Of a stretch of DNA of 64,000 nt, positions 1-64,000 are shown one piece after another. The notes beneath the pieces were generated by a model. It was given only the letters and a program-made list of their open reading frames with translations. It was not told where the DNA came from and did not search any database. Source of the stretch: Actinoplanes sp. L3-i22 (GTDB taxonomy: Bacteria; Actinomycetota; Actinomycetes; Mycobacteriales; Micromonosporaceae); NCBI RefSeq assembly GCF_019704555.1, contig NZ_AP024745.1, forward strand, positions 7,448,501 to 7,512,500, given 5' to 3'. Every line of letters begins with the position of its first letter. The stretch's first letter is position 1. Position numbers and translations under genes: made by a program.

Positions 1-1
1 C

Positions 2-733
2 GGCCGGGTCCGGGACACCCCGCGCACCCGCCCCGCCAAGGCCCCCCTGAGCCGCGCGGCCATCACCACCGCCGCCCTGGCACTCGTCGACGAGGTCGGC
101 TACCCGGCGGTGACCATGCGCCGCGTCGCGCAGGCGCTGGACACCGGCCCCGCGTCGCTCTACGTCTACGTCGCCGACCGCGACGAGCTGATGGCCGAGG
201 TCTACGACCAGGCGCTGGCCGGCGTCCGGCTGCCCGGCGCGGCCGACGGCGACTGGCGGGCCCGGCTGGAGCTGCTCGTCGGCCGGGTCATCACCACGCT
301 CGGCGGCCACGACGACCTCGCCCTGGTCGCCATCACCCGGGTGCCGACCGGGCCGCACGCGCTGCGCATCCTCGAGGCGACCCTGGCCCTGCTGCGCACC
401 GGCGGCATCGCCGACGAGCTGTGCCCGTGGGCCGCCGACCTGCTCGATCAGTACGTGACCTCGTCCGCCCTGGAACTCGCCGCCCGCCTGCGCGAGCAGC
501 GGGCCGCGACCGCCACCAACGGCCCCGCCGCCGCGACCGAGCAGGCCCTGTCCGGCGCGGCCGGCTCCGAACTCGACGCCGTCTACGGCGAACTATCCGC
601 CGACACCCACCCGACCATCCACGCCCTGCTCCCGGCCATGACCAGCGCCGGCCGCGACAGCAACACCTACGCCACCTGGAAACTCAACGTCCTCATCGAC
701 GGCCTCCTCACCCACCGCCACAACCAGCCATAG
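2..733 (+). CDS. TetR-family transcriptional regulator (5' end outside window)
   Basis: The reading frame is open from base 2, so the true start lies upstream of the window. The visible 243 residues begin inside the N-terminal helix-turn-helix domain, with the helix LSRAAITTAALALVDEVG followed by TMRRVAQALDTGPASLYVYV. This is the usual TetR pattern of a recognition helix ending in a LY-x-(H/Y) motif. The rest is a helical ligand-binding and dimerisation domain that resembles the C-terminal domain of TetR itself. The GTG at 110 and ATG at 116 lie inside the HTH and cannot be the real start, because the first DNA-binding helix is encoded upstream of them. The ligand and targets cannot be read from the sequence. 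The following 255 bases hold no convincing gene. Confidence 0.85.
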   Translation, partial: GRVRDTPRTRPAKAPLSRAAITTAALALVDEVGYPAVTMRRVAQALDTGPASLYVYVADRDELMAEVYDQALAGVRLPGAADGDWRARLELLVGRVITTLGGHDDLALVAITRVPTGPHALRILEATLALLRTGGIADELCPWAADLLDQYVTSSALELAARLREQRAATATNGPAAATEQALSGAAGSELDAVYGELSADTHPTIHALLPAMTSAGRDSNTYATWKLNVLIDGLLTHRHNQP

Positions 734-988
734 CCCCCGCCAGCCGCCCGCGCCTGCCGGCCGCCACGAGTCCAGCGCGTGCGGCTCGGCCCGCGCCCGT
801 CACGCCGCTCGACGGCAAGATGCGGTCAGTGGACCGAACCGGCCGCCACCTCCGCCGCCACAAAGCCGGTCGGAGCACCGTCTGGGCGGTATCCGATCTG
901 CACACCCACCGCCGCAGCCAGCCGTAGCCGTTCGCGGCATGGTCGAATGCAGGTCCGAGGTCGGGTTCAGCGGCAGCCTGGAGGGCGC

Positions 989-1654
989 GTGTCCTACTCC
1001 CCCGATTTCACGGCGCTGCTGACGAGCGGTGGCCGTGTCGTCCGCGATGGCGTCGAGTACGTCATCGAAGACCGTGTCGTCGGCATCGTGACGGCACCGT
1101 CCGGGCAGATCGTCGGCTGTGATCCGCTGACGGATGCCCACGAGGCGCCGCCTTTCACCGCGACGGTGCCGCCCGGACGGTACGAGTTGCACGCGTGGGT
1201 CGCGACGATCCACCAGGGCTTCAGCGAACCGGATGTGCGCACTGTCGCGCTGCAACTCGTCGCCGGCGAGCAGCCGGCCGTCCGGTGGGAGCCTGCTCTG
1301 ACCGACGGCCGGAGTCCGGCCGGGTTGGGGGCGGACGGGTTCTTCGGCTATCCCGTCGACGCGGGGGTCGGCACTCTGGCGGACGTGGTGGCCGTGCGCG
1401 CGTTGGCCGACTGGGACTTCGACCGCTTGGACGACGTTTACATCCCCGCTCAGGTTCCGCCCGCCCCGGCGCCCATCGACGCGATCACCGATGAGGCCAC
1501 CGAGGCGAATGTGATTGTCGTCAGCTCCGGGTGGGGCGACGGCGTCTATCCCACCTTCGTCGGACGTGCTGCCGACGGGCAGGTCACCGTGTTCGTCACC
1601 GACTTCATGGTGATCCCGGAGGCGGCTGCGGGCGATCCGGCTCGCGCCGAGTGA
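989..1654 (+). CDS. DUF4241 domain-containing protein
   Basis: A 221-residue soluble protein matching the DUF4241 family. Features that identify it are the G-x-I-V-x-x-P-S-G-x-I-V-x-C-D-P block near residue 35, the PPFTATVPPGRYELHAWVA block near residue 60, an FFGYPVDAGVGTLAD block in the middle, and a C-terminal VSSGWGDGVYPTFVGR stretch. The frame is open further upstream, but GTG at 989 is chosen because GGAGGG lies a few bases before it and homology begins there. The biochemical role of DUF4241 is not established. Members often occur as lone cytoplasmic proteins, sometimes among toxin-immunity type genes. The gene converges on the kinase-like gene with only 3 bases between the stop codons. 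Confidence 0.75.
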   Translation: MSYSPDFTALLTSGGRVVRDGVEYVIEDRVVGIVTAPSGQIVGCDPLTDAHEAPPFTATVPPGRYELHAWVATIHQGFSEPDVRTVALQLVAGEQPAVRWEPALTDGRSPAGLGADGFFGYPVDAGVGTLADVVAVRALADWDFDRLDDVYIPAQVPPAPAPIDAITDEATEANVIVVSSGWGDGVYPTFVGRAADGQVTVFVTDFMVIPEAAAGDPARAE

Positions 1655-1657
1655 GGT

Positions 1658-2677
1658 CTATCGGCCGGGGTATTCCGCGTGGAGGTCGCCGTCGTAGAGG
1701 CGGGCGCAGAACTCGTTCATGCGGGCGGCGGCGGGCGCGTGCCGCGCGACGATCTCCGCCACCGGCGGCGGCACGTCCGGTGGGATGTCGCCGGTCGCGC
1801 AGCGGCGCACGAGCCGGTCGCGGGCGACGGGACGGCCGCCGGCCGGCACGGTCACCCGGCACACCGCGGCGACCAGCCAGTTCACCAGCCGCATCGAGGC
1901 GTAGTCGGCATCGTGACCGGCGTTGCGGGCGACGAAGGCCCGCTCGGCGTCCGCCAGTTCGAAGCGCGGCGAGGTGGCAAGCCCGAAGTCGACCAGGTAG
2001 AGCCGGTCGTCGTCGGCCCGGACGTTGCCGAAGTGTCCGTCCAGGTGCAGCAGCTGCCGCCGGCGCAGGAACGTCACGATCTCGAACAGCTGCCGCTCCA
2101 TCGTCGAGGCCCGGCCCACCGGATCCGCCAGCCACCCGGGCAGCCCGTCGGGCAGGTGCTCGAGAAACAGCACGAGGCTCGCGGTGGCGCCGGCCAGCGC
2201 GTCGAGGCGGGCGCGCACGGCCCGGTCCCCGCCGAACTGGGCGACGACCGCCTCGATGTCGAGGTGCTCGGCCGCGACCGGCGGCCGGCCGGGCAGCACC
2301 CGCCAGTGGTGGAGCAGCGGAAAGGACTTCGTCTCCCCGGCGAGCACGCCTTCGGTGACGCGCTGGTTCGCGGCCAGCTCACGCCACGCGCCGTAGCCCG
2401 GGCCGGCCAGCCGGTACATGCCGTACTGCCAGCGGACCGGCACGCCGAACAGGTTCGCCGTGCTCTGCGGATGGGCCAGCTCCAGATCGGTGATCGGGAT
2501 CCGCTTGACGAACACCGGCACGCCGTCGACGTCGGTGATCGACGAGCCGCCGCCCACGCCGACCAGGTCGAGCGAGGTGTCCTGCAGCAACGCCGTCAGA
2601 TCACCGTCGGCGCGGGCGGCGAGCGACGCCGCGACGCGTTCATGACGGGACCTCCGGGCGACTTCGAACCGGGTCAA
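1658..2677 (-). CDS. kinase-like fold protein, last gene of the GH43 operon
   Basis: A 339-residue cytoplasmic protein with protein-kinase-like landmarks. There is a glycine-rich turn (VGVGGGSSI), a beta-strand lysine in PVFVKRI, a catalytic-loop motif HLDGHFGNV (H-x-D-x-H-x-x-N) and a metal-binding DFGLA. It probably phosphorylates a small molecule or protein, but the substrate cannot be inferred. The start is taken as TTG at 2677, which overlaps the stop of the upstream GH43 gene by 4 bases (TTGA). No better in-frame start precedes the conserved region, and translational coupling is likely. Its place in a sugar-utilisation operon hints at a role in carbohydrate metabolism or signalling, which is inference only. 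Confidence 0.6.
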   Translation of the reverse strand: MTRFEVARRSRHERVAASLAARADGDLTALLQDTSLDLVGVGGGSSITDVDGVPVFVKRIPITDLELAHPQSTANLFGVPVRWQYGMYRLAGPGYGAWRELAANQRVTEGVLAGETKSFPLLHHWRVLPGRPPVAAEHLDIEAVVAQFGGDRAVRARLDALAGATASLVLFLEHLPDGLPGWLADPVGRASTMERQLFEIVTFLRRRQLLHLDGHFGNVRADDDRLYLVDFGLATSPRFELADAERAFVARNAGHDADYASMRLVNWLVAAVCRVTVPAGGRPVARDRLVRRCATGDIPPDVPPPVAEIVARHAPAAARMNEFCARLYDGDLHAEYPGR

Positions 2678-4185
2678 TCGCGTTCCTGACCGTGGTAGCC
2701 GAGGCGGCCGAAGGTGACCGTTCCCTCGGTGGCGAAGATCCCGGTGACCCGGCCGGTGAACGAGGCAGCGGTCTCACTCGACCAGTACCGTCCGTCGAGC
2801 TCGGCCAGCCGGACGCCCCCGGCGATCAGCACGATCCGGTCGGCCCCGTCGTTCGCCGGGCTCAGCCCCGGCTCCGGCAGGCGGGTCTCGATGCGCAGCT
2901 CGACCCCATCGGCGGGAACCGAGGCGGCGGGAACCGGAGCGGTCCAGCTCTGCTCCAGATCGGCCAGCTTGGCGGTGGCGGTCACCGTGCCGCCCCGGAC
3001 CTCGATCGCCACATGGATGTGCTCATCGTAGCGACAGGCGAGCCCACCCGCGCCCCGGCTCGCGTCGACCGTGGCCACGAACGTACTGATCAGATGTCGT
3101 TGTCTGCGGCCGATGAAGGCCGGCCGGAAGGCCCGCAGGCCGCCGGCGACCCCGCGCAGGGTGAGCCGCCCCGGCGCCTCGGTGAGTGAGCCGACCTCGT
3201 GGGGAGTACGGGCGATCGCGAGCCATCCGGGATCGTCGAGCACCTCCGGGTCGGCGAAGTCGAAGCTCTCCTCGACCACGCCGGGGCGGGCCTCGGCGGC
3301 CGGCGGACTCGCCCGTGGCCAGCCGTCGTGCCAGGTGACGGTGGTCCCGAAGGTCTCCCGCCCGAGCGGTGAGAAGGCCGCGGTCCGGCCCAGCGTGCGC
3401 ACCCCGAGCAGGATCAGCACGTCGTCGCCGTCCGGCCCGGCGACCAGGTCGGCGTGCCCGACGCACTGGATCGGCCCGCCGAAGCCGGCGGCGGTCAGGA
3501 TCGGGTTGGCGGGCGCGCCCTCGAACGGGCCGGTGATCGCCGGGCCGCGCGCGATGCTGACCGCGTGCCCACGCTCGGTGCCGCCCTCGGCGATCATCAG
3601 GTACCAGTGCCCGCCCCGCCGGAAGACGTGCGGAGCCTCCGGGAACTGCCGCCCGGTGCCGGACCACAGCGACCGTGGCGCCTCCAGGGCCTTGCCCGCG
3701 GCCAGGTCGACCCGGACCTGCTGGATGCCGTGGTGGGTGCCGGCGTCCGGGCCGGTGACCACGAACCCGGCGTACGTGACGTACGCGGTCCCGTCGTCGT
3801 CCCAGGCCAGGTCGGGGTCGATGCCCTCGATCCCGTCGAGCGTGACGCCGTCGTCCCACGGCCCGGCCGGGTCCTCGGCGGTGAAGACCACGCACCCGCG
3901 CGGGCTGCCGGTAATGATCACGATGAGGTGGAACCGGCCGTCGTGGTGGCGCAGGGTCGGCGCCCAGACACCCAGCCCGGAGGCGGCATGCTCGATGCCG
4001 AGCTGCTCGGGCCGGGTGGCGACGTTGCCGATCTGCTCCCAGGTGACCAGGTCACGGCTGCGGTAGACGGGCAGGCCGGGCAGGTATTCGAAACTCGACG
4101 TGACGACGTAGTAGTAGCCGTCGACGAGCACCACGCTGGGATCCGGGTTGAAGCCGGGGATCAGCGGGCTGGGCAGGGCGGGCAT
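2674..4185 (-). CDS. GH43-family glycoside hydrolase (beta-xylosidase / arabinofuranosidase type)
   Basis: 503 residues without a signal peptide, so probably cytoplasmic and acting on imported oligosaccharides. The N-terminal five-bladed propeller shows GH43 hallmarks: the catalytic base Asp in FNPDPS near residue 13, the pKa-modulating Asp in GIDPDLAWDDDG, and the acid Glu in FPEAPHVF. The last 200 residues form the beta-sandwich domain typical of XynB-like beta-xylosidases. The frame runs open upstream into the transporter gene, but ATG 4185 is preceded by a strong GAGGAG and starts the conserved region. It lies 11 bases downstream of the transporter gene and overlaps the next gene by 4 bases, so the three form one transcription unit. 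Whether the substrate is xylan- or arabinan-derived is undecided. Confidence 0.85.
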   Translation of the reverse strand: MPALPSPLIPGFNPDPSVVLVDGYYYVVTSSFEYLPGLPVYRSRDLVTWEQIGNVATRPEQLGIEHAASGLGVWAPTLRHHDGRFHLIVIITGSPRGCVVFTAEDPAGPWDDGVTLDGIEGIDPDLAWDDDGTAYVTYAGFVVTGPDAGTHHGIQQVRVDLAAGKALEAPRSLWSGTGRQFPEAPHVFRRGGHWYLMIAEGGTERGHAVSIARGPAITGPFEGAPANPILTAAGFGGPIQCVGHADLVAGPDGDDVLILLGVRTLGRTAAFSPLGRETFGTTVTWHDGWPRASPPAAEARPGVVEESFDFADPEVLDDPGWLAIARTPHEVGSLTEAPGRLTLRGVAGGLRAFRPAFIGRRQRHLISTFVATVDASRGAGGLACRYDEHIHVAIEVRGGTVTATAKLADLEQSWTAPVPAASVPADGVELRIETRLPEPGLSPANDGADRIVLIAGGVRLAELDGRYWSSETAASFTGRVTGIFATEGTVTFGRLGYHGQERD

Positions 4186-4196
4186 GACAGTTCTCC

Positions 4197-5627
4197 TCAA
4201 CGGGCGTCGCGGACGCGGAAGATGGCGATCGCGGCGACCGCGGTCAGGACGGTGGCGACCGCCCAGACGCCGCGATAGCCGCCGGTCAGGGCCACCACCT
4301 GCCCGGCGAGCACCGGCCCGAGGGCCTGGCCGAGGTTCGAGCCGAGCCCGGCGATGCCCAGGTCCCGGCCGGCCGCCGCGCGGTCCGGCAGCACGTCGAT
4401 GAAGAGGGCGCCGTCGACCGGCAGGTAGATGCCGAACGCGATGCCGGCCAGGATGCTCTGCAGGAACAGCGCGGGCAGGGCCGGCCAGCACAGCGGGACC
4501 AGCATCGAGACGGCCATCAGCACCGAGGACGCGATCACCAGCGGCTTGCGGCGGCCGGTCCGGTCGGAGATCCGGCCGGCCAGCAGCAGCGCGACGATGG
4601 TGCCGGGCAGCGAGGCGGCGGTCAGCAGCGGCGCGGTGCGGGTGGCGTCGGCGAGGCTCAGCGCCGGGCTGATGTAGCTCTGCAGCATGTACAGGGCCAG
4701 CGCGGTCGACGCCGCGTAGCCGAACGTCAGCACGATCCGGGCCACCCAGACCCAGCGGAAGTCGTGGTCCCGCAGCGGCACCAGGAAGCCGCGGAAGAAC
4801 GTTCCCCACCGGTGCGGCGGCACGACCAGCTCGGTCGACGGCCGGTCCCGCAGCAGCACGACAAACCCGACAACCCCGATCAAGACCAGGATTGCGTACG
4901 CGTAGATCACGTCGAGTCCGAGCACCGGCAGCAGCACCCCGGCCCCGACGCCACCGACGATGCCGCCGGCGAAGTTGCCGAGCCCCCCGATCCCGGACGT
5001 GACCCCGACCCGGTCCTCCGGGATCCGGTCCGGAACCGTGGTCTGCAACGTTCCGGGGATCATGTTGAGCACGGTCTGCGCGCACGTCCAGAGCAGGGCG
5101 AGGATCGCGATGGTGGGCGCGTGCCGGACCGCGATCAGGAAGCCGGAGCCGACCACGGCGCCGAACAGCATCCACGGCGCGCGCCGGCCGAACCGGCTGC
5201 GGGTGCGGTCGGAGAGCACCCCGATGACCGGCTGCACCAGCATGGTGACGGCCACCGCGAGCGAGGTGACCACGGACAGCGCCTGGGCCCGGGCGGCGTC
5301 GAAGTCACCGAGGATGCCGAGCAGGCGCTGCTGCTCCGGGGTGGCGATGGTGGTGCCGGCGGCCACCGCGGCCTTGAGGTCGTTGAGCGCGGTCAGGTCG
5401 ACGCCGGCGTCGGCGCCGGTGAACCAGTGCGCGAACTCGATCATCTGGACCTGGTTGGGCAGCAGCACGCCGAGCATGCCACCCCAGACCGCGGTGATCG
5501 CGGCGAACGCGAGGGTGTACCAGAGCAGGTAGCGGCGGAACGGCTTGCCGCCGCGGTAGGTCATCGAGGTGCCGGGTTCGGCGGGCTCGACCATGTCGGC
5601 GCTCGGTGGCGCTTGATCTGCTATCAC
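4197..5627 (-). CDS. MFS / GPH-type sugar transporter
   Basis: 476 residues with about 12 hydrophobic segments and the MFS/GPH loop signature GVLSDRTRSRFGRRAPW between helices 2 and 3. A second copy, GRISDRTGRRKP, lies in the C-terminal half. An extra extracytoplasmic stretch of about 60 residues sits between the first two helices. It is the first gene of the leftward operon with GH43, so it probably imports xylo- or arabino-oligosaccharides for that enzyme. The start is GTG 5627, preceded by AAGGGGA. The promoter must lie in the 215-base divergent region shared with the TetR gene, which contains a candidate inverted operator. Confidence 0.8.
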   Translation of the reverse strand: MIADQAPPSADMVEPAEPGTSMTYRGGKPFRRYLLWYTLAFAAITAVWGGMLGVLLPNQVQMIEFAHWFTGADAGVDLTALNDLKAAVAAGTTIATPEQQRLLGILGDFDAARAQALSVVTSLAVAVTMLVQPVIGVLSDRTRSRFGRRAPWMLFGAVVGSGFLIAVRHAPTIAILALLWTCAQTVLNMIPGTLQTTVPDRIPEDRVGVTSGIGGLGNFAGGIVGGVGAGVLLPVLGLDVIYAYAILVLIGVVGFVVLLRDRPSTELVVPPHRWGTFFRGFLVPLRDHDFRWVWVARIVLTFGYAASTALALYMLQSYISPALSLADATRTAPLLTAASLPGTIVALLLAGRISDRTGRRKPLVIASSVLMAVSMLVPLCWPALPALFLQSILAGIAFGIYLPVDGALFIDVLPDRAAAGRDLGIAGLGSNLGQALGPVLAGQVVALTGGYRGVWAVATVLTAVAAIAIFRVRDAR

Positions 5628-5728
5628 GGGGATCCCCTTGAGGATGAGCGTGCACTGACCGCGGCTGAGGAGTCGCCGGGAGGGGAGTCAGCGGCGCCCC
5701 GGGCGGGGGCCCTGCGAGCTGGCTCACA

Positions 5729-5817
5729 TGAAAGCTGAGTAAAGAACCAGTTCGGCTTCTGTGTCAAGGATGTTTCCGGGGATATTGCCGAGCTGCCTTC
5801 ACGATTGCTAGCTTTCA
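5729..5817. promoter_or_regulatory. candidate divergent operator: inverted TGAAAGCT / AGCTTTCA pair
   Basis: In the divergent region between the transporter operon and the TetR gene, TGAAAGCT occurs at 5729-5736 and its exact inverse AGCTTTCA at 5810-5817. Each copy is flanked by a GAGT or ACTC element (AAAGCTGAGT; TTTCACTCAA). The arrangement puts one copy toward each divergent promoter, as expected for sites of the neighbouring TetR repressor. The spacing is long for one dimer, so these may be two half-matched sites. This is seen by eye only and not tested statistically. Confidence 0.35.
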
Positions 5818-5842
5818 CTCAACATTCGCGTCGGAGGTTGGC

Positions 5843-6493
5843 ATGAGCACCGCACCGTCCCGCAAACGCGGCCCGTACCAGCGCTCCCGGGAGCGCCGCG
5901 AGCAGATCGTCCTGGCGGTCGTCGACCTGGTCGACGAGCTCGGCCACGACGGCGTCACCACCGCGCTGGTGGCCGCCCGGTCCGGCTCCAGCGAGCCCAC
6001 CGTGCTCTACCACTATCCGACCAAGGATCACCTGCTGGTGGCCGCTCTGGAACGGATGGACGACCTGGAGGCGCAGATCCAGGTCGACACCGAGGAGGGC
6101 GCGATGCTCGACCTCGACAAGCTCCGGGCGAACGCCGACGCCACCCAGGTGACCAGTGAGCACCGGCTGCGGCTGTTCGTGGTGCTCAAGGGCCAGGCGG
6201 CCACCCCCGGCCACCCCGCCGGGGAGTACTTCACCCGCCGTACCGAAATGGCGATGTTGATCTTTGCTCGGTTGATCGCCGGCCGGCAGCGGGCCGGGCT
6301 CGCGCATCCCGGCCTCGACCCGCGGGAGACCGCGCGGCAGGTCATCGCGCTGTGGGAGGGCCTGACGTTCATGCGGCTGACCGACCCCACGTTCGACGTC
6401 GGCCAGTCCCTGATCGACGGCATCCGCCGCCTGACCGGCGAGAACTGGATGCGCGCGCTCGCCGTCCTGAACGACCCCGCCCACGGATTCTAG
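5843..6493 (+). CDS. TetR-family regulator divergent from the GH43 operon
   Basis: 216 residues. The N-terminal HTH (RSRERREQIVLAVVDLVDEL, then VTTALVAARSGSSEPTVLYHYPTKDHLL) is a standard TetR DNA-binding domain, and the remainder is a helical ligand-binding domain. The ATG is preceded by GGAGG at 5833-5837. It is divergent from the transporter-GH43-kinase operon and only 8 bases upstream of the alpha/beta-hydrolase gene, so it probably controls both directions. The ligand is likely a sugar or a product of the hydrolase, which is inference. The inverted TGAAAGCT pair upstream is the best operator candidate. Confidence 0.85.
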   Translation: MSTAPSRKRGPYQRSRERREQIVLAVVDLVDELGHDGVTTALVAARSGSSEPTVLYHYPTKDHLLVAALERMDDLEAQIQVDTEEGAMLDLDKLRANADATQVTSEHRLRLFVVLKGQAATPGHPAGEYFTRRTEMAMLIFARLIAGRQRAGLAHPGLDPRETARQVIALWEGLTFMRLTDPTFDVGQSLIDGIRRLTGENWMRALAVLNDPAHGF

Positions 6494-6501
6494 GAACCAC
6501 G

Positions 6502-8421
6502 ATGACTTTCGAGCACCCCTACGTCGACGTCGACGAGCACCGCGAGACGCCGCACCCGCACCGGTACGTGCACGGTGGCTTCACCGGCACCGAGACCCGG
6601 TTCTCGATCTACTTCCCGCCAGCAGACGCCTACCAGGGGCGGTTCTTCCAGCACATCACGCCGGTGCCGGAGAGCGAGCACCTCGCGCAGACGGCCACCG
6701 GGCAGGAGGACAGGATCGCGTTCGCGTTCCGGGCCGGGGGCTACTTCCTGGAGACCAACGGCGGCGGGCAATCCGGCGGGCCGGGCTCCGGCGCCGACCC
6801 GACGATCGCCGGGTTCCAGGCCAACGCGGCCGCCGCCGAGCACTCCAAGACGGTGGCCCGGCAGGTGTACGGCGAGCACCGGGTGCACGGTTACGCCTAC
6901 GGCGGCAGCGGCGGCGCCTACCGGACGATCGGCGGGGCCGAGAACACCAGCGGGGTCTGGGACGGTTTCGTGCCCTACGTCCCGGGCAGCCCGGTCGCCG
7001 CGCCCAATGTGTTCAGCGTGCGGATGCACGCCCAGCGGATCCTGCGCGACCAGCTCGACCGGATCGCCGACGCGTTCGACGCCGGCGGCGATCAGGATCC
7101 CGGCCTGACCGGCGAGCAGCGCGACGCGTTCGCCGAGGTCACCCGGATGGGCTTCCCGCTGCGATCGTGGTTCGGGCACCGCACGATGGGCTCGCACGCG
7201 TTCTCCACGATCTACCCCGGCGTCGTCGCGGTCGACCCCGGCTACTTCACCGACTTCTGGAGCGTGCCCGGCTATCTCGGCGCCGACCCGGACTCGTCGG
7301 TGCACCGCGACCGGGTCCGGCTGACCACCGCGGTCACCGCCACGCTGACCCGCGCCGACCGCCCCGACCTCGGCCCCTACGCCGAACCCGAGCAGGTCCC
7401 GCAGGGCGGCGTCGACGAGGCGTTCAAGGGCGCGCACACCGGGCCGGACACGGTCGTCGCGGTCCGGCTGGCCCGCACTCCGGAGGTCGCCACCCAGGGC
7501 GCCGAGCTGATCCTGCCCGGCGGCGTCCGGCTGCGTCTCAAGGGCGTGCACGGCGACCTCGCCGTGCACGACATGCCCGACCTGGACGACGCGGCGGCCA
7601 AGCTGGTCCCGGGCGATGAGATCAAGGTCGACAACAGCAACTTCCTGGCCGCGCAGACCTACCACCGGCACCAGGTCCCCGGGCCGGAGTTCACCGTCTG
7701 GGACCAGTTCCGCGCAGCCGACGGCACGCCCCTGCTCCCCCAGCGCCCGATGCAGCTCGGCCCGATGTTCGCCGCGGGCGCCGCCGGCACCGTCCAGACC
7801 GGGCGGATCACCGGCAAGATGATCATCGTGGCCGCGCTGCTCGACCGGGAGGCGTTCGCCTGGCAGGCCGCCTGGTACCGGGACCGGGTCGCCGAGCACG
7901 CGCCCGGTGACGTGCGGCTCTGGTACGTCGACAACGCCCTGCACGCCGACTCCGAGCTGCAGGAACATCCGGACCACACGGTCAGCTACCTCGGGGTGCT
8001 GCACGAGGCGCTGCGCAGCCTGGCCGACTGGGTGGAGAACGGGGTCGAACCGGCCGCGGACACCCGTTACACGATCGCCGACGGGCAGGTCACCGTGCCG
8101 GACACGGCCGCCGAGCGGGGCGGCGTCCAGCCGGTGATCTCGCTGGTCTACGCCGGCGGCGTGCTGCGGGCGTCTGCCGAGACGCCGGTGGGCGGGGCTC
8201 CGATCGTACGGATGCAATGGGATCTTGATGGTGACGGCGAGTTCGAGATCGACGAACCGCTACCACCCGCCGCCTGGTTCGTCCGGGAACGCACGCACGC
8301 CTACGACGTCCCGGGCACGCACTTCGCGGCCGTCCGGGTCAGCGCCCAGCACGACGGCGACCCGGACACCCCGATCGGGCGCATCGACAACATCGCCCGC
8401 GTCCGCATTGTGGTCGGCTGA
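6502..8421 (+). CDS. alpha/beta-hydrolase-fold protein with C-terminal PKD-like, calcium-type domain
   Basis: 639 residues, no signal peptide or transmembrane segment. The first 540 residues carry a nucleophile-elbow pattern YAYGGSGGAY (G-G-S-G-G) near residue 130, and a late LWYVDNALHADSE stretch that could supply the acid and histidine of a triad, as in tannase or feruloyl-esterase-like hydrolases. The last 100 residues look like a PKD/Ig-like beta-sandwich with a D-x-D-x-D-G loop (WDLDGDGEFEID). The frame is open upstream, but ATG 6502 follows the TetR stop by 8 bases and begins the conserved sequence. Co-transcription with the regulator suggests an esterase acting on substituted plant polysaccharide fragments. 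I do not recognise the exact family. Confidence 0.55.
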   Translation: MTFEHPYVDVDEHRETPHPHRYVHGGFTGTETRFSIYFPPADAYQGRFFQHITPVPESEHLAQTATGQEDRIAFAFRAGGYFLETNGGGQSGGPGSGADPTIAGFQANAAAAEHSKTVARQVYGEHRVHGYAYGGSGGAYRTIGGAENTSGVWDGFVPYVPGSPVAAPNVFSVRMHAQRILRDQLDRIADAFDAGGDQDPGLTGEQRDAFAEVTRMGFPLRSWFGHRTMGSHAFSTIYPGVVAVDPGYFTDFWSVPGYLGADPDSSVHRDRVRLTTAVTATLTRADRPDLGPYAEPEQVPQGGVDEAFKGAHTGPDTVVAVRLARTPEVATQGAELILPGGVRLRLKGVHGDLAVHDMPDLDDAAAKLVPGDEIKVDNSNFLAAQTYHRHQVPGPEFTVWDQFRAADGTPLLPQRPMQLGPMFAAGAAGTVQTGRITGKMIIVAALLDREAFAWQAAWYRDRVAEHAPGDVRLWYVDNALHADSELQEHPDHTVSYLGVLHEALRSLADWVENGVEPAADTRYTIADGQVTVPDTAAERGGVQPVISLVYAGGVLRASAETPVGGAPIVRMQWDLDGDGEFEIDEPLPPAAWFVRERTHAYDVPGTHFAAVRVSAQHDGDPDTPIGRIDNIARVRIVVG

Positions 8422-8431
8422 CCGCCCGCGC

Positions 8432-9406
8432 TCACCGGAACATCGCGGCCAGCGCCGCGTCCGAGGCGTGCAGGGCGTCCCGGTCGAAGGTGCTGCCGGC
8501 GGCGACCAGCTCGGCGGCCCCGGTCCGCTCGACCAGCTCGGCGAGCCGGCTCGCCACCCGGTGCGGCGGGCCGGCGACCGCCGCCGCGGCGGTCTGCTCC
8601 AGATACTGCTGCTGGCGCGGGGTCCGGGCGGCGGCCCGGACCGCCGCCACCGGTTCCAGGGCAGGAAAAATCCCGGTGGTACGACTTCGGGCCATCGCCC
8701 ACGCCTCGGGCAGCAGCAGGTCGGCCGCCTCCGCGTCGGTGTCGGCGACCAGCACGTCGAGACTGATCGCGACCCACGGCCGCGGCTGCTGGTCCGAGGG
8801 CCGGAACGTGCGCCGGTAGTCGGCCAGCGCCTGCTCGCCGCCCGCGGCCAGCAGCGGGCCGCCCACGATCACCGGCAGCCCGAGGTCGGCGGCGATCCGC
8901 AGGCCGGTGCCGGTGGCCAGCACGTACAACGGGACGGGGTGCTCCGGACGCGGGTGCAGGGTGATCTCCGCCGTACCGGTCAGGAAGCCCCGCAGCTCGG
9001 CCAGGTCGGCGGCGAAGTCACCGTCGGCCTGCCGCAGCGCCCGGCGCACCGGCGCGGTAAACCCGGGCGACCGGCCCAGCCCCAGATCGACCCGGCCCGG
9101 CGCGAACGCGGACAGCGTGGCGAACTGCTCGGCGACGACCAGCGGCTGGTGGTGCGGCAGCATCACACCGGCCGAACCGACCCGGATGGTCGTCGTGGCG
9201 CCGGCGACCGCGGCCAGCAGCACGGCCGGGGCGGCGCCGGCGATCCCCGGGACGCCGTGGTGCTCGGCGACCCAGAACCGGTGGTAGCCGAGTTGCTCGG
9301 CGCGGACGGCACGCGCGACGGTGCCCCGTAGCGCCGCCGCGTCGGCCTCCCCGGCCCGGGTGCGGGACCGGTCGAGCAGGGAGAGTCGAACCTCGGCGTT
9401 GCTCAC
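8432..9406 (-). CDS. LLM-class flavin-dependent oxidoreductase (luciferase-like monooxygenase)
   Basis: 324 residues forming a bacterial-luciferase-like TIM barrel. Recognisable blocks are RFWVAEHHG near residue 42, IRVGSAGVMLPHHQPLVVAEQF, and the family signature VDLGLGRSPGF. It uses reduced FMN or F420 for an oxidation or oxygenation of unknown substrate. The short N-terminus (LSLLDRSRTRAGE) and motif order resemble the MsnO8-like group. The frame extends upstream, but GTG 9406 (VSNAEVRLSLLD) places the first beta strand at the N-terminus as in relatives. It converges on the upstream hydrolase gene with 10 bases between them. Confidence 0.85.
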   Translation of the reverse strand: MSNAEVRLSLLDRSRTRAGEADAAALRGTVARAVRAEQLGYHRFWVAEHHGVPGIAGAAPAVLLAAVAGATTTIRVGSAGVMLPHHQPLVVAEQFATLSAFAPGRVDLGLGRSPGFTAPVRRALRQADGDFAADLAELRGFLTGTAEITLHPRPEHPVPLYVLATGTGLRIAADLGLPVIVGGPLLAAGGEQALADYRRTFRPSDQQPRPWVAISLDVLVADTDAEAADLLLPEAWAMARSRTTGIFPALEPVAAVRAAARTPRQQQYLEQTAAAAVAGPPHRVASRLAELVERTGAAELVAAGSTFDRDALHASDAALAAMFR

Positions 9407-9538
9407 AACGGGCCCAGCGTTCCAGGCCAGGGCCTTGTTCCCGGTACGCCGGCCGGAACGATCGTCTCGACGAGAAGGGCTACTCGGGGTAGCGCAACTC
9501 ACGGCAGATCCGTGGGAGATCGCGTTCCCGGGCACGTG

Positions 9539-10399
9539 TCACAGCCGGATCAGATCGGCGATCTCCTCGGGCAGGCCGGGTGACGTCATGACATGGCCCA
9601 TCCCCGGCACCACGTGCAGCACCGCGCCCGGGATCGCGGCCGCCAGGGCCTCGCCGTGCCCGAGCGGAAGAAGCGGATCCTGATCGCCGTGCACGACCGA
9701 GGTCGGCGCGGTGATCGACCACAGCGGGGCGAGCAGGTCGGGTTCGGGCCGCCACGCGGCCCGCTCGTGGTTGGCGGCGGCCGCCGGATCGGTGGCCCGC
9801 GACAGCGCCAGCTCCAGCATCGCCCGGGCGGCCGGCTCGTCGAACGGGCGCACCGGCCCGTTGAAGACCCGGAACAAGGCCACGTCGGACTCCACCCCGG
9901 GCGGCAGCCCGGCGGCCTGATGCGCGAGATACGCCGGTGCCGGCGGCGGCAGCCGATCCAGGTCGGCCGGCTCCCCGGCCAGCGCCCGGGCCCACGCCTG
10001 AACCGGCGAGCTGGAGATCATCGTCAAGGACCGGACCCGGTCCGGTGCGTGCACCCCCAGCCACTGCGCGATCATGCCGCCCAGCGAGGCCCCCGCCACA
10101 TGGGCGGACCGCAGGCCGTAGCCGTCCAGCACGGCCAGGCAGTCACGGCCCAGGTCGGCGATCGTGTACGGATGAGCGTCGAAGTCCACGACGCTGGACC
10201 GGCCGGTGTCCCGATGATCGAATCGGATCACCTGGACCCCGCGCTCGACCAGCCGGCCGACCAGCGCATCGGGGCAACTGACACCCTGAGCAGCCGACCC
10301 CATGACCATCAGGACAGCGGGAAGCTCCGGATCCCCGACTCGCTCGGTCCATATCCGTAACGGTCCGGAAGCCACGAATCGCTCGTGCGTCTCCAACAC
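9539..10399 (-). CDS. alpha/beta-hydrolase (esterase/lactonase-like)
   Basis: 286 residues. The nucleophile elbow is HVAGASLGGM (Ser in G-A-S-L-G), the acid is in VVHGDQDPLLP and the histidine in VPGMGHVM. The oxyanion region reads LMVMGSAAQG, and FDHRDTGRS is the conserved strand-4 loop. This combination is common in RdmC-type methyl esterases and 3-oxoadipate enol-lactonase-like enzymes, so a carboxylester substrate is likely but not identified. GTG 10399 is chosen because homology begins at VLETHERFVASG. The longer upstream frame reads through unrelated sequence that includes the GNAT gene on the other strand. Confidence 0.8.
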   Translation of the reverse strand: MLETHERFVASGPLRIWTERVGDPELPAVLMVMGSAAQGVSCPDALVGRLVERGVQVIRFDHRDTGRSSVVDFDAHPYTIADLGRDCLAVLDGYGLRSAHVAGASLGGMIAQWLGVHAPDRVRSLTMISSSPVQAWARALAGEPADLDRLPPPAPAYLAHQAAGLPPGVESDVALFRVFNGPVRPFDEPAARAMLELALSRATDPAAAANHERAAWRPEPDLLAPLWSITAPTSVVHGDQDPLLPLGHGEALAAAIPGAVLHVVPGMGHVMTSPGLPEEIADLIRL

Positions 10400-10479
10400 G
10401 GCGGAACTGTAGCGGCTACCTGCGGACAACCACCCGATATTTCCGCCTGGCCAGGCCGAGGCACCGCGGTAGACACCGG

Positions 10480-10617
10480 TCACCAGAAGCGCAGTGCGTA
10501 GACGACCGTCAGCACGCCGCCGACGGCGATCACCAGGGCGCGGACCGCGGCACGCGGCACCACCCCGGCGAGCCGGCCGCCCGACGGTACGGGGCTGCGG
10601 CGGGCACCGCGCGGCTG
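10480..10617 (-). pseudogene. 3' remnant of a TauE/SafE (TSUP) permease gene
   Basis: An open frame of 45 codons ending in TGA at 10480 has no start codon of its own and is closed by an in-frame stop just upstream (10618-10620). Its translation contains VPRAAVRALVIAVGGVLTVVYAL, a positively charged turn followed by a single hydrophobic helix ending two residues before the stop. This is the usual last helix of TauE/SafE sulfite-exporter-type permeases. It lies between the hydrolase and the GNAT gene and appears to be the surviving tail of a deleted permease. The match is by pattern only and short, hence the moderate confidence. Confidence 0.4.
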
Positions 10618-10631
10618 TCATCATCCGCTCT

Positions 10632-11267
10632 GTGACGGACCACGGTCTCTGGTACGCGATGCCGACCTTCGTGGGCGAGCGGATCCGGCTCGAACCGCTG
10701 ACCCTTGACCACGCCCCCGGATATCTCGCCGCGGCCGGCAGCCCGGAGCAGGCCGCCGAGATCTTCCGCTGGCAGAGCCCGCCCGCCGGCGCGCTGGCGG
10801 CCCCGGCCACCGTCGAGGACGCGCGCGGCCACATCGTCGCCGCGCTGGAGGCCAAGGCTCGTGGCCGGCGGCTGCCGTATGCCCAGATCGACGTCGCGAC
10901 CGGCGAGTTCGCCGGGACGACGTCGTTCGCCGACCCGGACCCGGCGCTGCGCAGCATCACGATCGGCTACACCTGGCTGGGCCGGCGGTGGTGGCACAGC
11001 GGGGCGAACGCCGAGGCGAAGCTGCTGATGATGACGTTCGCCTTCGAGGAGCTGCATGCCGTACGGGTCGTCTGGGTCACCGACATCCGCAACGTCGGCG
11101 CCCAGGCGGCCATCGAACGCCTGGGCGCGACCCGGGAGGGCGTGCTGCGCAAGCACCGCCGCCGCGCGGACGGCACCTGGCGGGACACCGTCCTCTACGC
11201 CATGGTCGACGACGACTGGCCCCGGGCCAAGCAGCAGCTCGCCGCCCGCCTGACCGCGAAACGCTGA
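10632..11267 (+). CDS. GNAT-family N-acetyltransferase (RimJ/RimL type)
   Basis: 211 residues with the RimJ/RimL-type GNAT layout: RIRLEPLTLDHA at the N-terminus, the central strand YAQIDVATGEFAGTTSF, the turn TIGYTWLGRRWW, and the acceptor-side helix RNVGAQAAIERLGATREGVLRKH. It transfers an acetyl group from acetyl-CoA to an amine, but the acceptor is unknown. Two starts are possible, GTG 10632 and ATG 10659. The longer form is given. The frame runs further upstream through the permease remnant on the opposite strand, which is not part of the gene. Confidence 0.8.
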   Translation: MTDHGLWYAMPTFVGERIRLEPLTLDHAPGYLAAAGSPEQAAEIFRWQSPPAGALAAPATVEDARGHIVAALEAKARGRRLPYAQIDVATGEFAGTTSFADPDPALRSITIGYTWLGRRWWHSGANAEAKLLMMTFAFEELHAVRVVWVTDIRNVGAQAAIERLGATREGVLRKHRRRADGTWRDTVLYAMVDDDWPRAKQQLAARLTAKR

Positions 11268-11451
11268 CCGGGGCACACCCGGGGTGATCGTCGGCGTCCC
11301 CCAGGTCCGCTGTTCCGCCCGGCATCGCCGGCCTCGCGGCGGCGGCCGATTCGGGGGTACGGGGCAATGGCCGTACCGAAGCAATCTTGTGAGCCCGCAC
11401 CGCGCCTCGCCGCAAGCGAATCGATGGCCGCGCCGAAGGCGGCGGGCCGTC

Positions 11452-12249
11452 TCAGGGGATGTCGCGGCGCATCGGGAGGATGACGGCGATCGCGGCGGCC
11501 GCGATCGCGTAGGCGGTGAGCAGCAGCGCGCCGGCGGCCGGCGGCAGCAGCTGGATGCCAGGGCTGCCGAGTTTCTGGGACACGGCGTCGGCCAGGTAGG
11601 TGAAGTCGGTGAGGGCGGCCGTGGCGCCGCCGGGCAGCACCGGGTAGAGCGCGTTGACGCCGGGGATCGTCATGAGCAGCGGCTCGCCCAGGTAGACGTA
11701 GCCGATCACGACGCACAGGGCGGCGACCTGGTTGCGCAGCAGAGCGCCCACGCCGACCCCGATCAGCAGGTAGACGAGCATGGCCAGGCCGATCCGGGCG
11801 AGCAGCCCGAGGACCGTGCCGGCCGGCAGGCCGAGCGGGACGCCGCGGGCGGCGGCGACGGCGAACAGGGCCGCGGCGGCGGTGCCGGCCAGGAGCAGAC
11901 CGTACGCGAGCCCGACGGCGCCGTAGGTGGCGAGTTTCGCGGCCAGCACCTGCCAGCGGCGGGGCGCGAACAGGAAGGTGACGGCGGCGGTGCCGTGCCG
12001 GTACTCCGAGGTGACGGCGAGCGCGCCGACGGCGGCCGGCACGAACGCGGTGTAGCCGAGGATGCCGAGGATCGAGCGGATTCCGGTCTCGGTGTCCAGG
12101 CCGGGCATCGGCGGGTCGAAGTTCTCCGGGCCGACGAGCGCCATCACGCCCATCATGCCGCCGCCGATCACGACCGCGGCGAGCAGCAGCCCGCCCCACA
12201 TCCGGGTGGCGAGCAGCCGGCGGAGCTCCGCGATGACCAGGTGTCTCAT
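11452..12249 (-). CDS. ABC-2 type transporter permease
   Basis: 265 residues with six hydrophobic segments, beginning MRHLVIAELRRLLATRMWGG, the typical cytoplasmic N-terminal helix of ABC-2 permeases. The central EYRHGTAAVTFLFAPRRW motif is the conserved E-x-R-x-G-T block before helix 3. Its start overlaps the stop of the ATPase gene by 4 bases (ATGA), so the two are translationally coupled. It probably exports a drug, peptide or lipid together with the adjacent ATPase. The frame is open further upstream through the ATPase gene, but that part is out of register with any protein. The 184 bases between this gene and the convergent GNAT gene hold only GC-rich imperfect hairpins. Confidence 0.85.
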   Translation of the reverse strand: MRHLVIAELRRLLATRMWGGLLLAAVVIGGGMMGVMALVGPENFDPPMPGLDTETGIRSILGILGYTAFVPAAVGALAVTSEYRHGTAAVTFLFAPRRWQVLAAKLATYGAVGLAYGLLLAGTAAAALFAVAAARGVPLGLPAGTVLGLLARIGLAMLVYLLIGVGVGALLRNQVAALCVVIGYVYLGEPLLMTIPGVNALYPVLPGGATAALTDFTYLADAVSQKLGSPGIQLLPPAAGALLLTAYAIAAAAIAVILPMRRDIP

Positions 12250-13181
12250 GACAGGGCCGCCTTTTCGCTGGTGAGGTCCAGGAACAGCTGTTCGAGGCTG
12301 GTGCTCTCGGTGATCAACTCGTGCACCCGCAACCGGTGCTCGGTGGCGAGGTCGCCGACCGTGGGCGCGTCCAGGCCGTGCACGCGGAGCCGGCCGCCGC
12401 CGACGGCCTCGACCCGCGGCGCGCCGTCGCCCGGCCGGCTCTCGCGCAGGACGGTGGTCAGCCGGTCGGCGTCCGGGGAGCACACCCGCACCGCGGGCGG
12501 GCCGGCGAGCCGCGACCAGGGCCCGGCGGCGACGAGCTCGCCGCGCCGGATCACCACCACGTCGTCGACGAGCTGCTGGATCTCGCTGAGGACGTGGCTG
12601 GAGATCAGCACGGTGCGGCCGTCGTCGGCCAGCCGGCGCAGCAACCCGCGCAGCCACAGCATGCCCTCCGGGTCCAGGCCGTTGCTCGGCTCGTCCAGCA
12701 GCAGCACCCGGGGGTCGCCGAGCAGCGCGGTCGCGAGGTTGAGTCGCTGGCGCATGCCGGTGGAGAACTCGCGGGTGCGGCGGTCCGCGGCGTCGGTGAG
12801 GCCGAGCAGGTCGAGCAGCCCGGTGATCCGGCTGTCCGGGTAGCCGCCCATCGCGGCGTAGACGCGCAGGTGGTCCCGGGCGGTGTGGCCGGGGTGGAAC
12901 CCGCCGGTGCCGAAGACCGCGCCGACCGTGCGGGAGGGCTGCCGCAGCTGCCCGTACGGCCGGCCGCCGATCGTCGCGGTGCCGGACGTGGGTGTGACCA
13001 GGCCGGTCAGCATGCGCATGGTGGTGGTCTTGCCGGCGCCGTTCGGGCCGAGGAAGCCGGTGATCACGCCGGGCTCGACGGTGAACGTCAGGTCGCGGAC
13101 GGCGGTGACCGTCCCGTACCGCTTCGTCAGGTGGGCGATCTCGATCCGCGGGCTGTCGTCGCCGATCGTGGTCGATGCCAT
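12246..13181 (-). CDS. ABC transporter ATP-binding protein
   Basis: 311 residues. Walker A is GPNGAGKTTT near residue 45, the signature motif is FSTGMRQRL, and Walker B is VLLLDEPSNGLDPEG followed by the H-loop ISSHVLSE. The C-terminal 90 residues form the accessory domain seen in drug and bacteriocin exporters of the DrrA/CcmA type. The start overlaps the stop of the regulator by one base (TGATG), with GAGGAGTGAC as ribosome-binding site. It powers the permease encoded next. Regulation is likely through the HTH protein upstream and the palindrome at 13800-13825. Confidence 0.9.
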   Translation of the reverse strand: MASTTIGDDSPRIEIAHLTKRYGTVTAVRDLTFTVEPGVITGFLGPNGAGKTTTMRMLTGLVTPTSGTATIGGRPYGQLRQPSRTVGAVFGTGGFHPGHTARDHLRVYAAMGGYPDSRITGLLDLLGLTDAADRRTREFSTGMRQRLNLATALLGDPRVLLLDEPSNGLDPEGMLWLRGLLRRLADDGRTVLISSHVLSEIQQLVDDVVVIRRGELVAAGPWSRLAGPPAVRVCSPDADRLTTVLRESRPGDGAPRVEAVGGGRLRVHGLDAPTVGDLATEHRLRVHELITESTSLEQLFLDLTSEKAALS

Positions 13182-13792
13182 CAGTCACTCCTCGGGCTCG
13201 TGCCGGAGTCGTCGTCCCGTTCCGGCGGCGGTGGTGCGGGCGCGGTGGCGGCCGGCTGGTCGGCCGGCAGCAGGATCGTGGCGAGCAGGCGGGGCACCCG
13301 GTCCCCGCCGGGCTGGTTGCCCAGCAGCGGACCGATCACCCGGTTGAGATCGGCGGCGAACCGCGCCAGCTCCGCGTCGCTCAGGTGCAGGACGAGCTGC
13401 TGGTAGCCGGCCCCGTCGGCGACGAAGTCGACCCGCTCGCGGGTGAGATAGCGGGCGAAGTCCGAGAGCAGGCTCGACACGAACGCGGTGAAGTACCGCG
13501 TGTGGTCCTCGGGGGTCGCCGTGGCCAGGGCGGCCGGGTCCAGCGTCGCGCCGTGGGCGGGAAGCGCGTAGACCCGCTCGACGGCTCCCCGGATCCTGCG
13601 GGTCTCGACCACCTCGATCAGGCCGGCCTTGACCAGGGTGGCCAGGTGCCGGTACAGCGTGGCGTGCGGGATGTCGGGCAGCAGCTCGACCAGGTCGTGC
13701 GTGGTCAGGCGGGAGCCCGCGACGGCCCGCAGGATCCGGATGCGCACCGGGTGCAGCGCCAGTTCGGCCCAGCGTTCCCTCGGGAGTTCCAC
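13181..13792 (-). CDS. winged-helix (ArsR-like) regulator of the ABC operon
   Basis: 203 residues. The N-terminal 80 residues are a winged helix: HPVRIRILRAVAG, the recognition pair LVELLPDIPHATLYRHLATLV, and the wing EVVETRRIRGAVERVYAL. The C-terminal half is helical and ends in a Pro/Asp-rich tail. It is the first gene of the operon and 1 base from the ATPase gene, so it most probably senses the exported compound and controls its own operon. The start is GTG 13792. Only about 8 bases separate it from the large palindrome, so the transcript must start very near the start codon and may be leaderless. Confidence 0.8.
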   Translation of the reverse strand: MELPRERWAELALHPVRIRILRAVAGSRLTTHDLVELLPDIPHATLYRHLATLVKAGLIEVVETRRIRGAVERVYALPAHGATLDPAALATATPEDHTRYFTAFVSSLLSDFARYLTRERVDFVADGAGYQQLVLHLSDAELARFAADLNRVIGPLLGNQPGGDRVPRLLATILLPADQPAATAPAPPPPERDDDSGTSPRSD

Positions 13793-13799
13793 AATAGAA

Positions 13800-13825
13800 C
13801 GCTATCACTATCGATAGTGATAGCG
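13800..13825. promoter_or_regulatory. 26-bp perfect palindrome, operator of the ABC operon regulator
   Basis: The half-site CGCTATCACTATC at 13800-13812 is followed without a spacer by its exact reverse complement. It occupies nearly all of the 38-base gap between the DUF1963 gene and the GTG of the winged-helix regulator. An AT-rich perfect palindrome in such a GC-rich genome is unlikely by chance. No T-tract follows on either strand, so an operator overlapping the promoter is more likely than a terminator. The core TATCGATA is reminiscent of PadR/ArsR-type operators. Confidence 0.75.
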
Positions 13826-13830
13826 AAGAC

Positions 13831-14634
13831 CTATTCGGTGAACTCGCAGAAGGACAGCGCCTGGTCGAACCGTGCGGCGGCGAGGTCGTCGTGGCGGATC
13901 AGGAAACGCCCGTGAATGTAGTCCTGGCGCGGCACGGCGAACTGGGCGAGCGGCACCCACTCGCGCATCATCCGGGCCTCGTCGGCGGCGGGGTCCCGGG
14001 CCGCCAGCTGCTCCTCGGGGCTGTCCTGCGCCGAGACCGAGTACCCGCCGAGGACCAGGTCGTCGCCGATCCACGGCACCCGGCCGGGCCAGGTCCGCTC
14101 GACGAGCGCGCACAGCTCGGCGTAGTGCGGCAGGTCCGCCATCAGCTGCTTCTGGTCGTCGGTCCACCAGGCCGCGGGCCGGTCCGGCCAGTCCGGCAGG
14201 TCCGCCTCGACCCGGGCGAACAGGTCGCGCTCGGGAAGGGGCGGGGGCAGGTCGTCCGGCGCGGCGACCGCCGTGGTCGCGGCGCCGGCGGGCACGTGGA
14301 CGACCTTCGCTAGCGACTGCTCGGACTCGATCGAGCAGGCCTCGACCGCCGCCGCGGCGGCCAGGAAGAACAGCAGCGAGCCGGTCTCCGGAAGCGCGAG
14401 GCCGGCGATCCTCGGTAGCGCCGCGCAGTCGGCGGACGCCAGATAGGCCAGCCCGGACGGCCACGGGGTCCCGGCCGGCAGGTGCGGCAACCCGCCGAAC
14501 CGGCCGGCCCGGGCACCGCCCGGAGTGCCGCCGGCGCGGATCCGGAACCGGAGGAGGCCCGCGAACCGGGCCGACTCGGCGGCCGGCACACCCGACTCGG
14601 TCGCGGTCTGCCGAAACTGCTCATGAAAGTCCAT
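13831..14634 (-). CDS. DUF1963 (YwqG-like) protein
   Basis: 267 residues. Recognisable DUF1963 features are the RFGGLPHLPAGTPWP block (G-G-x-P-x-L-P-x-G-x-x-W-P), LASADCAALP, LPETGSLLFFLA, and near the C-terminus GDDLVLGGYSVSAQD with a final FDQALSFCEF. It is cytoplasmic and of unknown biochemical function. ATG 14634 (MDFHEQF) is preferred over the upstream in-frame start at 14670, which adds an unrelated basic stretch. It runs toward the ABC operon on the same strand, but the palindrome in between suggests a separate promoter for that operon. Confidence 0.8.
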   Translation of the reverse strand: MDFHEQFRQTATESGVPAAESARFAGLLRFRIRAGGTPGGARAGRFGGLPHLPAGTPWPSGLAYLASADCAALPRIAGLALPETGSLLFFLAAAAAVEACSIESEQSLAKVVHVPAGAATTAVAAPDDLPPPLPERDLFARVEADLPDWPDRPAAWWTDDQKQLMADLPHYAELCALVERTWPGRVPWIGDDLVLGGYSVSAQDSPEEQLAARDPAADEARMMREWVPLAQFAVPRQDYIHGRFLIRHDDLAAARFDQALSFCEFTE

Positions 14635-14760
14635 GGCCGGACAATACGGAACCCGCGCTTTCCGTGGCACCTCAGCGCCGCGTCAGGGACGTTTCCGGGG
14701 TTCTCGGCAGGATTCGAGCTGTTCCCGCAGCCCCCCTTGCCGACGTGACAGGACGCGAAC

Positions 14761-17295
14761 ATGGAGCAGCATCTCGAGTGGATCCACTGCCTCGCCGACG
14801 ACGAGTTCTACGACGCGCCGGACCGCATGCGCGACCACGACAGCCGCTTCGACGCGGCGAACCGCGACGCGCCGGACGGCTGGCTGCGCGGCGAGGCCGA
14901 CCTGTGGGTCGGGCTGGAACCCGCGGCCGGCCGCGGGCCGCGGCAGGGCTGGAAGATGCACGTCTCGGTCACCCTGGACGACGCGCCCGGCTGCCTCGAC
15001 CTGGTCTGGGAGTACTGCGTGGCCAACGAGCTGGCCTTCAAGTTCCTGCGCAGCCTGGACGCCATGGTGGTGCTCAACGCCAAGTACGCGGGGCGTGGCT
15101 CGAGCGGGAAGCTGGTCACCTTCTACCCGCGTGACGAGCAGCAGTTCGAGAAGGCGATCACCGACCTGTCCGTGCTGCTCGACGGCATGCCCGGCCCGTA
15201 CGTGCTGGGCGACCTGCGGATCGGCGCGGGCCCGCTGTACGTCCGCTACGGCGCCTTCACCCAGATGTGGTGCCCGGGTGAGGACGACGAGCCGGTGCTC
15301 GCGATCGAGAACGCCGACGGCGAGCTGGTGCCCGACCGCCGCGGGCCGGTCTTCCAGGTGCCGCCGTGGGTCGAGCTTCCGCAGATCCTGAAGCCGCATC
15401 TGGAGGCCCGGCACGCCGGCGGCCCGATCGACTTCCCGTACCGGGTGGAGGAGGCCCTGCACTTCTCCAACGCGGGCGGCGTCTACCTGGCCCGCGACGC
15501 GGCCGGCGAGAAGGTGGTGTTGCGCGAGGCACGCCCGTACGCCGGCCTGGATCGTAATCACGAGGACGCGGTCGCCCGGCTGCGCCGCGAGCACCGGACG
15601 CTGACCCGGCTGGCCGGGCTCGGCTGTGTCCCGGCCGTCCACGACTACCGGATCGTGCAGGGCCACCACTTCCTGGTGGAGGAGTACATCGAGGGGCCGA
15701 CGCTGCTGCGCGCGGTGCAGACCCGGGGCCCGGCCCTGTTCCCGGACACGCCGGCCGAGACGAACGCGGCCGAGCTGGCGGAGTACCGGCGCTGGGTGCT
15801 CGACGTGCTCGACCGGGTCGAGGCGGCGCTGGACGACATCCACGCGCGCGGGATCCGCTTCGGTGACCTGCATCCGTCCAATGTGCTGCTGGGCCCCGGC
15901 GGCCGGGTGGTGCTGATCGACTTCGAGTTCGCCGCCGAGCTCGACGACGACCGGCCGCCCGGGCTGGGCGCGCCCGGCTTCGCCGCCCCGGCCGGGCTGA
16001 CCGGCGCGGCGATCGACGACTTCGCCCTGGACAGCCTGCGGGTGTTCCCGTTCATGATGCTGACCCCGCTCCTCGACCGGACCCGGGCCAAGGCCGGGAC
16101 CCTGGTCGAGGAGGCGACCGGCACGATGGGGATGCCCGCGCGGTTCGGCGCGGCGCTGCTCCGCACGTACGAGGTGCCGGAGGGGCTGGACGAGGCGGCG
16201 CGCTGGTTCGCCGGCGCCGACCCGTCGTGGCCGCGCATCCGGGACTCGATCGTCGCCGGCATCCACGCCGCCGCCACGCCGGAGCGCGACGACCGGTTGT
16301 TCCCGGGCAGCCCGGCACAGTTGGGCACCGGCGGCTTCGACCTGTCGTACGGCTCGGCCGGCGTCCTGTTCGCCCTGCACCGGGTGGGCGCGCCGATCCC
16401 GGCGGAGTACCTCCGGTGGACCGCCCGCGCGGTCGAACGGGCGCAGCCCCGGCCGGCCCAGGGCCTGTTCAACGGCCCGCACGGCGCGGCCGCGGTGTTC
16501 GCGGCGCTCGGCCGGCGCGACGAGGCGCTCGCCGCGCTGGAGGTGGCCCGCCGGTTCGACCGGCTGCCCACCTCGGACACGCTCGCCGCCGGCCGGGCCG
16601 GGCGGGCGCTGAACCTGCTCGGCCTGGCGCGGCTCACCGGCGACGACGCGGTGCGCGCGGAGGGCCTGCGGACGGCCGTGGAGATCGGGCGGCGGGTCGA
16701 GGCGGGCACCGCCGCGCTGCCGGGTCACGGGCTGCTGCGCGGGCCGTCCGGGGCGGCGCTGCTGTTCATCCGGGCCTACGAGCAGACCGGGGAGGACCGC
16801 TACCTGGACTGGGCCCGGCGGGCGCTCGAGCAGGACCTCGACGTCGGCCAGACCCGCGACGACGGGTCGTTCCAGCTCGCGGTCGGCAGCAAGCATCTGC
16901 CGTACCTGGACGGCGGCAGCGGCGGGGTCGCGCTCGTGCTGCACGAGTACCAGCGCCACCGCGACGACACCGACGTGTGGCACCTGCTCACCGGGATCCG
17001 GCTGGCCTGCAAGGCGCCGACGGTCTACCAGAGCGGGCTGTTCACCGGGCGGGCCGGGTTCATCGCCGTGCTGGCCCGGCTGGGCCACGACGAGGACCGG
17101 GCCGCCATCGGGCAGCACGTCCGGCGGCTCGGCTGGCACGCGCTGCTGCGCGGCGGGGACCTGGTGTTCCCCGGGGACCAGCTGTTGCGGCTCTCGCTGG
17201 ACCTGGCGACCGGGTCGGCGGGGGTCCTGCTCGCGCTGCGCGCGGCGTTCGACGGCGCCACCGGTGTCCTGCCGTATCTCGACCACCGGGTGTGA
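14761..17295 (+). CDS. lanKC: class III lanthionine synthetase LanKC
   Basis: 844 residues in the three-domain LanKC order. Residues 1-200 are the phosphoserine/phosphothreonine lyase, with GWKMHV at 63-68 and LNAKYAGRGSSGK around 105-117. Residues 225-480 are the kinase, with catalytic loop RFGDLHPSNV (Asp369, Asn374) and metal-binding DFEF (Asp387). Residues 520-844 are a LanC-like barrel with seven glycine-rich turns such as GPSGAALL and GSGGVALV. The barrel lacks the Cys-Cys-His zinc ligands, as is normal for class III. The position I would align to the ATP-anchoring lysine reads Arg (VVLREARPY). It dehydrates Ser/Thr in the precursors encoded just downstream and may cyclise them. The ATG is preceded by AGGA. 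Start of the lanthipeptide operon. Confidence 0.93.
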   Translation: MEQHLEWIHCLADDEFYDAPDRMRDHDSRFDAANRDAPDGWLRGEADLWVGLEPAAGRGPRQGWKMHVSVTLDDAPGCLDLVWEYCVANELAFKFLRSLDAMVVLNAKYAGRGSSGKLVTFYPRDEQQFEKAITDLSVLLDGMPGPYVLGDLRIGAGPLYVRYGAFTQMWCPGEDDEPVLAIENADGELVPDRRGPVFQVPPWVELPQILKPHLEARHAGGPIDFPYRVEEALHFSNAGGVYLARDAAGEKVVLREARPYAGLDRNHEDAVARLRREHRTLTRLAGLGCVPAVHDYRIVQGHHFLVEEYIEGPTLLRAVQTRGPALFPDTPAETNAAELAEYRRWVLDVLDRVEAALDDIHARGIRFGDLHPSNVLLGPGGRVVLIDFEFAAELDDDRPPGLGAPGFAAPAGLTGAAIDDFALDSLRVFPFMMLTPLLDRTRAKAGTLVEEATGTMGMPARFGAALLRTYEVPEGLDEAARWFAGADPSWPRIRDSIVAGIHAAATPERDDRLFPGSPAQLGTGGFDLSYGSAGVLFALHRVGAPIPAEYLRWTARAVERAQPRPAQGLFNGPHGAAAVFAALGRRDEALAALEVARRFDRLPTSDTLAAGRAGRALNLLGLARLTGDDAVRAEGLRTAVEIGRRVEAGTAALPGHGLLRGPSGAALLFIRAYEQTGEDRYLDWARRALEQDLDVGQTRDDGSFQLAVGSKHLPYLDGGSGGVALVLHEYQRHRDDTDVWHLLTGIRLACKAPTVYQSGLFTGRAGFIAVLARLGHDEDRAAIGQHVRRLGWHALLRGGDLVFPGDQLLRLSLDLATGSAGVLLALRAAFDGATGVLPYLDHRV

Positions 17296-17342
17296 CACCA
17301 CATCCGGAAGCTCCGGGGGAGGACGGGAAGGGGGTGAACGCA

Positions 17343-17450
17343 ATGGTGAACGTATTGGATCTGCAGTCCCTGCAGGTCGAGGGCTTCGCCCCGTACTGCC
17401 CGAGCAACAAGTCGGTGGTCATCGTGGTGACCACGTTCCGCCTGGCGTGA
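17343..17450 (+). CDS. lanA1: class III lanthipeptide precursor 1
   Basis: A 35-residue peptide. The leader MVNVLDLQSLQVEGF carries the LDLQ box that class III synthetases recognise. The C-terminal core YCPSNKSVVIVVTTFRLA contains Cys19, Ser21, Ser24, Thr30 and Thr31. The Ser-x-x-Ser-hydrophobic stretch matches the SapB core, but the position of the ring-closing Cys (residue 28) is Val, and the only Cys stands before the first Ser. The start is ATG 17343, placed 7 bases after GAAGGGGGTG, the same layout as the second precursor. It begins 47 bases after the synthetase stop, and a small CCGGA-AGC-TCCGG hairpin lies between them. Confidence 0.88.
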   Translation: MVNVLDLQSLQVEGFAPYCPSNKSVVIVVTTFRLA

Positions 17451-17496
17451 CAGCGCACCGGGCGATCCCAGCGGACGCGCAGAGGAGGTGAACAAC

Positions 17497-17604
17497 ATGG
17501 CGAACGTTCTGGACCTGCAGGCGATGCCGGCTCCGAGCTTCGAGCCGAGCTGCCCGAGCAGCAAGTCGGTGATCATCATCGTGACCAACTTCCGCACGGC
17601 GTGA
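17497..17604 (+). CDS. lanA2: class III lanthipeptide precursor 2
   Basis: A 35-residue paralogue of precursor 1. The leader is MANVLDLQAMPAPSFEP with the same LDLQ box, and the core is SCPSSKSVIIIVTNFRTA with Cys19, Ser21, Ser22, Ser24 and Thr30. It shares with precursor 1 the CPSxKS block, four to five branched aliphatic residues, and the TxFRxA tail. Again no Cys follows the second Ser. GAGGAGGTG precedes the ATG by 7 bases, a very strong ribosome-binding site, so high expression is expected. It is co-directional with precursor 1, 46 bases away, and clearly a tandem duplicate that has diverged mostly in the leader. Confidence 0.9.
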   Translation: MANVLDLQAMPAPSFEPSCPSSKSVIIIVTNFRTA

Positions 17605-17647
17605 CCACACGCCCCGGACCGACCCACTCGCGTGCACGGAGGTAGCC

Positions 17648-17740
17648 ATGTTCCACGTGCTCGACCTGCAACAGCTGCCGCTCTCCGGCGGCGAGGACGA
17701 GATCAAGTGTCCCAGCCACGTTTCCATCATCGTGGCGTGA
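17648..17740 (+). CDS. lanA3: class III lanthipeptide precursor 3 (short form)
   Basis: A 30-residue peptide. The leader MFHVLDLQQLPLSGGEDE has the LDLQ box and a more acidic end. The core is KCPSHVSIIVA, with Cys21, Ser23 and Ser26. It ends exactly where a SapB-type ring would have its Cys: the last residue, Ala30, occupies that position. It keeps the CPSxxS-aliphatic pattern but lacks the TxFRxA tail of the other two. GGAGG ends 5 bases before the ATG. It lies 43 bases after precursor 2, and a strong hairpin follows the stop. Confidence 0.85.
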   Translation: MFHVLDLQQLPLSGGEDEIKCPSHVSIIVA

Positions 17741-17746
17741 CGTAGT

Positions 17747-17777
17747 GGCCGCCGGTGCGCTCGCCGCGCCGGCGGCC
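17747..17777 (+). terminator. strong hairpin between precursors and exporter (terminator or attenuator)
   Basis: GGCCGCCGG at 17747-17755 pairs perfectly with CCGGCGGCC at 17769-17777. The pairing continues inward through a G-U and GCG/CGC, giving a stem of about 13 bp with a 5-base loop. It begins 7 bases after the last precursor stop and ends 29 bases before the MFS start. No T-tract follows, as is common for actinomycete hairpins. It probably reduces read-through or stabilises the upstream mRNA, so that peptides are made in excess over the transporter. Confidence 0.6.
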
Positions 17778-17806
17778 CCTGCCGCGCCCGGATCGGAGGT
17801 GACCAC

Positions 17807-19024
17807 ATGCTCGACACACCCGCCCATCCGCCGCTGCGGCGCAACCGCGACTTCCGGCTGATCTGGCTCGGCGGCGTCCTGGCCGGGCTCGGCTCGATGA
17901 TCGGCAACCTGGCCATGCCGCTGCTGGTGCTGCACGAGACCGGCTCACCGGCGAAGGCCGGGCTGCTCGGCACGGTGTCGGCGGTGACGGTGCTGATCGT
18001 CATCATCCCGGCCGGCTCGATCGTCGACGCGACCGAACGGCGCCGGCTGATGATCCGCTGCCAGGTGGCCGGCTCGCTGATCGCCGCGGTGATCGCGGTG
18101 TTCGTCCTCGCCGGGCATCCGGTGCTGGTCCTGCTGCTGATCGCCACCGCCGTGGTGAGCGTGCTGGGCAGCCTCTACACGCCGGCGTCCAGCGCCCTGC
18201 TGCGCGACGCCGTGCCGGCCGGCCAGCTCGGCCTGGCGATCTCCCGGCTGCAGGCCCGGACCGCGGCGCTGCAGATCGCCGGCCCGCTGATCGGCGGGGC
18301 GCTGTTCAGCCTCGCGCCGGCGCTGCCGTTCGGCGTCCGCGCGCTCGCGCTGCTGGGGTCGGTCGTCTGCCTGCTCCTGCTGCGGACCCGCTCGGCGCCC
18401 GGGCCGGCCGACGGCAGCCCGATGACGCTGGGCAGCCTGACCGCCGGGTTCCGGTTCGTCTGGGGGCACCGCTACCTGCGGGTCGTCCTGTTCGTCTACG
18501 GCGCCGGCCTGACCGCCGTCTACAGCGCCGTAATGCTGGTGGCGATCAGCGCCAGCGCGGAGCGGGATCCGAGCGGACGCTCCAGCGGCCTGCTGGTCGC
18601 GGTGGTCGCGGTCGGCTCGCTCGCCGGGGCGCTGCTGGCGCCCCGCCTGGGCACCCCGCGGCATCCGCGGCTGCTGACCGTGCTCAGTTGCTGGGCGTTC
18701 GCGGCGGCGATCCCGGTGCTGGCGCTGCTGACCCGGCCGGCCGCGATGGGCGCGGTGCTCGGCGCCGCGATGTTCCTGTCCGCGATCGGCAACGTGGCCT
18801 TCGAGACCGAGATGATCCGGCTCACCCCGTCCGACCTGATCGGCCGGGCCGAGGCGGGCGCCATCTTCATCTCGCTGCTGGCCCAGCCGCTGGGTCCGCT
18901 CGGCGGCGGCCTGCTGGTCGAGAACCTCGGCTCCCGGCCCGCTTTCGTTCTGCTCGGTGGTGTGGTCGCCGTGCTGGCCACCCTGCTCACGGTGTTCCTG
19001 ATACCTCGAACCCGGTCAATATAG
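17807..19024 (+). CDS. MFS exporter of the lanthipeptide cluster
   Basis: 405 residues with 12 predicted membrane helices. The N-terminus LRRNRDFRLIWLGGVLAGLGS is the typical start of MFS efflux pumps (macrolide-efflux/enterobactin-exporter group). SIVDATERRRLMIRCQ is the loop-2 motif. The start has GGAGGTGACCAC before the ATG, the same style of ribosome-binding site as the precursors. Class III lanthipeptide loci normally carry ABC exporters, so an MFS protein in that position is unusual. It may export the mature peptides or confer self-protection. It is followed after 39 bases by the regulator gene. Confidence 0.85.
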   Translation: MLDTPAHPPLRRNRDFRLIWLGGVLAGLGSMIGNLAMPLLVLHETGSPAKAGLLGTVSAVTVLIVIIPAGSIVDATERRRLMIRCQVAGSLIAAVIAVFVLAGHPVLVLLLIATAVVSVLGSLYTPASSALLRDAVPAGQLGLAISRLQARTAALQIAGPLIGGALFSLAPALPFGVRALALLGSVVCLLLLRTRSAPGPADGSPMTLGSLTAGFRFVWGHRYLRVVLFVYGAGLTAVYSAVMLVAISASAERDPSGRSSGLLVAVVAVGSLAGALLAPRLGTPRHPRLLTVLSCWAFAAAIPVLALLTRPAAMGAVLGAAMFLSAIGNVAFETEMIRLTPSDLIGRAEAGAIFISLLAQPLGPLGGGLLVENLGSRPAFVLLGGVVAVLATLLTVFLIPRTRSI

Positions 19025-19063
19025 CGACTGACGCGGGCCCCGGAGCGTGGCTAGCCTGCCGGG

Positions 19064-22000
19064 GTGAACGAGGACACCGAGACGCAGGTTCGGCTGCTGG
19101 GTCCGGTCGACATCGTGCTGGGCGGCATCGATCAGCAGGTCAGCGGGCTGCGCCGGAAGGCGCTGCTGGCCGTGCTCGCCCTCCACCACCGCCAGGTGGT
19201 CGCCACCGATCAGCTCGTCGACATCGTCTGGGGCGAGGCCGCCGGATCGGTGAGCGTCAACACCGTGCAGCGGCACATCTCGTACCTGCGGGCGCTGCTG
19301 GGCGGGCGGCGGGCGGTCGTCGCCCGGCCGCCGGGCTACCTGCTGGCGCTGCCGCCCGGGGCGGTCGACGCCGGGCTCGCCGACGAGCTGGTCGACCAGG
19401 CCGGCCGGGCGGACGCGCCGGCCGACCGGGCCCGGCTCGCCGAGCGGGCACGCCGGCTGTGGCGCGGCGAACCGCTGGGCGGGGTCACCGACATCGCCTG
19501 GCTCGGGGACGCCGCCCAGCGCCTGAGCGGGCTGTTCCTGCGCGCCACCCACATCCTGATGGACGCCCGGCTGGCGCTGGGTGAGCACGCCGGCGTGCTG
19601 CCCGAGCTGGACCGGCTGGCGGCCGGCAATCCGCTGGACGAGCGCCTGCAGAGCCAGCTCATCCTGGCGCTCTACCGCAGCGGCCGGCAGGCCGACGCGC
19701 TGGACCGCTACCGGCGGCTGCGCCACACGCTCGCCGAGGAGCTGGGCATCCTGCCCAGCGGCGAACTGCGCGAGCTGGAGACGGCGATCCTGCGCCAGGA
19801 TCCGGCGCTGGCGCCGCCGCGGCCGGCCGTCGCCGTCCGGCCCGCCCCGAGCGCACCGCAGCCGCCCCGGCCGGGCCTGGTCCGGCTCACCGGCACGCCC
19901 GTGGTGGGCCGGGCCGGCGAGCTGGCCACGGTCCGGGCCGCGGTCGAGTCGGTGGCCCGCGGCCACGGGGGCGCGATCTTCGTGCTCGGCGAACCCGGGA
20001 TCGGCAAGAGCCGCCTGGCCACCGAGGCGGCCGGGCTGGCCGAGCGGGCCGGGCTCACCGTGCTGCGCGGCCGGTCCGCGACCCCGGAGGCCCAGTTCCG
20101 CGCGCTGGCCGAGGCGTTGCAGTCGGTGCTGCGCCGCGCCGGGGCGCCGGCCGGGCCGGAGCTCGGGCCGTACCGGCCGGCGCTGTCGGTGCTGGTCCCG
20201 GAGTGGCGCGACGAACGCGGGCCGGCCTCGGACACCTCCCTGGTGGTGCTGGCCGAGGCGGTGCTGCGGCTGCTGGCCACGGTGGGCCGGCCGCACGGCT
20301 GCGTGCTGATCGTCGAGGACCTGCACGACGCCGACGCGGACACCCTCACCGTCCTGGACTACCTGATCGACAACCTCGGCCGGGAGCGGCTGCTGGTGAT
20401 CGGCACCAGCCGGGCCACGCCGGGCGCCGCGCTGAACCTGATCCGCACGGCCCAGCACCGGCGGGTGGCCACCGTCGCCGACCTGGGCCGGCTCGGCGAC
20501 GACCAGGTCCGCGACCTGGCCGCCAACTGCCTCGGCGTGGACGCGAACGAGGTGCCCGGCCCGGTTATCGAACGCCTGCTGGCCACCGCGGACGGCGTGC
20601 CGTTGCACGTCGAGGAGCTGCTCGCGGCGATGGCCGGCGACGGCGTGCTGGCCTGGACCGGCACCGGCTGGGCGGTGACCGGGCCGGTGCCGGCCGGCGT
20701 GCCGGCGAGCCTGCGGACCACTCTGGTCGGCCGCACCGACCGGCTCGGTCCGGCGGCGGCCGGGCTGCTGCGGGCGGCCGCCCTGTTCGGCCGGCGGTTC
20801 CCGGCGGTGGCCGCCGGCGCCGCCGCCGGGCTGTCCGGCCCGGACCTGATCGCCGGCCTGCGGGAGGTGGTCGACAGCCAGCTGGTGGTGCCCGAGGACG
20901 ATCCCCAGTGGTACGCCTTCCGGCACGTCCTGACCGCCGAGTCGCTGCTCGCCGTCTCGCTGCCGCTGGAGCGCGCGGCGCTGGCCCGGCGCGCCGCCCA
21001 GGCGCTGGAGAGTCCGCCGGTCCCCCACTTCGACGGCACCGACCAGCTCGCCGGGACACTGTGGAGCATCGCCGGGGAACCGGTGCTCGCCGCCGAACGG
21101 TTCGCCCGTGCCGGTCGCCGGGCGATCGGGCAGGGCGCCGTGTCGACCGCCGTCACGCTGCTGGAACGGGCCGCCGGGCTACTGGCCGGCGACTGCACCG
21201 GCGACACCGCGCTGGAGGTGCGCGAGGCGCTGATCGACGCGTACGCGATCGCCGGCCGGGTCGCCGACGCCTACCCGATCGGCGACCGCCTCGACGAGCG
21301 GGCCGCCCCGCACCGCCGGGCCCGCCTGCACCTGCGACTGGCCCACGTCGCCGTCGCCGCCGGGCACTGGGAGCGCGGCTCGCGGGAGTTGTCCGCCGCC
21401 CGGCGCGCGGCCGGCGATGCCCCCGACCCCGGCCTGACCGCCCGGATGGACGAGGTCCAGGCGCAGCTGGCGTTCGGCGATCCGGCCACCCCGGACCGGC
21501 TGGCCACCACGGTCGCACTGGCCGGGCGGGCGCTGCGCGGCGCCCAGGCGGCCGGCCTGCCCGAGGTGTCCTGCGGCGCGCTCAAGACGCTGGGCCGCTG
21601 CGCCCGCCTGCGCGACCTGGCCGAGGCCGACGACCTGTACGAACGGGCGCTGGCCATCGCGACCGAGCACCACCTGCTGACCTGGCGGATCACCCTGCTC
21701 TACAACCTGGGCGCCGGCCACGGCATCCGGCACGCCGACGACAGCCGGCTGCGCGAGGCGCTCACCCTGGCCACCGAGGCCGGCGCGGTCGCCACCGCCC
21801 TCGACATCCGGCTGGAGCTGTCCATCCTGCGGCTGTGCCGGGGCGAGTTCGAGGCGGCCGACGCCGACGCCCGGCACTGCGAGGAGACCGCCGGCCGGCT
21901 GCGGCTGACCCTGACCCAGCAGATCGCGGTGGGCGTGCGCGCGATCGTCGCCGGGCACCGCGCCCGCCGCGCCGACCTCGCCGCGCTGCTGGCCCGCTTC

Positions 22001-22768
22001 GCCGGGCTCGGCGCCGCCGACGACGACTTCTCGTCGGCCACCCACGGCCTCGGGACCGCGTTCTGTCACCTGCTGCACGAGCAGCACGGGCCGGCGCTGG
22101 CCGAGCTGGACGAGGCGAGCGCCCGGGAGGCGCGGCAGCCGACGCCGTACCTGTCGCTGATCCACGGCCCGCACCTGCTGATGTCCGTGCGCGCCGGGCG
22201 GGCCGGCGCCGCCGAGTGCGCCGCGTTCGCCGGGTCCGCACAGCAGCAGGCCGCCTGGAACCGGCAGTTCCTGGTACTCGCCGAGGCGTTCGTGCACGGC
22301 CGGGCCGGCCGTGCGGACGACGCGACCCGGGCGGTGGCCCGGTTCCTGGCGGTCTCCGCGCCGTACCCGCTCGCCCGGCACCTCGGGCTGCGGCTGGTCG
22401 CGCAGGAGGCGCTCGACGGCGGGTGGGGTGACCCGGTGGCCTGGCTGCGCACCGCCGACACGTACTTCCACGACGCCGCCCCGCACGTGGCCCGGGCCTG
22501 CCGCGACCTGATGCGCAAGGCCGGCGCCCCGGTGCCGCAACACCGCCAGGGCAGCGCCGCGCTGCCCGCCCGGCTGCGCCGGCACGGTGTCACCGTCCGC
22601 GAGTACGAGGTGCTGGACCTGGTGGTGGCCGGGATGACCAACCAGCAGATCGGCGACCAGCTCTACCTCTCGTCGCGGACCGTCGAGAAGCACGTCGCCA
22701 GCCTGCTGGCCAAGACCGGCGCCGAGCGACGTGGCGCCCTGGCCGCCTTCACCCGCGAATCTGGGTAG
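19064..22768 (+). CDS. large SARP-AAA-LuxR hybrid regulator of the lanthipeptide cluster
   Basis: 1234 residues. Residues 1-95 are an OmpR-like winged helix and 96-245 the bacterial transcriptional activation (BTAD) helices, as in SARP/AfsR proteins. An AAA/STAND ATPase follows with Walker A LGEPGIGKSRLA near residue 310 and Walker B CVLIVEDLHDADAD. About 550 residues of helical repeats come next. The last 65 residues are a LuxR HTH (TVREYEVLDLVVAGMTNQQI, then SSRTVEKHVASLLAK). It therefore has DNA-binding domains at both ends. Standard LAL regulators have only the C-terminal one, AfsR only the N-terminal one. The start is GTG 19064. Its position at the end of the cluster suggests pathway-specific activation. 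Confidence 0.85.
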   Translation: MNEDTETQVRLLGPVDIVLGGIDQQVSGLRRKALLAVLALHHRQVVATDQLVDIVWGEAAGSVSVNTVQRHISYLRALLGGRRAVVARPPGYLLALPPGAVDAGLADELVDQAGRADAPADRARLAERARRLWRGEPLGGVTDIAWLGDAAQRLSGLFLRATHILMDARLALGEHAGVLPELDRLAAGNPLDERLQSQLILALYRSGRQADALDRYRRLRHTLAEELGILPSGELRELETAILRQDPALAPPRPAVAVRPAPSAPQPPRPGLVRLTGTPVVGRAGELATVRAAVESVARGHGGAIFVLGEPGIGKSRLATEAAGLAERAGLTVLRGRSATPEAQFRALAEALQSVLRRAGAPAGPELGPYRPALSVLVPEWRDERGPASDTSLVVLAEAVLRLLATVGRPHGCVLIVEDLHDADADTLTVLDYLIDNLGRERLLVIGTSRATPGAALNLIRTAQHRRVATVADLGRLGDDQVRDLAANCLGVDANEVPGPVIERLLATADGVPLHVEELLAAMAGDGVLAWTGTGWAVTGPVPAGVPASLRTTLVGRTDRLGPAAAGLLRAAALFGRRFPAVAAGAAAGLSGPDLIAGLREVVDSQLVVPEDDPQWYAFRHVLTAESLLAVSLPLERAALARRAAQALESPPVPHFDGTDQLAGTLWSIAGEPVLAAERFARAGRRAIGQGAVSTAVTLLERAAGLLAGDCTGDTALEVREALIDAYAIAGRVADAYPIGDRLDERAAPHRRARLHLRLAHVAVAAGHWERGSRELSAARRAAGDAPDPGLTARMDEVQAQLAFGDPATPDRLATTVALAGRALRGAQAAGLPEVSCGALKTLGRCARLRDLAEADDLYERALAIATEHHLLTWRITLLYNLGAGHGIRHADDSRLREALTLATEAGAVATALDIRLELSILRLCRGEFEAADADARHCEETAGRLRLTLTQQIAVGVRAIVAGHRARRADLAALLARFAGLGAADDDFSSATHGLGTAFCHLLHEQHGPALAELDEASAREARQPTPYLSLIHGPHLLMSVRAGRAGAAECAAFAGSAQQQAAWNRQFLVLAEAFVHGRAGRADDATRAVARFLAVSAPYPLARHLGLRLVAQEALDGGWGDPVAWLRTADTYFHDAAPHVARACRDLMRKAGAPVPQHRQGSAALPARLRRHGVTVREYEVLDLVVAGMTNQQIGDQLYLSSRTVEKHVASLLAKTGAERRGALAAFTRESG

Positions 22769-22862
22769 CGCCCCGGACAACGGTGGTAGCCCTCAGTCAT
22801 GTGCCCCTCCCCCACGTCCCCACAGGATGGCCGTAGTCACCTTCGTCGAAAGGACCGTCATC

Positions 22863-24014
22863 ATGCGTACGAACCGGGCCGGCTCGCTCCTCGTGGCCGG
22901 CATCGTCGTCGCCGGAACACTGGTCCCCGGCAGCGCGGGCGCGGCCGCACCCCTGTGGAAGACGCCGCCGGCCACCCCGCTGCCCCCGGGTGCGACCAAC
23001 ACCGTGCTCCAGGACGTCTCGGTGATCGCCCCGAACGACGTGTGGGCGGTCGGCACCTGGTGGAACGACGACCAGGTCGGCCCGTTCACCGTGCACTGGG
23101 ACGGCACGGCCTGGAAGTCGGTGCCGGCGCCGGAGCTGTCCCAGCCGACGTACCTGACCGGCGTCGACACGCTCGCGCCCGACAACGTCTGGGCGGTCGG
23201 CAGCGGCGACGACGACGCGCCCGGCGCACCGGTGCCGACCACCGGCGTGCTCCTGCACTTCGACGGCACGGCGTGGAGCTCCGCGCCGGCGCCGGCGGCC
23301 GCGGCCGGGGTGGAGACCGACCTGGACGACATCGACATGCGCACCCCGGACGACGGCTGGGCGGTCGGGCACACCGAGAAGAGCGGCGCGAGCGATCCGC
23401 TGATCCTGCACTGGCACGCCGGGACCTGGACGCAGTCCGCCGCGCCGGCGCTGCCCGGCGTCGAGCTCACCTCGGTGGTCGCGGCGGCTGCCGACGACGT
23501 CTGGGCGGTCGGATCCGGCGCCGTACTGCACTTCGACGGCGCGACCTGGACCCGGGTGGACGTGCCGATCATCGGCACGGTCGTGATGAACAGCGTCGCG
23601 GCGGTCTCCGGGGAGGTCTGGATCGGCGGCGCCACCTGCGTCACCACGCTGGTCTGCGCCCCGATGGTGCTGCACCGGACGGCGACCGGGTGGAAGTCCG
23701 AGACCTCGGCCGGCGGCGGCTCCGTGGTGACCGAGGTGGTGGCGTCGAAGGCGGGCGTCTGGACGTTCGGCTACCACCGCACGGTGACCGGGCAGGAGAG
23801 CGGCCACGTGGAGCGCTGGACCGGACAGGGTTTCCAGGCCGACAACTCGGTCGTGGTGCCGGGCGGGCCGGTCGACCGCGCCCACCCGCAGGGCGAGATC
23901 GCGTCGGCCACCCCGCTCGCCGGGGCCTCGAACGACCCGGCGGGCAGCATGGTCTGGGCGGTCGGCTGGCAGGCCGGCCCGCCCCGCTCCCCGAACGTCA
24001 TCTACTGGTCCTGA
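22863..24014 (+). CDS. secreted beta-propeller protein with DVWAVG repeats
   Basis: 383 residues. The N-terminal MRTNRAGSLLVAGIVVAGTL...GSAGAAAP is a Sec signal peptide cleaved near residue 30. The mature part contains at least five blades marked by (P/A)-x-D-(V/G)-W-A-V-G followed by a strand such as LHFDGTAWSSAPAP, a repeat typical of actinomycete secreted propellers of unknown function. There is no catalytic motif. GAAAGGA precedes the ATG. It follows the large regulator by 94 bases on the same strand but shows no link to lanthipeptide chemistry. A binding or surface role is plausible. Confidence 0.75.
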   Translation: MRTNRAGSLLVAGIVVAGTLVPGSAGAAAPLWKTPPATPLPPGATNTVLQDVSVIAPNDVWAVGTWWNDDQVGPFTVHWDGTAWKSVPAPELSQPTYLTGVDTLAPDNVWAVGSGDDDAPGAPVPTTGVLLHFDGTAWSSAPAPAAAAGVETDLDDIDMRTPDDGWAVGHTEKSGASDPLILHWHAGTWTQSAAPALPGVELTSVVAAAADDVWAVGSGAVLHFDGATWTRVDVPIIGTVVMNSVAAVSGEVWIGGATCVTTLVCAPMVLHRTATGWKSETSAGGGSVVTEVVASKAGVWTFGYHRTVTGQESGHVERWTGQGFQADNSVVVPGGPVDRAHPQGEIASATPLAGASNDPAGSMVWAVGWQAGPPRSPNVIYWS

Positions 24015-24020
24015 AGACCC

Positions 24021-24053
24021 CCGGCTTCCGCCGGAAAACCAAACCCGATTTGG
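24021..24053. terminator. double hairpin between convergent genes
   Basis: Between the convergent propeller and VOC genes lie two small inverted repeats: CCGGC-TTCC-GCCGG at 24021-24034, followed by AAAA, and CCAAA-CCCGA-TTTGG at 24039-24053. Together they fill most of the 52-base gap. They could end transcription from either side. Neither has a long T-tract, so the assignment rests on position and pairing. Confidence 0.4.
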
Positions 24054-24066
24054 CGTACGGCGTGAG

Positions 24067-24786
24067 CTAGCCGATCGCCGTCGCCAGGTCGGCCGCGGTC
24101 TCGAAGGCGGCGGCAGCCCGAACGGTCTGGTCCGCGTCGAGCGCAACCCGCTCGGCGCGGGCCAGCATCGTCACCGCCGTGTCATGCTCGCCCAGCGCCA
24201 CCGCCAGTTCAGCCCGGTAGACCAGCACCTCCACCTGCGCAACCGGGTCGTCGTCAGGCTGCGACCGGGCCAGCGCACTGTCCAGGATCCGCACGGCCTG
24301 GTGGAGGTCACCCCGCGAGTCCCCCTGCACGACGGCGTTCGCCAGCGCTTTGGCGAGACGCCCGGCGGGCTCGGAAGCCGGCGCGGGCGGCTCGTCGACC
24401 TTCTGCACGACCCGGATCCAGTTGCCACCCGGATCGACCACGCTGAACCCGCCCACGCCGTCGTAGTTCTTCCGCGCCCGCGGCCGGGTCATCCGCGGTG
24501 TCCCGGACACCAGCACCTTCCCGTACGCGGCCCGCATACCCGCCGCGAACGCCCGGTGCAGCTCCCCGAGGTCCGAGGTCAGCACCAGGCACGAGCCGTA
24601 GGAGTCCTGCGGGTCGAACCCGGCCATCTCGAAGAAGTGCAGGTGCAGATCCTCGCGCCGCAGCGCCACATACGGGTTCGGCTTGCGCTGCCGGTAGGTC
24701 ACGCCGAAGCCGAGCACCTGGTAGAAGGCGGCAATGTCGTCGATGGACGCACAGGGCAGCAGTGGAACGGTCACCTCGTTGGCCAT
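24067..24786 (-). CDS. VOC (glyoxalase/bleomycin-resistance) protein with C-terminal TPR-like region
   Basis: 239 residues. Residues 1-130 form one VOC module: VPLLPCASIDDIAAFYQVLGF, the strand PYVALRREDLHLHFF, and VVDPGGNWIRVVQ near the end. This is the pattern of bleomycin-binding and glyoxalase-like proteins. Residues 150-239 are two or three helical hairpins of TPR type (VEVLVYRAELAVALGEHDTAV, then FETAADLATAI), which is unusual for the family. It may bind a drug or a small metabolite, but metal ligands are not certain. It starts at ATG 24786 and lies next to the LysR gene on the same strand. Confidence 0.7.
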   Translation of the reverse strand: MANEVTVPLLPCASIDDIAAFYQVLGFGVTYRQRKPNPYVALRREDLHLHFFEMAGFDPQDSYGSCLVLTSDLGELHRAFAAGMRAAYGKVLVSGTPRMTRPRARKNYDGVGGFSVVDPGGNWIRVVQKVDEPPAPASEPAGRLAKALANAVVQGDSRGDLHQAVRILDSALARSQPDDDPVAQVEVLVYRAELAVALGEHDTAVTMLARAERVALDADQTVRAAAAFETAADLATAIG

Positions 24787-24857
24787 TGCTCCTTCCTAGG
24801 CGTCGCGACGCGTCACTCGCACATGGAAATAGCCGATCGACGCCGCAGCCTGACCGT

Positions 24858-25751
24858 TCAGCCGGGCCGCCCGGTCAGCAGCTTCAGCAGCAGCACGAGA
24901 TGCGGCAAGGCGGCCGCACGCCGGGTGGTGACCGCGGCGACGTGCCGGACCAGCCGGTACGGGCCGAGCTCGACGACCGCCTGCTCCGCCGACTCCGCCA
25001 GGGCCACCCGCGGGATCAGCGACACCCCGACCCCGGCCCGGACCAGGGCCTGGGCGAAGAAGTAGTCCGTGGTGGCGGCCGCCACGTCCAGCTCCACGCC
25101 GACTCCCGCGGCGTACCGTCGCAAATGCTCCTCGGTCTTGAGACAGCCCAGCACCCAGCGCTCGCCGGCCAGCTCGGACAGGTCCAGCCGGGTACGGCCG
25201 GCCAGCGGGTGCCGGCGCGGCAGGACCGCGTACATCGGATCGTCGGCCAGCGGCGCCCAGATCAGCCGGCGCTGCTCGCCCGGGGTCAGCGGCCGCGGCT
25301 CGCCGAGGGTGTAGGTCAGCGCCAGGTCGGCCGAGCCGTCGCGGACCAGCGGCAGGCTGTGCTCGGGCTCGCGTTCCAGCACGGTCAGCTCCAGCTCCGG
25401 GTGCACCGCGAGCAGGGCGGTGAGCGCGTCCGGGAGCAGCGCCCGCCCTCCGCTGCCGAACGTGGCGATCCGCAGCGGGGTGCGCCCGCCGGCCAGCCGG
25501 TCGATGCGCTGCCGGGTGGCGGCCAGCTCGGCGGTGACCGTCTCGGCCGCCTCGACCAGCAGCCGGCCGGCCGCGGTCAGGGTCACCCCCTTCGAGGTGC
25601 GGATCACCACCGCCGTGCCGACGTCGCGTTCCAGGGCCGCGACCTGCTGGGAGATCGCCGAGGCGGTCAGGCCCATCGCGGTCGCGGCCCGGCTGAAGCT
25701 GCCGTGCAGCGAGACCTGGTGCAGGATCCGCAACCGGCCGGTGTCGATCAT
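24858..25751 (-). CDS. LysR-family transcriptional regulator
   Basis: 297 residues. The N-terminal winged helix reads LRILHQVSLHGSFSRAATAMGLTASAISQQVAALE, a textbook LysR HTH, and is followed by the linker helix and a periplasmic-binding-like effector domain. ATG 25751 is chosen because GGAGGG lies 10 bases upstream and the HTH then starts at residue 5. The frame is open further upstream without homology. It is divergent from the epimerase-aldo/keto reductase pair across 73 bases, so it is the obvious regulator of that pair. The effector is unknown. Confidence 0.88.
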   Translation of the reverse strand: MIDTGRLRILHQVSLHGSFSRAATAMGLTASAISQQVAALERDVGTAVVIRTSKGVTLTAAGRLLVEAAETVTAELAATRQRIDRLAGGRTPLRIATFGSGGRALLPDALTALLAVHPELELTVLEREPEHSLPLVRDGSADLALTYTLGEPRPLTPGEQRRLIWAPLADDPMYAVLPRRHPLAGRTRLDLSELAGERWVLGCLKTEEHLRRYAAGVGVELDVAAATTDYFFAQALVRAGVGVSLIPRVALAESAEQAVVELGPYRLVRHVAAVTTRRAAALPHLVLLLKLLTGRPG

Positions 25752-25824
25752 CAGCGTTAAGCCCTCCTTACGGCGGCACCAGTAGATCATTACTTCTGCT
25801 GCAGGGTGACGGGCGGCAGGATCG

Positions 25825-26682
25825 GTGCTCGTGAGAGTTCTGATCATCGGGGGGAGCCGGTACTTCGGACGCCGGCTCGTTCACGACATGCACGCCGCCG
25901 GGCACCGGGTGACCGTCCTGAACCGCGGGTCGAGCCCGCCGCCGGACGGGGCCGGCCACCTGATCGCCGACCGCGACGACGAGACGGCCATGCACACCGC
26001 GCTCGCCGGGCAGGAGTTCGACGTGGTCCTCGACCAGGTCTGTTACACGCCGCGGCAGGCCGAGATCAGCCGCCGGGCGGTCACCGGGCGGGTCGGCCGG
26101 TATGTGATGACCTCGACCGTCGAGGTGTACTTCCCGTTCGCCGGCCCCGAGCCCGCCCTCACCGAGAGCCTGCGCCCGCCGTCCGCCCCCGCCGGGGACT
26201 ACGGCGAGGACAAGCGCCGGGCCGAGGCGATTTTCCAGCAAAAACCAGATTTTGTGTACGCCTCGATCCGGCTCGCCCACGTCCTCGGCGGCGGCCCGGC
26301 CGACTTCACCGGCCGGCTCGCGCACTACGTGTCCCGGATCCGCGCCGGCGAGCCGATCGCGATCCACGCCCGGCCGACACCGGCCTCGTTCATCCGGGAC
26401 CGCGAGGCGGCACGAGTGCTGGCCTGGGCGGCCGGCGCGACCGTGACCGGCCCGCTCAACGCGGCCTCCGACGGCCCGGCCGACGTGCGCGACCTGTGCG
26501 CGGCGATCGGCGCCCACGTCGGCCGCGAGCCGCGCTACCGCGTCGTCGCGGACGGGGAGACCGCCTCGCCGTTCTCCTTCCCGGCGTCCCGCCCGATGGA
26601 CACCGCCCGCGCCGCCCGGCACGGGTTCACCTTCGGCACGCTGCGCCACTGGCTGCCCGACGTGCTCGACGAGGTGCGCTGA
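25825..26682 (+). CDS. NAD-dependent epimerase/dehydratase-like protein
   Basis: 285 residues of the extended SDR fold. The N-terminal VRVLIIGGSRYFGRRLVHDM gives the glycine-rich dinucleotide motif G-G-S-x-x-F-G, and YGEDKRRAE around residue 128 is the Y-x-x-x-K catalytic pair. ERxxG-type spacing and the C-terminal substrate region follow. Proteins of this shape in actinomycetes act on nucleotide sugars or bind RNA like the CSP41 group, and the substrate here is not known. Starts at GTG 25825 or GTG 25831 are both possible. The aldo/keto reductase starts 1 base after its stop, so the two are co-translated. Confidence 0.8.
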   Translation: MLVRVLIIGGSRYFGRRLVHDMHAAGHRVTVLNRGSSPPPDGAGHLIADRDDETAMHTALAGQEFDVVLDQVCYTPRQAEISRRAVTGRVGRYVMTSTVEVYFPFAGPEPALTESLRPPSAPAGDYGEDKRRAEAIFQQKPDFVYASIRLAHVLGGGPADFTGRLAHYVSRIRAGEPIAIHARPTPASFIRDREAARVLAWAAGATVTGPLNAASDGPADVRDLCAAIGAHVGREPRYRVVADGETASPFSFPASRPMDTARAARHGFTFGTLRHWLPDVLDEVR

Positions 26683-26683
26683 G

Positions 26684-27553
26684 ATGCGACTGCGACAGCT
26701 GGGCCGATGGCAGGTCGGCGCGATCGGGCTGGGCGCGATGCCACTGTCGATCGAGAACCGGCCGGACGAGGCGCGGGCCCTGGCCACCATCCGGGCCGCC
26801 GTCGACGCCGGGGTGACCCTGATCGACACCGCCGACGCCTACCACTGGCACGCCGGCGAGGCCGGCCACAACGAACGGCTGATCGCCAAAGCCCTCTCCG
26901 GGGTGCCCGGGGTGCTGGTCGCCACCAAGGGCGGACGGGGCCGGCCCGGCGACGGCTCGTGGACCGTGGACGCCCGGCCCGAGCATCTGATCCGCGCCTG
27001 CGAGGCGTCCCTGCGCCGGCTCGGCACCGACCGGATCGGCCTGTATCAACTGCACAAACCGGACCCGGCGGTGCCGTGGGCCGACTCGGTCGGCGCGCTG
27101 CGCACCCTGCTCGACGACGGGAAGATCGCGGCGGCCGGCCTCTCCAATGTGACGGGTGCGCAGGTCCGCGCGGCCCACGAGATCCTCGGAACCGGCCTCG
27201 TCTCGGTGCAGAACCGGTTCTCCCCCGCGGTCCGCGAGCACGCCTCGGTCCTGGCGCTGTGCACCGCGCTCGGCCTGGCGTTCCTGCCGTGGAGCCCGCT
27301 CGGTGGACTGTCCCGCAGCGCCCTGGACGGCCCGTCGGACCGGACCGGGATCCTGCCCGCGTTCGCGGCCGTGGCCCGGGCCCGCGGCGTGAGCCCGCAG
27401 CGGGTGGGGCTGGCCTGGCTGCTCGCGCTGTCCCCGGCGGTCGTGCCGATCCCGGGGGCGAGCCGCCCGGAGAGCATCCGGGACTCGGCCGCCGCCGCGG
27501 ACCTGATCCTCGAACCCGGCGAACTTCAGGAGCTTCCGGCCGCCGGTGGCTGA
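26684..27553 (+). CDS. aldo/keto reductase
   Basis: 289 residues forming an (alpha/beta)8 NADPH-dependent reductase. Catalytic residues can be followed as Asp in LIDTADAY, Tyr in the same segment, Lys in VATKGGRG and His in YQLHKPDP. The cofactor-binding end reads PIPGASRPESI. It reduces a carbonyl compound, and the substrate is unknown. ATG 26684 directly follows the epimerase stop. With the divergent LysR gene this makes a small self-regulated oxidoreduction unit. Confidence 0.88.
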   Translation: MRLRQLGRWQVGAIGLGAMPLSIENRPDEARALATIRAAVDAGVTLIDTADAYHWHAGEAGHNERLIAKALSGVPGVLVATKGGRGRPGDGSWTVDARPEHLIRACEASLRRLGTDRIGLYQLHKPDPAVPWADSVGALRTLLDDGKIAAAGLSNVTGAQVRAAHEILGTGLVSVQNRFSPAVREHASVLALCTALGLAFLPWSPLGGLSRSALDGPSDRTGILPAFAAVARARGVSPQRVGLAWLLALSPAVVPIPGASRPESIRDSAAAADLILEPGELQELPAAGG

Positions 27554-27754
27554 GGTGCGCGGGCCGGTTGCGGTTGTCGCGTTTTCCCGCCGTACGGCAA
27601 TCGGCAGTGCCCCACCGCGACCAGCGGCGAACCCGGACGTGATCGCCCACCGCGCCCCGCGAAACGCCTTCGCGTAAGCGCGCGGGATCGTACGGTGAGC
27701 AGGTGCCTGGCGCCTCGGCGAAGCACACCCGCCGACGCATTGGAGTCACCGCTG

Positions 27755-29356
27755 ATGACCGTGCCGACCCGTCGTTCCCTGGCGGATCTGAGCGTGCGGA
27801 TCAAGATCCTCGCCGCGATCGGTGTCGCCGCCGTGGTCGCCCTGGTCGTCGGCCTGGTCACGCTGGTGGCGCTGAACAAGGCCGCGGACTCCGCGCAGGC
27901 GATCTACGACAACAACGTGGCCAACACCGCCCAGATCGGGCTGGTCCGGTCGGCGATCACCCAGGCCCGGCTGGACATGGCGACCTCGATGATCGCCCCG
28001 GACGACGCCACCAGCAGCAGCTACAACACGGCCTACGCGGCGGACCTGACGGCCGTCACCGACGCCATCACGAACTACCGCAGCGGCACCTACGCCGGTG
28101 ATCCGGCCACGGTGACCGCGCTGGAGCAGGACTGGGCGACCTACCAGCAGATCGCCAAGGACCACCTGGCGTCGGCCGCCGACGCCAACGACGCCACCGC
28201 CTGGACCAAGGTCAACGAGCAGGAGATCGGGCCGGTGATCACGAAGATCCTGGCCGGCGTCGAAGCGCTGAGCACGGCCGAATCCGCGGACGCGCAGACC
28301 AACGCCGAGGCCGCGCAGTCCAGCTCGTCGTCGTCGCGGACGCTGTCGATCGTGTTGCTCGGCCTCGGTCTGGTGCTCGCGCTGGGCCTGGGCGCGGTGG
28401 TCGCCACCGCGATCGTGCGCTCGCTGAACCGGGTCAAAATGGTGTGCGAGGCGCTCGCCGACGGCGACCTGACCCGCACCAGCGGCCTGTCCTCGCGGGA
28501 CGAGCCGGGCAGCATGGGCCGCGCCCTGGACGCCGCGATGACCCGGCTGCGCGCCACCGTCGCCACCATCGACGGCTCCGCCACCTCGCTGGCCGGCGCG
28601 ACCCAGCAGATGGAGGGCGTCTCCGCGCAGATCGCCGCGTCCGCCGAACGGACCACCGCCGAGGCGCGGAACGTGTCGGCCGCCGCCGACGAGGTCTCCC
28701 GCAGCGTCGGCACGGTCTCGGCCGGCGGCGAGGAGATCGGCGCCTCGATCCGGGAGATCTCGCAGAACGCCACCGAGGCCGCCCGGGTCGCCGGGGAGGC
28801 GGTCGACCTGGCCGCGCGCACCTCCCACACGATGGGCAAACTCGGCGAGTCGTCCAACGAGATCGGCAACGTCATCAAGGTGATCACGGCGATCGCCGAG
28901 CAGACCAACCTGCTCGCCCTCAACGCCACCATCGAGGCCGCCCGCGCCGGCGAGCTGGGTAAGGGCTTCGCGGTGGTCGCCTCCGAGGTCAAGGACCTGG
29001 CCCAGGAGACGTCCCGGGCCACCGAGGACATCTCCCGCCGGGTGCAGACGATCCAGGCCGACACCACCGGGGCGATCACCGCGATCGAGGAGATCTCCCG
29101 GGTCATCGCCCGGATCAGCGACTTCCAGACCACGATCGCGTCGGCGGTCGAGGAGCAGACCGCCACCACCGCGGAGATGAACCGGAGCGTCACCGAGGCC
29201 GCCTCCGGGACGTCCAGCATCGCCCACACGATCACCACGGTCACCGACGCGGCCCGGGTGACCAGCGAGGGCGCGTCCCACTCCCAGCAGGCCACCGGCG
29301 AACTGGCCCGCCTCTCCACCGAACTCAGCGGCCTGGTGTCGACGTTCCGCTACTGA
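27755..29356 (+). CDS. methyl-accepting chemotaxis protein
   Basis: 533 residues. An N-terminal membrane helix ([20 protein letters not shown]), a periplasmic four-helix-bundle sensor of about 165 residues (4HB_MCP type) and a second membrane helix ([18 protein letters not shown]) precede a HAMP domain ([16 protein letters not shown]). The cytoplasmic coiled coil contains the conserved hairpin tip [19 protein letters not shown]. The protein signals to CheA/CheW, which are not encoded here. ATG 27755 begins the first amphipathic segment, and the frame is open upstream. The sensor binds an unknown attractant. Motile spores of Actinoplanes-type organisms would explain such a receptor. Confidence 0.92.
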
Positions 29357-29432
29357 GCCGCGCTCCGGTGGTGAGCCGCGCTCCGCTACTGGGCCGCGCT
29401 CCGGTGGTGAGCCGCGCTCCGCTGGTGAGCCG
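29355..29432. repeat. 18-bp tandem repeat, about 4.3 copies
   Basis: Four consecutive 18-base units start at 29355, 29373, 29391 and 29409, each built as (G)(A/G)GCCGCGCTCCG followed by GTGGT, CTACT or CTGGT. A fifth begins GAGCCG at 29427. Units alternate between a GGTGGT and a CTACT/CTGGT end. The last bases of the chemoreceptor gene (TTCCGCTACTGA) resemble the repeat itself, so the array seems to have grown from the gene's 3' end. It fills the whole gap to the convergent reductase gene. Confidence 0.8.
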
Positions 29433-30467
29433 TCAGATCACCGGAACGGCAGGCGGGTCGAGCAGCGCGCGGTCGCCGTCGGCGCCACCGCTCAGGGCGG
29501 CGGCCACGTCCTCGTGCGGGGTGCCCAGCCGGACCGCGCTGACCTCGTCCAGCCGCCGATAGTGCCGGTCGTCGAGTTCGAGGTCCAGCGACTTCAGGTA
29601 TTCGTCCAGCTGGGCCGGGGTGCGCGGGCCGACGATCGGGACCAGGGCGGTGGCGGCCAGCGCGGCCCGGCGGCGCAGCCAGGCCAGCGAGGCCTGGACC
29701 GCGGTGACCCCGAGCTCGCCGGCGACGGCCAGCACCGCGTCGACGACGGCGGTGCGCTGCGCGTCCCCCTCGATCGCGTCGCCCCGGGCGCTCAGCCGGC
29801 CCGGCTCACCCTGCCGGTACTTGCCGGTGAGCAGTCCTCCGGCCAGCGGCGAGTACAGCACCACGCCGAGGCCGTGCGCCTGCGCCATCGGCAGCAACTC
29901 CCGCTCGGCGGATCGCTCGGCCAGGCTGTACTCGGTCTGCACCCCGACCAGCGGGGTCAGCCCGCCCAGATCGGCCCGGATCGCGGCGCCGGCGACCCGC
30001 CAGGCCGGGAAGTTGGACAGGCCGGCGTGCCGGATCTTCCCGGCCCGGATCAGGTCGTCGAACCCGGCCAGGATCTCCTCGATCGGCGTGACGCCGTCCG
30101 GGAAATGCGGCATGAAGACGTCGACGTGGTCGGTGTCCAGCCGGCGCAGACTCGCCTCCAGCGACCGGATCATGATCTTGCGGCTGTTCCCGGTCGTGCC
30201 GGGGCGGGGCTCGGCCTGCCGGGTCCCGCCGTACTTGGTGATCACCACGAAGTCGTCCCGGCGACCGCCGAGCAACCCGCCGAGCACCGCTTCGGCCTGC
30301 CCGCCCTGGTAGATGTCGGACGTGTCGAACGTCGTGCCACCGGCGGCCACGAACGCCTCGAAGATCTGCCGGGCGGCGTCGGCGTTCGCGGTGCTGAAGT
30401 TCGCCGTCCCGAGCGTGTACTCCGACACGCGCAGCCCGGTCCGGCGACCGAAGGTCTGGTAACGCAA
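29433..30467 (-). CDS. aldo/keto reductase (YajO/AKR11-like)
   Basis: 344 residues. N-terminal MRYQTFGRRTGLRVSEYTLGT, then FDTSDIYQGGQAE with the catalytic Asp and Tyr, VVITKYGG with the Lys, and VFMPHFPD with the His. The C-terminal NADP site reads VPIVGPRTPAQLDEYL. It reduces a carbonyl substrate with NADPH. It is transcribed away from the TetR gene across only 61 bases, and is therefore very likely the target of that repressor. The 3' end abuts the tandem repeat. Confidence 0.88.
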   Translation of the reverse strand: MRYQTFGRRTGLRVSEYTLGTANFSTANADAARQIFEAFVAAGGTTFDTSDIYQGGQAEAVLGGLLGGRRDDFVVITKYGGTRQAEPRPGTTGNSRKIMIRSLEASLRRLDTDHVDVFMPHFPDGVTPIEEILAGFDDLIRAGKIRHAGLSNFPAWRVAGAAIRADLGGLTPLVGVQTEYSLAERSAERELLPMAQAHGLGVVLYSPLAGGLLTGKYRQGEPGRLSARGDAIEGDAQRTAVVDAVLAVAGELGVTAVQASLAWLRRRAALAATALVPIVGPRTPAQLDEYLKSLDLELDDRHYRRLDEVSAVRLGTPHEDVAAALSGGADGDRALLDPPAVPVI

Positions 30468-30508
30468 GGCAACTCCCGAAGTCGGTAGGCTGCCGACAGT
30501 AACACCTA

Positions 30509-30528
30509 AAAAGAGGAGTCACTCTTTT
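30509..30528. promoter_or_regulatory. inverted repeat overlapping the TetR ribosome-binding site
   Basis: AAAAGAG at 30509-30515 and CTCTTTT at 30522-30528 are exact inverse copies separated by GAGTCA. The second arm ends at the base before the TetR ATG, and the first arm plus spacer contains the AGAGGAG ribosome-binding site. It is also centred in the short divergent region shared with the aldo/keto reductase. It could act as the TetR operator or as a hairpin hiding the ribosome-binding site. Confidence 0.55.
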
Positions 30529-31065
30529 ATGCCCAGGGTCAGCCAAGCCCATCTGGATGCTCGCCGCCAGCAGATCGTGGACGCCGCCCGCGCCCGGTTC
30601 GCCAGTCACGGCTTCGCGCACACCTCGATGGCCGACATCATCGCCGAGTCCGGGCTCTCCAACGGCGCCATCTACCGGTACTTCAGCAGCAAGGAACAGA
30701 TCGTCATCGCGGTCTGCGAGCAGGGCACCGAGGCCCTGCCGAGGGCGCTCACCGCCGAGGCCGTGGCCGGCTTCCTCGACCACATCCGGGCCCGGGCGCA
30801 CGGCACCAGGCACGCCCAGCTGGTCGCCCAGATCTACGCCGAAGCCGCGGTGTCACCGCCGCTGGCCGCGGTGGTGCAACGACAGCTCGCCGCCATGCGG
30901 GCCGCGGTCGCCGAGCTGGTGCCGGACTCCCGGCGTCCGCGGGCCGCGCAGATCGCCGAGGCGTTCGTGGCCCTGTGCGTCAGCTACAACCAGCAGCTGG
31001 CGATCCGCGGCGACCTGGATCCGGCGCCGTACACCGCGGCGCTGATGGCAATCATCAACGGCTGA
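30529..31065 (+). CDS. TetR-family regulator divergent from the aldo/keto reductase
   Basis: 178 residues. The HTH covers residues 8-54: RRQQIVDAARARFASHGF, then TSMADIIAESGLSNGAIYRYFSSKEQI. The rest is a short helical effector domain, at the compact end of TetR lengths. It is divergent from the reductase gene and probably represses it in the absence of a toxic aldehyde or similar ligand, which is inference. ATG 30529 abuts the inverted repeat that contains its own ribosome-binding site, pointing to autoregulation. Confidence 0.88.
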   Translation: MPRVSQAHLDARRQQIVDAARARFASHGFAHTSMADIIAESGLSNGAIYRYFSSKEQIVIAVCEQGTEALPRALTAEAVAGFLDHIRARAHGTRHAQLVAQIYAEAAVSPPLAAVVQRQLAAMRAAVAELVPDSRRPRAAQIAEAFVALCVSYNQQLAIRGDLDPAPYTAALMAIING

Positions 31066-31206
31066 CCGAGCCCGCTGGCCGCCTCTCGGGGAGTAGTTGC
31101 TCTTTTTGGCTCCGCGCATTGCCGCTTCACAGCGACGACGTGCCAGACCGCACAGCCGCTGCAGCATCCTAGGAACCTGGGTCATTTCTGGTAGCGTCCG
31201 GGGATC

Positions 31207-32010
31207 ATGACCGACGATTCGTTCCCGGCAGCGGCGCAGGTCGGCGAGATCCTGGCGGGAACCGTTGCCGAAGTCACGCCGCACGGTGTCGTGGTGCGGC
31301 TCGACAACTTTGCCGGCGACCCGGTCGGCTTCATCGACAGCCACAACTACTCCTGGCGGTTCTCCCGGCAGCCGTCCGCCGATGACACCCTGCAGCTCGG
31401 CGACCGGGTTTCCGGCGAGGTCATCGCGGTCGATCAGCCGGGGCGGCGGGTCACCCTCTCCCGGGCGGCGACCGAGCATCCGCAGTTGTGGGCCTTCCTC
31501 AAGGCTCTCCACCGGGGACAGCGGATGTCCGGGACCGTGGCGGCCATCGAGTCGTTCGGCGTCTTCGTGGATCTGGACGACGGGCCGAAGCACCCGGCCT
31601 TCCCCGGCGTCGGATTCATCACCATCCCCGAGTTGTCCTGGCGCAGCTTCGAGGACACGTTCGCGATCGTCGCCATCGGACAGCGCGTCACCTGCGAAGT
31701 TCTCGCCTTCGACACCTACAACGGGGAGGCCCGGCTGTCGCTGCGCGCTACGGAGCCCGACCCGTTCCAGGACTTCGCCCGCACCGTCCGGGTGGGGCAG
31801 ATCCTGCGCGGCCCGGTCACGAAGCTGGTGCCGTTCGGAGCCTTCGTCCGCGTCACCGACGCCGTCGAGGGCCTGATCCACCTCAGCAAGCTCTCCCCCA
31901 CCCCGATCGAGACACCGGACCAGGCAGTCCGGGTCGGCGACGAGGTCACCGTCGAGATCACCGAGATCGACACGATCCGGCGCCGTCTCTCCCTCTCCCG
32001 CCACCACTGA
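31207..32010 (+). CDS. protein with three S1 RNA-binding domains
   Basis: 267 residues composed of S1-type OB folds. The second (QRMSGTVAAIESFGVFVDLDD...GFITIPELS) and third (QILRGPVTKLVPFGAFVRVTDAVEGLIHLSKLS) are clear. The first (EILAGTVAEVTPHGVVVRLDN) is more degenerate. Each ends with the (R)-x-x-L-S strand. It resembles a shortened ribosomal protein S1 or a YugI-like general stress protein and probably binds RNA or ribosomes. The ribosome-binding site is weak (CCGGGG). A T-rich run about 90 bases upstream may end transcription of the TetR gene. Confidence 0.8.
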   Translation: MTDDSFPAAAQVGEILAGTVAEVTPHGVVVRLDNFAGDPVGFIDSHNYSWRFSRQPSADDTLQLGDRVSGEVIAVDQPGRRVTLSRAATEHPQLWAFLKALHRGQRMSGTVAAIESFGVFVDLDDGPKHPAFPGVGFITIPELSWRSFEDTFAIVAIGQRVTCEVLAFDTYNGEARLSLRATEPDPFQDFARTVRVGQILRGPVTKLVPFGAFVRVTDAVEGLIHLSKLSPTPIETPDQAVRVGDEVTVEITEIDTIRRRLSLSRHH

Positions 32011-32048
32011 ACGGTTGCCGGAGCCGGCGCGGACAGGTTGGCGGTGTG

Positions 32049-32558
32049 ATGCTGTCCGGAGTCCTGGTGGCCGCGGAACTCGTCGGGAGCTCGGGCTTCC
32101 GGGCCGAAACGGGCAAGTGGACCACGCTGTCGCTGGAGTCCTACGGCGCCCGCTGGTCCCCCGCCTCGGACCGGGCCGCCTCGGCCGTCGAGCCCACCGA
32201 GCTGCTGCTCACCGGTGTCCTGCTGCCGTTCGCCCGCCCGTGTCTCCTCGGTGGGTGGGTGCTGGACGTCGACGGTGTCCCGATCCACGTCGGCGCCTCG
32301 CCGCCGGATGCGCCGCTCCCCCGGCCCGGGCAACGGGTCGAGGTCCGCGGCCCGGTCGGTGTCGCCGACGACTACGTGGTCGACGAGGTGCAGCGGGCGT
32401 TGCAGCGCCGCACGGCACGGGAGTGGCTGGTGCGGCGCATCGTGCGGCACAGACCGTTCACCGCCGGCGGCGTGCGAAGGATCCGCCCGGAGGTGGTCCC
32501 CTCGATCCGGCACACCGCGGACACCAGCAGCTACCTGATCGATCTGCGGGCGCCGTGA
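32049..32558 (+). CDS. hypothetical protein
   Basis: 169 residues, soluble, with no signal peptide or motif that I recognise. The sequence is beta-rich: MLSGVLVAAELVGSSGFRAE, then ELLLTGVLLPFARPCLLGGWVLDVDGVPI and PGQRVEVRGPVGVADDYVVDEVQ. A single OB-like or beta-sandwich domain with a basic C-terminal helix (RRTAREWLVRRIVRHR) would fit. It starts 38 bases after the S1-domain gene and may be co-transcribed. The frame is open upstream, but ATG 32049 follows GTG 32046 and either could be used. It is convergent with the MFS gene across 6 bases. Confidence 0.5.
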   Translation: MLSGVLVAAELVGSSGFRAETGKWTTLSLESYGARWSPASDRAASAVEPTELLLTGVLLPFARPCLLGGWVLDVDGVPIHVGASPPDAPLPRPGQRVEVRGPVGVADDYVVDEVQRALQRRTAREWLVRRIVRHRPFTAGGVRRIRPEVVPSIRHTADTSSYLIDLRAP

Positions 32559-32564
32559 GCGGGT

Positions 32565-33764
32565 TCACCTGTGCGAGCGGCTCATCGCGGCCAGGCCGAG
32601 CACGGCGAGCAGGGCGAAGGCGGCCGGGAGCAGGAACACCAGCGGCAGCCCGATGGTGGCGGCGCCGAGGCCGCCGGCCAACCCGCCGAGCGCCGAGCTG
32701 ATCGCGGCCGAGCTGAGGAAGATCGCCGACGCGGTGGCCACGGCCGTCGGCAGCAGGCCCTGGGCGACGATGATGCCGAGCGCCGCGAAGATGCCCCAGA
32801 CCCCGCCCATCAGCACCTGCCCGGCGAACAGTCCGGCGGCGGTGCCGGTCAGGGCGAAGCAGAGGTTGGCGCCGACGCCGCAGGCCGCCCCGAGCACCAG
32901 GAGCCGCATCGTCCCGATCCGGCGGGCCACCAGCACGGCCAGCGGCATGAGCACCAGTTCGACCAGCGGCTGGATGCCGATCACGGCCCCGCCGAGCCCG
33001 GACCCGAAGTGCAGCTGATCGCGCATGTAGATGGGCAGGTACGCGTACTTGATCGATTCTCCGGCATAGACCAGGACGTACAGCGTGGTGAACGCGAGCA
33101 GCGGCAGCATGGCCGGCAGGCCGGGCCGCAGCGCCGGGATCGCGGCGGTCGGCGCGGACCGCGTGCTGAGCATCCCGAGCGGGACGATCTGGGCGAGGGT
33201 GGCGACCGCCGTCGCGAGCAGCATCACCCGCAGCGAGGTGTGCGCGGCCAGTACGGACCCGGCGACGGGGCCGACGACCCAGCCGCCGGTCAGGGCCATC
33301 CGGACGATCGCGACCACGCCGTCGTTCGCCGGGTGCGGACGCGCGATCGTCTCGTCGTGGATCGCGGCGAACAGCTGGGAGGTCGCGGCGCCCCCGAACG
33401 CCCCGAGCACCGCGCTGAGGACGAACGGCATCCACAGCTGGGTGGCGAACGCGATGCCCACCCAGCCGGCGAACCCGGCGACGGCGCAGAGGCGGAACAG
33501 TCCGAGGCGCCGGCCGCTGCGGTCGGATCGCGCGCCGATCAGGTAGCCGGCGATCGGCGCGGTCAGGTTGGTCAGGTAGAACAGCCCCGCGGCGGTGAGC
33601 GAGCCGCCGAGGTCGTCGACCAGGAACGAGGCGATCTGCGGTGCGGCCGCGGAGAACCCGAGGCCGGACAGGAACATCGCGACGGTCGCGCCGCGGTAGA
33701 GCGGCGACCGCAGGGTGAGCTGAAGCGCCGACGAGCGCGGCGTCGCCTCGGTGACCGGGACCAT
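32565..33764 (-). CDS. MFS transporter of the sugar-efflux (SetA/SotB-like) type, in the CebR-like unit
   Basis: 399 residues with 12 hydrophobic helices. The N-terminus SPLYRGATVAMFLSGLGFSAAAPQI and the loop GARSDRSGRRLGLFR resemble SetA-type sugar transporters, and the C-terminal half repeats the fold. GGAGG precedes ATG 33764. A CebR-type operator lies 50 bases upstream of the start, between it and the repressor gene, and the cellulase on the other side of the repressor has the same operator. Import of cellobiose or cello-oligosaccharides is therefore more plausible than the efflux that the family name suggests. Confidence 0.8.
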   Translation of the reverse strand: MVPVTEATPRSSALQLTLRSPLYRGATVAMFLSGLGFSAAAPQIASFLVDDLGGSLTAAGLFYLTNLTAPIAGYLIGARSDRSGRRLGLFRLCAVAGFAGWVGIAFATQLWMPFVLSAVLGAFGGAATSQLFAAIHDETIARPHPANDGVVAIVRMALTGGWVVGPVAGSVLAAHTSLRVMLLATAVATLAQIVPLGMLSTRSAPTAAIPALRPGLPAMLPLLAFTTLYVLVYAGESIKYAYLPIYMRDQLHFGSGLGGAVIGIQPLVELVLMPLAVLVARRIGTMRLLVLGAACGVGANLCFALTGTAAGLFAGQVLMGGVWGIFAALGIIVAQGLLPTAVATASAIFLSSAAISSALGGLAGGLGAATIGLPLVFLLPAAFALLAVLGLAAMSRSHR

Positions 33765-33813
33765 GAGCTGTGCCTCCGTATGAGCAGGTCGGTACGGAGC
33801 CGCACGCTAGGGG

Positions 33814-33827
33814 TGAGAGCGCTCCCA
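33814..33827. promoter_or_regulatory. CebR-type operator before the MFS transporter
   Basis: TGAGAGCGCTCCCA differs in one position from the palindromic consensus TGGGAGCGCTCCCA bound by CebR-type LacI repressors of actinomycetes. It sits between the repressor gene's stop and the transporter start, at the place expected for the transporter promoter. Confidence 0.8.
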
Positions 33828-33845
33828 GCAACAGCGGGGCGCCCG

Positions 33846-37239
<3,394 letters not shown>

Positions 37240-37250
37240 ACCGGCGCGGG

Positions 37251-39293
37251 TCAGGGATTGTCGATCCCGGTCAGCGTGGTGACCTCACCGTTGGTGGTGG
37301 TCACCGCGACCAGGCCACCCTCCTTCCCGGCCAGCCACTTGGTGAACGTGGCCGCGGAGACGGCGTGGCCGGCGCCGGCGCGCACCGAGACGATGCCGTC
37401 GCCGCCGCCGACGTTCTCCCACGACGTCAGCTTCGGCGCGGCGCGGACCGGGATCGTCATCTTGGTGTGGCTCTCGACGATCTGAAACGGGTCGCTGCAT
37501 TTGATGTCGCTCGGATCGATCTTGAACTGCTCGCAGTAGTCCGCACTGGCCATCACCAGCACCGGCTGGGCCACCGCGGAGTGCGCGACCGGGTCGTACG
37601 AGTAGAGCTCCACCATCGACCGGCTCGATCCGGTCGCCGGATCGGTGAAGTGCGCCGCCTGACCCACCACCGGCGACCGGAGCTCGGCGTTCGCGAAGGC
37701 CACCGTGGCGTCCCCGTCGCTCGCGTCGTTGAGCACCCCGAGCACGACCCGGCCCGCGACCAGCTGCGGGTCGGTGACCGGCAGGCTCAGTGCGGGCGTG
37801 CCGTCGACCGTCACCCGGGCCGTGCCGTCGTGCACGGTGATGCCGGCCCGGTGCGTCTGCCCGGCCCGGAACGCGGTCGAGGCGACCCGCTGCTCCGAGT
37901 TGAACCCGTTCCCCGAGCTCTCGTCGATCCCCAGCCGGATCTCGTGCTCGCAGAACGAGGCCACGTAGCCGCGCTCGTCGACCCATCGGAACCAGATCGC
38001 CGCGCAGGCGCCCTTGGTGACGATGCCGACGTCGACCACGATCGTCTGGTCACCGGCGAACGAATTCGACGGCCCCGTGCACCGGTAGCGGCTGGACGTG
38101 TGGGTGGTCGCCAGCATCCGCTGGTGGAACGTGCACCAGCCGGCGGCGCCGGCGACCGCCCGGTCGGCCTTCCACAGGCCGCGCCGGTCGAGTCGGTCGG
38201 ACACCCCCGGCCCCTCGATCCGGGGCTCGCCCGCGGCGGGCGCCGCCGACGACGCCGACGGTGACGTGCTGGGCCCGAGCGAGGCCAGCGCCTCATCCGG
38301 TTGGTGGCGCGACAACGCGTACCCGATGCCGGCACACAAGACGGTGGCCGCCGCGGCCGCGGCCACCAGGCGGCGCACCCGCCGGCGAACGGGCGCGGCC
38401 GCCCGCACCCGGCCCGTGTGCTGGGCCGCCTCGGCCGCCCTGAGCAGCTCCGGCCGCTGGGCGAGCGCGCCCCCGGTCTCCGCCTCCAGCAGCAGGTCGA
38501 GCAGCTGATGGGCGGTCGGCCGGTCGGCCGGGTCCTTGGCCAGCGTGCGCCCCACCAGGTCACGCAACGAGCCGTCGAGCCCGGTCAGGTCGGGCGGCTG
38601 GGTCAGGATGCGAGCCGCCGTGGCCGCCGGGGAGTCCCCCCGGAACGGGGTACGCCCGGTCGCCGCGTAGGCCACCACCACACCCCACGCGAACACGTCC
38701 GCCGCCGGCCCCACCGTGGAATCCGGGTCGTCGCCGAACCGCTCCGGCGCCATGTACGCCACCGTGCCGACCATCTGGTCGGTCCTGGTGTGCCGGCTGG
38801 TCACCTCGAGCGCCCGCGCGATCCCGAAGTCGATCACCTTGGGCGTACCCAGCGAGAACAGCACGTTCTGCGGCTTCAGATCCCGGTGGATGACCCCCAC
38901 GCCGTGGATCGCCGCCAGCGCCGTGGCCACCCCGACCGCCACGCTGTGCAGCGTGCCGCCGTCCAGCGGCCCCCGCTCCCGGATCACCTCGGAGAGGCTC
39001 GGCCCGTCGACGTACTCGACCACCAGATACGGCGTCGCGTGATCCGGGTCGGCGTCGAGCACCGCCGCCGTGCAGAAGCCGGGCACCTCGCGAGCCCGGT
39101 TGACCTCGCTGCGGAAGCGCCCCCGGAACTCGGTGTCCCAGGCGTGCTCGGCCCGCAACATCTTGACCGCCACCAGCCGTTCATCCGGTGAGCGTCCAAG
39201 GAAGACGGTGCCCATCCCACCCTCGCCGAGGCGGCCGAGCAGCTCATACTTACCAAGCCACCGTGGATCGTTCGGCATCAGCGGGTGGGTCAC
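37251..39293 (-). CDS. Ser/Thr protein kinase with extracellular sensor-like domain
   Basis: 680 residues. The kinase domain is complete: glycine loop LGEGGMGTVF, Lys44 in VAVKML, catalytic loop IHRDLKPQN, DFGIA, and APE as APERF. A juxtamembrane basic stretch leads to one membrane helix (LVAAAAAATVLCAGIGYAL) near residue 315. The outer 350 residues form a beta-rich region with several Cys, resembling a laminin/concanavalin-like lectin sandwich (VTVDGTPALSLPVTDP). It probably senses an envelope or carbohydrate signal. The first codon at 39293 is followed by a possible ATG at residue 6. It converges on the cellulase gene across 11 bases. Confidence 0.88.
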   Translation of the reverse strand: MTHPLMPNDPRWLGKYELLGRLGEGGMGTVFLGRSPDERLVAVKMLRAEHAWDTEFRGRFRSEVNRAREVPGFCTAAVLDADPDHATPYLVVEYVDGPSLSEVIRERGPLDGGTLHSVAVGVATALAAIHGVGVIHRDLKPQNVLFSLGTPKVIDFGIARALEVTSRHTRTDQMVGTVAYMAPERFGDDPDSTVGPAADVFAWGVVVAYAATGRTPFRGDSPAATAARILTQPPDLTGLDGSLRDLVGRTLAKDPADRPTAHQLLDLLLEAETGGALAQRPELLRAAEAAQHTGRVRAAAPVRRRVRRLVAAAAAATVLCAGIGYALSRHQPDEALASLGPSTSPSASSAAPAAGEPRIEGPGVSDRLDRRGLWKADRAVAGAAGWCTFHQRMLATTHTSSRYRCTGPSNSFAGDQTIVVDVGIVTKGACAAIWFRWVDERGYVASFCEHEIRLGIDESSGNGFNSEQRVASTAFRAGQTHRAGITVHDGTARVTVDGTPALSLPVTDPQLVAGRVVLGVLNDASDGDATVAFANAELRSPVVGQAAHFTDPATGSSRSMVELYSYDPVAHSAVAQPVLVMASADYCEQFKIDPSDIKCSDPFQIVESHTKMTIPVRAAPKLTSWENVGGGDGIVSVRAGAGHAVSAATFTKWLAGKEGGLVAVTTTNGEVTTLTGIDNP

Positions 39294-39360
39294 ACCGGGC
39301 AGGATAGCGGCTTCCGCTCGGCGCGCGACGGGGGTTGTTCAGGTAGATCATGATGGATGG

Positions 39361-40758
39361 GTGAATCTACGCCGTCCGCTCAGCTCACGGGTGATCTCGA
39401 TGGTCGTCGGGGTATCGATGGCGGGATTCGCCGGTTATCTGGTGAAGCCGCAGCTCACCCCCGGCGGCTCGGTCTCCGGACGGATCTCCCTCGGGGTGAT
39501 GTCCCTGGTCGCCCTGTTCACGGCGGCCGTCTCGCTCTGGTTCTCGGTCCAGCGGTTTCAGGTCGGCGTCGACGGGGACGGCTGGACGGTGCGGATCGGC
39601 CGGTACCGGCGGGACGTGCCCTGGACCGAGATCTCGGCGGTGGTGATCGAGAACCAGGTGCGGGAGGAGCGGCGGGGCCGCCCGCTCGTTGCCGCGCTCT
39701 ACCTGGTGCCGGAACCGGGCGTCAGCCTGGACGCCCCGAGTGACATGGACGCCACCGTGGACGGCCGGCCGGCGGTGCGGCTGTTCGACCTGGACGAGGT
39801 GAAGAACGAGAAGAAGCAGCTCGTCCGCGAGCTCGCGGGTCTGGCCGGGGACCGCCTGGCGGTCCGGGTCTTCCCCCTCGGGCTGGCGGCGCAGGGCGCG
39901 GAGTTCCAGGAGCGGGTGGACCGGGATGCCGCGGCCTGGCTGAACGCCGGGCGGTCACTGCCCGCGTTCCCGCCCGGTGTCGAGGGAGTGCGGACGCTGC
40001 GCTGGCTGAACCGGCGGCGCGCCCTGCTGTTCGCCGGCTGGTACCTGTGCGCCGTCGTCCCCGCACTGCTGCTCACCGGCTTCGCGGCCGAAGTGCACGA
40101 GCTGCTCGGCGCCGTGGTCGCGGTACTGGGCCTGATCGCGGTCGTCGCCGCGTACTTCCGTTTCGTCCGGTGGTACGCCGGCGCCACCGACCTCCTCGAC
40201 GACCAGGCGGCGATCTTCGGCACGGAGCTGGTGCTGGGGATCGGCAACCCCAACCGCCGCCACGACATGCACGCCGGTAAAGCCGTCGTGCTGCCGCCGG
40301 GAACGGAACGGGGTTACGGCAAGGCCTGGCTGCTCGGGTTCCCGCGCCCCGTGACACTGCTCGGCGATCCACGGACCGGGCGGCTTCGTGACCACGACCA
40401 CCTGGGCGCGCTGTCGGCGGTGCTGCGCGAGTCACCGCACGAGGCGGACCGGATCGCCGCGCGGGAGATCGACAGCCTGGCCGTGCAGTCCCAGCTCGGC
40501 GACCCGCCGGAGGCGGGCGACCCGGCGAACGCTCGCCTGTGGACGGTGGTGACCAGGGCCGGCCGTACCGTGGCCTGGGCTGTGGTCGTGGGCTCGGTCC
40601 TGCTGGCCGGCGACTGGATCTGGCAGAGCCACCCGCACCTGGGCAATCTGGTGATCTTCCTCGGCGTGCTTCTGATCATCGTGTGGGCGCCGTACACCCT
40701 GTATCGGGTATTCACGCTGCTCGGCGCGGTCTGGAAAGCGATGCGGCGGAATCAATAG
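39361..40758 (+). CDS. membrane protein of unknown function with PH-like region
   Basis: 465 residues. Two membrane helices near the N-terminus (VISMVVGVSMAGFAGYL; ISLGVMSLVALFTAAVSLWF) are followed by a soluble segment beginning FQVGVDGDGWTVRIGRYRRDVPWTEISAVVIE, the usual start of a bacterial PH-like domain. A second helix pair (LLFAGWYLCAVVPALLLTG; LGAVVAVLGLIAVVAAYF) and a final pair at the C-terminus follow. No catalytic motif is seen. GTG 39361 is used because the upstream part of the frame overlaps the kinase gene on the other strand. The alpha/beta-hydrolase gene follows after 9 bases. Confidence 0.6.
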   Translation: MNLRRPLSSRVISMVVGVSMAGFAGYLVKPQLTPGGSVSGRISLGVMSLVALFTAAVSLWFSVQRFQVGVDGDGWTVRIGRYRRDVPWTEISAVVIENQVREERRGRPLVAALYLVPEPGVSLDAPSDMDATVDGRPAVRLFDLDEVKNEKKQLVRELAGLAGDRLAVRVFPLGLAAQGAEFQERVDRDAAAWLNAGRSLPAFPPGVEGVRTLRWLNRRRALLFAGWYLCAVVPALLLTGFAAEVHELLGAVVAVLGLIAVVAAYFRFVRWYAGATDLLDDQAAIFGTELVLGIGNPNRRHDMHAGKAVVLPPGTERGYGKAWLLGFPRPVTLLGDPRTGRLRDHDHLGALSAVLRESPHEADRIAAREIDSLAVQSQLGDPPEAGDPANARLWTVVTRAGRTVAWAVVVGSVLLAGDWIWQSHPHLGNLVIFLGVLLIIVWAPYTLYRVFTLLGAVWKAMRRNQ

Positions 40759-40767
40759 GATGCCCGG

Positions 40768-41694
40768 ATGAACGGGGCGGAACTCAAGGACGTCGGCACT
40801 GCCGGCGCGGTCGTCAGACTCAACGGTGTGGATCTGTTCGTGCGACGGCTCGGGGATCCGGTCCGGCCGCCGCTCGTGGTCATTCACGGCGGGCCGACCT
40901 GGGACCACAGCTATCTGGCGCCGGCCGTCGAGCAGCTGACCGACGTCGCCCACGTCGTGCTCTTCGACCTGCCCGGCTGTGGCCGCAGCCACCGCACTCC
41001 CCCGCTGGGCGACCTGCCGGACAGCCAGTTGCAGGCCGACGTGCTGGCCGACGACGTCGCCGCCCTGATCCGCGGGCTGGGCGCGCCCGCCGACGTGCTC
41101 GGCTTCTCCTACGGCGGCCGGATCGCGATGCGCCTGGTGCACCAGCATCCGCGGGTCGTGAACCGGCTGATCCTCGCGTCGACCACGGCGTACACCGACT
41201 ACGACGACGAGCTGCACGCCTCGGCCGACTACCAGGAGCGGCGCGCGGCGAGCGTGGAGGTCGGCTTCGACGACCCGGTCCTGTCCGCGCCGGACGCCCC
41301 GGACGGCGCGTTGAGCCGGGCGATGGCGTTCGGCGAGGCGCCGCTGCAGATCTGGCGGCTGGACCGGCTCGACGCCTGGCACCGTGTCCTCGAGCAGACG
41401 CGCTTCACCAGCGACTACAACCAGCTCTACAACTCCGGTGAGATGCGGTCCGGCGCGCCGGACGACCCGGTCGCGGTGCTGCGCGACTGGGGCCGGCCGG
41501 TGCTGATCGTGCAGGGCGCCCGGGAGATGAGCTTCCCGATCGGTGTCGCCCGGCGCCTGCACGCCGAGTTGCCCGGCAGTGTCCTGGCGGAGATCCCGGA
41601 GGCCGCGCACATGGCCCACTTCGACGATCCGGAGCGCTGGCTGACCGCGATCCGGGAGTTCCTCATCGGCCGGCGACAAGACGACCGACGGTGA
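40768..41694 (+). CDS. alpha/beta-hydrolase (proline-iminopeptidase-like)
   Basis: 308 residues. The HGGPTWDHS motif forms the oxyanion hole as in proline iminopeptidases, LGFSYGGRIAM holds the nucleophile Ser, and IPEAAHMAHFD holds the catalytic His. The expected acid position reads VQGAREMSFP, with Glu rather than Asp. It cleaves an ester, amide or N-terminal Pro bond, and the substrate is unknown. The 3' end overlaps the 3' end of the convergent Lrp-type gene by 32 bases. Confidence 0.8.
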   Translation: MNGAELKDVGTAGAVVRLNGVDLFVRRLGDPVRPPLVVIHGGPTWDHSYLAPAVEQLTDVAHVVLFDLPGCGRSHRTPPLGDLPDSQLQADVLADDVAALIRGLGAPADVLGFSYGGRIAMRLVHQHPRVVNRLILASTTAYTDYDDELHASADYQERRAASVEVGFDDPVLSAPDAPDGALSRAMAFGEAPLQIWRLDRLDAWHRVLEQTRFTSDYNQLYNSGEMRSGAPDDPVAVLRDWGRPVLIVQGAREMSFPIGVARRLHAELPGSVLAEIPEAAHMAHFDDPERWLTAIREFLIGRRQDDRR

Positions 41695-42709
41695 GGCGGC
41701 CGCCGTCGATCCGGGTGCCGACCTGCTTCACCTGGCGGGAGATCGGGCTGACCTCCAGCGCCTCCAGGCCGGGCAGCCCGCCGACCCGCTCGGTGGTGAA
41801 CTCGAACAGGCCGTCCAGGTCGCGGCAGTGCACGACCGCGTGCAGGTTGTGCGACCCGGACACGGCCGCGGCGAACGCCACCTCCGGCATCCCGGCCAGC
41901 GCCCGCCCGGCCGCCTTGAGCCGCGCCGGGTGCACCCGCATCGACAGGTTCGCCCGGGCCAGGTAGCCGAGCGCCGCCGGCGCGATCTCGACGTCGAGGT
42001 AGAGCACCCCACCGGCCAGCAGCGCCTGCATCCGCCGGGACACCCGGCCCGGGGTGAGCCCGGTCGCGCCGGCGAGCTCGACCAGGCTGGCCCGGCCGTC
42101 CACGGCCAGCGCCGCGATCAGCCGGTCGTCCTCGGCACTCGGCGGCGCGACCCGGTCCCGGACGACCGGGCGCTCGACGAACGGACTCTGCCCGGTCGAG
42201 CCCAGCGCCGCCTCCTCCGCCGGGGTCAGCACGCCGGCCAGCGCCGCCCAGTAGTGCCCGCGCCCGGCCACGAACTGACGCAGCTGCACGGCCGTCTGGA
42301 TGTCCAGCACCGCGGCGGCCCGGGGCAGCCGCCGCCCGAGCAGGTCGTCGCGCTGCTCCCGGGTCCGCGACCGGACCGCGCAGAGCACCTCCGACCCGGT
42401 CAGCGCGACCCAGCTGACGTCCTCCCGCAGGGCCAGCGACTCGGCGATCGCGGTGACGCTGCCCGGCCGGCAGCGCAGCCGGACCAGGAACTGGCTCTGC
42501 CCGAGCGCGCCCGGATCGACGACGCCGACCACCCGGATCGCGCCGGCCCGGCACATCCGCCGGTACCGCCGGGCGACGGTCAGCTCGGAGAGCCCCAGCA
42601 CGCTGCCCGCCGACGCGAAGCCGACCCGCGGATCGATCTGCAGGGCCCGCAGGATTCGCACGTCATCGGGCTCCAGCGTGACGGATTCCGCGACTTCGAC
42701 GTCATCCAT
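41663..42709 (-). CDS. double-length Lrp/AsnC-type regulator
   Basis: 348 residues, about twice an ordinary Lrp. Two units follow each other. Unit 1 is an HTH (EPDDVRILRALQIDPRVGF, then LGLSELTVARRYRRM) with a RAM-like domain. Unit 2 is an HTH (EDDRLIAALAVDGRASLVELAGATGLTPGRVSRRM) with a second RAM-like domain (NLSMRVHPARLKAAGRALAG, then SGSHNLHAVVHCRDL). It probably binds an amino acid or related effector. ATG 42709 is chosen because the first HTH starts 12 residues later. The gene is divergent from the amidohydrolase across 57 bases, and is therefore the likely regulator of that gene. Confidence 0.82.
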   Translation of the reverse strand: MDDVEVAESVTLEPDDVRILRALQIDPRVGFASAGSVLGLSELTVARRYRRMCRAGAIRVVGVVDPGALGQSQFLVRLRCRPGSVTAIAESLALREDVSWVALTGSEVLCAVRSRTREQRDDLLGRRLPRAAAVLDIQTAVQLRQFVAGRGHYWAALAGVLTPAEEAALGSTGQSPFVERPVVRDRVAPPSAEDDRLIAALAVDGRASLVELAGATGLTPGRVSRRMQALLAGGVLYLDVEIAPAALGYLARANLSMRVHPARLKAAGRALAGMPEVAFAAAVSGSHNLHAVVHCRDLDGLFEFTTERVGGLPGLEALEVSPISRQVKQVGTRIDGGRLTVGRLVAGR

Positions 42710-42766
42710 GACGGCGATCCTACGTCCGGAGCCACTCCGGCGACGGACCCGTCCAATGCTTGAGTC

Positions 42767-43738
42767 ATGACTCTCATCGCCATCGAAGAGCACTGGATCA
42801 TGCCGGAGCTGACGTCCGCCCTCGAAGCCGGAGCGGACGACGACAGCCTCGCCTTCAACGACCTCGGCGACCACCAGGAGCGGCTGCGGGACCTCGGCGC
42901 CGGCCGGCTCGCGGCGATGGACGCCCAGGGCATCGACCTGTCGGTGCTCGCGCTGACCCCGCCGGGCACCCAGCCGCTCGACCCCGGCCAGGCCGTCCGG
43001 CTCAGTCGCGCCGCCAACGACCTGGCCGCGTCCGCCGTCGCCGCGCACCCGACCCGGTTCCGCGCGTTGTCGACGCTGCCGATGTCCGCGCCCGAGGCGG
43101 TCGCCGCCGAGCTGGAGCGCGCGGCCGGCCTGGGCCACGTCGGCACGATGGTCTACGGCCGCAGCGGCGACCGCTTCCTCGACGATCCGGCCTACGAGGA
43201 CTTCTTCGCCGCCGCGGCCCGGCTCGGGCAACCGGTGTTCCTGCACCCGCAGCTGCCCTCGCCCGCGGTGCGCGACGCGTCCTACCGCGGGTTCGGCCCG
43301 CTGACCGACCTCGCGCTGGCGACGTTCGGCTGGGGCTGGCACCTCGACGCCGCGACGGCCGCCCTGCGCCTGATCCTGCGCGGCACCTTCGACCGGCATC
43401 CGGACCTGCGGGTCGTGCTCGGGCACTGGGGCGAGATGCTGCTGTTCTGGCTCGACCGCGCGGACAGCCTGTCGCGGGTGGCCGGCCTGCCCCGGAAGGT
43501 CTCCGACTACCTGCGCACCAACTTCCACATCACCACGTCCGGCATGCTCAACCCGGCGCTGCTGCGGCACGCGCTCGCGGTGACCACTCCGGACCGGCTG
43601 ATCTTCTCGACCGACTACCCGTTCCAGCACCCCGGCCGCGCCGACATCGCCACGTTCCTCGACCATTTCCCGACCGAAAAACAAAAGGCCGATTTCGCGT
43701 ACGGCAATGCCTGTGCCCTTTTCGGAATCACTCTCTGA
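42767..43738 (+). CDS. amidohydrolase-2 family metal-dependent hydrolase/decarboxylase
   Basis: 323 residues of the ACMSD/gamma-resorcylate-decarboxylase type TIM barrel. N-terminal IAIEEHWIMPE has the metal-binding E-x-H variant, PVFLHPQLPS gives the second-strand His, VLGHWGEML the next His, and IFSTDYPFQH the active-site Asp. Enzymes with this signature decarboxylate or hydrolyse aromatic acids. It is divergent from the double Lrp regulator and is thus an effector-controlled catabolic gene. The exact substrate is unknown. Confidence 0.85.
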   Translation: MTLIAIEEHWIMPELTSALEAGADDDSLAFNDLGDHQERLRDLGAGRLAAMDAQGIDLSVLALTPPGTQPLDPGQAVRLSRAANDLAASAVAAHPTRFRALSTLPMSAPEAVAAELERAAGLGHVGTMVYGRSGDRFLDDPAYEDFFAAAARLGQPVFLHPQLPSPAVRDASYRGFGPLTDLALATFGWGWHLDAATAALRLILRGTFDRHPDLRVVLGHWGEMLLFWLDRADSLSRVAGLPRKVSDYLRTNFHITTSGMLNPALLRHALAVTTPDRLIFSTDYPFQHPGRADIATFLDHFPTEKQKADFAYGNACALFGITL

Positions 43739-43770
43739 CCGTCGCTCGCGGGTGCTGGCGCACCGGGGCG

Positions 43771-44352
43771 ATGATGCAGGGTGTGCAGATCAATCCGGTG
43801 GAGGAGCGCGTCGTCTGGGAGGGCCGGCCGGTGCGCCGCCGGCTGTCCCGGCCGACCGACATCGTGCGCGTCCCGATCGACCTGGCGATGCTGGCTTTCG
43901 CCGGGTTCGGGGGCGTCTACATCGCGGCCCGCGGCTCGTCCGGCGGCATCGTGCTCGGGGTGGCGCTGGTGCTGCTGGGCGTGGGCAACGCCGGCTTCCC
44001 CTTCGTCCAGCGGGCGGTCGCGTTCCGGACCGCCCGCTTCACCGTCACCACGCACCGGCTGATCATCCGCAGTGGCTGGAACGGCAACTGGACGATGGCG
44101 GTCGACCTCAACACGCTGCCGCCGCCGGTGATCGAGGTGGAGCCGGACGGGTCCGGCAGCCTCGCGTTCGGCGCGTTCCCGACCGCCCTGGACGCCTTCT
44201 TCAGCCGCCGCGAGCTGCTCCGGACCCGCCGGATGCCGGGCGAGTGGTCGCTGACCCCGGTCCTGTGGGACATCCCGGACGTCAAGCGGGTCCGCGGCTT
44301 CGTCACCCACGCCCGCAAGCAGCCCGACGGCGTCTACAACGTGGACCAGTAA
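43771..44352 (+). CDS. small membrane protein with bacterial PH-like domain
   Basis: 193 residues. Two adjacent membrane helices (IDLAMLAFAGFGGVYIAA; GIVLGVALVLLGVGNAGFPF) are followed by a beta-rich domain beginning FRTARFTVTTHRLIIRSGW, the pattern of bPH proteins (a strand, TxxRxxxxxG, then a run of beta strands). Function is unknown. ATG 43771 or ATG 43774 can serve as start. It follows the amidohydrolase gene by 32 bases, so co-transcription is possible, and converges on the PLC-like gene across 4 bases. Confidence 0.65.
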   Translation: MMQGVQINPVEERVVWEGRPVRRRLSRPTDIVRVPIDLAMLAFAGFGGVYIAARGSSGGIVLGVALVLLGVGNAGFPFVQRAVAFRTARFTVTTHRLIIRSGWNGNWTMAVDLNTLPPPVIEVEPDGSGSLAFGAFPTALDAFFSRRELLRTRRMPGEWSLTPVLWDIPDVKRVRGFVTHARKQPDGVYNVDQ

Positions 44353-44356
44353 GCGC

Positions 44357-45784
44357 CTACGCCACCGCGTCGGCCGTCAGCGTCCGGTACCAGGCGGCGT
44401 CCGGCGTGTTCGTCGCCGGGAAGTTGGCGAGCGGGACCGTGGCCAGGCCGGCCGAGTCGAAGTCCCAGCCGCGCACGCTCACCCCGGCCGCCCGCCCGGA
44501 GAGCACGAACGACTTGTTCGACGCCGTGGCCGCCCAGAACAGCGACCCCGACTTGAGCGTCGCGCTGTCCCCGGCCTGGTACTCCACGAACGCCAGCTGC
44601 GGCAGCCGGATCGGGGCCGCCGCCACCCGGTCGGTCGCCGCGCTCAGCGTGCCCCCGGTGACCGTTACCGATCGGCCGCCCGACGTCGCCGTGGTGGTCG
44701 GGAATCGAGCGTCGGAGGTCGTCGCGTGCGCGCCCCAGGTGATCGAGGTGGCGCCGGCGGTGCCTTTCCAGTCCCAGTTCTGCGTGCTGCTCTGACTGCG
44801 GTGGATCTCCCGGATCGCGGTGCCGTCCGGATCGGTGAACGCGATGGTCGGCAGCACGCCGGTGTCGTACTTCGCGGACGCCGACCAGGTGATCTCACCG
44901 GCGTCGTCGAGGCGTCCGACGCGCGACCACAACGCGTTCCCGCTGGGCGCCTGGTGCACTTCGACGACCGTGCCGTCGTTGTTGAGCGCCACCGCCGGAG
45001 CCTTTCCGGTGTCGTATCTCCCGTGCCGCCGCCAGGTCAGACTGCCGTCGGACTGATAGACACCGGTCCAGTACCAGAGCACGCCGGAACCGTTGTCGTG
45101 CACCTCGACGACCTGCCCGCGCCCGTTGACCGCCACCGCCGGATTGCTGCCGTTGTCCTGCTTGTAGCCGACCCGGGCCGTCGCGTTCCCGGACAGCACG
45201 GTCAGCACCCGCCCGCGCAGCGCGGCCACCGGCCCGAGCTGGGCGGCGGTGTCCTGGCTGCGCACCAGACGATCGCCGAAAACGTCCCCGAGCTCGGCAT
45301 TCATAGAAACGAAATTCCCGTTCGCGTACGACGTCCGCCCCGTCACGTCGTCCTTCAGGTCGAGCAGCACCGTGATCGGCGCCGCCGCCGGATGCGCCTC
45401 CGACCAGGTGTTCACGGTCGTCAGCCAGGCCCGCAGCTGATCCCCGGCCGGATTCCCGTTCGAATGATCGACCTGATCCCCGGCCTTGGCGTGCCCGATC
45501 CGATAGTCGCCGGCGCTCGCGTAGTCGCCGCTCCACACGTCGAGTTCCAGGAAGCGCACGCCCGCGTCGAGCTGCTGCGTGATCGAGCCGCGCGCCCCGG
45601 CCACGTTGCCCGAATAGGAGTTGTGGGTGGCCCGGAACACCGCCGAGGCGAACGGCAGGTCGTCACCGGAGGCGGCGTGCGCGAGGTGCGGAACGGCGGC
45701 GAGAAGCGTCACGGCGGTCGCCACGGCCACCGTGAGTCGCCCTTTTACCCGGGAGTCGGTCATGGCCGAGACGGTAGAAGCCAT
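44357..45784 (-). CDS. secreted PI-PLC-X-like protein with C-terminal repeats
   Basis: 475 residues. A signal peptide lies in RLTVAVATAVTLLAAVPHLAHA, better placed if ATG 45763 is the start than the upstream ATG 45784. Residues 40-200 resemble a PI-PLC X domain: FRATHNSYSG with the catalytic His, FLELDVWSGD with metal or substrate acids, and ITVLLDLKDDV. The second catalytic His is not obvious. The C-terminal part has three repeats with a (N/T)-x-D-G-T-x-(V/I)-x-E-(V/I)-H core (for example LNNDGTVVEVHQ), as in small beta-propeller or lectin-like domains. It may cleave phosphodiester-linked lipid head groups outside the cell or bind them. Confidence 0.7.
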   Translation of the reverse strand: MASTVSAMTDSRVKGRLTVAVATAVTLLAAVPHLAHAASGDDLPFASAVFRATHNSYSGNVAGARGSITQQLDAGVRFLELDVWSGDYASAGDYRIGHAKAGDQVDHSNGNPAGDQLRAWLTTVNTWSEAHPAAAPITVLLDLKDDVTGRTSYANGNFVSMNAELGDVFGDRLVRSQDTAAQLGPVAALRGRVLTVLSGNATARVGYKQDNGSNPAVAVNGRGQVVEVHDNGSGVLWYWTGVYQSDGSLTWRRHGRYDTGKAPAVALNNDGTVVEVHQAPSGNALWSRVGRLDDAGEITWSASAKYDTGVLPTIAFTDPDGTAIREIHRSQSSTQNWDWKGTAGATSITWGAHATTSDARFPTTTATSGGRSVTVTGGTLSAATDRVAAAPIRLPQLAFVEYQAGDSATLKSGSLFWAATASNKSFVLSGRAAGVSVRGWDFDSAGLATVPLANFPATNTPDAAWYRTLTADAVA

Positions 45785-45883
45785 CGCCGTACGTCGATGA
45801 TCTGATTGTCTAACAGGGAATGAAGAGCATGCGCCCGGGACGTGCGGCGGGGGTCACCGCACGCCCCGGGAGTCCGGTTCGGA

Positions 45884-47290
45884 TCAGCTCGCCGGCGGGA
45901 TGTTGTGGTTGATCCGGAACAGGTTGGCCGGGTCGAAGCGGCGCTTGATCTCGGTCAGCCGCTGGTAGGCCTCCGGCGCGTAGGCGAGCGCGGCCGTCTT
46001 CGGGTCGGCGTCCCGCTCGAACATGAAGTTCAGGTACCGGCGCCCGGTCGTCCACGGCCCCAGGTCGTCGATCAGCTTCTGCTGGTACGCGTGCAGCGGC
46101 TCGGCGTCCGGCGGCCCACCGGCCGCCACCAGGAACACGTTGAACTGCGTCGCGTCCCGGTTGCCGACCGCGTTCGGCACCTCGGGCGCGCGGCTCAGCG
46201 CCCCGCCCAGGTGCCGCACCTCGGCCAGGATCAGCGGCGACTCGGCGCCCGGCCCGGCGTGCCGCAGGATCGTGTCGACCGCCTCGGCCGGCAGCTCGGA
46301 CAGCAGCGTCGCGCTCTCGTAGGTGGGCAGCGGGTCGACCGGGTCGTTGTGCACCGCGGCCACCGCCGCGTACGGCATCGGCCCGACCGCGTCGATGATC
46401 GGCGTGCCGAGTTTGCGGAACGGCTCGACCAGCAGGGCGCCGTCGGACGGGCCACCGAGGTACGCGATCCGCAGGTGGGCGACGAGTCGGTCGCGCAGCG
46501 GCTCGGGCACGAACGGCGCCGGCGGCAGGTGCAGCAGGCCGACCGACGCGGTCATCTCCTCCGGCACGGTCTTCACCCACTCGCGGAACAGGTGCAGCAC
46601 GTCCCCGGCCAGCTCGCCCGGGAAGAAGATGCCGCCGCCGTAGAACGCGGCGATCGGGAAGACGGTGAACTCGACGGCGACCACCACACCGAAGTTGCCC
46701 TTGGCGCCACGCAGCGCCCAGAACAGGTCCGGCTCGCTCGCCGCGGTGACGTGCCGCAGCTCGCCGTCCGCGGTCACCACGTCCAGCGCGGTGACGTGGT
46801 CGGCGGCGTAGCCGTGCTTGCGGCCGAACGGGCCCAGGCCACCCCCGAGGGTGTAGCTGACCACCGTGACGGTCGGCGACGAGCCGTTGAGCCCGGCCAC
46901 GCCGAGCTTGCCGGCCTGCTCGATGAACTCGGCCCAGCGCACGCCGGCCTCGACCCGCGCGGTCATCGCGCCGGCGTCGATGGTCAGGCCGGTCAGCCGC
47001 CGGGTCGTGATCATCACCGAGCCGGCCGAGGACACCGAGCTGCCGTGCCCGGCGCCGAGGACCGAGACCGGCAGCTGACGGGCGGCGGCGAAGCGGACCG
47101 CCGCCTGGACGTCGGCCACACTGGTGGCGCCGACGACGACCGCCGGCTGGTGCACGACGGTGAGGTTGTAGGTGGCGATCTCGTCGGCGTAACCCTCGTC
47201 CCCGGACACGAGGACGGGGCCGGCGACGCCCGCCCGCAGCGCGACGAGGTCGTCCGCGGAGGAGACGCCGGGAGAGTGGAGTGTGCTCAC
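45884..47290 (-). CDS. FAD-dependent oxidoreductase (BBE-like)
   Basis: 468 residues. The PP-loop for FAD reads VSVLGAGHGSSVSSAG, with the His that is covalently linked to FAD in this family. SPTVTVVSYTLGGGLGPFGRKHG follows, where the second linkage Cys of bicovalent members is absent. The berberine-bridge C-terminal motif is seen as YQRLTEIKRRFDPANLFRINHNI. It oxidises an alcohol, sugar or secondary-metabolite intermediate with oxygen. The start is GTG 47290, preceded by GGAAAGG. It is divergent from a SARP-type regulator across 188 bases, which suggests a secondary-metabolic setting. Confidence 0.88.
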   Translation of the reverse strand: MSTLHSPGVSSADDLVALRAGVAGPVLVSGDEGYADEIATYNLTVVHQPAVVVGATSVADVQAAVRFAAARQLPVSVLGAGHGSSVSSAGSVMITTRRLTGLTIDAGAMTARVEAGVRWAEFIEQAGKLGVAGLNGSSPTVTVVSYTLGGGLGPFGRKHGYAADHVTALDVVTADGELRHVTAASEPDLFWALRGAKGNFGVVVAVEFTVFPIAAFYGGGIFFPGELAGDVLHLFREWVKTVPEEMTASVGLLHLPPAPFVPEPLRDRLVAHLRIAYLGGPSDGALLVEPFRKLGTPIIDAVGPMPYAAVAAVHNDPVDPLPTYESATLLSELPAEAVDTILRHAGPGAESPLILAEVRHLGGALSRAPEVPNAVGNRDATQFNVFLVAAGGPPDAEPLHAYQQKLIDDLGPWTTGRRYLNFMFERDADPKTAALAYAPEAYQRLTEIKRRFDPANLFRINHNIPPAS

Positions 47291-47317
47291 GAGAAACGGC
47301 CTTTCCGGAAGTACGCG

Positions 47318-47335
47318 GCCCGGCGGGTGCCGGGC
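47318..47335. promoter_or_regulatory. inverted repeat in the SARP / FAD-oxidoreductase divergent region
   Basis: GCCCGGC at 47318-47324 and GCCGGGC at 47329-47335 are exact inverse copies separated by GGGT. It lies 28 bases upstream of the oxidoreductase GTG. It could be a regulator site or an mRNA leader hairpin. GC-rich repeats of this size also arise by chance in such genomes. Confidence 0.25.
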
Positions 47336-47478
47336 AGCTCACCCATTGAGCGGCCGCAACGTCGACGAAGGTTTGGCGAAACGTAGATGCCCTGGTCAGG
47401 CCGGTGGCGAGCGAGGAAACACGCCAGCTTGAATGGTTGTTGCACCAGACCGGTCACGACGAAGGATTGAGGAAGACG

Positions 47479-49332
47479 ATGCTGCGGATCTCGGTACTCG
47501 GCCCGGTGCGCGCCTGGCGGGGCGACGACGAGCTCGACCTCGGCGCCCCGCAGCAGCGGGTCGTGGTGAGCGTCCTGGCGCTGCGGGAGGGCCGCCAGGC
47601 GACCCTCGACGCGCTGATCGACGCGGTGTGGGACGGCGATCCCCCGCGCACCGCCACGCTGACGTTACGCACCTACATTTCCCGATTACGACAAATTTTC
47701 GGTACGGACGTCATCGAAACGGTCAACGGCGGATACCGCATGCGTCTGGAGCCCACCGCGCTGGACCTGACCGCGTTCACGGCCGCGGTGACCCGGGCCC
47801 GGACCGCGCGGGACAGCGGCGACCACGGCGCCGCGGCCCGGGCGTTCCACCGGGCGGAACGCCTCTGGCACGGGTCCGCCCTGGCCGACGTGCCCGGCGC
47901 GTACGCGGCCGCCCAGCGCGTCCGGCTCGAACGGGACCGGCACACGGCCACCGAGGAGCGGCTCGCCCTGGACATCGGCACCGACCGGGCCGGCACGGCG
48001 GTCACCGAGCTGACCGCGCTGACCGAGAAGCACCCGCTCGACGAGGGCCTGAGCGGGCTGCTGATGCTCGGCCTGTACCGCACCGGCCGGCAGGCCGCGG
48101 CGATCACCGAGTACCAGCGGATCCGGACCCGGCTCGCCGACGAGCTCGGGCTCGACCCGGGCGCCGCGCTGCGCGACGTCCACCAGCGGATCCTGACCGG
48201 CGAGGCGGTCCCGGCGCTGGCCGCACCGGTCTGGGACCAGCCGCCGGCCACCGTGCCGGAGCAGCTGCCGCTGGCGATCAAGGACTTCGTCGGGCGTACG
48301 GACCTGATCGAGCAGCTCACCGGCGTGCTCGTGACGGACCTGCCCGGCGCGCCGCTGGTCGGCATCGTCGGGCTCGGCGGCATCGGCACCAGCGCGCTGG
48401 CCCTGCACGTCGCCCACCGCATCCGGCCCGACTTCCCGGACGGCCAGCTCTACGCCGACCTGCGCGGCGAGCGGAACCGTCCGGCCGACGCCGGGGTGGT
48501 GCTGACCGGCTTCCTGCGGGCGTTCGGGGTGGCGTCCGCCGACATCCCGGAGGACCTGGCCGAACGGTCGGCGCTGTGGCGCACCGTCACCTGCGGCCGC
48601 CGCCTGCTCCTGCTGCTCGACCACGCGCAGACCCGGGAGCAGGTGCGCCCGCTGCTGCCGGCCGGCACCGGCAGCGCCGTGCTGCTCACCGGCGGCGCGC
48701 GCATCCCCGAGCTGCCGGTCACCCAGTGGGTCTCGCTGTCGCCGTTCGAGCCGGAGGAGTCGGTCGAGCTGTTCCGCCGGGTGGCCGGCCGCGAGCGGGT
48801 CGACACCGAGTATCAGGCCGCCCTGCAGTTCGCCGCGGCCTGCTCCCACCTGCCGCTCGCGGTCCGCCTCGGCGCCGCCCGCCTGGCCGCCCGGCCCGCG
48901 TGGTCGGTCGCGTCGATCGGCGAGCGGCTGCGGGTGGAGATGCGCCAGCCGGTCGCGGTGCACGAGGACTGCATCCGCGTCGAGGCGCCGTTCGAGCGGG
49001 ACCTCGCCACGCTGCAGGTCGCCGATCCGCTCGCCGCGGTCGCGTTCGGCCTGGTCGCGCTCGTGGACGACGACGAGGTCACGATCGACACCGCGGCCCG
49101 CCTGCTGGACCTGCCGGAGACCGAGGCCGAGCGGCTGATGGAGACGATGGTCGACGCCCACCTGGTCGAGCCGACCGGCTACCAGCGCTACCGCTACCTG
49201 GACATCGTCCGCTGGTTCGCCCGGCGCAAGGCGATCGCGGCGCACACCGTCGCCTACCGCGAAGCGGTGCTCGGCCGGCTGGGCAGGCCGATCCCGGCCT
49301 CGCTCCCGAAGCGGTCCCTGCGGGCGGTCTAG
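47479..49332 (+). CDS. SARP/AfsR-type regulator with degenerate NB-ARC domain
   Basis: 617 residues from ATG 47479, which has GAGGAAG just upstream. The frame is open 25 codons further. Residues 1-95 are the OmpR-like winged helix (LGPVRAWRGDDELDLGAPQQR, then TATLTLRTYISRLRQIFG) and 96-245 the BTAD helices. The remaining part resembles the NB-ARC ATPase of AfsR. Its P-loop reads GLGGIGTSALA, where the essential Lys-Thr of GKT is replaced by Thr-Ser, and the Walker B reads LLLLLDHAQ. It lacks the TPR tail of full AfsR. It probably activates the divergent oxidoreductase or a remote cluster, with ATP control lost. Confidence 0.85.
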   Translation: MLRISVLGPVRAWRGDDELDLGAPQQRVVVSVLALREGRQATLDALIDAVWDGDPPRTATLTLRTYISRLRQIFGTDVIETVNGGYRMRLEPTALDLTAFTAAVTRARTARDSGDHGAAARAFHRAERLWHGSALADVPGAYAAAQRVRLERDRHTATEERLALDIGTDRAGTAVTELTALTEKHPLDEGLSGLLMLGLYRTGRQAAAITEYQRIRTRLADELGLDPGAALRDVHQRILTGEAVPALAAPVWDQPPATVPEQLPLAIKDFVGRTDLIEQLTGVLVTDLPGAPLVGIVGLGGIGTSALALHVAHRIRPDFPDGQLYADLRGERNRPADAGVVLTGFLRAFGVASADIPEDLAERSALWRTVTCGRRLLLLLDHAQTREQVRPLLPAGTGSAVLLTGGARIPELPVTQWVSLSPFEPEESVELFRRVAGRERVDTEYQAALQFAAACSHLPLAVRLGAARLAARPAWSVASIGERLRVEMRQPVAVHEDCIRVEAPFERDLATLQVADPLAAVAFGLVALVDDDEVTIDTAARLLDLPETEAERLMETMVDAHLVEPTGYQRYRYLDIVRWFARRKAIAAHTVAYREAVLGRLGRPIPASLPKRSLRAV

Positions 49333-49417
49333 GCCTGGCACGAATCCGTGATCTTCGCTGTCTCGCGTTCCCCTAGGTTTAGGTCCACCACAGCGAACGA
49401 CCTACGGAGGATCCATC

Positions 49418-49858
49418 ATGTACGCACGTAACCTCGCCCTGCTGGCCGCCGGCGCCGGTCTCGTCCTCGGTGCCGCGGCCTGCGGTGACGACGCCGCACC
49501 GGTCGCCGGCGCGACCACCACGCCCACCGCCACCGCCGCCGTGCCCGCGGTCTCCAGCGCGCCCACCGGCCCGCCCGGCGCCGCCGCGTGTCCGGCCGCG
49601 GAGGCCGACCTGCTGAAAGCGGTGAACAAGAAGACCGGCGGCACGGGCGCCGCCACCAAGCTCGACGACATCGTCTGCTACCAGAGCTACGCGATCGGCA
49701 CCCGCCCCGGAACCGTCGCCGACGACGAGCCGGCCGTCTTCCACTTCGCCGACGGCTCCTGGACCATGATCGCCAGCAACACCAGCGACGACATCTGCAC
49801 CGACGTCCCGGCCGACGTCATCAAGCACTTCCACCCCGAGTACGGCGCCTGCCGCTGA
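49418..49858 (+). CDS. small secreted lipoprotein
   Basis: 146 residues. The signal sequence ends in LGAAAC, a lipobox with Cys near residue 22, so the mature protein is anchored on the outer face of the membrane. A Thr/Ala/Pro-rich spacer follows, then a compact C-terminal domain of about 90 residues with four Cys that could form two disulfides (ACPAAEADLLKAV; IVCYQSY; DDICTDVP; YGACR). GGAGG precedes the ATG by 8 bases. The histidine kinase gene begins 82 bases after it in the same direction. No known family recognised. Confidence 0.75.
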   Translation: MYARNLALLAAGAGLVLGAAACGDDAAPVAGATTTPTATAAVPAVSSAPTGPPGAAACPAAEADLLKAVNKKTGGTGAATKLDDIVCYQSYAIGTRPGTVADDEPAVFHFADGSWTMIASNTSDDICTDVPADVIKHFHPEYGACR

Positions 49859-49940
49859 CCGTCGGGGCAGGTCACCTCTCGTTTTCCCGGATATGGCGGC
49901 GGCGAATCGCTACTGTCGGGCGAAGACGTGAGGGGGCACC

Positions 49941-51809
49941 GTGCCGAGGCCGTTGGCGAGCTCTCTTCGACGCCAGTTCGCTTGGCTGGTGCTGATCCTG
50001 TCCGTCACGGGCATTCTGCAGCTGGTGTCCGGTCAGGCCACCATGGCCCGCTACCAGAGCGAGTTCACCCGGATCCGGACCGCGGAACTGGCCAACCAGC
50101 AGGTGCTGCAGACGCTCACCGACGCCGAGACCGGGGTCCGCGGCTACCAGCTCACCGGCGACCGCCGCTTCCTGGACCCGTACCGCGCCGGTGTGGCGGC
50201 TCTGCCGGACGCCCTGCGCAGCGCCGCCGTCGCGGCCCAGGGCACGACCCGGCAGCTGCTGGCCGACCAGCAGGCGGCGGCGCAGTCCTGGCTGACCGGG
50301 TTCGCCGCCCGGATCGCGGACGCGGTGCCCGGCCGCCAGGAGGCCGTCCCGGACAGCTCGGTGGGCAAGGCGATGTTCGACACGGTGCGGCGGGCCAACG
50401 CCGCCGTCGCCGCGGCCCTGCGCGCCGATCAGCACCGGACGTCCCGGCACATCCGGCAGATCACCGCCTGGGCCCAGGCCGGCATCGGCCTGCTGAGCCT
50501 GGCCGCGGTCGGGCTGGCCCTGCTCACCGCGGTCCGGACCAGCCGGTTGCTGCTCTCCCCGCTGCAGGCGCTGGGCACGGTCCTGCGCCGGCTCACCGAC
50601 GGTGACCGGACGGCCCGGGCGCCGGTCCTCGGCCCGGTCGAGGTACGGCAGTTCACCACCACCCTGAACGGGGCCCTCGACGCCACCGACGCCGCCGAGG
50701 CCGGCCTGCGCGCCGCCCGGGACTACGTCGAGCAGGTCCTCGACACCCTGGGCACCGCCGTGGTCAGCTGCGACAACGACGGTGTCCTGGTCTTCCGGAA
50801 CCGGGTCGCCCGGGACACCACCCAGGCCGCGGACCCGCCCCGGCACGTCGACGACCTGGCCGGGCTGCACGAGGGCGATCCACGGCATCCGCTGGCCCGG
50901 GCGCTGGCCGGGGAGATCGTCGTGCACCAGGAGATGACGCTGCACCGGACCGGCCGGCGCGGCCGGGCGGTGATGGTCGACGCCTGTCCGCTGATCGGCA
51001 CCGGCGGCACGATCATCGGCGCGGTGGCGTCCGGGTACGACGTCACCATCCTGCGCGAGCGGGAGGCGGAGCTCGCCACCTTCGCCGGGGTGGTCGCCCA
51101 CGACCTGAAGGCCCCGCTGGCCGGCGTCCGCGGCTACCTGGAGCTGTTCGCCGACGAGTTCGGCCCCGGCCAGGCGCCGGACCTCGACGAGGTGCACACG
51201 CTGTGCCAGCGGATCGCCCGCAACGTCGACCGGATGGGCCAGCTGATCGACGACCTGCTCGGCTACGCCACCGCCCGCGACAAGCCCCTGCACCTGCGGG
51301 CGACCGACCTGAACGACCTGGTCACGCAGGTCAGCGCGGACCGCGTCGCGGGCGCTGCGCTGCCACCGCGGATCCGGGTCGACCCGCTGCCCGAGGTCGA
51401 CGCCGACCGGGTCATGCTCCGCCAGCTGCTGGACAACCTGATCGGCAACGCGATCAAGTACACCCCGCCGGGCGAGCCGGCACGCATCCACGTCTGGGCC
51501 GACGACGCCGGCCCAGAGGCGACCGTGCGGCTGCACATCGACGACCGCGGCATCGGCATCCCCGCCGACCAGCAGGCCGACGTCTTCACCGCGTTCCACC
51601 GCGCGCACGCCGGCCAGTCCTACGCCGGCACCGGCCTGGGCCTGGCCATCTGCGAGCGGGTCGTGACCCGCCACCACGGCACCATCACCGCCCACACCAA
51701 CCCGGCGGGCACCGGCACCCGGATCACCATCACCCTGCCCACCCACCAGCCCGCCGACCCGGACACGTCCCCCTTCGCGCTGTCCGCCTTCGCCACGTCC
51801 ACGAGCTGA
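49941..51809 (+). CDS. orphan sensor histidine kinase (CHASE3-HAMP-PAS-HisKA)
   Basis: 622 residues. The first membrane helix (FAWLVLILSVTGILQLVSG) precedes a CHASE3-type extracytoplasmic domain (TLTDAETGVRGYQLTGDRRFLDPY is its hallmark), a second helix (AGIGLLSLAAVGLALLTAV) and HAMP. A PAS-like segment, then HisKA with the phospho-accepting His in GVVAHDLKAPL and a HATPase with N-box NLIGNAIKYTPP, G1 DRGIGIP and G2 GTGLGLAI complete it. The start is GTG 49941 with GAGGGGG upstream. No response regulator is encoded nearby. Phytochrome-like CHASE3 kinases often work with remote regulators. Confidence 0.9.
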   Translation: MPRPLASSLRRQFAWLVLILSVTGILQLVSGQATMARYQSEFTRIRTAELANQQVLQTLTDAETGVRGYQLTGDRRFLDPYRAGVAALPDALRSAAVAAQGTTRQLLADQQAAAQSWLTGFAARIADAVPGRQEAVPDSSVGKAMFDTVRRANAAVAAALRADQHRTSRHIRQITAWAQAGIGLLSLAAVGLALLTAVRTSRLLLSPLQALGTVLRRLTDGDRTARAPVLGPVEVRQFTTTLNGALDATDAAEAGLRAARDYVEQVLDTLGTAVVSCDNDGVLVFRNRVARDTTQAADPPRHVDDLAGLHEGDPRHPLARALAGEIVVHQEMTLHRTGRRGRAVMVDACPLIGTGGTIIGAVASGYDVTILREREAELATFAGVVAHDLKAPLAGVRGYLELFADEFGPGQAPDLDEVHTLCQRIARNVDRMGQLIDDLLGYATARDKPLHLRATDLNDLVTQVSADRVAGAALPPRIRVDPLPEVDADRVMLRQLLDNLIGNAIKYTPPGEPARIHVWADDAGPEATVRLHIDDRGIGIPADQQADVFTAFHRAHAGQSYAGTGLGLAICERVVTRHHGTITAHTNPAGTGTRITITLPTHQPADPDTSPFALSAFATSTS

Positions 51810-51819
51810 CCGCACCCGG

Positions 51820-52782
51820 TCAGCCGGCCGGCCGGTCGATCAGACCGGCGAGCACCTCGCGGGCCACGTCCGGAGCGACCTCCGCCAGCCCGTACAGCGG
51901 AACCGCCCAGTCGCCCTGGGCGAAAGCCCGCGCCAGCACCCGTCGTGCCCGCACCGGCCGACGGTCCTTCGCCAGCGCCCGCGCGACAGCGGTGAACGCG
52001 GCCGCGCGTTCCACCGGGCTGTGGATGCGCTCCGCGATGGCCAGGATCTGCTCCGGGCGCGAACCGGCCTCGGCGTGCGCCGCCACCACCGACAGCAGCG
52101 CCTGGTCACGGTGGTCGACGTGGGTCGGCGCCAGCCGGATCTGCGGGCTCCGCGCCCAGGACCGGTCCTCGATCCCGTCGGCCACCCGCTCGGCCCGGTC
52201 GAGGTGCCCGGCCTCGGCGAGACCGGCCGCCAGCAGCGCCCGCATCTGCGGATCCGGCCCGCCGGACAGCAGGGTGTCCGCCTCGAACAGCTCCTCCGCC
52301 CGCTCCGGCGCGCCGGCCTTGAGCAGCGCCCGCATGCCGCGCTCCAGCACCGGCGGGAACCAGTAGGCGTCCTCCTCGTCCCGCATCCACCCACTCACCT
52401 CGGTCATCATGTCGACGGCCCGGCCGGTGTCACCGTGCGCGGCAGCCGCCTCGGCCAGCCGGACAAGGACAAGAGCCTGTTGCTCCGGTACGTCGATGCC
52501 CTCCAGCAGGCGCAGGGCGACCCGCGCGTGACCCGCGTCGATCCGTTCGGCCAGCGCGCCGTGGAACAGCGCCCGCTGGATCGGGCTCAGCAGCTGTTCC
52601 ACGCTCCGCAGCTGGGCCGGGTGACCGGTCCGGATCTCGACCGCCACGAGCGCCGCCGCCGATTCGGCGAACCGGGAGACTTCGTTCGGGGTCAGCCGCC
52701 CGATCGCGTCCGCCGCCATGGAGTGCGCGAAGTCCGCGTCGCCGCCGAGCCGGACGACCTCCACGACGGCCGCCATGCTCAT
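51820..52782 (-). CDS. hypothetical helical-repeat protein
   Basis: 320 residues, soluble, no signal peptide. It consists of helix-turn-helix pairs with Ala/Leu periodicity, such as GHARVALRLLEGIDVPEQQALVLVR and AEEAAAHG-type units, then GLAEAGHLDRAERVADGIEDRSWA and AVARALAKDRRPVRARRVLARAFAQG. This is the look of TPR or HEAT-like scaffolds. No catalytic residues are recognised. It is divergent from the NACHT gene with about 70 bases between their starts, so a link is possible, but its GC content is that of the host genome, unlike the NACHT gene. Confidence 0.55.
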   Translation of the reverse strand: MSMAAVVEVVRLGGDADFAHSMAADAIGRLTPNEVSRFAESAAALVAVEIRTGHPAQLRSVEQLLSPIQRALFHGALAERIDAGHARVALRLLEGIDVPEQQALVLVRLAEAAAAHGDTGRAVDMMTEVSGWMRDEEDAYWFPPVLERGMRALLKAGAPERAEELFEADTLLSGGPDPQMRALLAAGLAEAGHLDRAERVADGIEDRSWARSPQIRLAPTHVDHRDQALLSVVAAHAEAGSRPEQILAIAERIHSPVERAAAFTAVARALAKDRRPVRARRVLARAFAQGDWAVPLYGLAEVAPDVAREVLAGLIDRPAG

Positions 52783-52840
52783 CGCGCACTAGACACCACG
52801 CGACCACCAGTCAGATTCGGTCGTTGTGGTGGTTGAACGG

Positions 52841-52857
52841 CCTGACAGAATGTCAGG
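52841..52857. promoter_or_regulatory. inverted repeat over the start of the NACHT gene
   Basis: CCTGACA (52841-52847) and TGTCAGG (52851-52857) are exact inverse copies separated by GAA. The repeat covers the ATG at 52850 and ends 1 base before the GTG at 52859. If the GTG is the true, leaderless start, the repeat lies over the promoter as an operator. Otherwise it forms a hairpin over the start codon. Either would keep expression low until needed. Confidence 0.5.
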
Positions 52858-55800
52858 GGTGAGCATCACGCCGCTTCTCGCTCTTGGGCTTCCCCTGGTC
52901 CGGATCCTGCTGAGGTTGCAAGAGCCATCAGCGAGCGACCTAGCCGACTCCATCAAGGACTTTGACGAGCTGCTGACCTCGGTCAAGGATGACGGCGACC
53001 GTCGCGAGATCGGCCGCAACCTGGAGCACATCTCCGACCGCGTCGTGAAGCGCCTTGCCCAGTTCATCCAGGTGGAGTTCCGGAACGTCAGCGAGGGGGA
53101 TGTTGCGGCATCCGCGCAGGTGGTGTCACAGGCATTGGCGCAGGCCGGCACGGCCGACCTAACCACGGTGGTCCGGAGTGACGTCCAGGTACGAGCGCTT
53201 GAACAGCACACTCTCGCGCACAGTGAGTTCCGGGAACAGGCCACCCAACTCGGCGGTGACGCAGATCGATTGGCGTACGCCCTGCTCCGGGAGAGTTGCT
53301 ACGAGGTCGTCGATCTCGCCCGCCGTCATCCGAGCCTGACAGCAACAGCGTTGACCAGCTTGCTCACCCGATCGAATGAAATGCGCGAACTACTGGACTC
53401 GGTCGAGCGCTCGCTCAACGATCTGCCGGCCCGAATCGCCGACCGCGACGGCGAGGACCGCCGCTCAGATCGCCAGCGGGAGGTGGACGAGTTCACCGTC
53501 GACTACCGACGTGCGGTAGCCAACGATTACGACCGGCTGGATCTGTACGGCGTGGATCTGATCCGTGACCTCCGGCGCTATTCGCTAACGACGGCATATC
53601 TCTCGCTACGGCTGGAGGTGCCGTCCTGGCATACCGCGACCACCGGGCCAAGCGACCTTGCCAAGATCCTTCCTAAGCACGGACTCGCCATCCTGCGAGG
53701 CTCAGCCGGCGCCGGGAAGACCACGATCCTTCAATGGCTGGCCACGAACGTGGCACGCCAGACACTGGTCGGCGACCTGGAACACCTCAACGGCCACATG
53801 CCCTTCGTAGTTAAGCTACGCAACTACGCCGATAGTCCGTTCCCGCGGATCGAGGAATTGGCCGCGGTCACCACCCGCAGCAATCTCGCGGCAGAACCAC
53901 GCGCCTGGAGCGCAGAGTCCTTTCAGGAGGGCGAAGCACTTCTACTAGTCGACGGCCTGGACGAGCTGCCCAGGAACCGCCAGCGAGACCTGATCGACTG
54001 GCTCGAGGGCTTCCAGCGATTCCGCCGCCGTATATTAGTGGTCGTCACATCACGGCCGACCGCGTGGACTTCGCTGGGCGAGCTCAAACGGCTTCGCTTC
54101 GGTAAGGTAGCCGTTGCTGACGTTCTACCGCTCGACCGTGAACAGATCCGCAGCTTCGTGCTGCACTGGCACACAGCCATAGCCTCCCAGATGACCGGCG
54201 CCGAACGCTCAGCCATCGAGGGCCAAGCAGCCAAGGTCGCCGGAATCGTGTCCAATGCACGGGAGTATCGGTTGCTCGCGTCTTCCCCCTTGTTGTGTGC
54301 GGTGTTGTGTGCGCTCTTCCATCTCAAGCGGGGCGTACTTCCGGCGAACCGGATCGAAATCTACGACACGCTGCTTAATCTGTTGCTCGGAGAGCGCGAC
54401 GCGCACAAACGGGTCGAGGTAGACGAGGTACGACTCACGCCGACGGAGAAGCGGCTGGTTCTGGAGGACGTAGCAGACTTCCTACTCACCAACGGCCTCT
54501 CCGAAGCACCCATGCGCCGCGTAGAGGAAGTGATCGCACGCAGCCCGCTCGCCCACCGGTTCGGTGATGCGACAGCAACGGACATCCTTCAGCACCTCCT
54601 CGCCCGATCGGGCGTACTGCGCGCGCCGAGCGAGAAACGCATCGACTTTGTGCACCGCACCTTCCTTGAATACCTGGCCGCGCGCTCGTTGGTACGCCAC
54701 GACCGAATCGAGATGCTAGCCGCACACGTGCTCCAGGCGAATTGGAACGAAGCGGTTGTCCTAGCTGCGGGGATCGGCATCGATCGTCAGGTTGCGGCGC
54801 TGGTCGAGGCCGTACTGACGATGGTGGAGTCGGCCACGGACGATTGGAGGAACAATCGGCGAATACTCACTGCCACGTGCGCCGGGTTCCTCGATACCGC
54901 TACCATTCTGCCGCAAAGTTCACGATCCCGAATCCTTTCGGCGATCGCAGGCGTAGTGCCGCCGACCGACGAGCAGGATGCTCGCGCCTGCGCATCGGCA
55001 GGTAACAGCGTGCTGCCGTATCTCCGGTCCGCACTCGCGCGGCCGGATCTGCCGGATCCGGTACTACGCATGTCCATCCGGACGCTCGGCGAAATCGGAA
55101 CACCGGAGGCACTCGCCGTGCTCGGGTCAATGGCTGCCGAACGGCGCATCGAAGCCATCGAATCACTGGTCACGGTGTGGTCGTGGTTCGACCCGGAAGC
55201 CTTCGCCAACATGGTGCTCCGGGATCTCGCACCACCGGAACCACAGAACATCGTTCTACGGAGCTCGACTCTGCTTCCCCACCTCAGAGGTCTACACGAA
55301 AATTTCGTATGGGCGTGTGATGTCGAGGTTCCGGAGGAGTCCTTCGTCGATAACTGCCGCAGCACGCCCATCCGGAGTCTCTCAGCTGGGAATTTGAATA
55401 TCCTCCATGATCCACGCGCCAAGGCAGGCGGATTTCTGTGGACCATGCCAAATCTGCACAGCGCGTATCTAGGAGGCCTTAGAAACCTGGGAGGGATGGC
55501 TGGGGGCATCACGCAGCTTCAGATCCTCGGGGTGAACTCCACTTTTTGCCGCATCTCTCCTGATTTATGGCCGTCACTTCCCCACCTGACAAACCTCGAA
55601 CTCTCAGGCGAATTCGATTGCGACCTTCGAGGCGTGGAGGCGACGCGCCTATCCACGCTCTGGGTCGACGGAATGATCTACACGCCAAAAAAGATCATCT
55701 TTGGCCTGCCGCATCTGAAAAGTCTCCATTGGCATCGCGCCGACAACATGGACTTGCTAATCCACATCCTCAACGCTGCGCCACATCTCGAGAACCTCAT

Positions 55801-56071
55801 TATTTCAAACGTCTCGGCTCTGTCCACCCTTTCAGCCCTTACCAACGCACCTCAACTCAAAAAGATTGAACTGGGCGATCTTAACCGCTTGGCCAACATT
55901 GACGAGCTGCTGACCATGACCAAGCTGTCCATCGTAAAGATCACAGGCAAACACCAGCTGGCCTGGTCCGATGACCTTGAACGACTCGCTCGGCGGGGGA
56001 TCGAGTTGACTATTGAGGGATTCGATCTGGAGATCGCTATGGCAATGACGGACGACACTCGATCGAGCTGA
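52850..56071 (+). CDS. NACHT-LRR STAND NTPase (bacterial NLR-like)
   Basis: 1073 residues from ATG 52850 (GTG 52826 and GTG 52859 are alternatives, none with a clear ribosome-binding site). Residues 1-220 are a helical N-terminal domain, probably the effector or signalling part. The NACHT domain follows with Walker A GSAGAGKTT at 284, Walker B LLLVDGLDELP near 364, and sensor VVVTSRPTAW. The winged-helix end contains FVHRTFLEYLAARSLV at 600, the HRTFxEYxAA signature. The last 300 residues are leucine-rich repeats (LPHLTNLELSG; APHLENLIISN; APQLKKIELGD). GC is clearly lower than in the neighbours, especially after 55400, with codons such as TTG, TGT and ATA. Such proteins act in anti-phage defence by sensing a trigger with the repeats. 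The trigger and output here are unknown. Confidence 0.85.
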   Translation: MSGVSITPLLALGLPLVRILLRLQEPSASDLADSIKDFDELLTSVKDDGDRREIGRNLEHISDRVVKRLAQFIQVEFRNVSEGDVAASAQVVSQALAQAGTADLTTVVRSDVQVRALEQHTLAHSEFREQATQLGGDADRLAYALLRESCYEVVDLARRHPSLTATALTSLLTRSNEMRELLDSVERSLNDLPARIADRDGEDRRSDRQREVDEFTVDYRRAVANDYDRLDLYGVDLIRDLRRYSLTTAYLSLRLEVPSWHTATTGPSDLAKILPKHGLAILRGSAGAGKTTILQWLATNVARQTLVGDLEHLNGHMPFVVKLRNYADSPFPRIEELAAVTTRSNLAAEPRAWSAESFQEGEALLLVDGLDELPRNRQRDLIDWLEGFQRFRRRILVVVTSRPTAWTSLGELKRLRFGKVAVADVLPLDREQIRSFVLHWHTAIASQMTGAERSAIEGQAAKVAGIVSNAREYRLLASSPLLCAVLCALFHLKRGVLPANRIEIYDTLLNLLLGERDAHKRVEVDEVRLTPTEKRLVLEDVADFLLTNGLSEAPMRRVEEVIARSPLAHRFGDATATDILQHLLARSGVLRAPSEKRIDFVHRTFLEYLAARSLVRHDRIEMLAAHVLQANWNEAVVLAAGIGIDRQVAALVEAVLTMVESATDDWRNNRRILTATCAGFLDTATILPQSSRSRILSAIAGVVPPTDEQDARACASAGNSVLPYLRSALARPDLPDPVLRMSIRTLGEIGTPEALAVLGSMAAERRIEAIESLVTVWSWFDPEAFANMVLRDLAPPEPQNIVLRSSTLLPHLRGLHENFVWACDVEVPEESFVDNCRSTPIRSLSAGNLNILHDPRAKAGGFLWTMPNLHSAYLGGLRNLGGMAGGITQLQILGVNSTFCRISPDLWPSLPHLTNLELSGEFDCDLRGVEATRLSTLWVDGMIYTPKKIIFGLPHLKSLHWHRADNMDLLIHILNAAPHLENLIISNVSALSTLSALTNAPQLKKIELGDLNRLANIDELLTMTKLSIVKITGKHQLAWSDDLERLARRGIELTIEGFDLEIAMAMTDDTRSS

Positions 56072-56255
56072 ACTCTTCTGCGAGGCTTTTCTATCTGAGT
56101 GCAACCATCTGCGCTATTACTCAGAGCAACTCCGCTGCAGGCACGCTCATCATGTCGACAAAGTTGCATTTGGCGACATGGGTGGGTGACAGACGAGCCT
56201 CAGACGATCCGGAGCCGCCCGCTGGGTCACAGCTGGGCGGCGCCGGACGGGTCGG

Positions 56256-58121
56256 TTACGGCAGGACCCAGCGCTGGTTGTCGCCGGCGAAGCAGTCCCA
56301 GAGCTGCAGCTTCGTGCCGTCGGCCGAGGACGGGCCGGTGGCGTCGAGGCACTTGCCCAGCGAGCGCAGGGTGCCGTCGGTGCCCGCGGTCCACTGCTGG
56401 GCCGCGCTGCCGTTGCAGTCGTAGATCTGGACCTTGGTGCCGTTGGTGGTGGACGCGGCGTTCACGTCGAGGCACTTGCCGAGCGCGCGGACCGTGTTGT
56501 CCGAACCGATCGTCCAGGTCTGCGCCGTGGAGGCGTTGCAGGTCCAGAGTTGCACCTGGGTGCCGTTGGTGGTGGACGCGCTCGGGACGTCGACGCACTT
56601 GCCGCCGAGGCCGGTGATCGGGCCCGAGCGGGACGGGGTGGTGCCCGCGTCGCCGGCGCCGGCCCACACGTACGTCCCGGTGGTCTTCGCCGGCAAGGTG
56701 CTGGTGAACTGTCGCGTGCCGGCCCGCAGGGTGAAGGTCTGGTTCCCCGCGGTCTGGTTGACCACGACGGTGACCAGCGAGTTGTCCGGGTTCACGAAGG
56801 AGACGTCGGTGACCGTGCCGGTCGAGCCGTAGCCGGTGGCGACGCGCTTCGCGCCGGCCTGCACGAACTTGGAGAACTGGGCGATCATGTTGTAGTCCGG
56901 GGTCTTCCAGAACGTGTCCGGGTTCGACGCGCTCTGCACCAGCATGGTCGGGTCGGGCGAGCCGCTCCAGCGCTCCGGCGAGCGGTTCTGGTCGAGCATC
57001 GAGACCCAGCCCTCGTAGAGGGTGGCCTGGTTGCGGAAGTACTGGACGACCCGGTCGGCGCCCGAGGTGCCCCAGACCGAGCGCTCGGTCATCAGCACGT
57101 CCTTCTCCGGGAACTGCGCCTTGACGGTCGCCATCGCGGACGGGTCACCGGCGTAGTCGTGGAACGCGATCCCGTCGACCGAGGCCCGCGCGTCGCTGGT
57201 CAGCACCCCCTGGGTGTACGAGACACCCTCGCTGAAGTTGTGGTCGAACGCCCAGATCTTGGTCGCCCCGAGCCCGTTGTTCGTCAGCTCGGTGCGCAGC
57301 GCGATCGCCAGACGCCGTTCCTGGTCGGCGGAGACCTTCATGCCCGGGTAGTCGGCGGGCTCGAACAGCGGCTCGTTCTGCAGGGTCAGGCCGTAGATCG
57401 GGATGCCCTGCGCGGCGTACGCCTGGATCGCCTTGCGGTAGTAGGTCGCCAGGGTGGGCACGTGCTGGTCGAGCAGGCTGCCGGTGATGATCGCGTTGCT
57501 GGTCTTCATCCACGGCGGCGCCGACCACGCACTCGCGAAGATCTTCAGGTTCGGGTTGATCGCCAGCGCCTCGCGCAGCGTCGAGATGATCTTGTAGTCG
57601 ATGTCCCGCTGGATCGAGAAGCGCGACAGCGACGGATCGGCGGCGCCGTCGTCGTAGGTGTAGAAGTCGTGCGAGGTGAAGTCGCTGGTGCCGAACGTGA
57701 TCCGGGCGACGTTGAAGCCCGCCCCGGCGCTCGGGTCGACCAGCGCGCGCAGGGCGTTGGTGCGGCCGGTCGCGCTCATCCGGGCCAGGTTGAAGACCGT
57801 CGACTCCTCCAGCGAGGACCCGACGCCGAGCACGGTCTGGAACTTCTGCCCGGTGTCGACCGAGATCGTGGCGGTGCCGCCGGCCGCCGCGGTGGCGATG
57901 TCGGCCTGCCTGCTGAGCTGGTAGGGGGTGCCGGCCAGGCCGGTGGCGGGGCTGGTGTACCAGTTGGCGTTCTTCGGCTCGTAGCCCGCGGTGCGCGACT
58001 CGGAGCTGAACCACGCCTGCACACTCGCGGCGGGGGCGGCCTGGGCGGCGGCCTGCGGGACGAACAGGCCGGCGGTGGCGAGCAAGCCCGCCATCAGGCC
58101 GGCGAGACGGGGACGGGTCAT
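56256..58121 (-). CDS. secreted GH30 glycoside hydrolase with ricin-type CBM13
   Basis: 621 residues. Signal peptide 1-29 (AGLLATAGLFVPQAAAQA). The GH30 TIM barrel runs to about 410, with acid/base Glu250 in LTLQNEP and nucleophile Glu346 in VLMTERSVWG, plus SAWSAPPWMK, a typical subsite loop. A beta side domain follows (VTVVVNQTAGNQTFTLRAGT). Residues 495-621 are a ricin B-type CBM13 with three repeats, each with a GKC(V/L)D motif and QxWT. It acts outside the cell on a glucosyl or xylosyl polymer (beta-1,6-glucan, glucosylceramide or xylan), with the subfamily not certain. The divergent 269-base region upstream contains AAAGA/TCTTT arms near its start. Confidence 0.9.
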   Translation of the reverse strand: MTRPRLAGLMAGLLATAGLFVPQAAAQAAPAASVQAWFSSESRTAGYEPKNANWYTSPATGLAGTPYQLSRQADIATAAAGGTATISVDTGQKFQTVLGVGSSLEESTVFNLARMSATGRTNALRALVDPSAGAGFNVARITFGTSDFTSHDFYTYDDGAADPSLSRFSIQRDIDYKIISTLREALAINPNLKIFASAWSAPPWMKTSNAIITGSLLDQHVPTLATYYRKAIQAYAAQGIPIYGLTLQNEPLFEPADYPGMKVSADQERRLAIALRTELTNNGLGATKIWAFDHNFSEGVSYTQGVLTSDARASVDGIAFHDYAGDPSAMATVKAQFPEKDVLMTERSVWGTSGADRVVQYFRNQATLYEGWVSMLDQNRSPERWSGSPDPTMLVQSASNPDTFWKTPDYNMIAQFSKFVQAGAKRVATGYGSTGTVTDVSFVNPDNSLVTVVVNQTAGNQTFTLRAGTRQFTSTLPAKTTGTYVWAGAGDAGTTPSRSGPITGLGGKCVDVPSASTTNGTQVQLWTCNASTAQTWTIGSDNTVRALGKCLDVNAASTTNGTKVQIYDCNGSAAQQWTAGTDGTLRSLGKCLDATGPSSADGTKLQLWDCFAGDNQRWVLP

Positions 58122-58154
58122 TCGGCGGTGACCTCTCGACTGAGTCCTAATCGT

Positions 58155-58177
58155 AAAGAAACTTGCCGGAAATCTTT
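58155..58177. promoter_or_regulatory. possible operator upstream of GH30
   Basis: AAAGA at 58155-58159 and TCTTT at 58173-58177 are inverse copies flanking a 13-base GC-containing centre, about 35 bases upstream of the GH30 start. Position and AT-rich arms fit a sugar-responsive LacI/GntR site, but the arms are only 5 bases long. Confidence 0.2.
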
Positions 58178-58390
58178 GCCACCTGATCGAACCGAGTCAA
58201 TGATCTGAGCTCCGGCCGATGGAACAAACCCAAGAAATTCCTGAAACACCGCAGCCGTACGGCGTTCCGCCGCGGCCATCACACAAAAGTGGACAGTAGG
58301 CTCAATTCGGGCATGAATGCGGCACGGATCGCGGATAGTGATCGCGCTACCTGACAGTGCGGTCACCGCCGAGTGGAAAGTTGATGGCCG

Positions 58391-59266
58391 ATGGTCGTTC
58401 GTCTCACTGTTCGTGGCCTGCTCGCCCTCGCGGTCACCCCGGTGCTGGGTGTCGCGTCCGCGGTCTCCGCCGACCTGCCGCGCTCCGCACCCGCGACGGC
58501 GGCTCCCGCTCCCTCGGCAGTGGACCATCGGTCGGCGGTGACGACCGGCGACGCGGGCCGGCGACATCGGCACCGGTGGCTGCTGTGGCGGCTGTTCGCC
58601 AGCGCGGCCGACGGTGACCCCTGCACCTATTCCGGGCCGATCGCCGGAAAGACCGCGCTCACCGTACGCATCGAACGCCTCGATGCCCTGGAGTTGTGCG
58701 GCGAGGGCTTCGCCCGCGGTGACCGGGCACTGCTTCGGTTCACCGGCCTCGGCCCGACCCGGTGGCCCGGTCGCGACGACACCGGCGGTCCGGGTGACCG
58801 GACGTGGTCCTGGGATGCCGTCGAGGCGGCCGCCCTGTTCCCCCGCCCGGGCGCGTATCCGTTCGTCGTCACGGTGAACGGCACGGTCACCGGCGGCGGC
58901 CGGGTGGTCGTCAGCCGCGCGACCGCGCCGGACGCGGTGTTCGCCTACCCCGAGCCGGCCGACGACGACGGGAACCGGATGCGGCCCGGCGAAACGTTGA
59001 CCATCACCGCGGCGGGATACCGGCCCGGCGCACCGATCTTCGCCAGCATCTACGGCGAGGAGCGCGAGCACCGGCGGCCCCTGCTCCACGACCTACCGGA
59101 GGTGACCGCCGATCAATTCGGCGAGGGCGTCCTGACCTGGACGGCGACCTCGGCGGACAAGCCCGGTCCCCGGGTCGCGTTCGTCGAGTCGCCCGGCGAC
59201 GCGCTGGCGTGCTGGTTCACCAAACCGCAGTGCAGCAAGTTCCGGATCGACCCTTGGGCCGGGTGA
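58391..59266 (+). CDS. secreted protein of unknown function
   Basis: 291 residues with a signal peptide (MVVRLTVRGLLALAVTPVLGVASAVSA). A basic Pro/Arg/His-rich segment follows (GDAGRRHRHRWLLWRLF), then two Ig-like beta domains. The first runs from LTVRIERLDALELCGEGFARGDRALLRF to YPFVVTVNGTVTGGGRVVVSR, the second from GETLTITAAGYRPGAPIFASIYG to the C-terminus. Four Cys are present. No catalytic signature. Its stop overlaps the start of the next gene by 4 bases (GTGA), so the two proteins are made together and probably interact at the membrane. Confidence 0.65.
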   Translation: MVVRLTVRGLLALAVTPVLGVASAVSADLPRSAPATAAPAPSAVDHRSAVTTGDAGRRHRHRWLLWRLFASAADGDPCTYSGPIAGKTALTVRIERLDALELCGEGFARGDRALLRFTGLGPTRWPGRDDTGGPGDRTWSWDAVEAAALFPRPGAYPFVVTVNGTVTGGGRVVVSRATAPDAVFAYPEPADDDGNRMRPGETLTITAAGYRPGAPIFASIYGEEREHRRPLLHDLPEVTADQFGEGVLTWTATSADKPGPRVAFVESPGDALACWFTKPQCSKFRIDPWAG

Positions 59267-59964
59267 CGGCGCGGCCGGGACGACGGGCCGCCGAGCCGCC
59301 CACCAGGCCCCTGGACTGGCTGGCGAAGTATGCGATCCCGCTGCTCACCGTCGGCGGCGCCGTGCTGTTCGGGGCGTTGCGGCTGGCCTACTTCTTCTTC
59401 TATCAGCAGCTCCGGGCCACCCCGGAAGAGGTCGGCTACGGCTACCTGGAGATCCTCTCGTCCCAGCTCGTCGGCACCGTCGAGCTGGTGGCGCTGCTGA
59501 CCGCGGCCCTGGTCATGGTCAACCTGGGTGTCCGGGCCCTGCGCCACGCGGCCGGGCGACGGTGGCAGTCCATGGTGTCGCTGCCCCGGCGGGACGTGCT
59601 GGCCCGGCTCGTCCAGCGGTGCGGCGCCGTCGCGCTGATCGTGGTGCTGACCTGCCTGCCGATCCTCGCCTGGATGTTCGGGACCGAGGCCGGCAACGGC
59701 ATCACGGTGCGCAACATCTACCTGCTGCACACCGTCCGGATCCCGGTGCTCGCGGTCCAGGCCAGCCCCGCCACGGTCGCCTGGACGTCACCGGACAAGC
59801 CGGGGCCGGCGGATCTGAGCCGGCGGCGGTGCCTGCTCTACCTCGGCAAGGCGGACGGCATCACCGTCTTCTACGACGTGGCGACGCAGGAGGGCCTGCG
59901 CGTCCCGTCCACCCAGATCATGCTCGACCTCCCCAACGTCGACAGCGTCCCCGAGCACTGCTGA
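59263..59964 (+). CDS. integral membrane protein, partner of the upstream secreted protein
   Basis: 233 residues. Three hydrophobic helices are seen: YAIPLLTVGGAVLFGALRLAYFFF, LVGTVELVALLTAALVMVNLGV and CGAVALIVVLTCLPILAWMFG. A C-terminal extracytoplasmic domain of about 80 residues follows, with two Cys (VAWTSPDKPGPADLSRRRCLLYLGKADG; SVPEHC). The start is GTG 59263, overlapping the upstream stop. No family recognised. The translational coupling to the secreted Ig-like protein suggests an envelope complex. It converges on the SMI1-like gene across 5 bases. Confidence 0.6.
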   Translation: MTARPGRRAAEPPTRPLDWLAKYAIPLLTVGGAVLFGALRLAYFFFYQQLRATPEEVGYGYLEILSSQLVGTVELVALLTAALVMVNLGVRALRHAAGRRWQSMVSLPRRDVLARLVQRCGAVALIVVLTCLPILAWMFGTEAGNGITVRNIYLLHTVRIPVLAVQASPATVAWTSPDKPGPADLSRRRCLLYLGKADGITVFYDVATQEGLRVPSTQIMLDLPNVDSVPEHC

Positions 59965-59969
59965 CCGGA

Positions 59970-61430
59970 TCACCGCGGGCCGCCTTCGAGAGTGTGGAAA
60001 CCGCCCTCGCGTCCGAGCGCCTGCGACCAGCGCGCGGCGTCGCCCACCCCGGCGGAACCACCCAGCGCGGCGGCGGCCAGCCCGGCCGGCTGCCAGCCGG
60101 TGGCCAGCAGATCCGTCCACTGGCGGCCGTCGAGGGTCAGCACGCGCAGCGCGGGGAGGCCGGCAATCACCCCGATGTCCGGCACCGCCGCCCCGGACAG
60201 GTCCAGCCGGGCCAGGTTCGGCAGGCCGGCCAGGGCGGCGACCGGCGCCGGCTGGTCGTTGCCGCTCAGCGTGAGGTCGACGACGGTCGGCGGCAGCGCG
60301 CCGAGCGTCCAGCCGGCCGCCGCCACGTGCAGGCGCTCGATCGGCAGTCCGGCGGCACCGGTCAGGTCGACCGTCGAGGCCGTTGCGCGGATCACCACGG
60401 ATCGAAGGCCGGCGAACGGCGCGAGGTCGGCGAGCCGGACCGGAGCGTCCGTGCGCAGCACCACCCCCTGGGCCGTCGCCGGCACGTCCGCGAGGCGGTC
60501 GACCCTGACCTCCGGGTCGGGCGGCTGCGGGCGCTCGTCGTCCAGGGTCGCGATCGCGCGGCGGAGCAGGTCGGTGACCGAGGCCGCGACGTAGGCGACC
60601 GGCGCCCACACGTCCCGCCCGTGCGTGACGACCTGCCCGACCCGGCCCAGCGGCCCCGGATCGAGGTCGACGGCCGCGAAGTTCATGCCGTAGTCGCGGG
60701 CGAACGTGATCCAGCCGCTGCTCGACGACACCCGGCGGACGTGCCCGGCCGGGACGCAGTCGTAGATCACGGCGTCGTCGAACGGGCCGTCGTGGTAGCC
60801 CGGATGGTTCTTCCGGTTCCACTCGACGAGCACGTCGAGTGGAACGAGCACGAACGGGTCGAGCAGCCCCGACTCGCCGCTGTCGTCGTGGACCAGCCGG
60901 TAGAGGGCCCGCAGATCCTCCGGCAGCCGCACCCCGAGTCGCTGCTCGGCGTCCCGGATCTCCGCCTCGGACCAGCCCGGCGCGTACCCGTCCGGATGGT
61001 GGCGGGTCACGAACTCGCCGACCAGGCGCTCGACCTCGGCCAGCACCGCCGGATCGGTGCCGCCCGGGTCGGTGCCGCCGGGTTCGCGGGCGGGCGGCAG
61101 CTCGTGACCGGGCAGGCGGTACCGCTCGTCGAGGACGATCCGGGCCGGCAGCGACGGCACGTCCCGCGACCAGTGGATCGTGTAGGTCCGGTCCGGACTG
61201 CCGATCATCTCGACGACCAGGCCACCGCCGGCGACGCCGGGCAGTGCGGCCATGGCGTCGTTCAGGTCGAGGGTGTTCCACCGGCCGAGCAGGGCCGGCG
61301 CACCCGCCATGGTGTAGGTCTGGCTCCGGGTGCCGTCCGGACGCACGGTGGTCAGCTGGTAGCCGGGCTCCCGCAGGCCCGCCACGAACGCCCGGCCCAG
61401 CCGGTGCAGCGCCTCGTCGATCTCGGTCAC
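59970..61430 (-). CDS. SMI1/KNR4-domain protein with C-terminal leucine-rich repeats
   Basis: 486 residues. Residues 1-110 are a domain of unknown type. Residues 130-280 are an SMI1/KNR4 fold: WSEAEIRDAEQRLGVRLPEDLRALYRLV is the hallmark helix pair, and SSGWITFARDYGMNFAAVDLDPGPLG the central strands. Residues 300-486 are at least four leucine-rich units (LPIERLHVAAAGW; LPPTVVDLTLSG; LPNLARLDLSG; LPALRVLTLDG). SMI1-type proteins serve as immunity proteins in polymorphic toxin systems and as regulatory scaffolds. No toxin gene is adjacent here. ATG 61430 is the only early start. Confidence 0.75.
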   Translation of the reverse strand: MTEIDEALHRLGRAFVAGLREPGYQLTTVRPDGTRSQTYTMAGAPALLGRWNTLDLNDAMAALPGVAGGGLVVEMIGSPDRTYTIHWSRDVPSLPARIVLDERYRLPGHELPPAREPGGTDPGGTDPAVLAEVERLVGEFVTRHHPDGYAPGWSEAEIRDAEQRLGVRLPEDLRALYRLVHDDSGESGLLDPFVLVPLDVLVEWNRKNHPGYHDGPFDDAVIYDCVPAGHVRRVSSSSGWITFARDYGMNFAAVDLDPGPLGRVGQVVTHGRDVWAPVAYVAASVTDLLRRAIATLDDERPQPPDPEVRVDRLADVPATAQGVVLRTDAPVRLADLAPFAGLRSVVIRATASTVDLTGAAGLPIERLHVAAAGWTLGALPPTVVDLTLSGNDQPAPVAALAGLPNLARLDLSGAAVPDIGVIAGLPALRVLTLDGRQWTDLLATGWQPAGLAAAALGGSAGVGDAARWSQALGREGGFHTLEGGPR

Positions 61431-61504
61431 GCCGGGATTGTGCCAGCCGCCGTCCCGGGAATTTCGGTTCCGGCCGCGGGCGGGCGGCTCTACGCTGCTT
61501 GACC

Positions 61505-61906
61505 ATGCCGCACGTGACGCTCTACGCGCTCGAAGACGATCTCGCCGGGCGCGAGCCGGGCATCATCGGCGGGCTGACCGACGCCGTCGTCTCGGTGTAC
61601 GGCGAGTGGGCCCGCGCCTCGGTCGACGTGCGGCTGATCGGCATCCCGGCCGGGCGCTGGGCCCGGGGCGGCGTGCCGGTGACCACGGCCGCGCCCTCGG
61701 TCACCTTCGGGCTGCGGGAGGAAGTGTTCGCGCGCCCGGACGCGGCCGAGGTCACCGCGCGGCTCGTCGCGGCGTTCACCGACGCGGTCACCGCCGTGTT
61801 CGGCGACGGCTACCGCGAGGACGTGCTCGTGGAACTGGTCGGCCAGCCGACGACGCGGTCGGGGCTCGGTGGCACGCTGATCAGCGAGGGTGGCGCTCGC
61901 CGATAA
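61505..61906 (+). CDS. tautomerase-superfamily protein
   Basis: 133 residues. Pro2 directly after the initiator Met (MPHVTLYALED) is the catalytic base of 4-oxalocrotonate tautomerase-type enzymes. Two beta-alpha-beta units follow (SVDVRLIGIPAGRWARGG; YREDVLVELVGQPTTRSGLGG), so it is a fused, double-length member. It may catalyse keto-enol tautomerisation or a dehalogenation or decarboxylation, and the substrate is unknown. ATG 61505 is required to place Pro at the N-terminus. It is divergent from the SMI1 gene, with 74 bases between. Confidence 0.75.
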   Translation: MPHVTLYALEDDLAGREPGIIGGLTDAVVSVYGEWARASVDVRLIGIPAGRWARGGVPVTTAAPSVTFGLREEVFARPDAAEVTARLVAAFTDAVTAVFGDGYREDVLVELVGQPTTRSGLGGTLISEGGARR

Positions 61907-62021
61907 CGCGCGGGCGCGTGGGTTGCCGTACCCGATCGAGCTTCAGACTTTGATCTTGGCGATCGCCCGCGGCTCACCCGCTGCGGCCGGCCGAGGCCGT
62001 GAGACGCGACAGAGCCGATCC

Positions 62022-64000
62022 TCAATCCTCGTCTTCGAGGTAGAAGAATTGCTGCTCGATCAGCCTGGACAGCATCCTGTCACGAAGTCTTTCGGCCTCG
62101 CCCAAGAGCACATCCTTCGCGGCCGCCAAGTCAACGTCGGGACGGTTCGTCGTGTGGCTCTGGGCGAGCATGGCGATCCAGTTCAGCAGGGGATCGTAGT
62201 TCCGCCGCAAGGATCGGCGAGTCACCACGGCGACCGCAGCCCGGCTGATATCGGAGACCAGGTCGTTGACCGTGCTGCCGTATATGTGAGGGGGGCGTAG
62301 GACTTTGCCGAACGCCTCGACAGCACGGTTGACGGCGTCCTCCGCTTCACTCCACCATTTTGCCCGGCGGTACGCATTGGCAAGGCGCACGCATGCTGCC
62401 GCCACATCCGCTGACGAGTGGTCGCTTCGCATCTGGAGATCCAGGGCTTCCTGAAGAAGAGCAACGGCCTCCCTGGGATCCGTCGCCCGGCAGCCGAGAA
62501 CGTAGACCATGTGGGCGAGTCCGTACGTGTACGGACCCAATCCGGCGTCGGAGAGGCGACGCAGGAGAGCGAGGGACGGCGCCGCGGAAAACCTCGCGTC
62601 GCCCGCATCCGGCACGGGAAGCCAGTAGGGAAACTCGCGGCCATCGCGAAAACTGTCGAACTTCGGCCCCCGGATCCTGCGACCCCCGAAATCAGCACGT
62701 TGCGAGCCGGAAGCCTCTTGGAGCCGGCTTGCCAACGACACCAGCACCGCGACGCATTTCTGCGGCAAAACGGTACCCAGATTCTCGATCACCTCCTCAG
62801 CTGAGGCGTCATGATGGCGATCCGCCCAGAAGGCAAGGAATCGAGCGGGAAAGTTGCCTCCTTCAGGCATGACCAGCGCGCTGGGGTTCGCGAATTCGCG
62901 AGTGATCATCAAAAGTGCGATTGCGCCGGAAATCGCCTCCGGCGTAGAATCCGCATGGTCCGGGAAATTGCGATCAAATAAACTGCTTACACCCAGGAAG
63001 TCGCGGTAATTGATCAGATCCCGATTAATGTCGAGGCCTTCAGCAACCCGCCGGAAGACCACCTCCATAAACTCGCCTTCACGCCCCATAGCCGCTTGGC
63101 TGAGAACCCTCCTGACCGCAATATGGCCAATCGAGTAGTCGGCCTCGCACAGCGGGTTGAGTGGGTTGAGCATAAGGACGGACAGCCCATACCAATCAAT
63201 GAGGCTCTCCAGTGTGATTATGTTTGCAATAACTGCCATGACTGCCAGCGACGGATCGGATCGCGCTTCACTCTCGACATCCGGATGCAGCTCGTCGAAT
63301 ACCTCGCGCGTCAGTTTCCGAATGTCGATGACTTCCGGGGATCTGAAATCCGACTGCTGATAATAGGGAAGGATATCCCTCAGGGCAATACCAAGGAAAA
63401 CGCTGATTGCCGGCCGGTTCACCACCACTTCTCGCAGAGCCACTCGCGTGGCGTCGAGAAAAACAGCACGGGAGACGATGCCATGAAGTCCGGTGGAGAG
63501 CAGCCGATGGATCAACTCTCTGGGCAGGTCGACATTGAAGTCGCCAGCTTGACCGAGGCTCCGATACTCGAACCAGTTTGTGCTCTCGTACATGTCGTAT
63601 CCGTTGGCGGTCCAGACAGCCACGCTTCCCATCTGCCCGAGACTCACCGCGGTCGTGAGGCAGAACTTCACCACCTCGCCGACGCTGGTCCGCTCCAGGG
63701 GAACCGCACTCAACAGCGTGGCAAAGAAATCCGCGGCGACGATCCGGTGCTTGAGCGGTGTATAGGAAGCCACGTCGATCATGATCGCCAGGGCAGCCGT
63801 CACATCGTCCGGTCGCGCCCGACCACAGATCTGGAACACCAGTTGAGCTACGACGATCTGGCCCTCGGCCGAGAGAGCGGAGAGACCGAACTCGGCAAGG
63901 TCCGCGGGATTCCGCAGCGTACGAACCGCATGCTCGGCGGCGAAGTACTCCAGAAAGGTCCGGTGAGTGAACTGATAGAGGACGGCGCCCTGGTCGTTAC
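62022..64000 (-). CDS. NACHT/STAND NTPase with C-terminal TPR (5' part outside window)
   Basis: The frame is open to the right edge of the window, giving 658 visible residues, so any start chosen inside the window would be wrong. The first visible segment contains LYQFTHRTFLEYFAAEHAVR. Its HRTFLEYFAA signature ends the winged-helix region of NACHT proteins and matches the equivalent position of the NACHT-LRR gene 6 kb away. A long helical region follows, then TPR units near the C-terminus (AVALLQEALDLQMRSDHSSAD; ACVRLANAYRRAKWWSEAED) and an acidic tail YLEDED. GC content is lower than in the tautomerase gene next to it. Probably a defence-type STAND ATPase. The NTPase core itself is not visible here. 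Confidence 0.72.
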   Translation of the reverse strand, partial: NDQGAVLYQFTHRTFLEYFAAEHAVRTLRNPADLAEFGLSALSAEGQIVVAQLVFQICGRARPDDVTAALAIMIDVASYTPLKHRIVAADFFATLLSAVPLERTSVGEVVKFCLTTAVSLGQMGSVAVWTANGYDMYESTNWFEYRSLGQAGDFNVDLPRELIHRLLSTGLHGIVSRAVFLDATRVALREVVVNRPAISVFLGIALRDILPYYQQSDFRSPEVIDIRKLTREVFDELHPDVESEARSDPSLAVMAVIANIITLESLIDWYGLSVLMLNPLNPLCEADYSIGHIAVRRVLSQAAMGREGEFMEVVFRRVAEGLDINRDLINYRDFLGVSSLFDRNFPDHADSTPEAISGAIALLMITREFANPSALVMPEGGNFPARFLAFWADRHHDASAEEVIENLGTVLPQKCVAVLVSLASRLQEASGSQRADFGGRRIRGPKFDSFRDGREFPYWLPVPDAGDARFSAAPSLALLRRLSDAGLGPYTYGLAHMVYVLGCRATDPREAVALLQEALDLQMRSDHSSADVAAACVRLANAYRRAKWWSEAEDAVNRAVEAFGKVLRPPHIYGSTVNDLVSDISRAAVAVVTRRSLRRNYDPLLNWIAMLAQSHTTNRPDVDLAAAKDVLLGEAERLRDRMLSRLIEQQFFYLEDED

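Follow-up and report, generated by a model that had tools for sequence, protein, structure and literature searches.

Genome-mining papers describe type III lanthipeptide cores as SxxSx2-5C or Sx2Sx3C, with the Cys after the dehydrated residues (PMC11251773, PMC7268733). A different arrangement is described for subfamily C of Streptomyces, in which peptides with one Cys and a CxSxxS motif are encoded in clusters containing LanM and LanKC, together with a Cys-free peptide (PMC11251773, 2024). As a computational prediction, these peptides were suggested to be substrates for a "reverse labionin", and the same paper counts 46 single-Cys type III peptides with neither motif (PMC11251773). The noursin/LanKC-Hbt system is also class III with one Cys, as is the system described here. 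However, the noursin Cys is located downstream (residue 15) and noursin contains a His-butyrine crosslink (PMC10206099). Copper binding of the noursin type was considered for the His in sister peptides (AHPC) and was dropped, since the noursin Cys is downstream.

In the window, a 64,000-nt stretch of the genome (12.0 Mb, single contig) of the soil actinomycete Actinoplanes sp. L3-i22, three class III precursors carry their Cys upstream of S-x-x-S. The frames, coordinates, and letters that the original prediction gave for them are all correct. Judged by gene content, the locus is a compact class III lanthipeptide cassette with LanKC, three paralogous precursors, and an MFS transporter (Table 1). 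The intergenic gaps are 47 nt between LanKC and peptide 1, 46 nt between peptides 1 and 2, 43 nt between peptides 2 and 3, and 66 nt between peptide 3 and the MFS gene. A purine-rich stretch that can act as a ribosome-binding site is located 5' of each precursor start. The adjacent regulator is possibly cluster-situated. It can travel with LanKC, since it is retained next to LanKC in Actinoplanes liguriensis (locus L040). Its counterpart in Actinoplanes cyaneus is just a 31% match at another place, and no homologue was found in L094 (Herbihabitans) or L096 at E 1e-10.

Table 1. Features of the lanthipeptide locus (window positions; precursor gene coordinates include the stop codons).
Feature	Position	Strand	Basis or remark
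LanKC, class III lanthionine synthetase, 844 aa	14761..17295	+	RamC-type lyase, kinase, zinc-less LanC-like cyclase
Precursor peptide 1, LDLQ leader, 35 aa	17343..17450	+	ORF and RBS; aligned with 7 relatives
Peptide 1 core motif CPSNKS	17397-17414		
Precursor peptide 2, 35 aa	17497..17604	+	ORF and RBS; alignment with relatives
Peptide 2 core motif CPSSKS	17551-17568		
Precursor peptide 3, 30 aa	17648..17740	+	ORF and RBS; alignment with relatives
Peptide 3 core motif CPSHVS	17708-17725		Peptide stops four residues past second Ser
MFS transporter gene, probable exporter	17807..19024	+	Pfam MFS_1, MFS_3
BTAD/AAA/LuxR regulator gene, adjacent	19064..22768	+	Pfam

Peptides 1, 2, and 3 (MVNVLDLQSLQVEGFAPYCPSNKSVVIVVTTFRLA, MANVLDLQAMPAPSFEPSCPSSKSVIIIVTNFRTA, and MFHVLDLQQLPLSGGEDEIKCPSHVSIIVA, in this order) all have an LDLQ leader. 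Each contains one Cys (C19, C19, and C21), two residues ahead of the first core Ser in a C-P-S-x-x-S motif, and no Cys downstream. CxSxxS with a single Cys is thus found in 3/3 peptides, and the SxxSx2-5C core of canonical SapB/AmfS or labionin precursors in 0/3. A position check confirmed that the expected Cys position, four past the second Ser, is V, I, and A in peptides 1, 2, and 3, and that peptide 3 terminates there; its core consists of ten residues with one Cys and two Ser. When the residues after LDLQ were shuffled, CPSxxS appeared in all three peptides in 0/20000 trials. The NCBIfam models lanthi_III_a (best 14.2 bits, cut-off 30) and lanthi_III_b (13.8 bits, cut-off 22) did not reach their cut-offs on these peptides. 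Unlinked further precursors were not found in the host genome, where the next match beyond the known three had an E of 1.1. In a library of open-licence papers, neither the exact core strings of these families nor VTSY together with "class III lanthipeptide" was found.

SapB/AmfS-type systems share with the window the same NCBIfam equivalog LanKC, the LxLQ leader, and the S-x-x-S pair. However, their Cys lies past the second Ser, as the original prediction held, in 43/43 counted precursors of the canonical (SapB-like) side of the LanKC tree, whereas the sole Cys of the window peptides lies two residues before the first Ser. An ABC pair is annotated beside LanKC in L102, L103, and L107; the window has an MFS gene instead. 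A conserved family with the upstream Cys only falls outside the SxxSx2-5C and Sx2Sx3C motifs. It opens the direction of ring closure by a metal-free cyclase to direct testing. Its peptides may close a ring opposite to the direction described for class III.

Relatives of LanKC were collected by an exact-peptide-pattern search of 84,980 species genomes, which gave 35 loci, and by whole-genome searches with E limits of 1e-100 to 1e-220. The latter covered overlapping sets of 354 genomes of the family, 397 of the order, and 396 of the phylum, as well as 297 genomes of the family of Herbihabitans rhizosphaerae (G595) and 392 genomes of the genus to which G774 belongs. This genus is probably Streptomyces, since its G1389 contains the LanKC of Streptomyces sp. 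man185. A. cyaneus (G020), A. italicus (G034), and A. philippinensis (G047) were counted as the window's genus. In these searches, LanKCs more than 53% identical to that of the window came from A. cyaneus (85%), H. rhizosphaerae (61%), and A. liguriensis (two scaffold pieces, 83 and 87%). CPSxxS cores beside LanKC were sought in other genomes and are present in the first two of these species. All precursors there, four in A. cyaneus and one in Herbihabitans, read CPSxxS[VI][VI], and the MFS gene is next in both loci as well. Nine further proteins of the window's 12-row LanKC clade, 55-73% identical, are known as proteins alone.

The eight precursors from the window, A. cyaneus, and Herbihabitans were aligned, and all of them (8/8) share M1, L, D, L, Q, C, P, S, and S. 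Directly ahead of the Cys, the residue differs among the precursors (Y, S, K, H, Y, S, K, T). Such variation beside invariant C, P, S, and S is what a mature end beginning at the Cys would predict. Three orthologous precursor pairs keep the same codons for C, P, S, and S; their pooled dN/dS of 0.52 indicates weak constraint overall and is uninformative alone. The CPSxxS design is more than chance, and its presence in 8/8 precursors of three species is a stronger test of this, beside the shuffling. As far as sequences tell, conservation across species speaks for function, not decay. The original prediction had also favored a functional design, from consistent loss and gain in the three paralogues. 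The conservation supports a functional design; a loss and gain in the three paralogues is not supported.

Based on these features, we propose that the LDLQ leader docks on LanKC and that the kinase and lyase domains would convert both invariant Ser residues (Ser21/Ser24; Ser23/Ser26 in peptide 3) to dehydroalanine. The zinc-less cyclase would let the upstream Cys thiol attack a dehydroalanine located C-terminal to it, giving a small Cys-first ring. This ring could span six residues, from the Cys to the second Ser, or three residues with the Pro inside, from the Cys to the first Ser. The enolate may be captured by the other dehydroalanine to form a "reverse labionin", since the S-x-x-S spacing matches the labionin of canonical members. 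The idea of a reverse ring is not wholly new, as "reverse labionin" was already proposed for the CxSxxS Streptomyces peptides (PMC11251773, 2024). Class III leaders are removed by an endopeptidase plus an aminopeptidase (PMC12328550). Leader trimming would halt at Cys-Pro, and a Cys-Pro end may block the aminopeptidase. The MFS protein would then export the short hydrophobic peptide.

In our best explanation, LanKC dehydrates both Ser residues and the upstream Cys closes onto one of them, as a lanthionine or a "reverse labionin"; we give this reading about even chances. Dehydration of the serines is probable, a Cys-first ring is roughly evenly balanced, and a reverse labionin is a tentative suggestion that we find rather unlikely. 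We infer dehydration, the N-to-C direction of ring closure, the ring partner, trimming, and export from the identity of LanKC, its lyase and kinase residues, the invariant C/P/S/S, the constant Cys-Ser spacing, and the co-occurrence with MFS. What the DNA itself shows is the cassette, the residues that do not vary, the complete set of lyase residues, and the MFS link. Synthetases of types I, II, IIa, and IV "occasionally" use Cys-first motifs (C*[ST]), which speaks for this explanation (PMC11251773). Against it, SxxSx2-5C is the pattern given for the substrates of type III cyclases (PMC11251773). A ring from the Cys to position i+2 across the Pro would be strained. The absence of the beta3 Lys in LanKC, the dN/dS of 0.52, the A. 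liguriensis draft, and L036, which has no MFS gene and altered lyase residues, are also counted against the best explanation.

The Cys could instead lie in the leader and be removed with it, so that the dehydrated peptide would have no Cys. The eight-precursor alignment does not reveal a conserved cleavage site, which would be compatible with such removal. However, the Cys and Pro are invariant in 8/8 precursors while the preceding residues vary, and we regard a leader Cys as improbable.

The window LanKC scores 918.6 bits with NF038151 (cut-off 575) and 363.5 bits with the class IV model (cut-off 650). Pfam detects RamC_N and LANC_like, with Pkinase at 31.3 bits, slightly below the cut-off of 31.7. 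The lyase residues described for ThurKC (K65, H67, K94, K108, K117, D152, R163, and R191, ThurKC numbering; PMC10604976) are all retained (8/8), and the kinase catalytic-loop D/N and DFE are present. The columns of ThurKC S726, F770, and D771 read D, F, and T in the window LanKC. These are the zinc ligand columns, which makes this a metal-free cyclase. It keeps the Phe that is important in ThurKC (PMC10604976), and the remaining cyclase positions vary throughout the family.

The kinase pocket is unusual. In an alignment of 67 LanKCs that excludes L036, L041, and L026, the beta3 Lys is absent from 28/28 enzymes on the window side of the tree (R 15, L 7, S 3, V 3; Arg255 in the window). It is present in 38/39 on the canonical side and in the solved LanKC chains compared, although it is not a stated criterion for the class III family. 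With Arg255 in place of this Lys, full kinase activity is not certain. Furthermore, an Arg has been gained three positions ahead of the catalytic Asp (R366 in the window) in 26/28 window-side LanKCs vs 0/39 canonical-side LanKCs, a distribution that makes the gain look like compensation, not decay. A relocated ATP-site cation, with the beta3 Lys lost and a catalytic-loop Arg gained, is possible, and the finding directs attention to a LanKC subclade whose kinase pocket is unusual. An altered kinase might also give little or no dehydration, and the peptides would then carry another modification, such as phospho-Ser or one made by an unlinked enzyme. The uniform lack of the beta3 Lys favors this idea, and a radical SAM gene is found near some loci of other subfamilies. 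However, the window enzyme keeps the catalytic-loop D/N, DFE, and all eight lyase residues, Arg366 looks compensatory, and no radical SAM gene is present among the window flanking genes scanned. We therefore consider another modification unlikely.

The LanKC tree contains 78 rows (quick IQ-TREE, midpoint root). By SH-aLRT, the sole support measure, the 45-row branch has a value of 98 and the window's 12-row clade one of 100. On the window side, 32/34 distinct precursors have C-x-S-x-x-[ST] past the leader, 14 without and 18 with a later Cys. L036 was placed on this side by its leader and is in no tree; the counts without it are 31/33 and 13. The 14 upstream-only precursors are the eight CPSxxS ones, L074 (NCISWYSIAITRN), L023, L028, L029, and L075 (with a core such as NCISVLSVV among these four), and L036. 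Examples of window-side precursors with two Cys are AHPCNSIVTSYKGTC and WPCFSYITTFDCP, and the two precursors that lack the motif belong to L010 (FCVCVWTIVSSWA) and L055 (EAHSCSPLCMEV). Sister peptides align gap-free with those of the window in reading C-x-S-x-x-[S or T]. On the canonical side, CxSxx[ST] is found in addition to the downstream Cys in 9 of the 43 precursors. Outside the precursor count are L026, L038, L041, the plasmid loci L101-L108, one spurious ORF each in L083 and L057, repeated peptides, and loci without a seen precursor.

This pattern makes the upstream Cys a trait of the window-side LanKC subclade and the downstream Cys the variable part. The original prediction of a Cys "moved" to the other side was therefore not borne out. 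The midpoint-rooted tree allows an ancestor with a single Cys as well as one with both. An ancestor with both, of which the window lineage lost one, is therefore just one option; midpoint rooting nests the two-Cys group, and upstream-only groups branch earlier. No weight was given to a LanKC tree that had a very long outgroup as its root.

The spacing also bears on whether the Cys forms a ring at all. The Ser residues may be dehydrated while the Cys stays free, in which case the peptides would act as thiol monomers or disulfide dimers. Each peptide has a single Cys and none at the canonical position, and NorKC with the Cys blocked or changed to His still dehydrates without forming rings (PMC10206099). 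However, 32/34 precursors keep the C-x-S-x-x-[ST] spacing exactly, a constraint that a free thiol would not impose, and we find this option rather unlikely. Extended to the whole LanKC subclade, the Cys-first reading would have the Cys close onto the second dehydroalanine, with the first one then trapping the enolate to form a labionin with a backwards sulfur arm, together with the relocated ATP-site cation and, in most upstream-only members, an MFS exporter. This broader version is speculative and rather unlikely, much like the reverse labionin. If true, no system of the backwards-labionin type would be leaner than the CPSxxS peptides in the window.

The MFS protein of the window is 85% identical to that of A. 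cyaneus, 59% to that of L094 (Herbihabitans), and 40% to that of L096. Among loci with at least 1.3 kb of flank on both sides, a homologue of it is found in 8/9 upstream-only loci vs 0/51 others. With at least 3.5 kb on both sides, the counts are 5/6 vs 0/16 (Fisher p 2e-4), for loci that are related and hence not independent. The sole exception is L036, in which the motif is present, the MFS gene is absent, and the lyase residues are altered. L055, which lacks the motif, has a weaker MFS match (32%) downstream in the longer stretch L098.

The PCxSxx[ST] family, found in Streptosporangium, Nonomuraea, Streptomyces, and some Actinoplanes, resembles the window in its side of the tree, in a gap-free upstream C-x-S-x-x-[ST], and in having no beta3 Lys. 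Unlike the window, it keeps a later Cys. We know of no name for this family with an added downstream Cys. The MFS homologue was not found in it, and the two two-Cys loci scanned, L012 and L016, have an ABC transporter. Short precursors with the upstream C-x-S-x-x-[ST] plus a later Cys are widespread (L011-L021, L027, L031, L035, L037, L045, L046, and L090-L093), and the LanKCs beside them lack the beta3 Lys where checked. Within 10 kb, a radical SAM gene is found in L012 and a P450 gene in L018.

Four loci, L023, L028, L029, and L075, look like members of subfamily C as described in PMC11251773. In L023, L028, L029, and L100 (the L075 region), CxSxxS precursors with an EAH stretch before an LDLQ-type motif are located beside MFS and LanKC genes; all but L023 have, in addition, a radical SAM gene and large regulators. 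L100 encodes a LanM (DUF4135, 399 bits), which is separated from LanKC by about 5.5 kb containing two regulator genes, and no LanM was found among the 10 genes scanned (about 10 kb each) of L023, L028, and L029. The window shares with subfamily C the single Cys, CxSxxS, and the class III synthetase. The window differs in having no LanM and, in the flanking genes that were scanned, no radical SAM gene. It also differs in having CPS instead of C[IV]S, no EAH leader stretch, three paralogous precursors, and a distinct LanKC branch.

A whole-genome search of the host with PF05147 gave LanKC plus one LanC-like place 4.8 Mb along the contig only, with the control found in 2/14 genomes. A LanM should be detectable in this way, since the LanC domain of the L100 LanM scores 90.8 bits. 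The PF13575 search of the host genome was empty, as was its control. By these sequence comparisons, the Pro-containing, LanM-free, MFS-linked family of the window is a branch separate from subfamily C. The one LanC-like place of the host genome outside LanKC is a separate cyclase (G000:C1:2652326-2653444), perhaps of a class I lanthipeptide locus.

A counter-result comes from A. liguriensis, in which the LanKC pieces of L040 and L033 are 83-87% identical to the window. In L040, the DNA jumps from the LanKC end (window 17282) to window 18976, which falls within the final codons of the MFS gene, and continues into the regulator gene, 74-85% identical in pieces. When L040 1-2200 was compared with window 16901-19500, the LanKC end adjoined the regulator, and the precursors and nearly the whole MFS gene were absent. 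Precursors beside LanKC were not found in L040 or L033 of this draft assembly, and of the MFS gene the L040 draft has nothing beside LanKC except the last codons. The scaffold contains runs of N and two stretches that resemble a sequencing adaptor, and because of these an assembly collapse is possible. The result may reflect either a true loss of the cassette or a collapsed, gapped assembly, and it does not touch the odds for the ring chemistry.

The missing genes would also suit a relic, in which decay removed the downstream Cys and left behind peptides that are not modified; the precursors are short and peptide 3 is without most of its tail. However, the same design is found in three species of two genera with LanKC and MFS genes intact, and the C, P, S, and S codons do not change within the three orthologue pairs. 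We regard decay as very improbable.

Plasmids carry more distant LanKCs, as all 19 plasmid records with LanKC are below 60% identity to that of the window. In the eight plasmid loci examined (L101-L108), the beta3 Lys is present in seven, with the motif not found in L106, and none of them has a match to the window MFS. L106, on a Streptomyces virginiae plasmid (LanKC 38%), has a YcaO gene directly after LanKC, followed by two ABC transporter genes; an LxLQ precursor was not found in the short stretches searched beside LanKC. On the canonical side, the precursors of L022, L025, L077, and L084 have an upstream C-x-S-C pair ahead of the final Cys, with the cores CISCLSLTVC, CCSCLSVTLC, CCSCVSLLAC, and CCSCCSTPSLFLC. 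These C-x-S-C precursors are a possible link between both designs.
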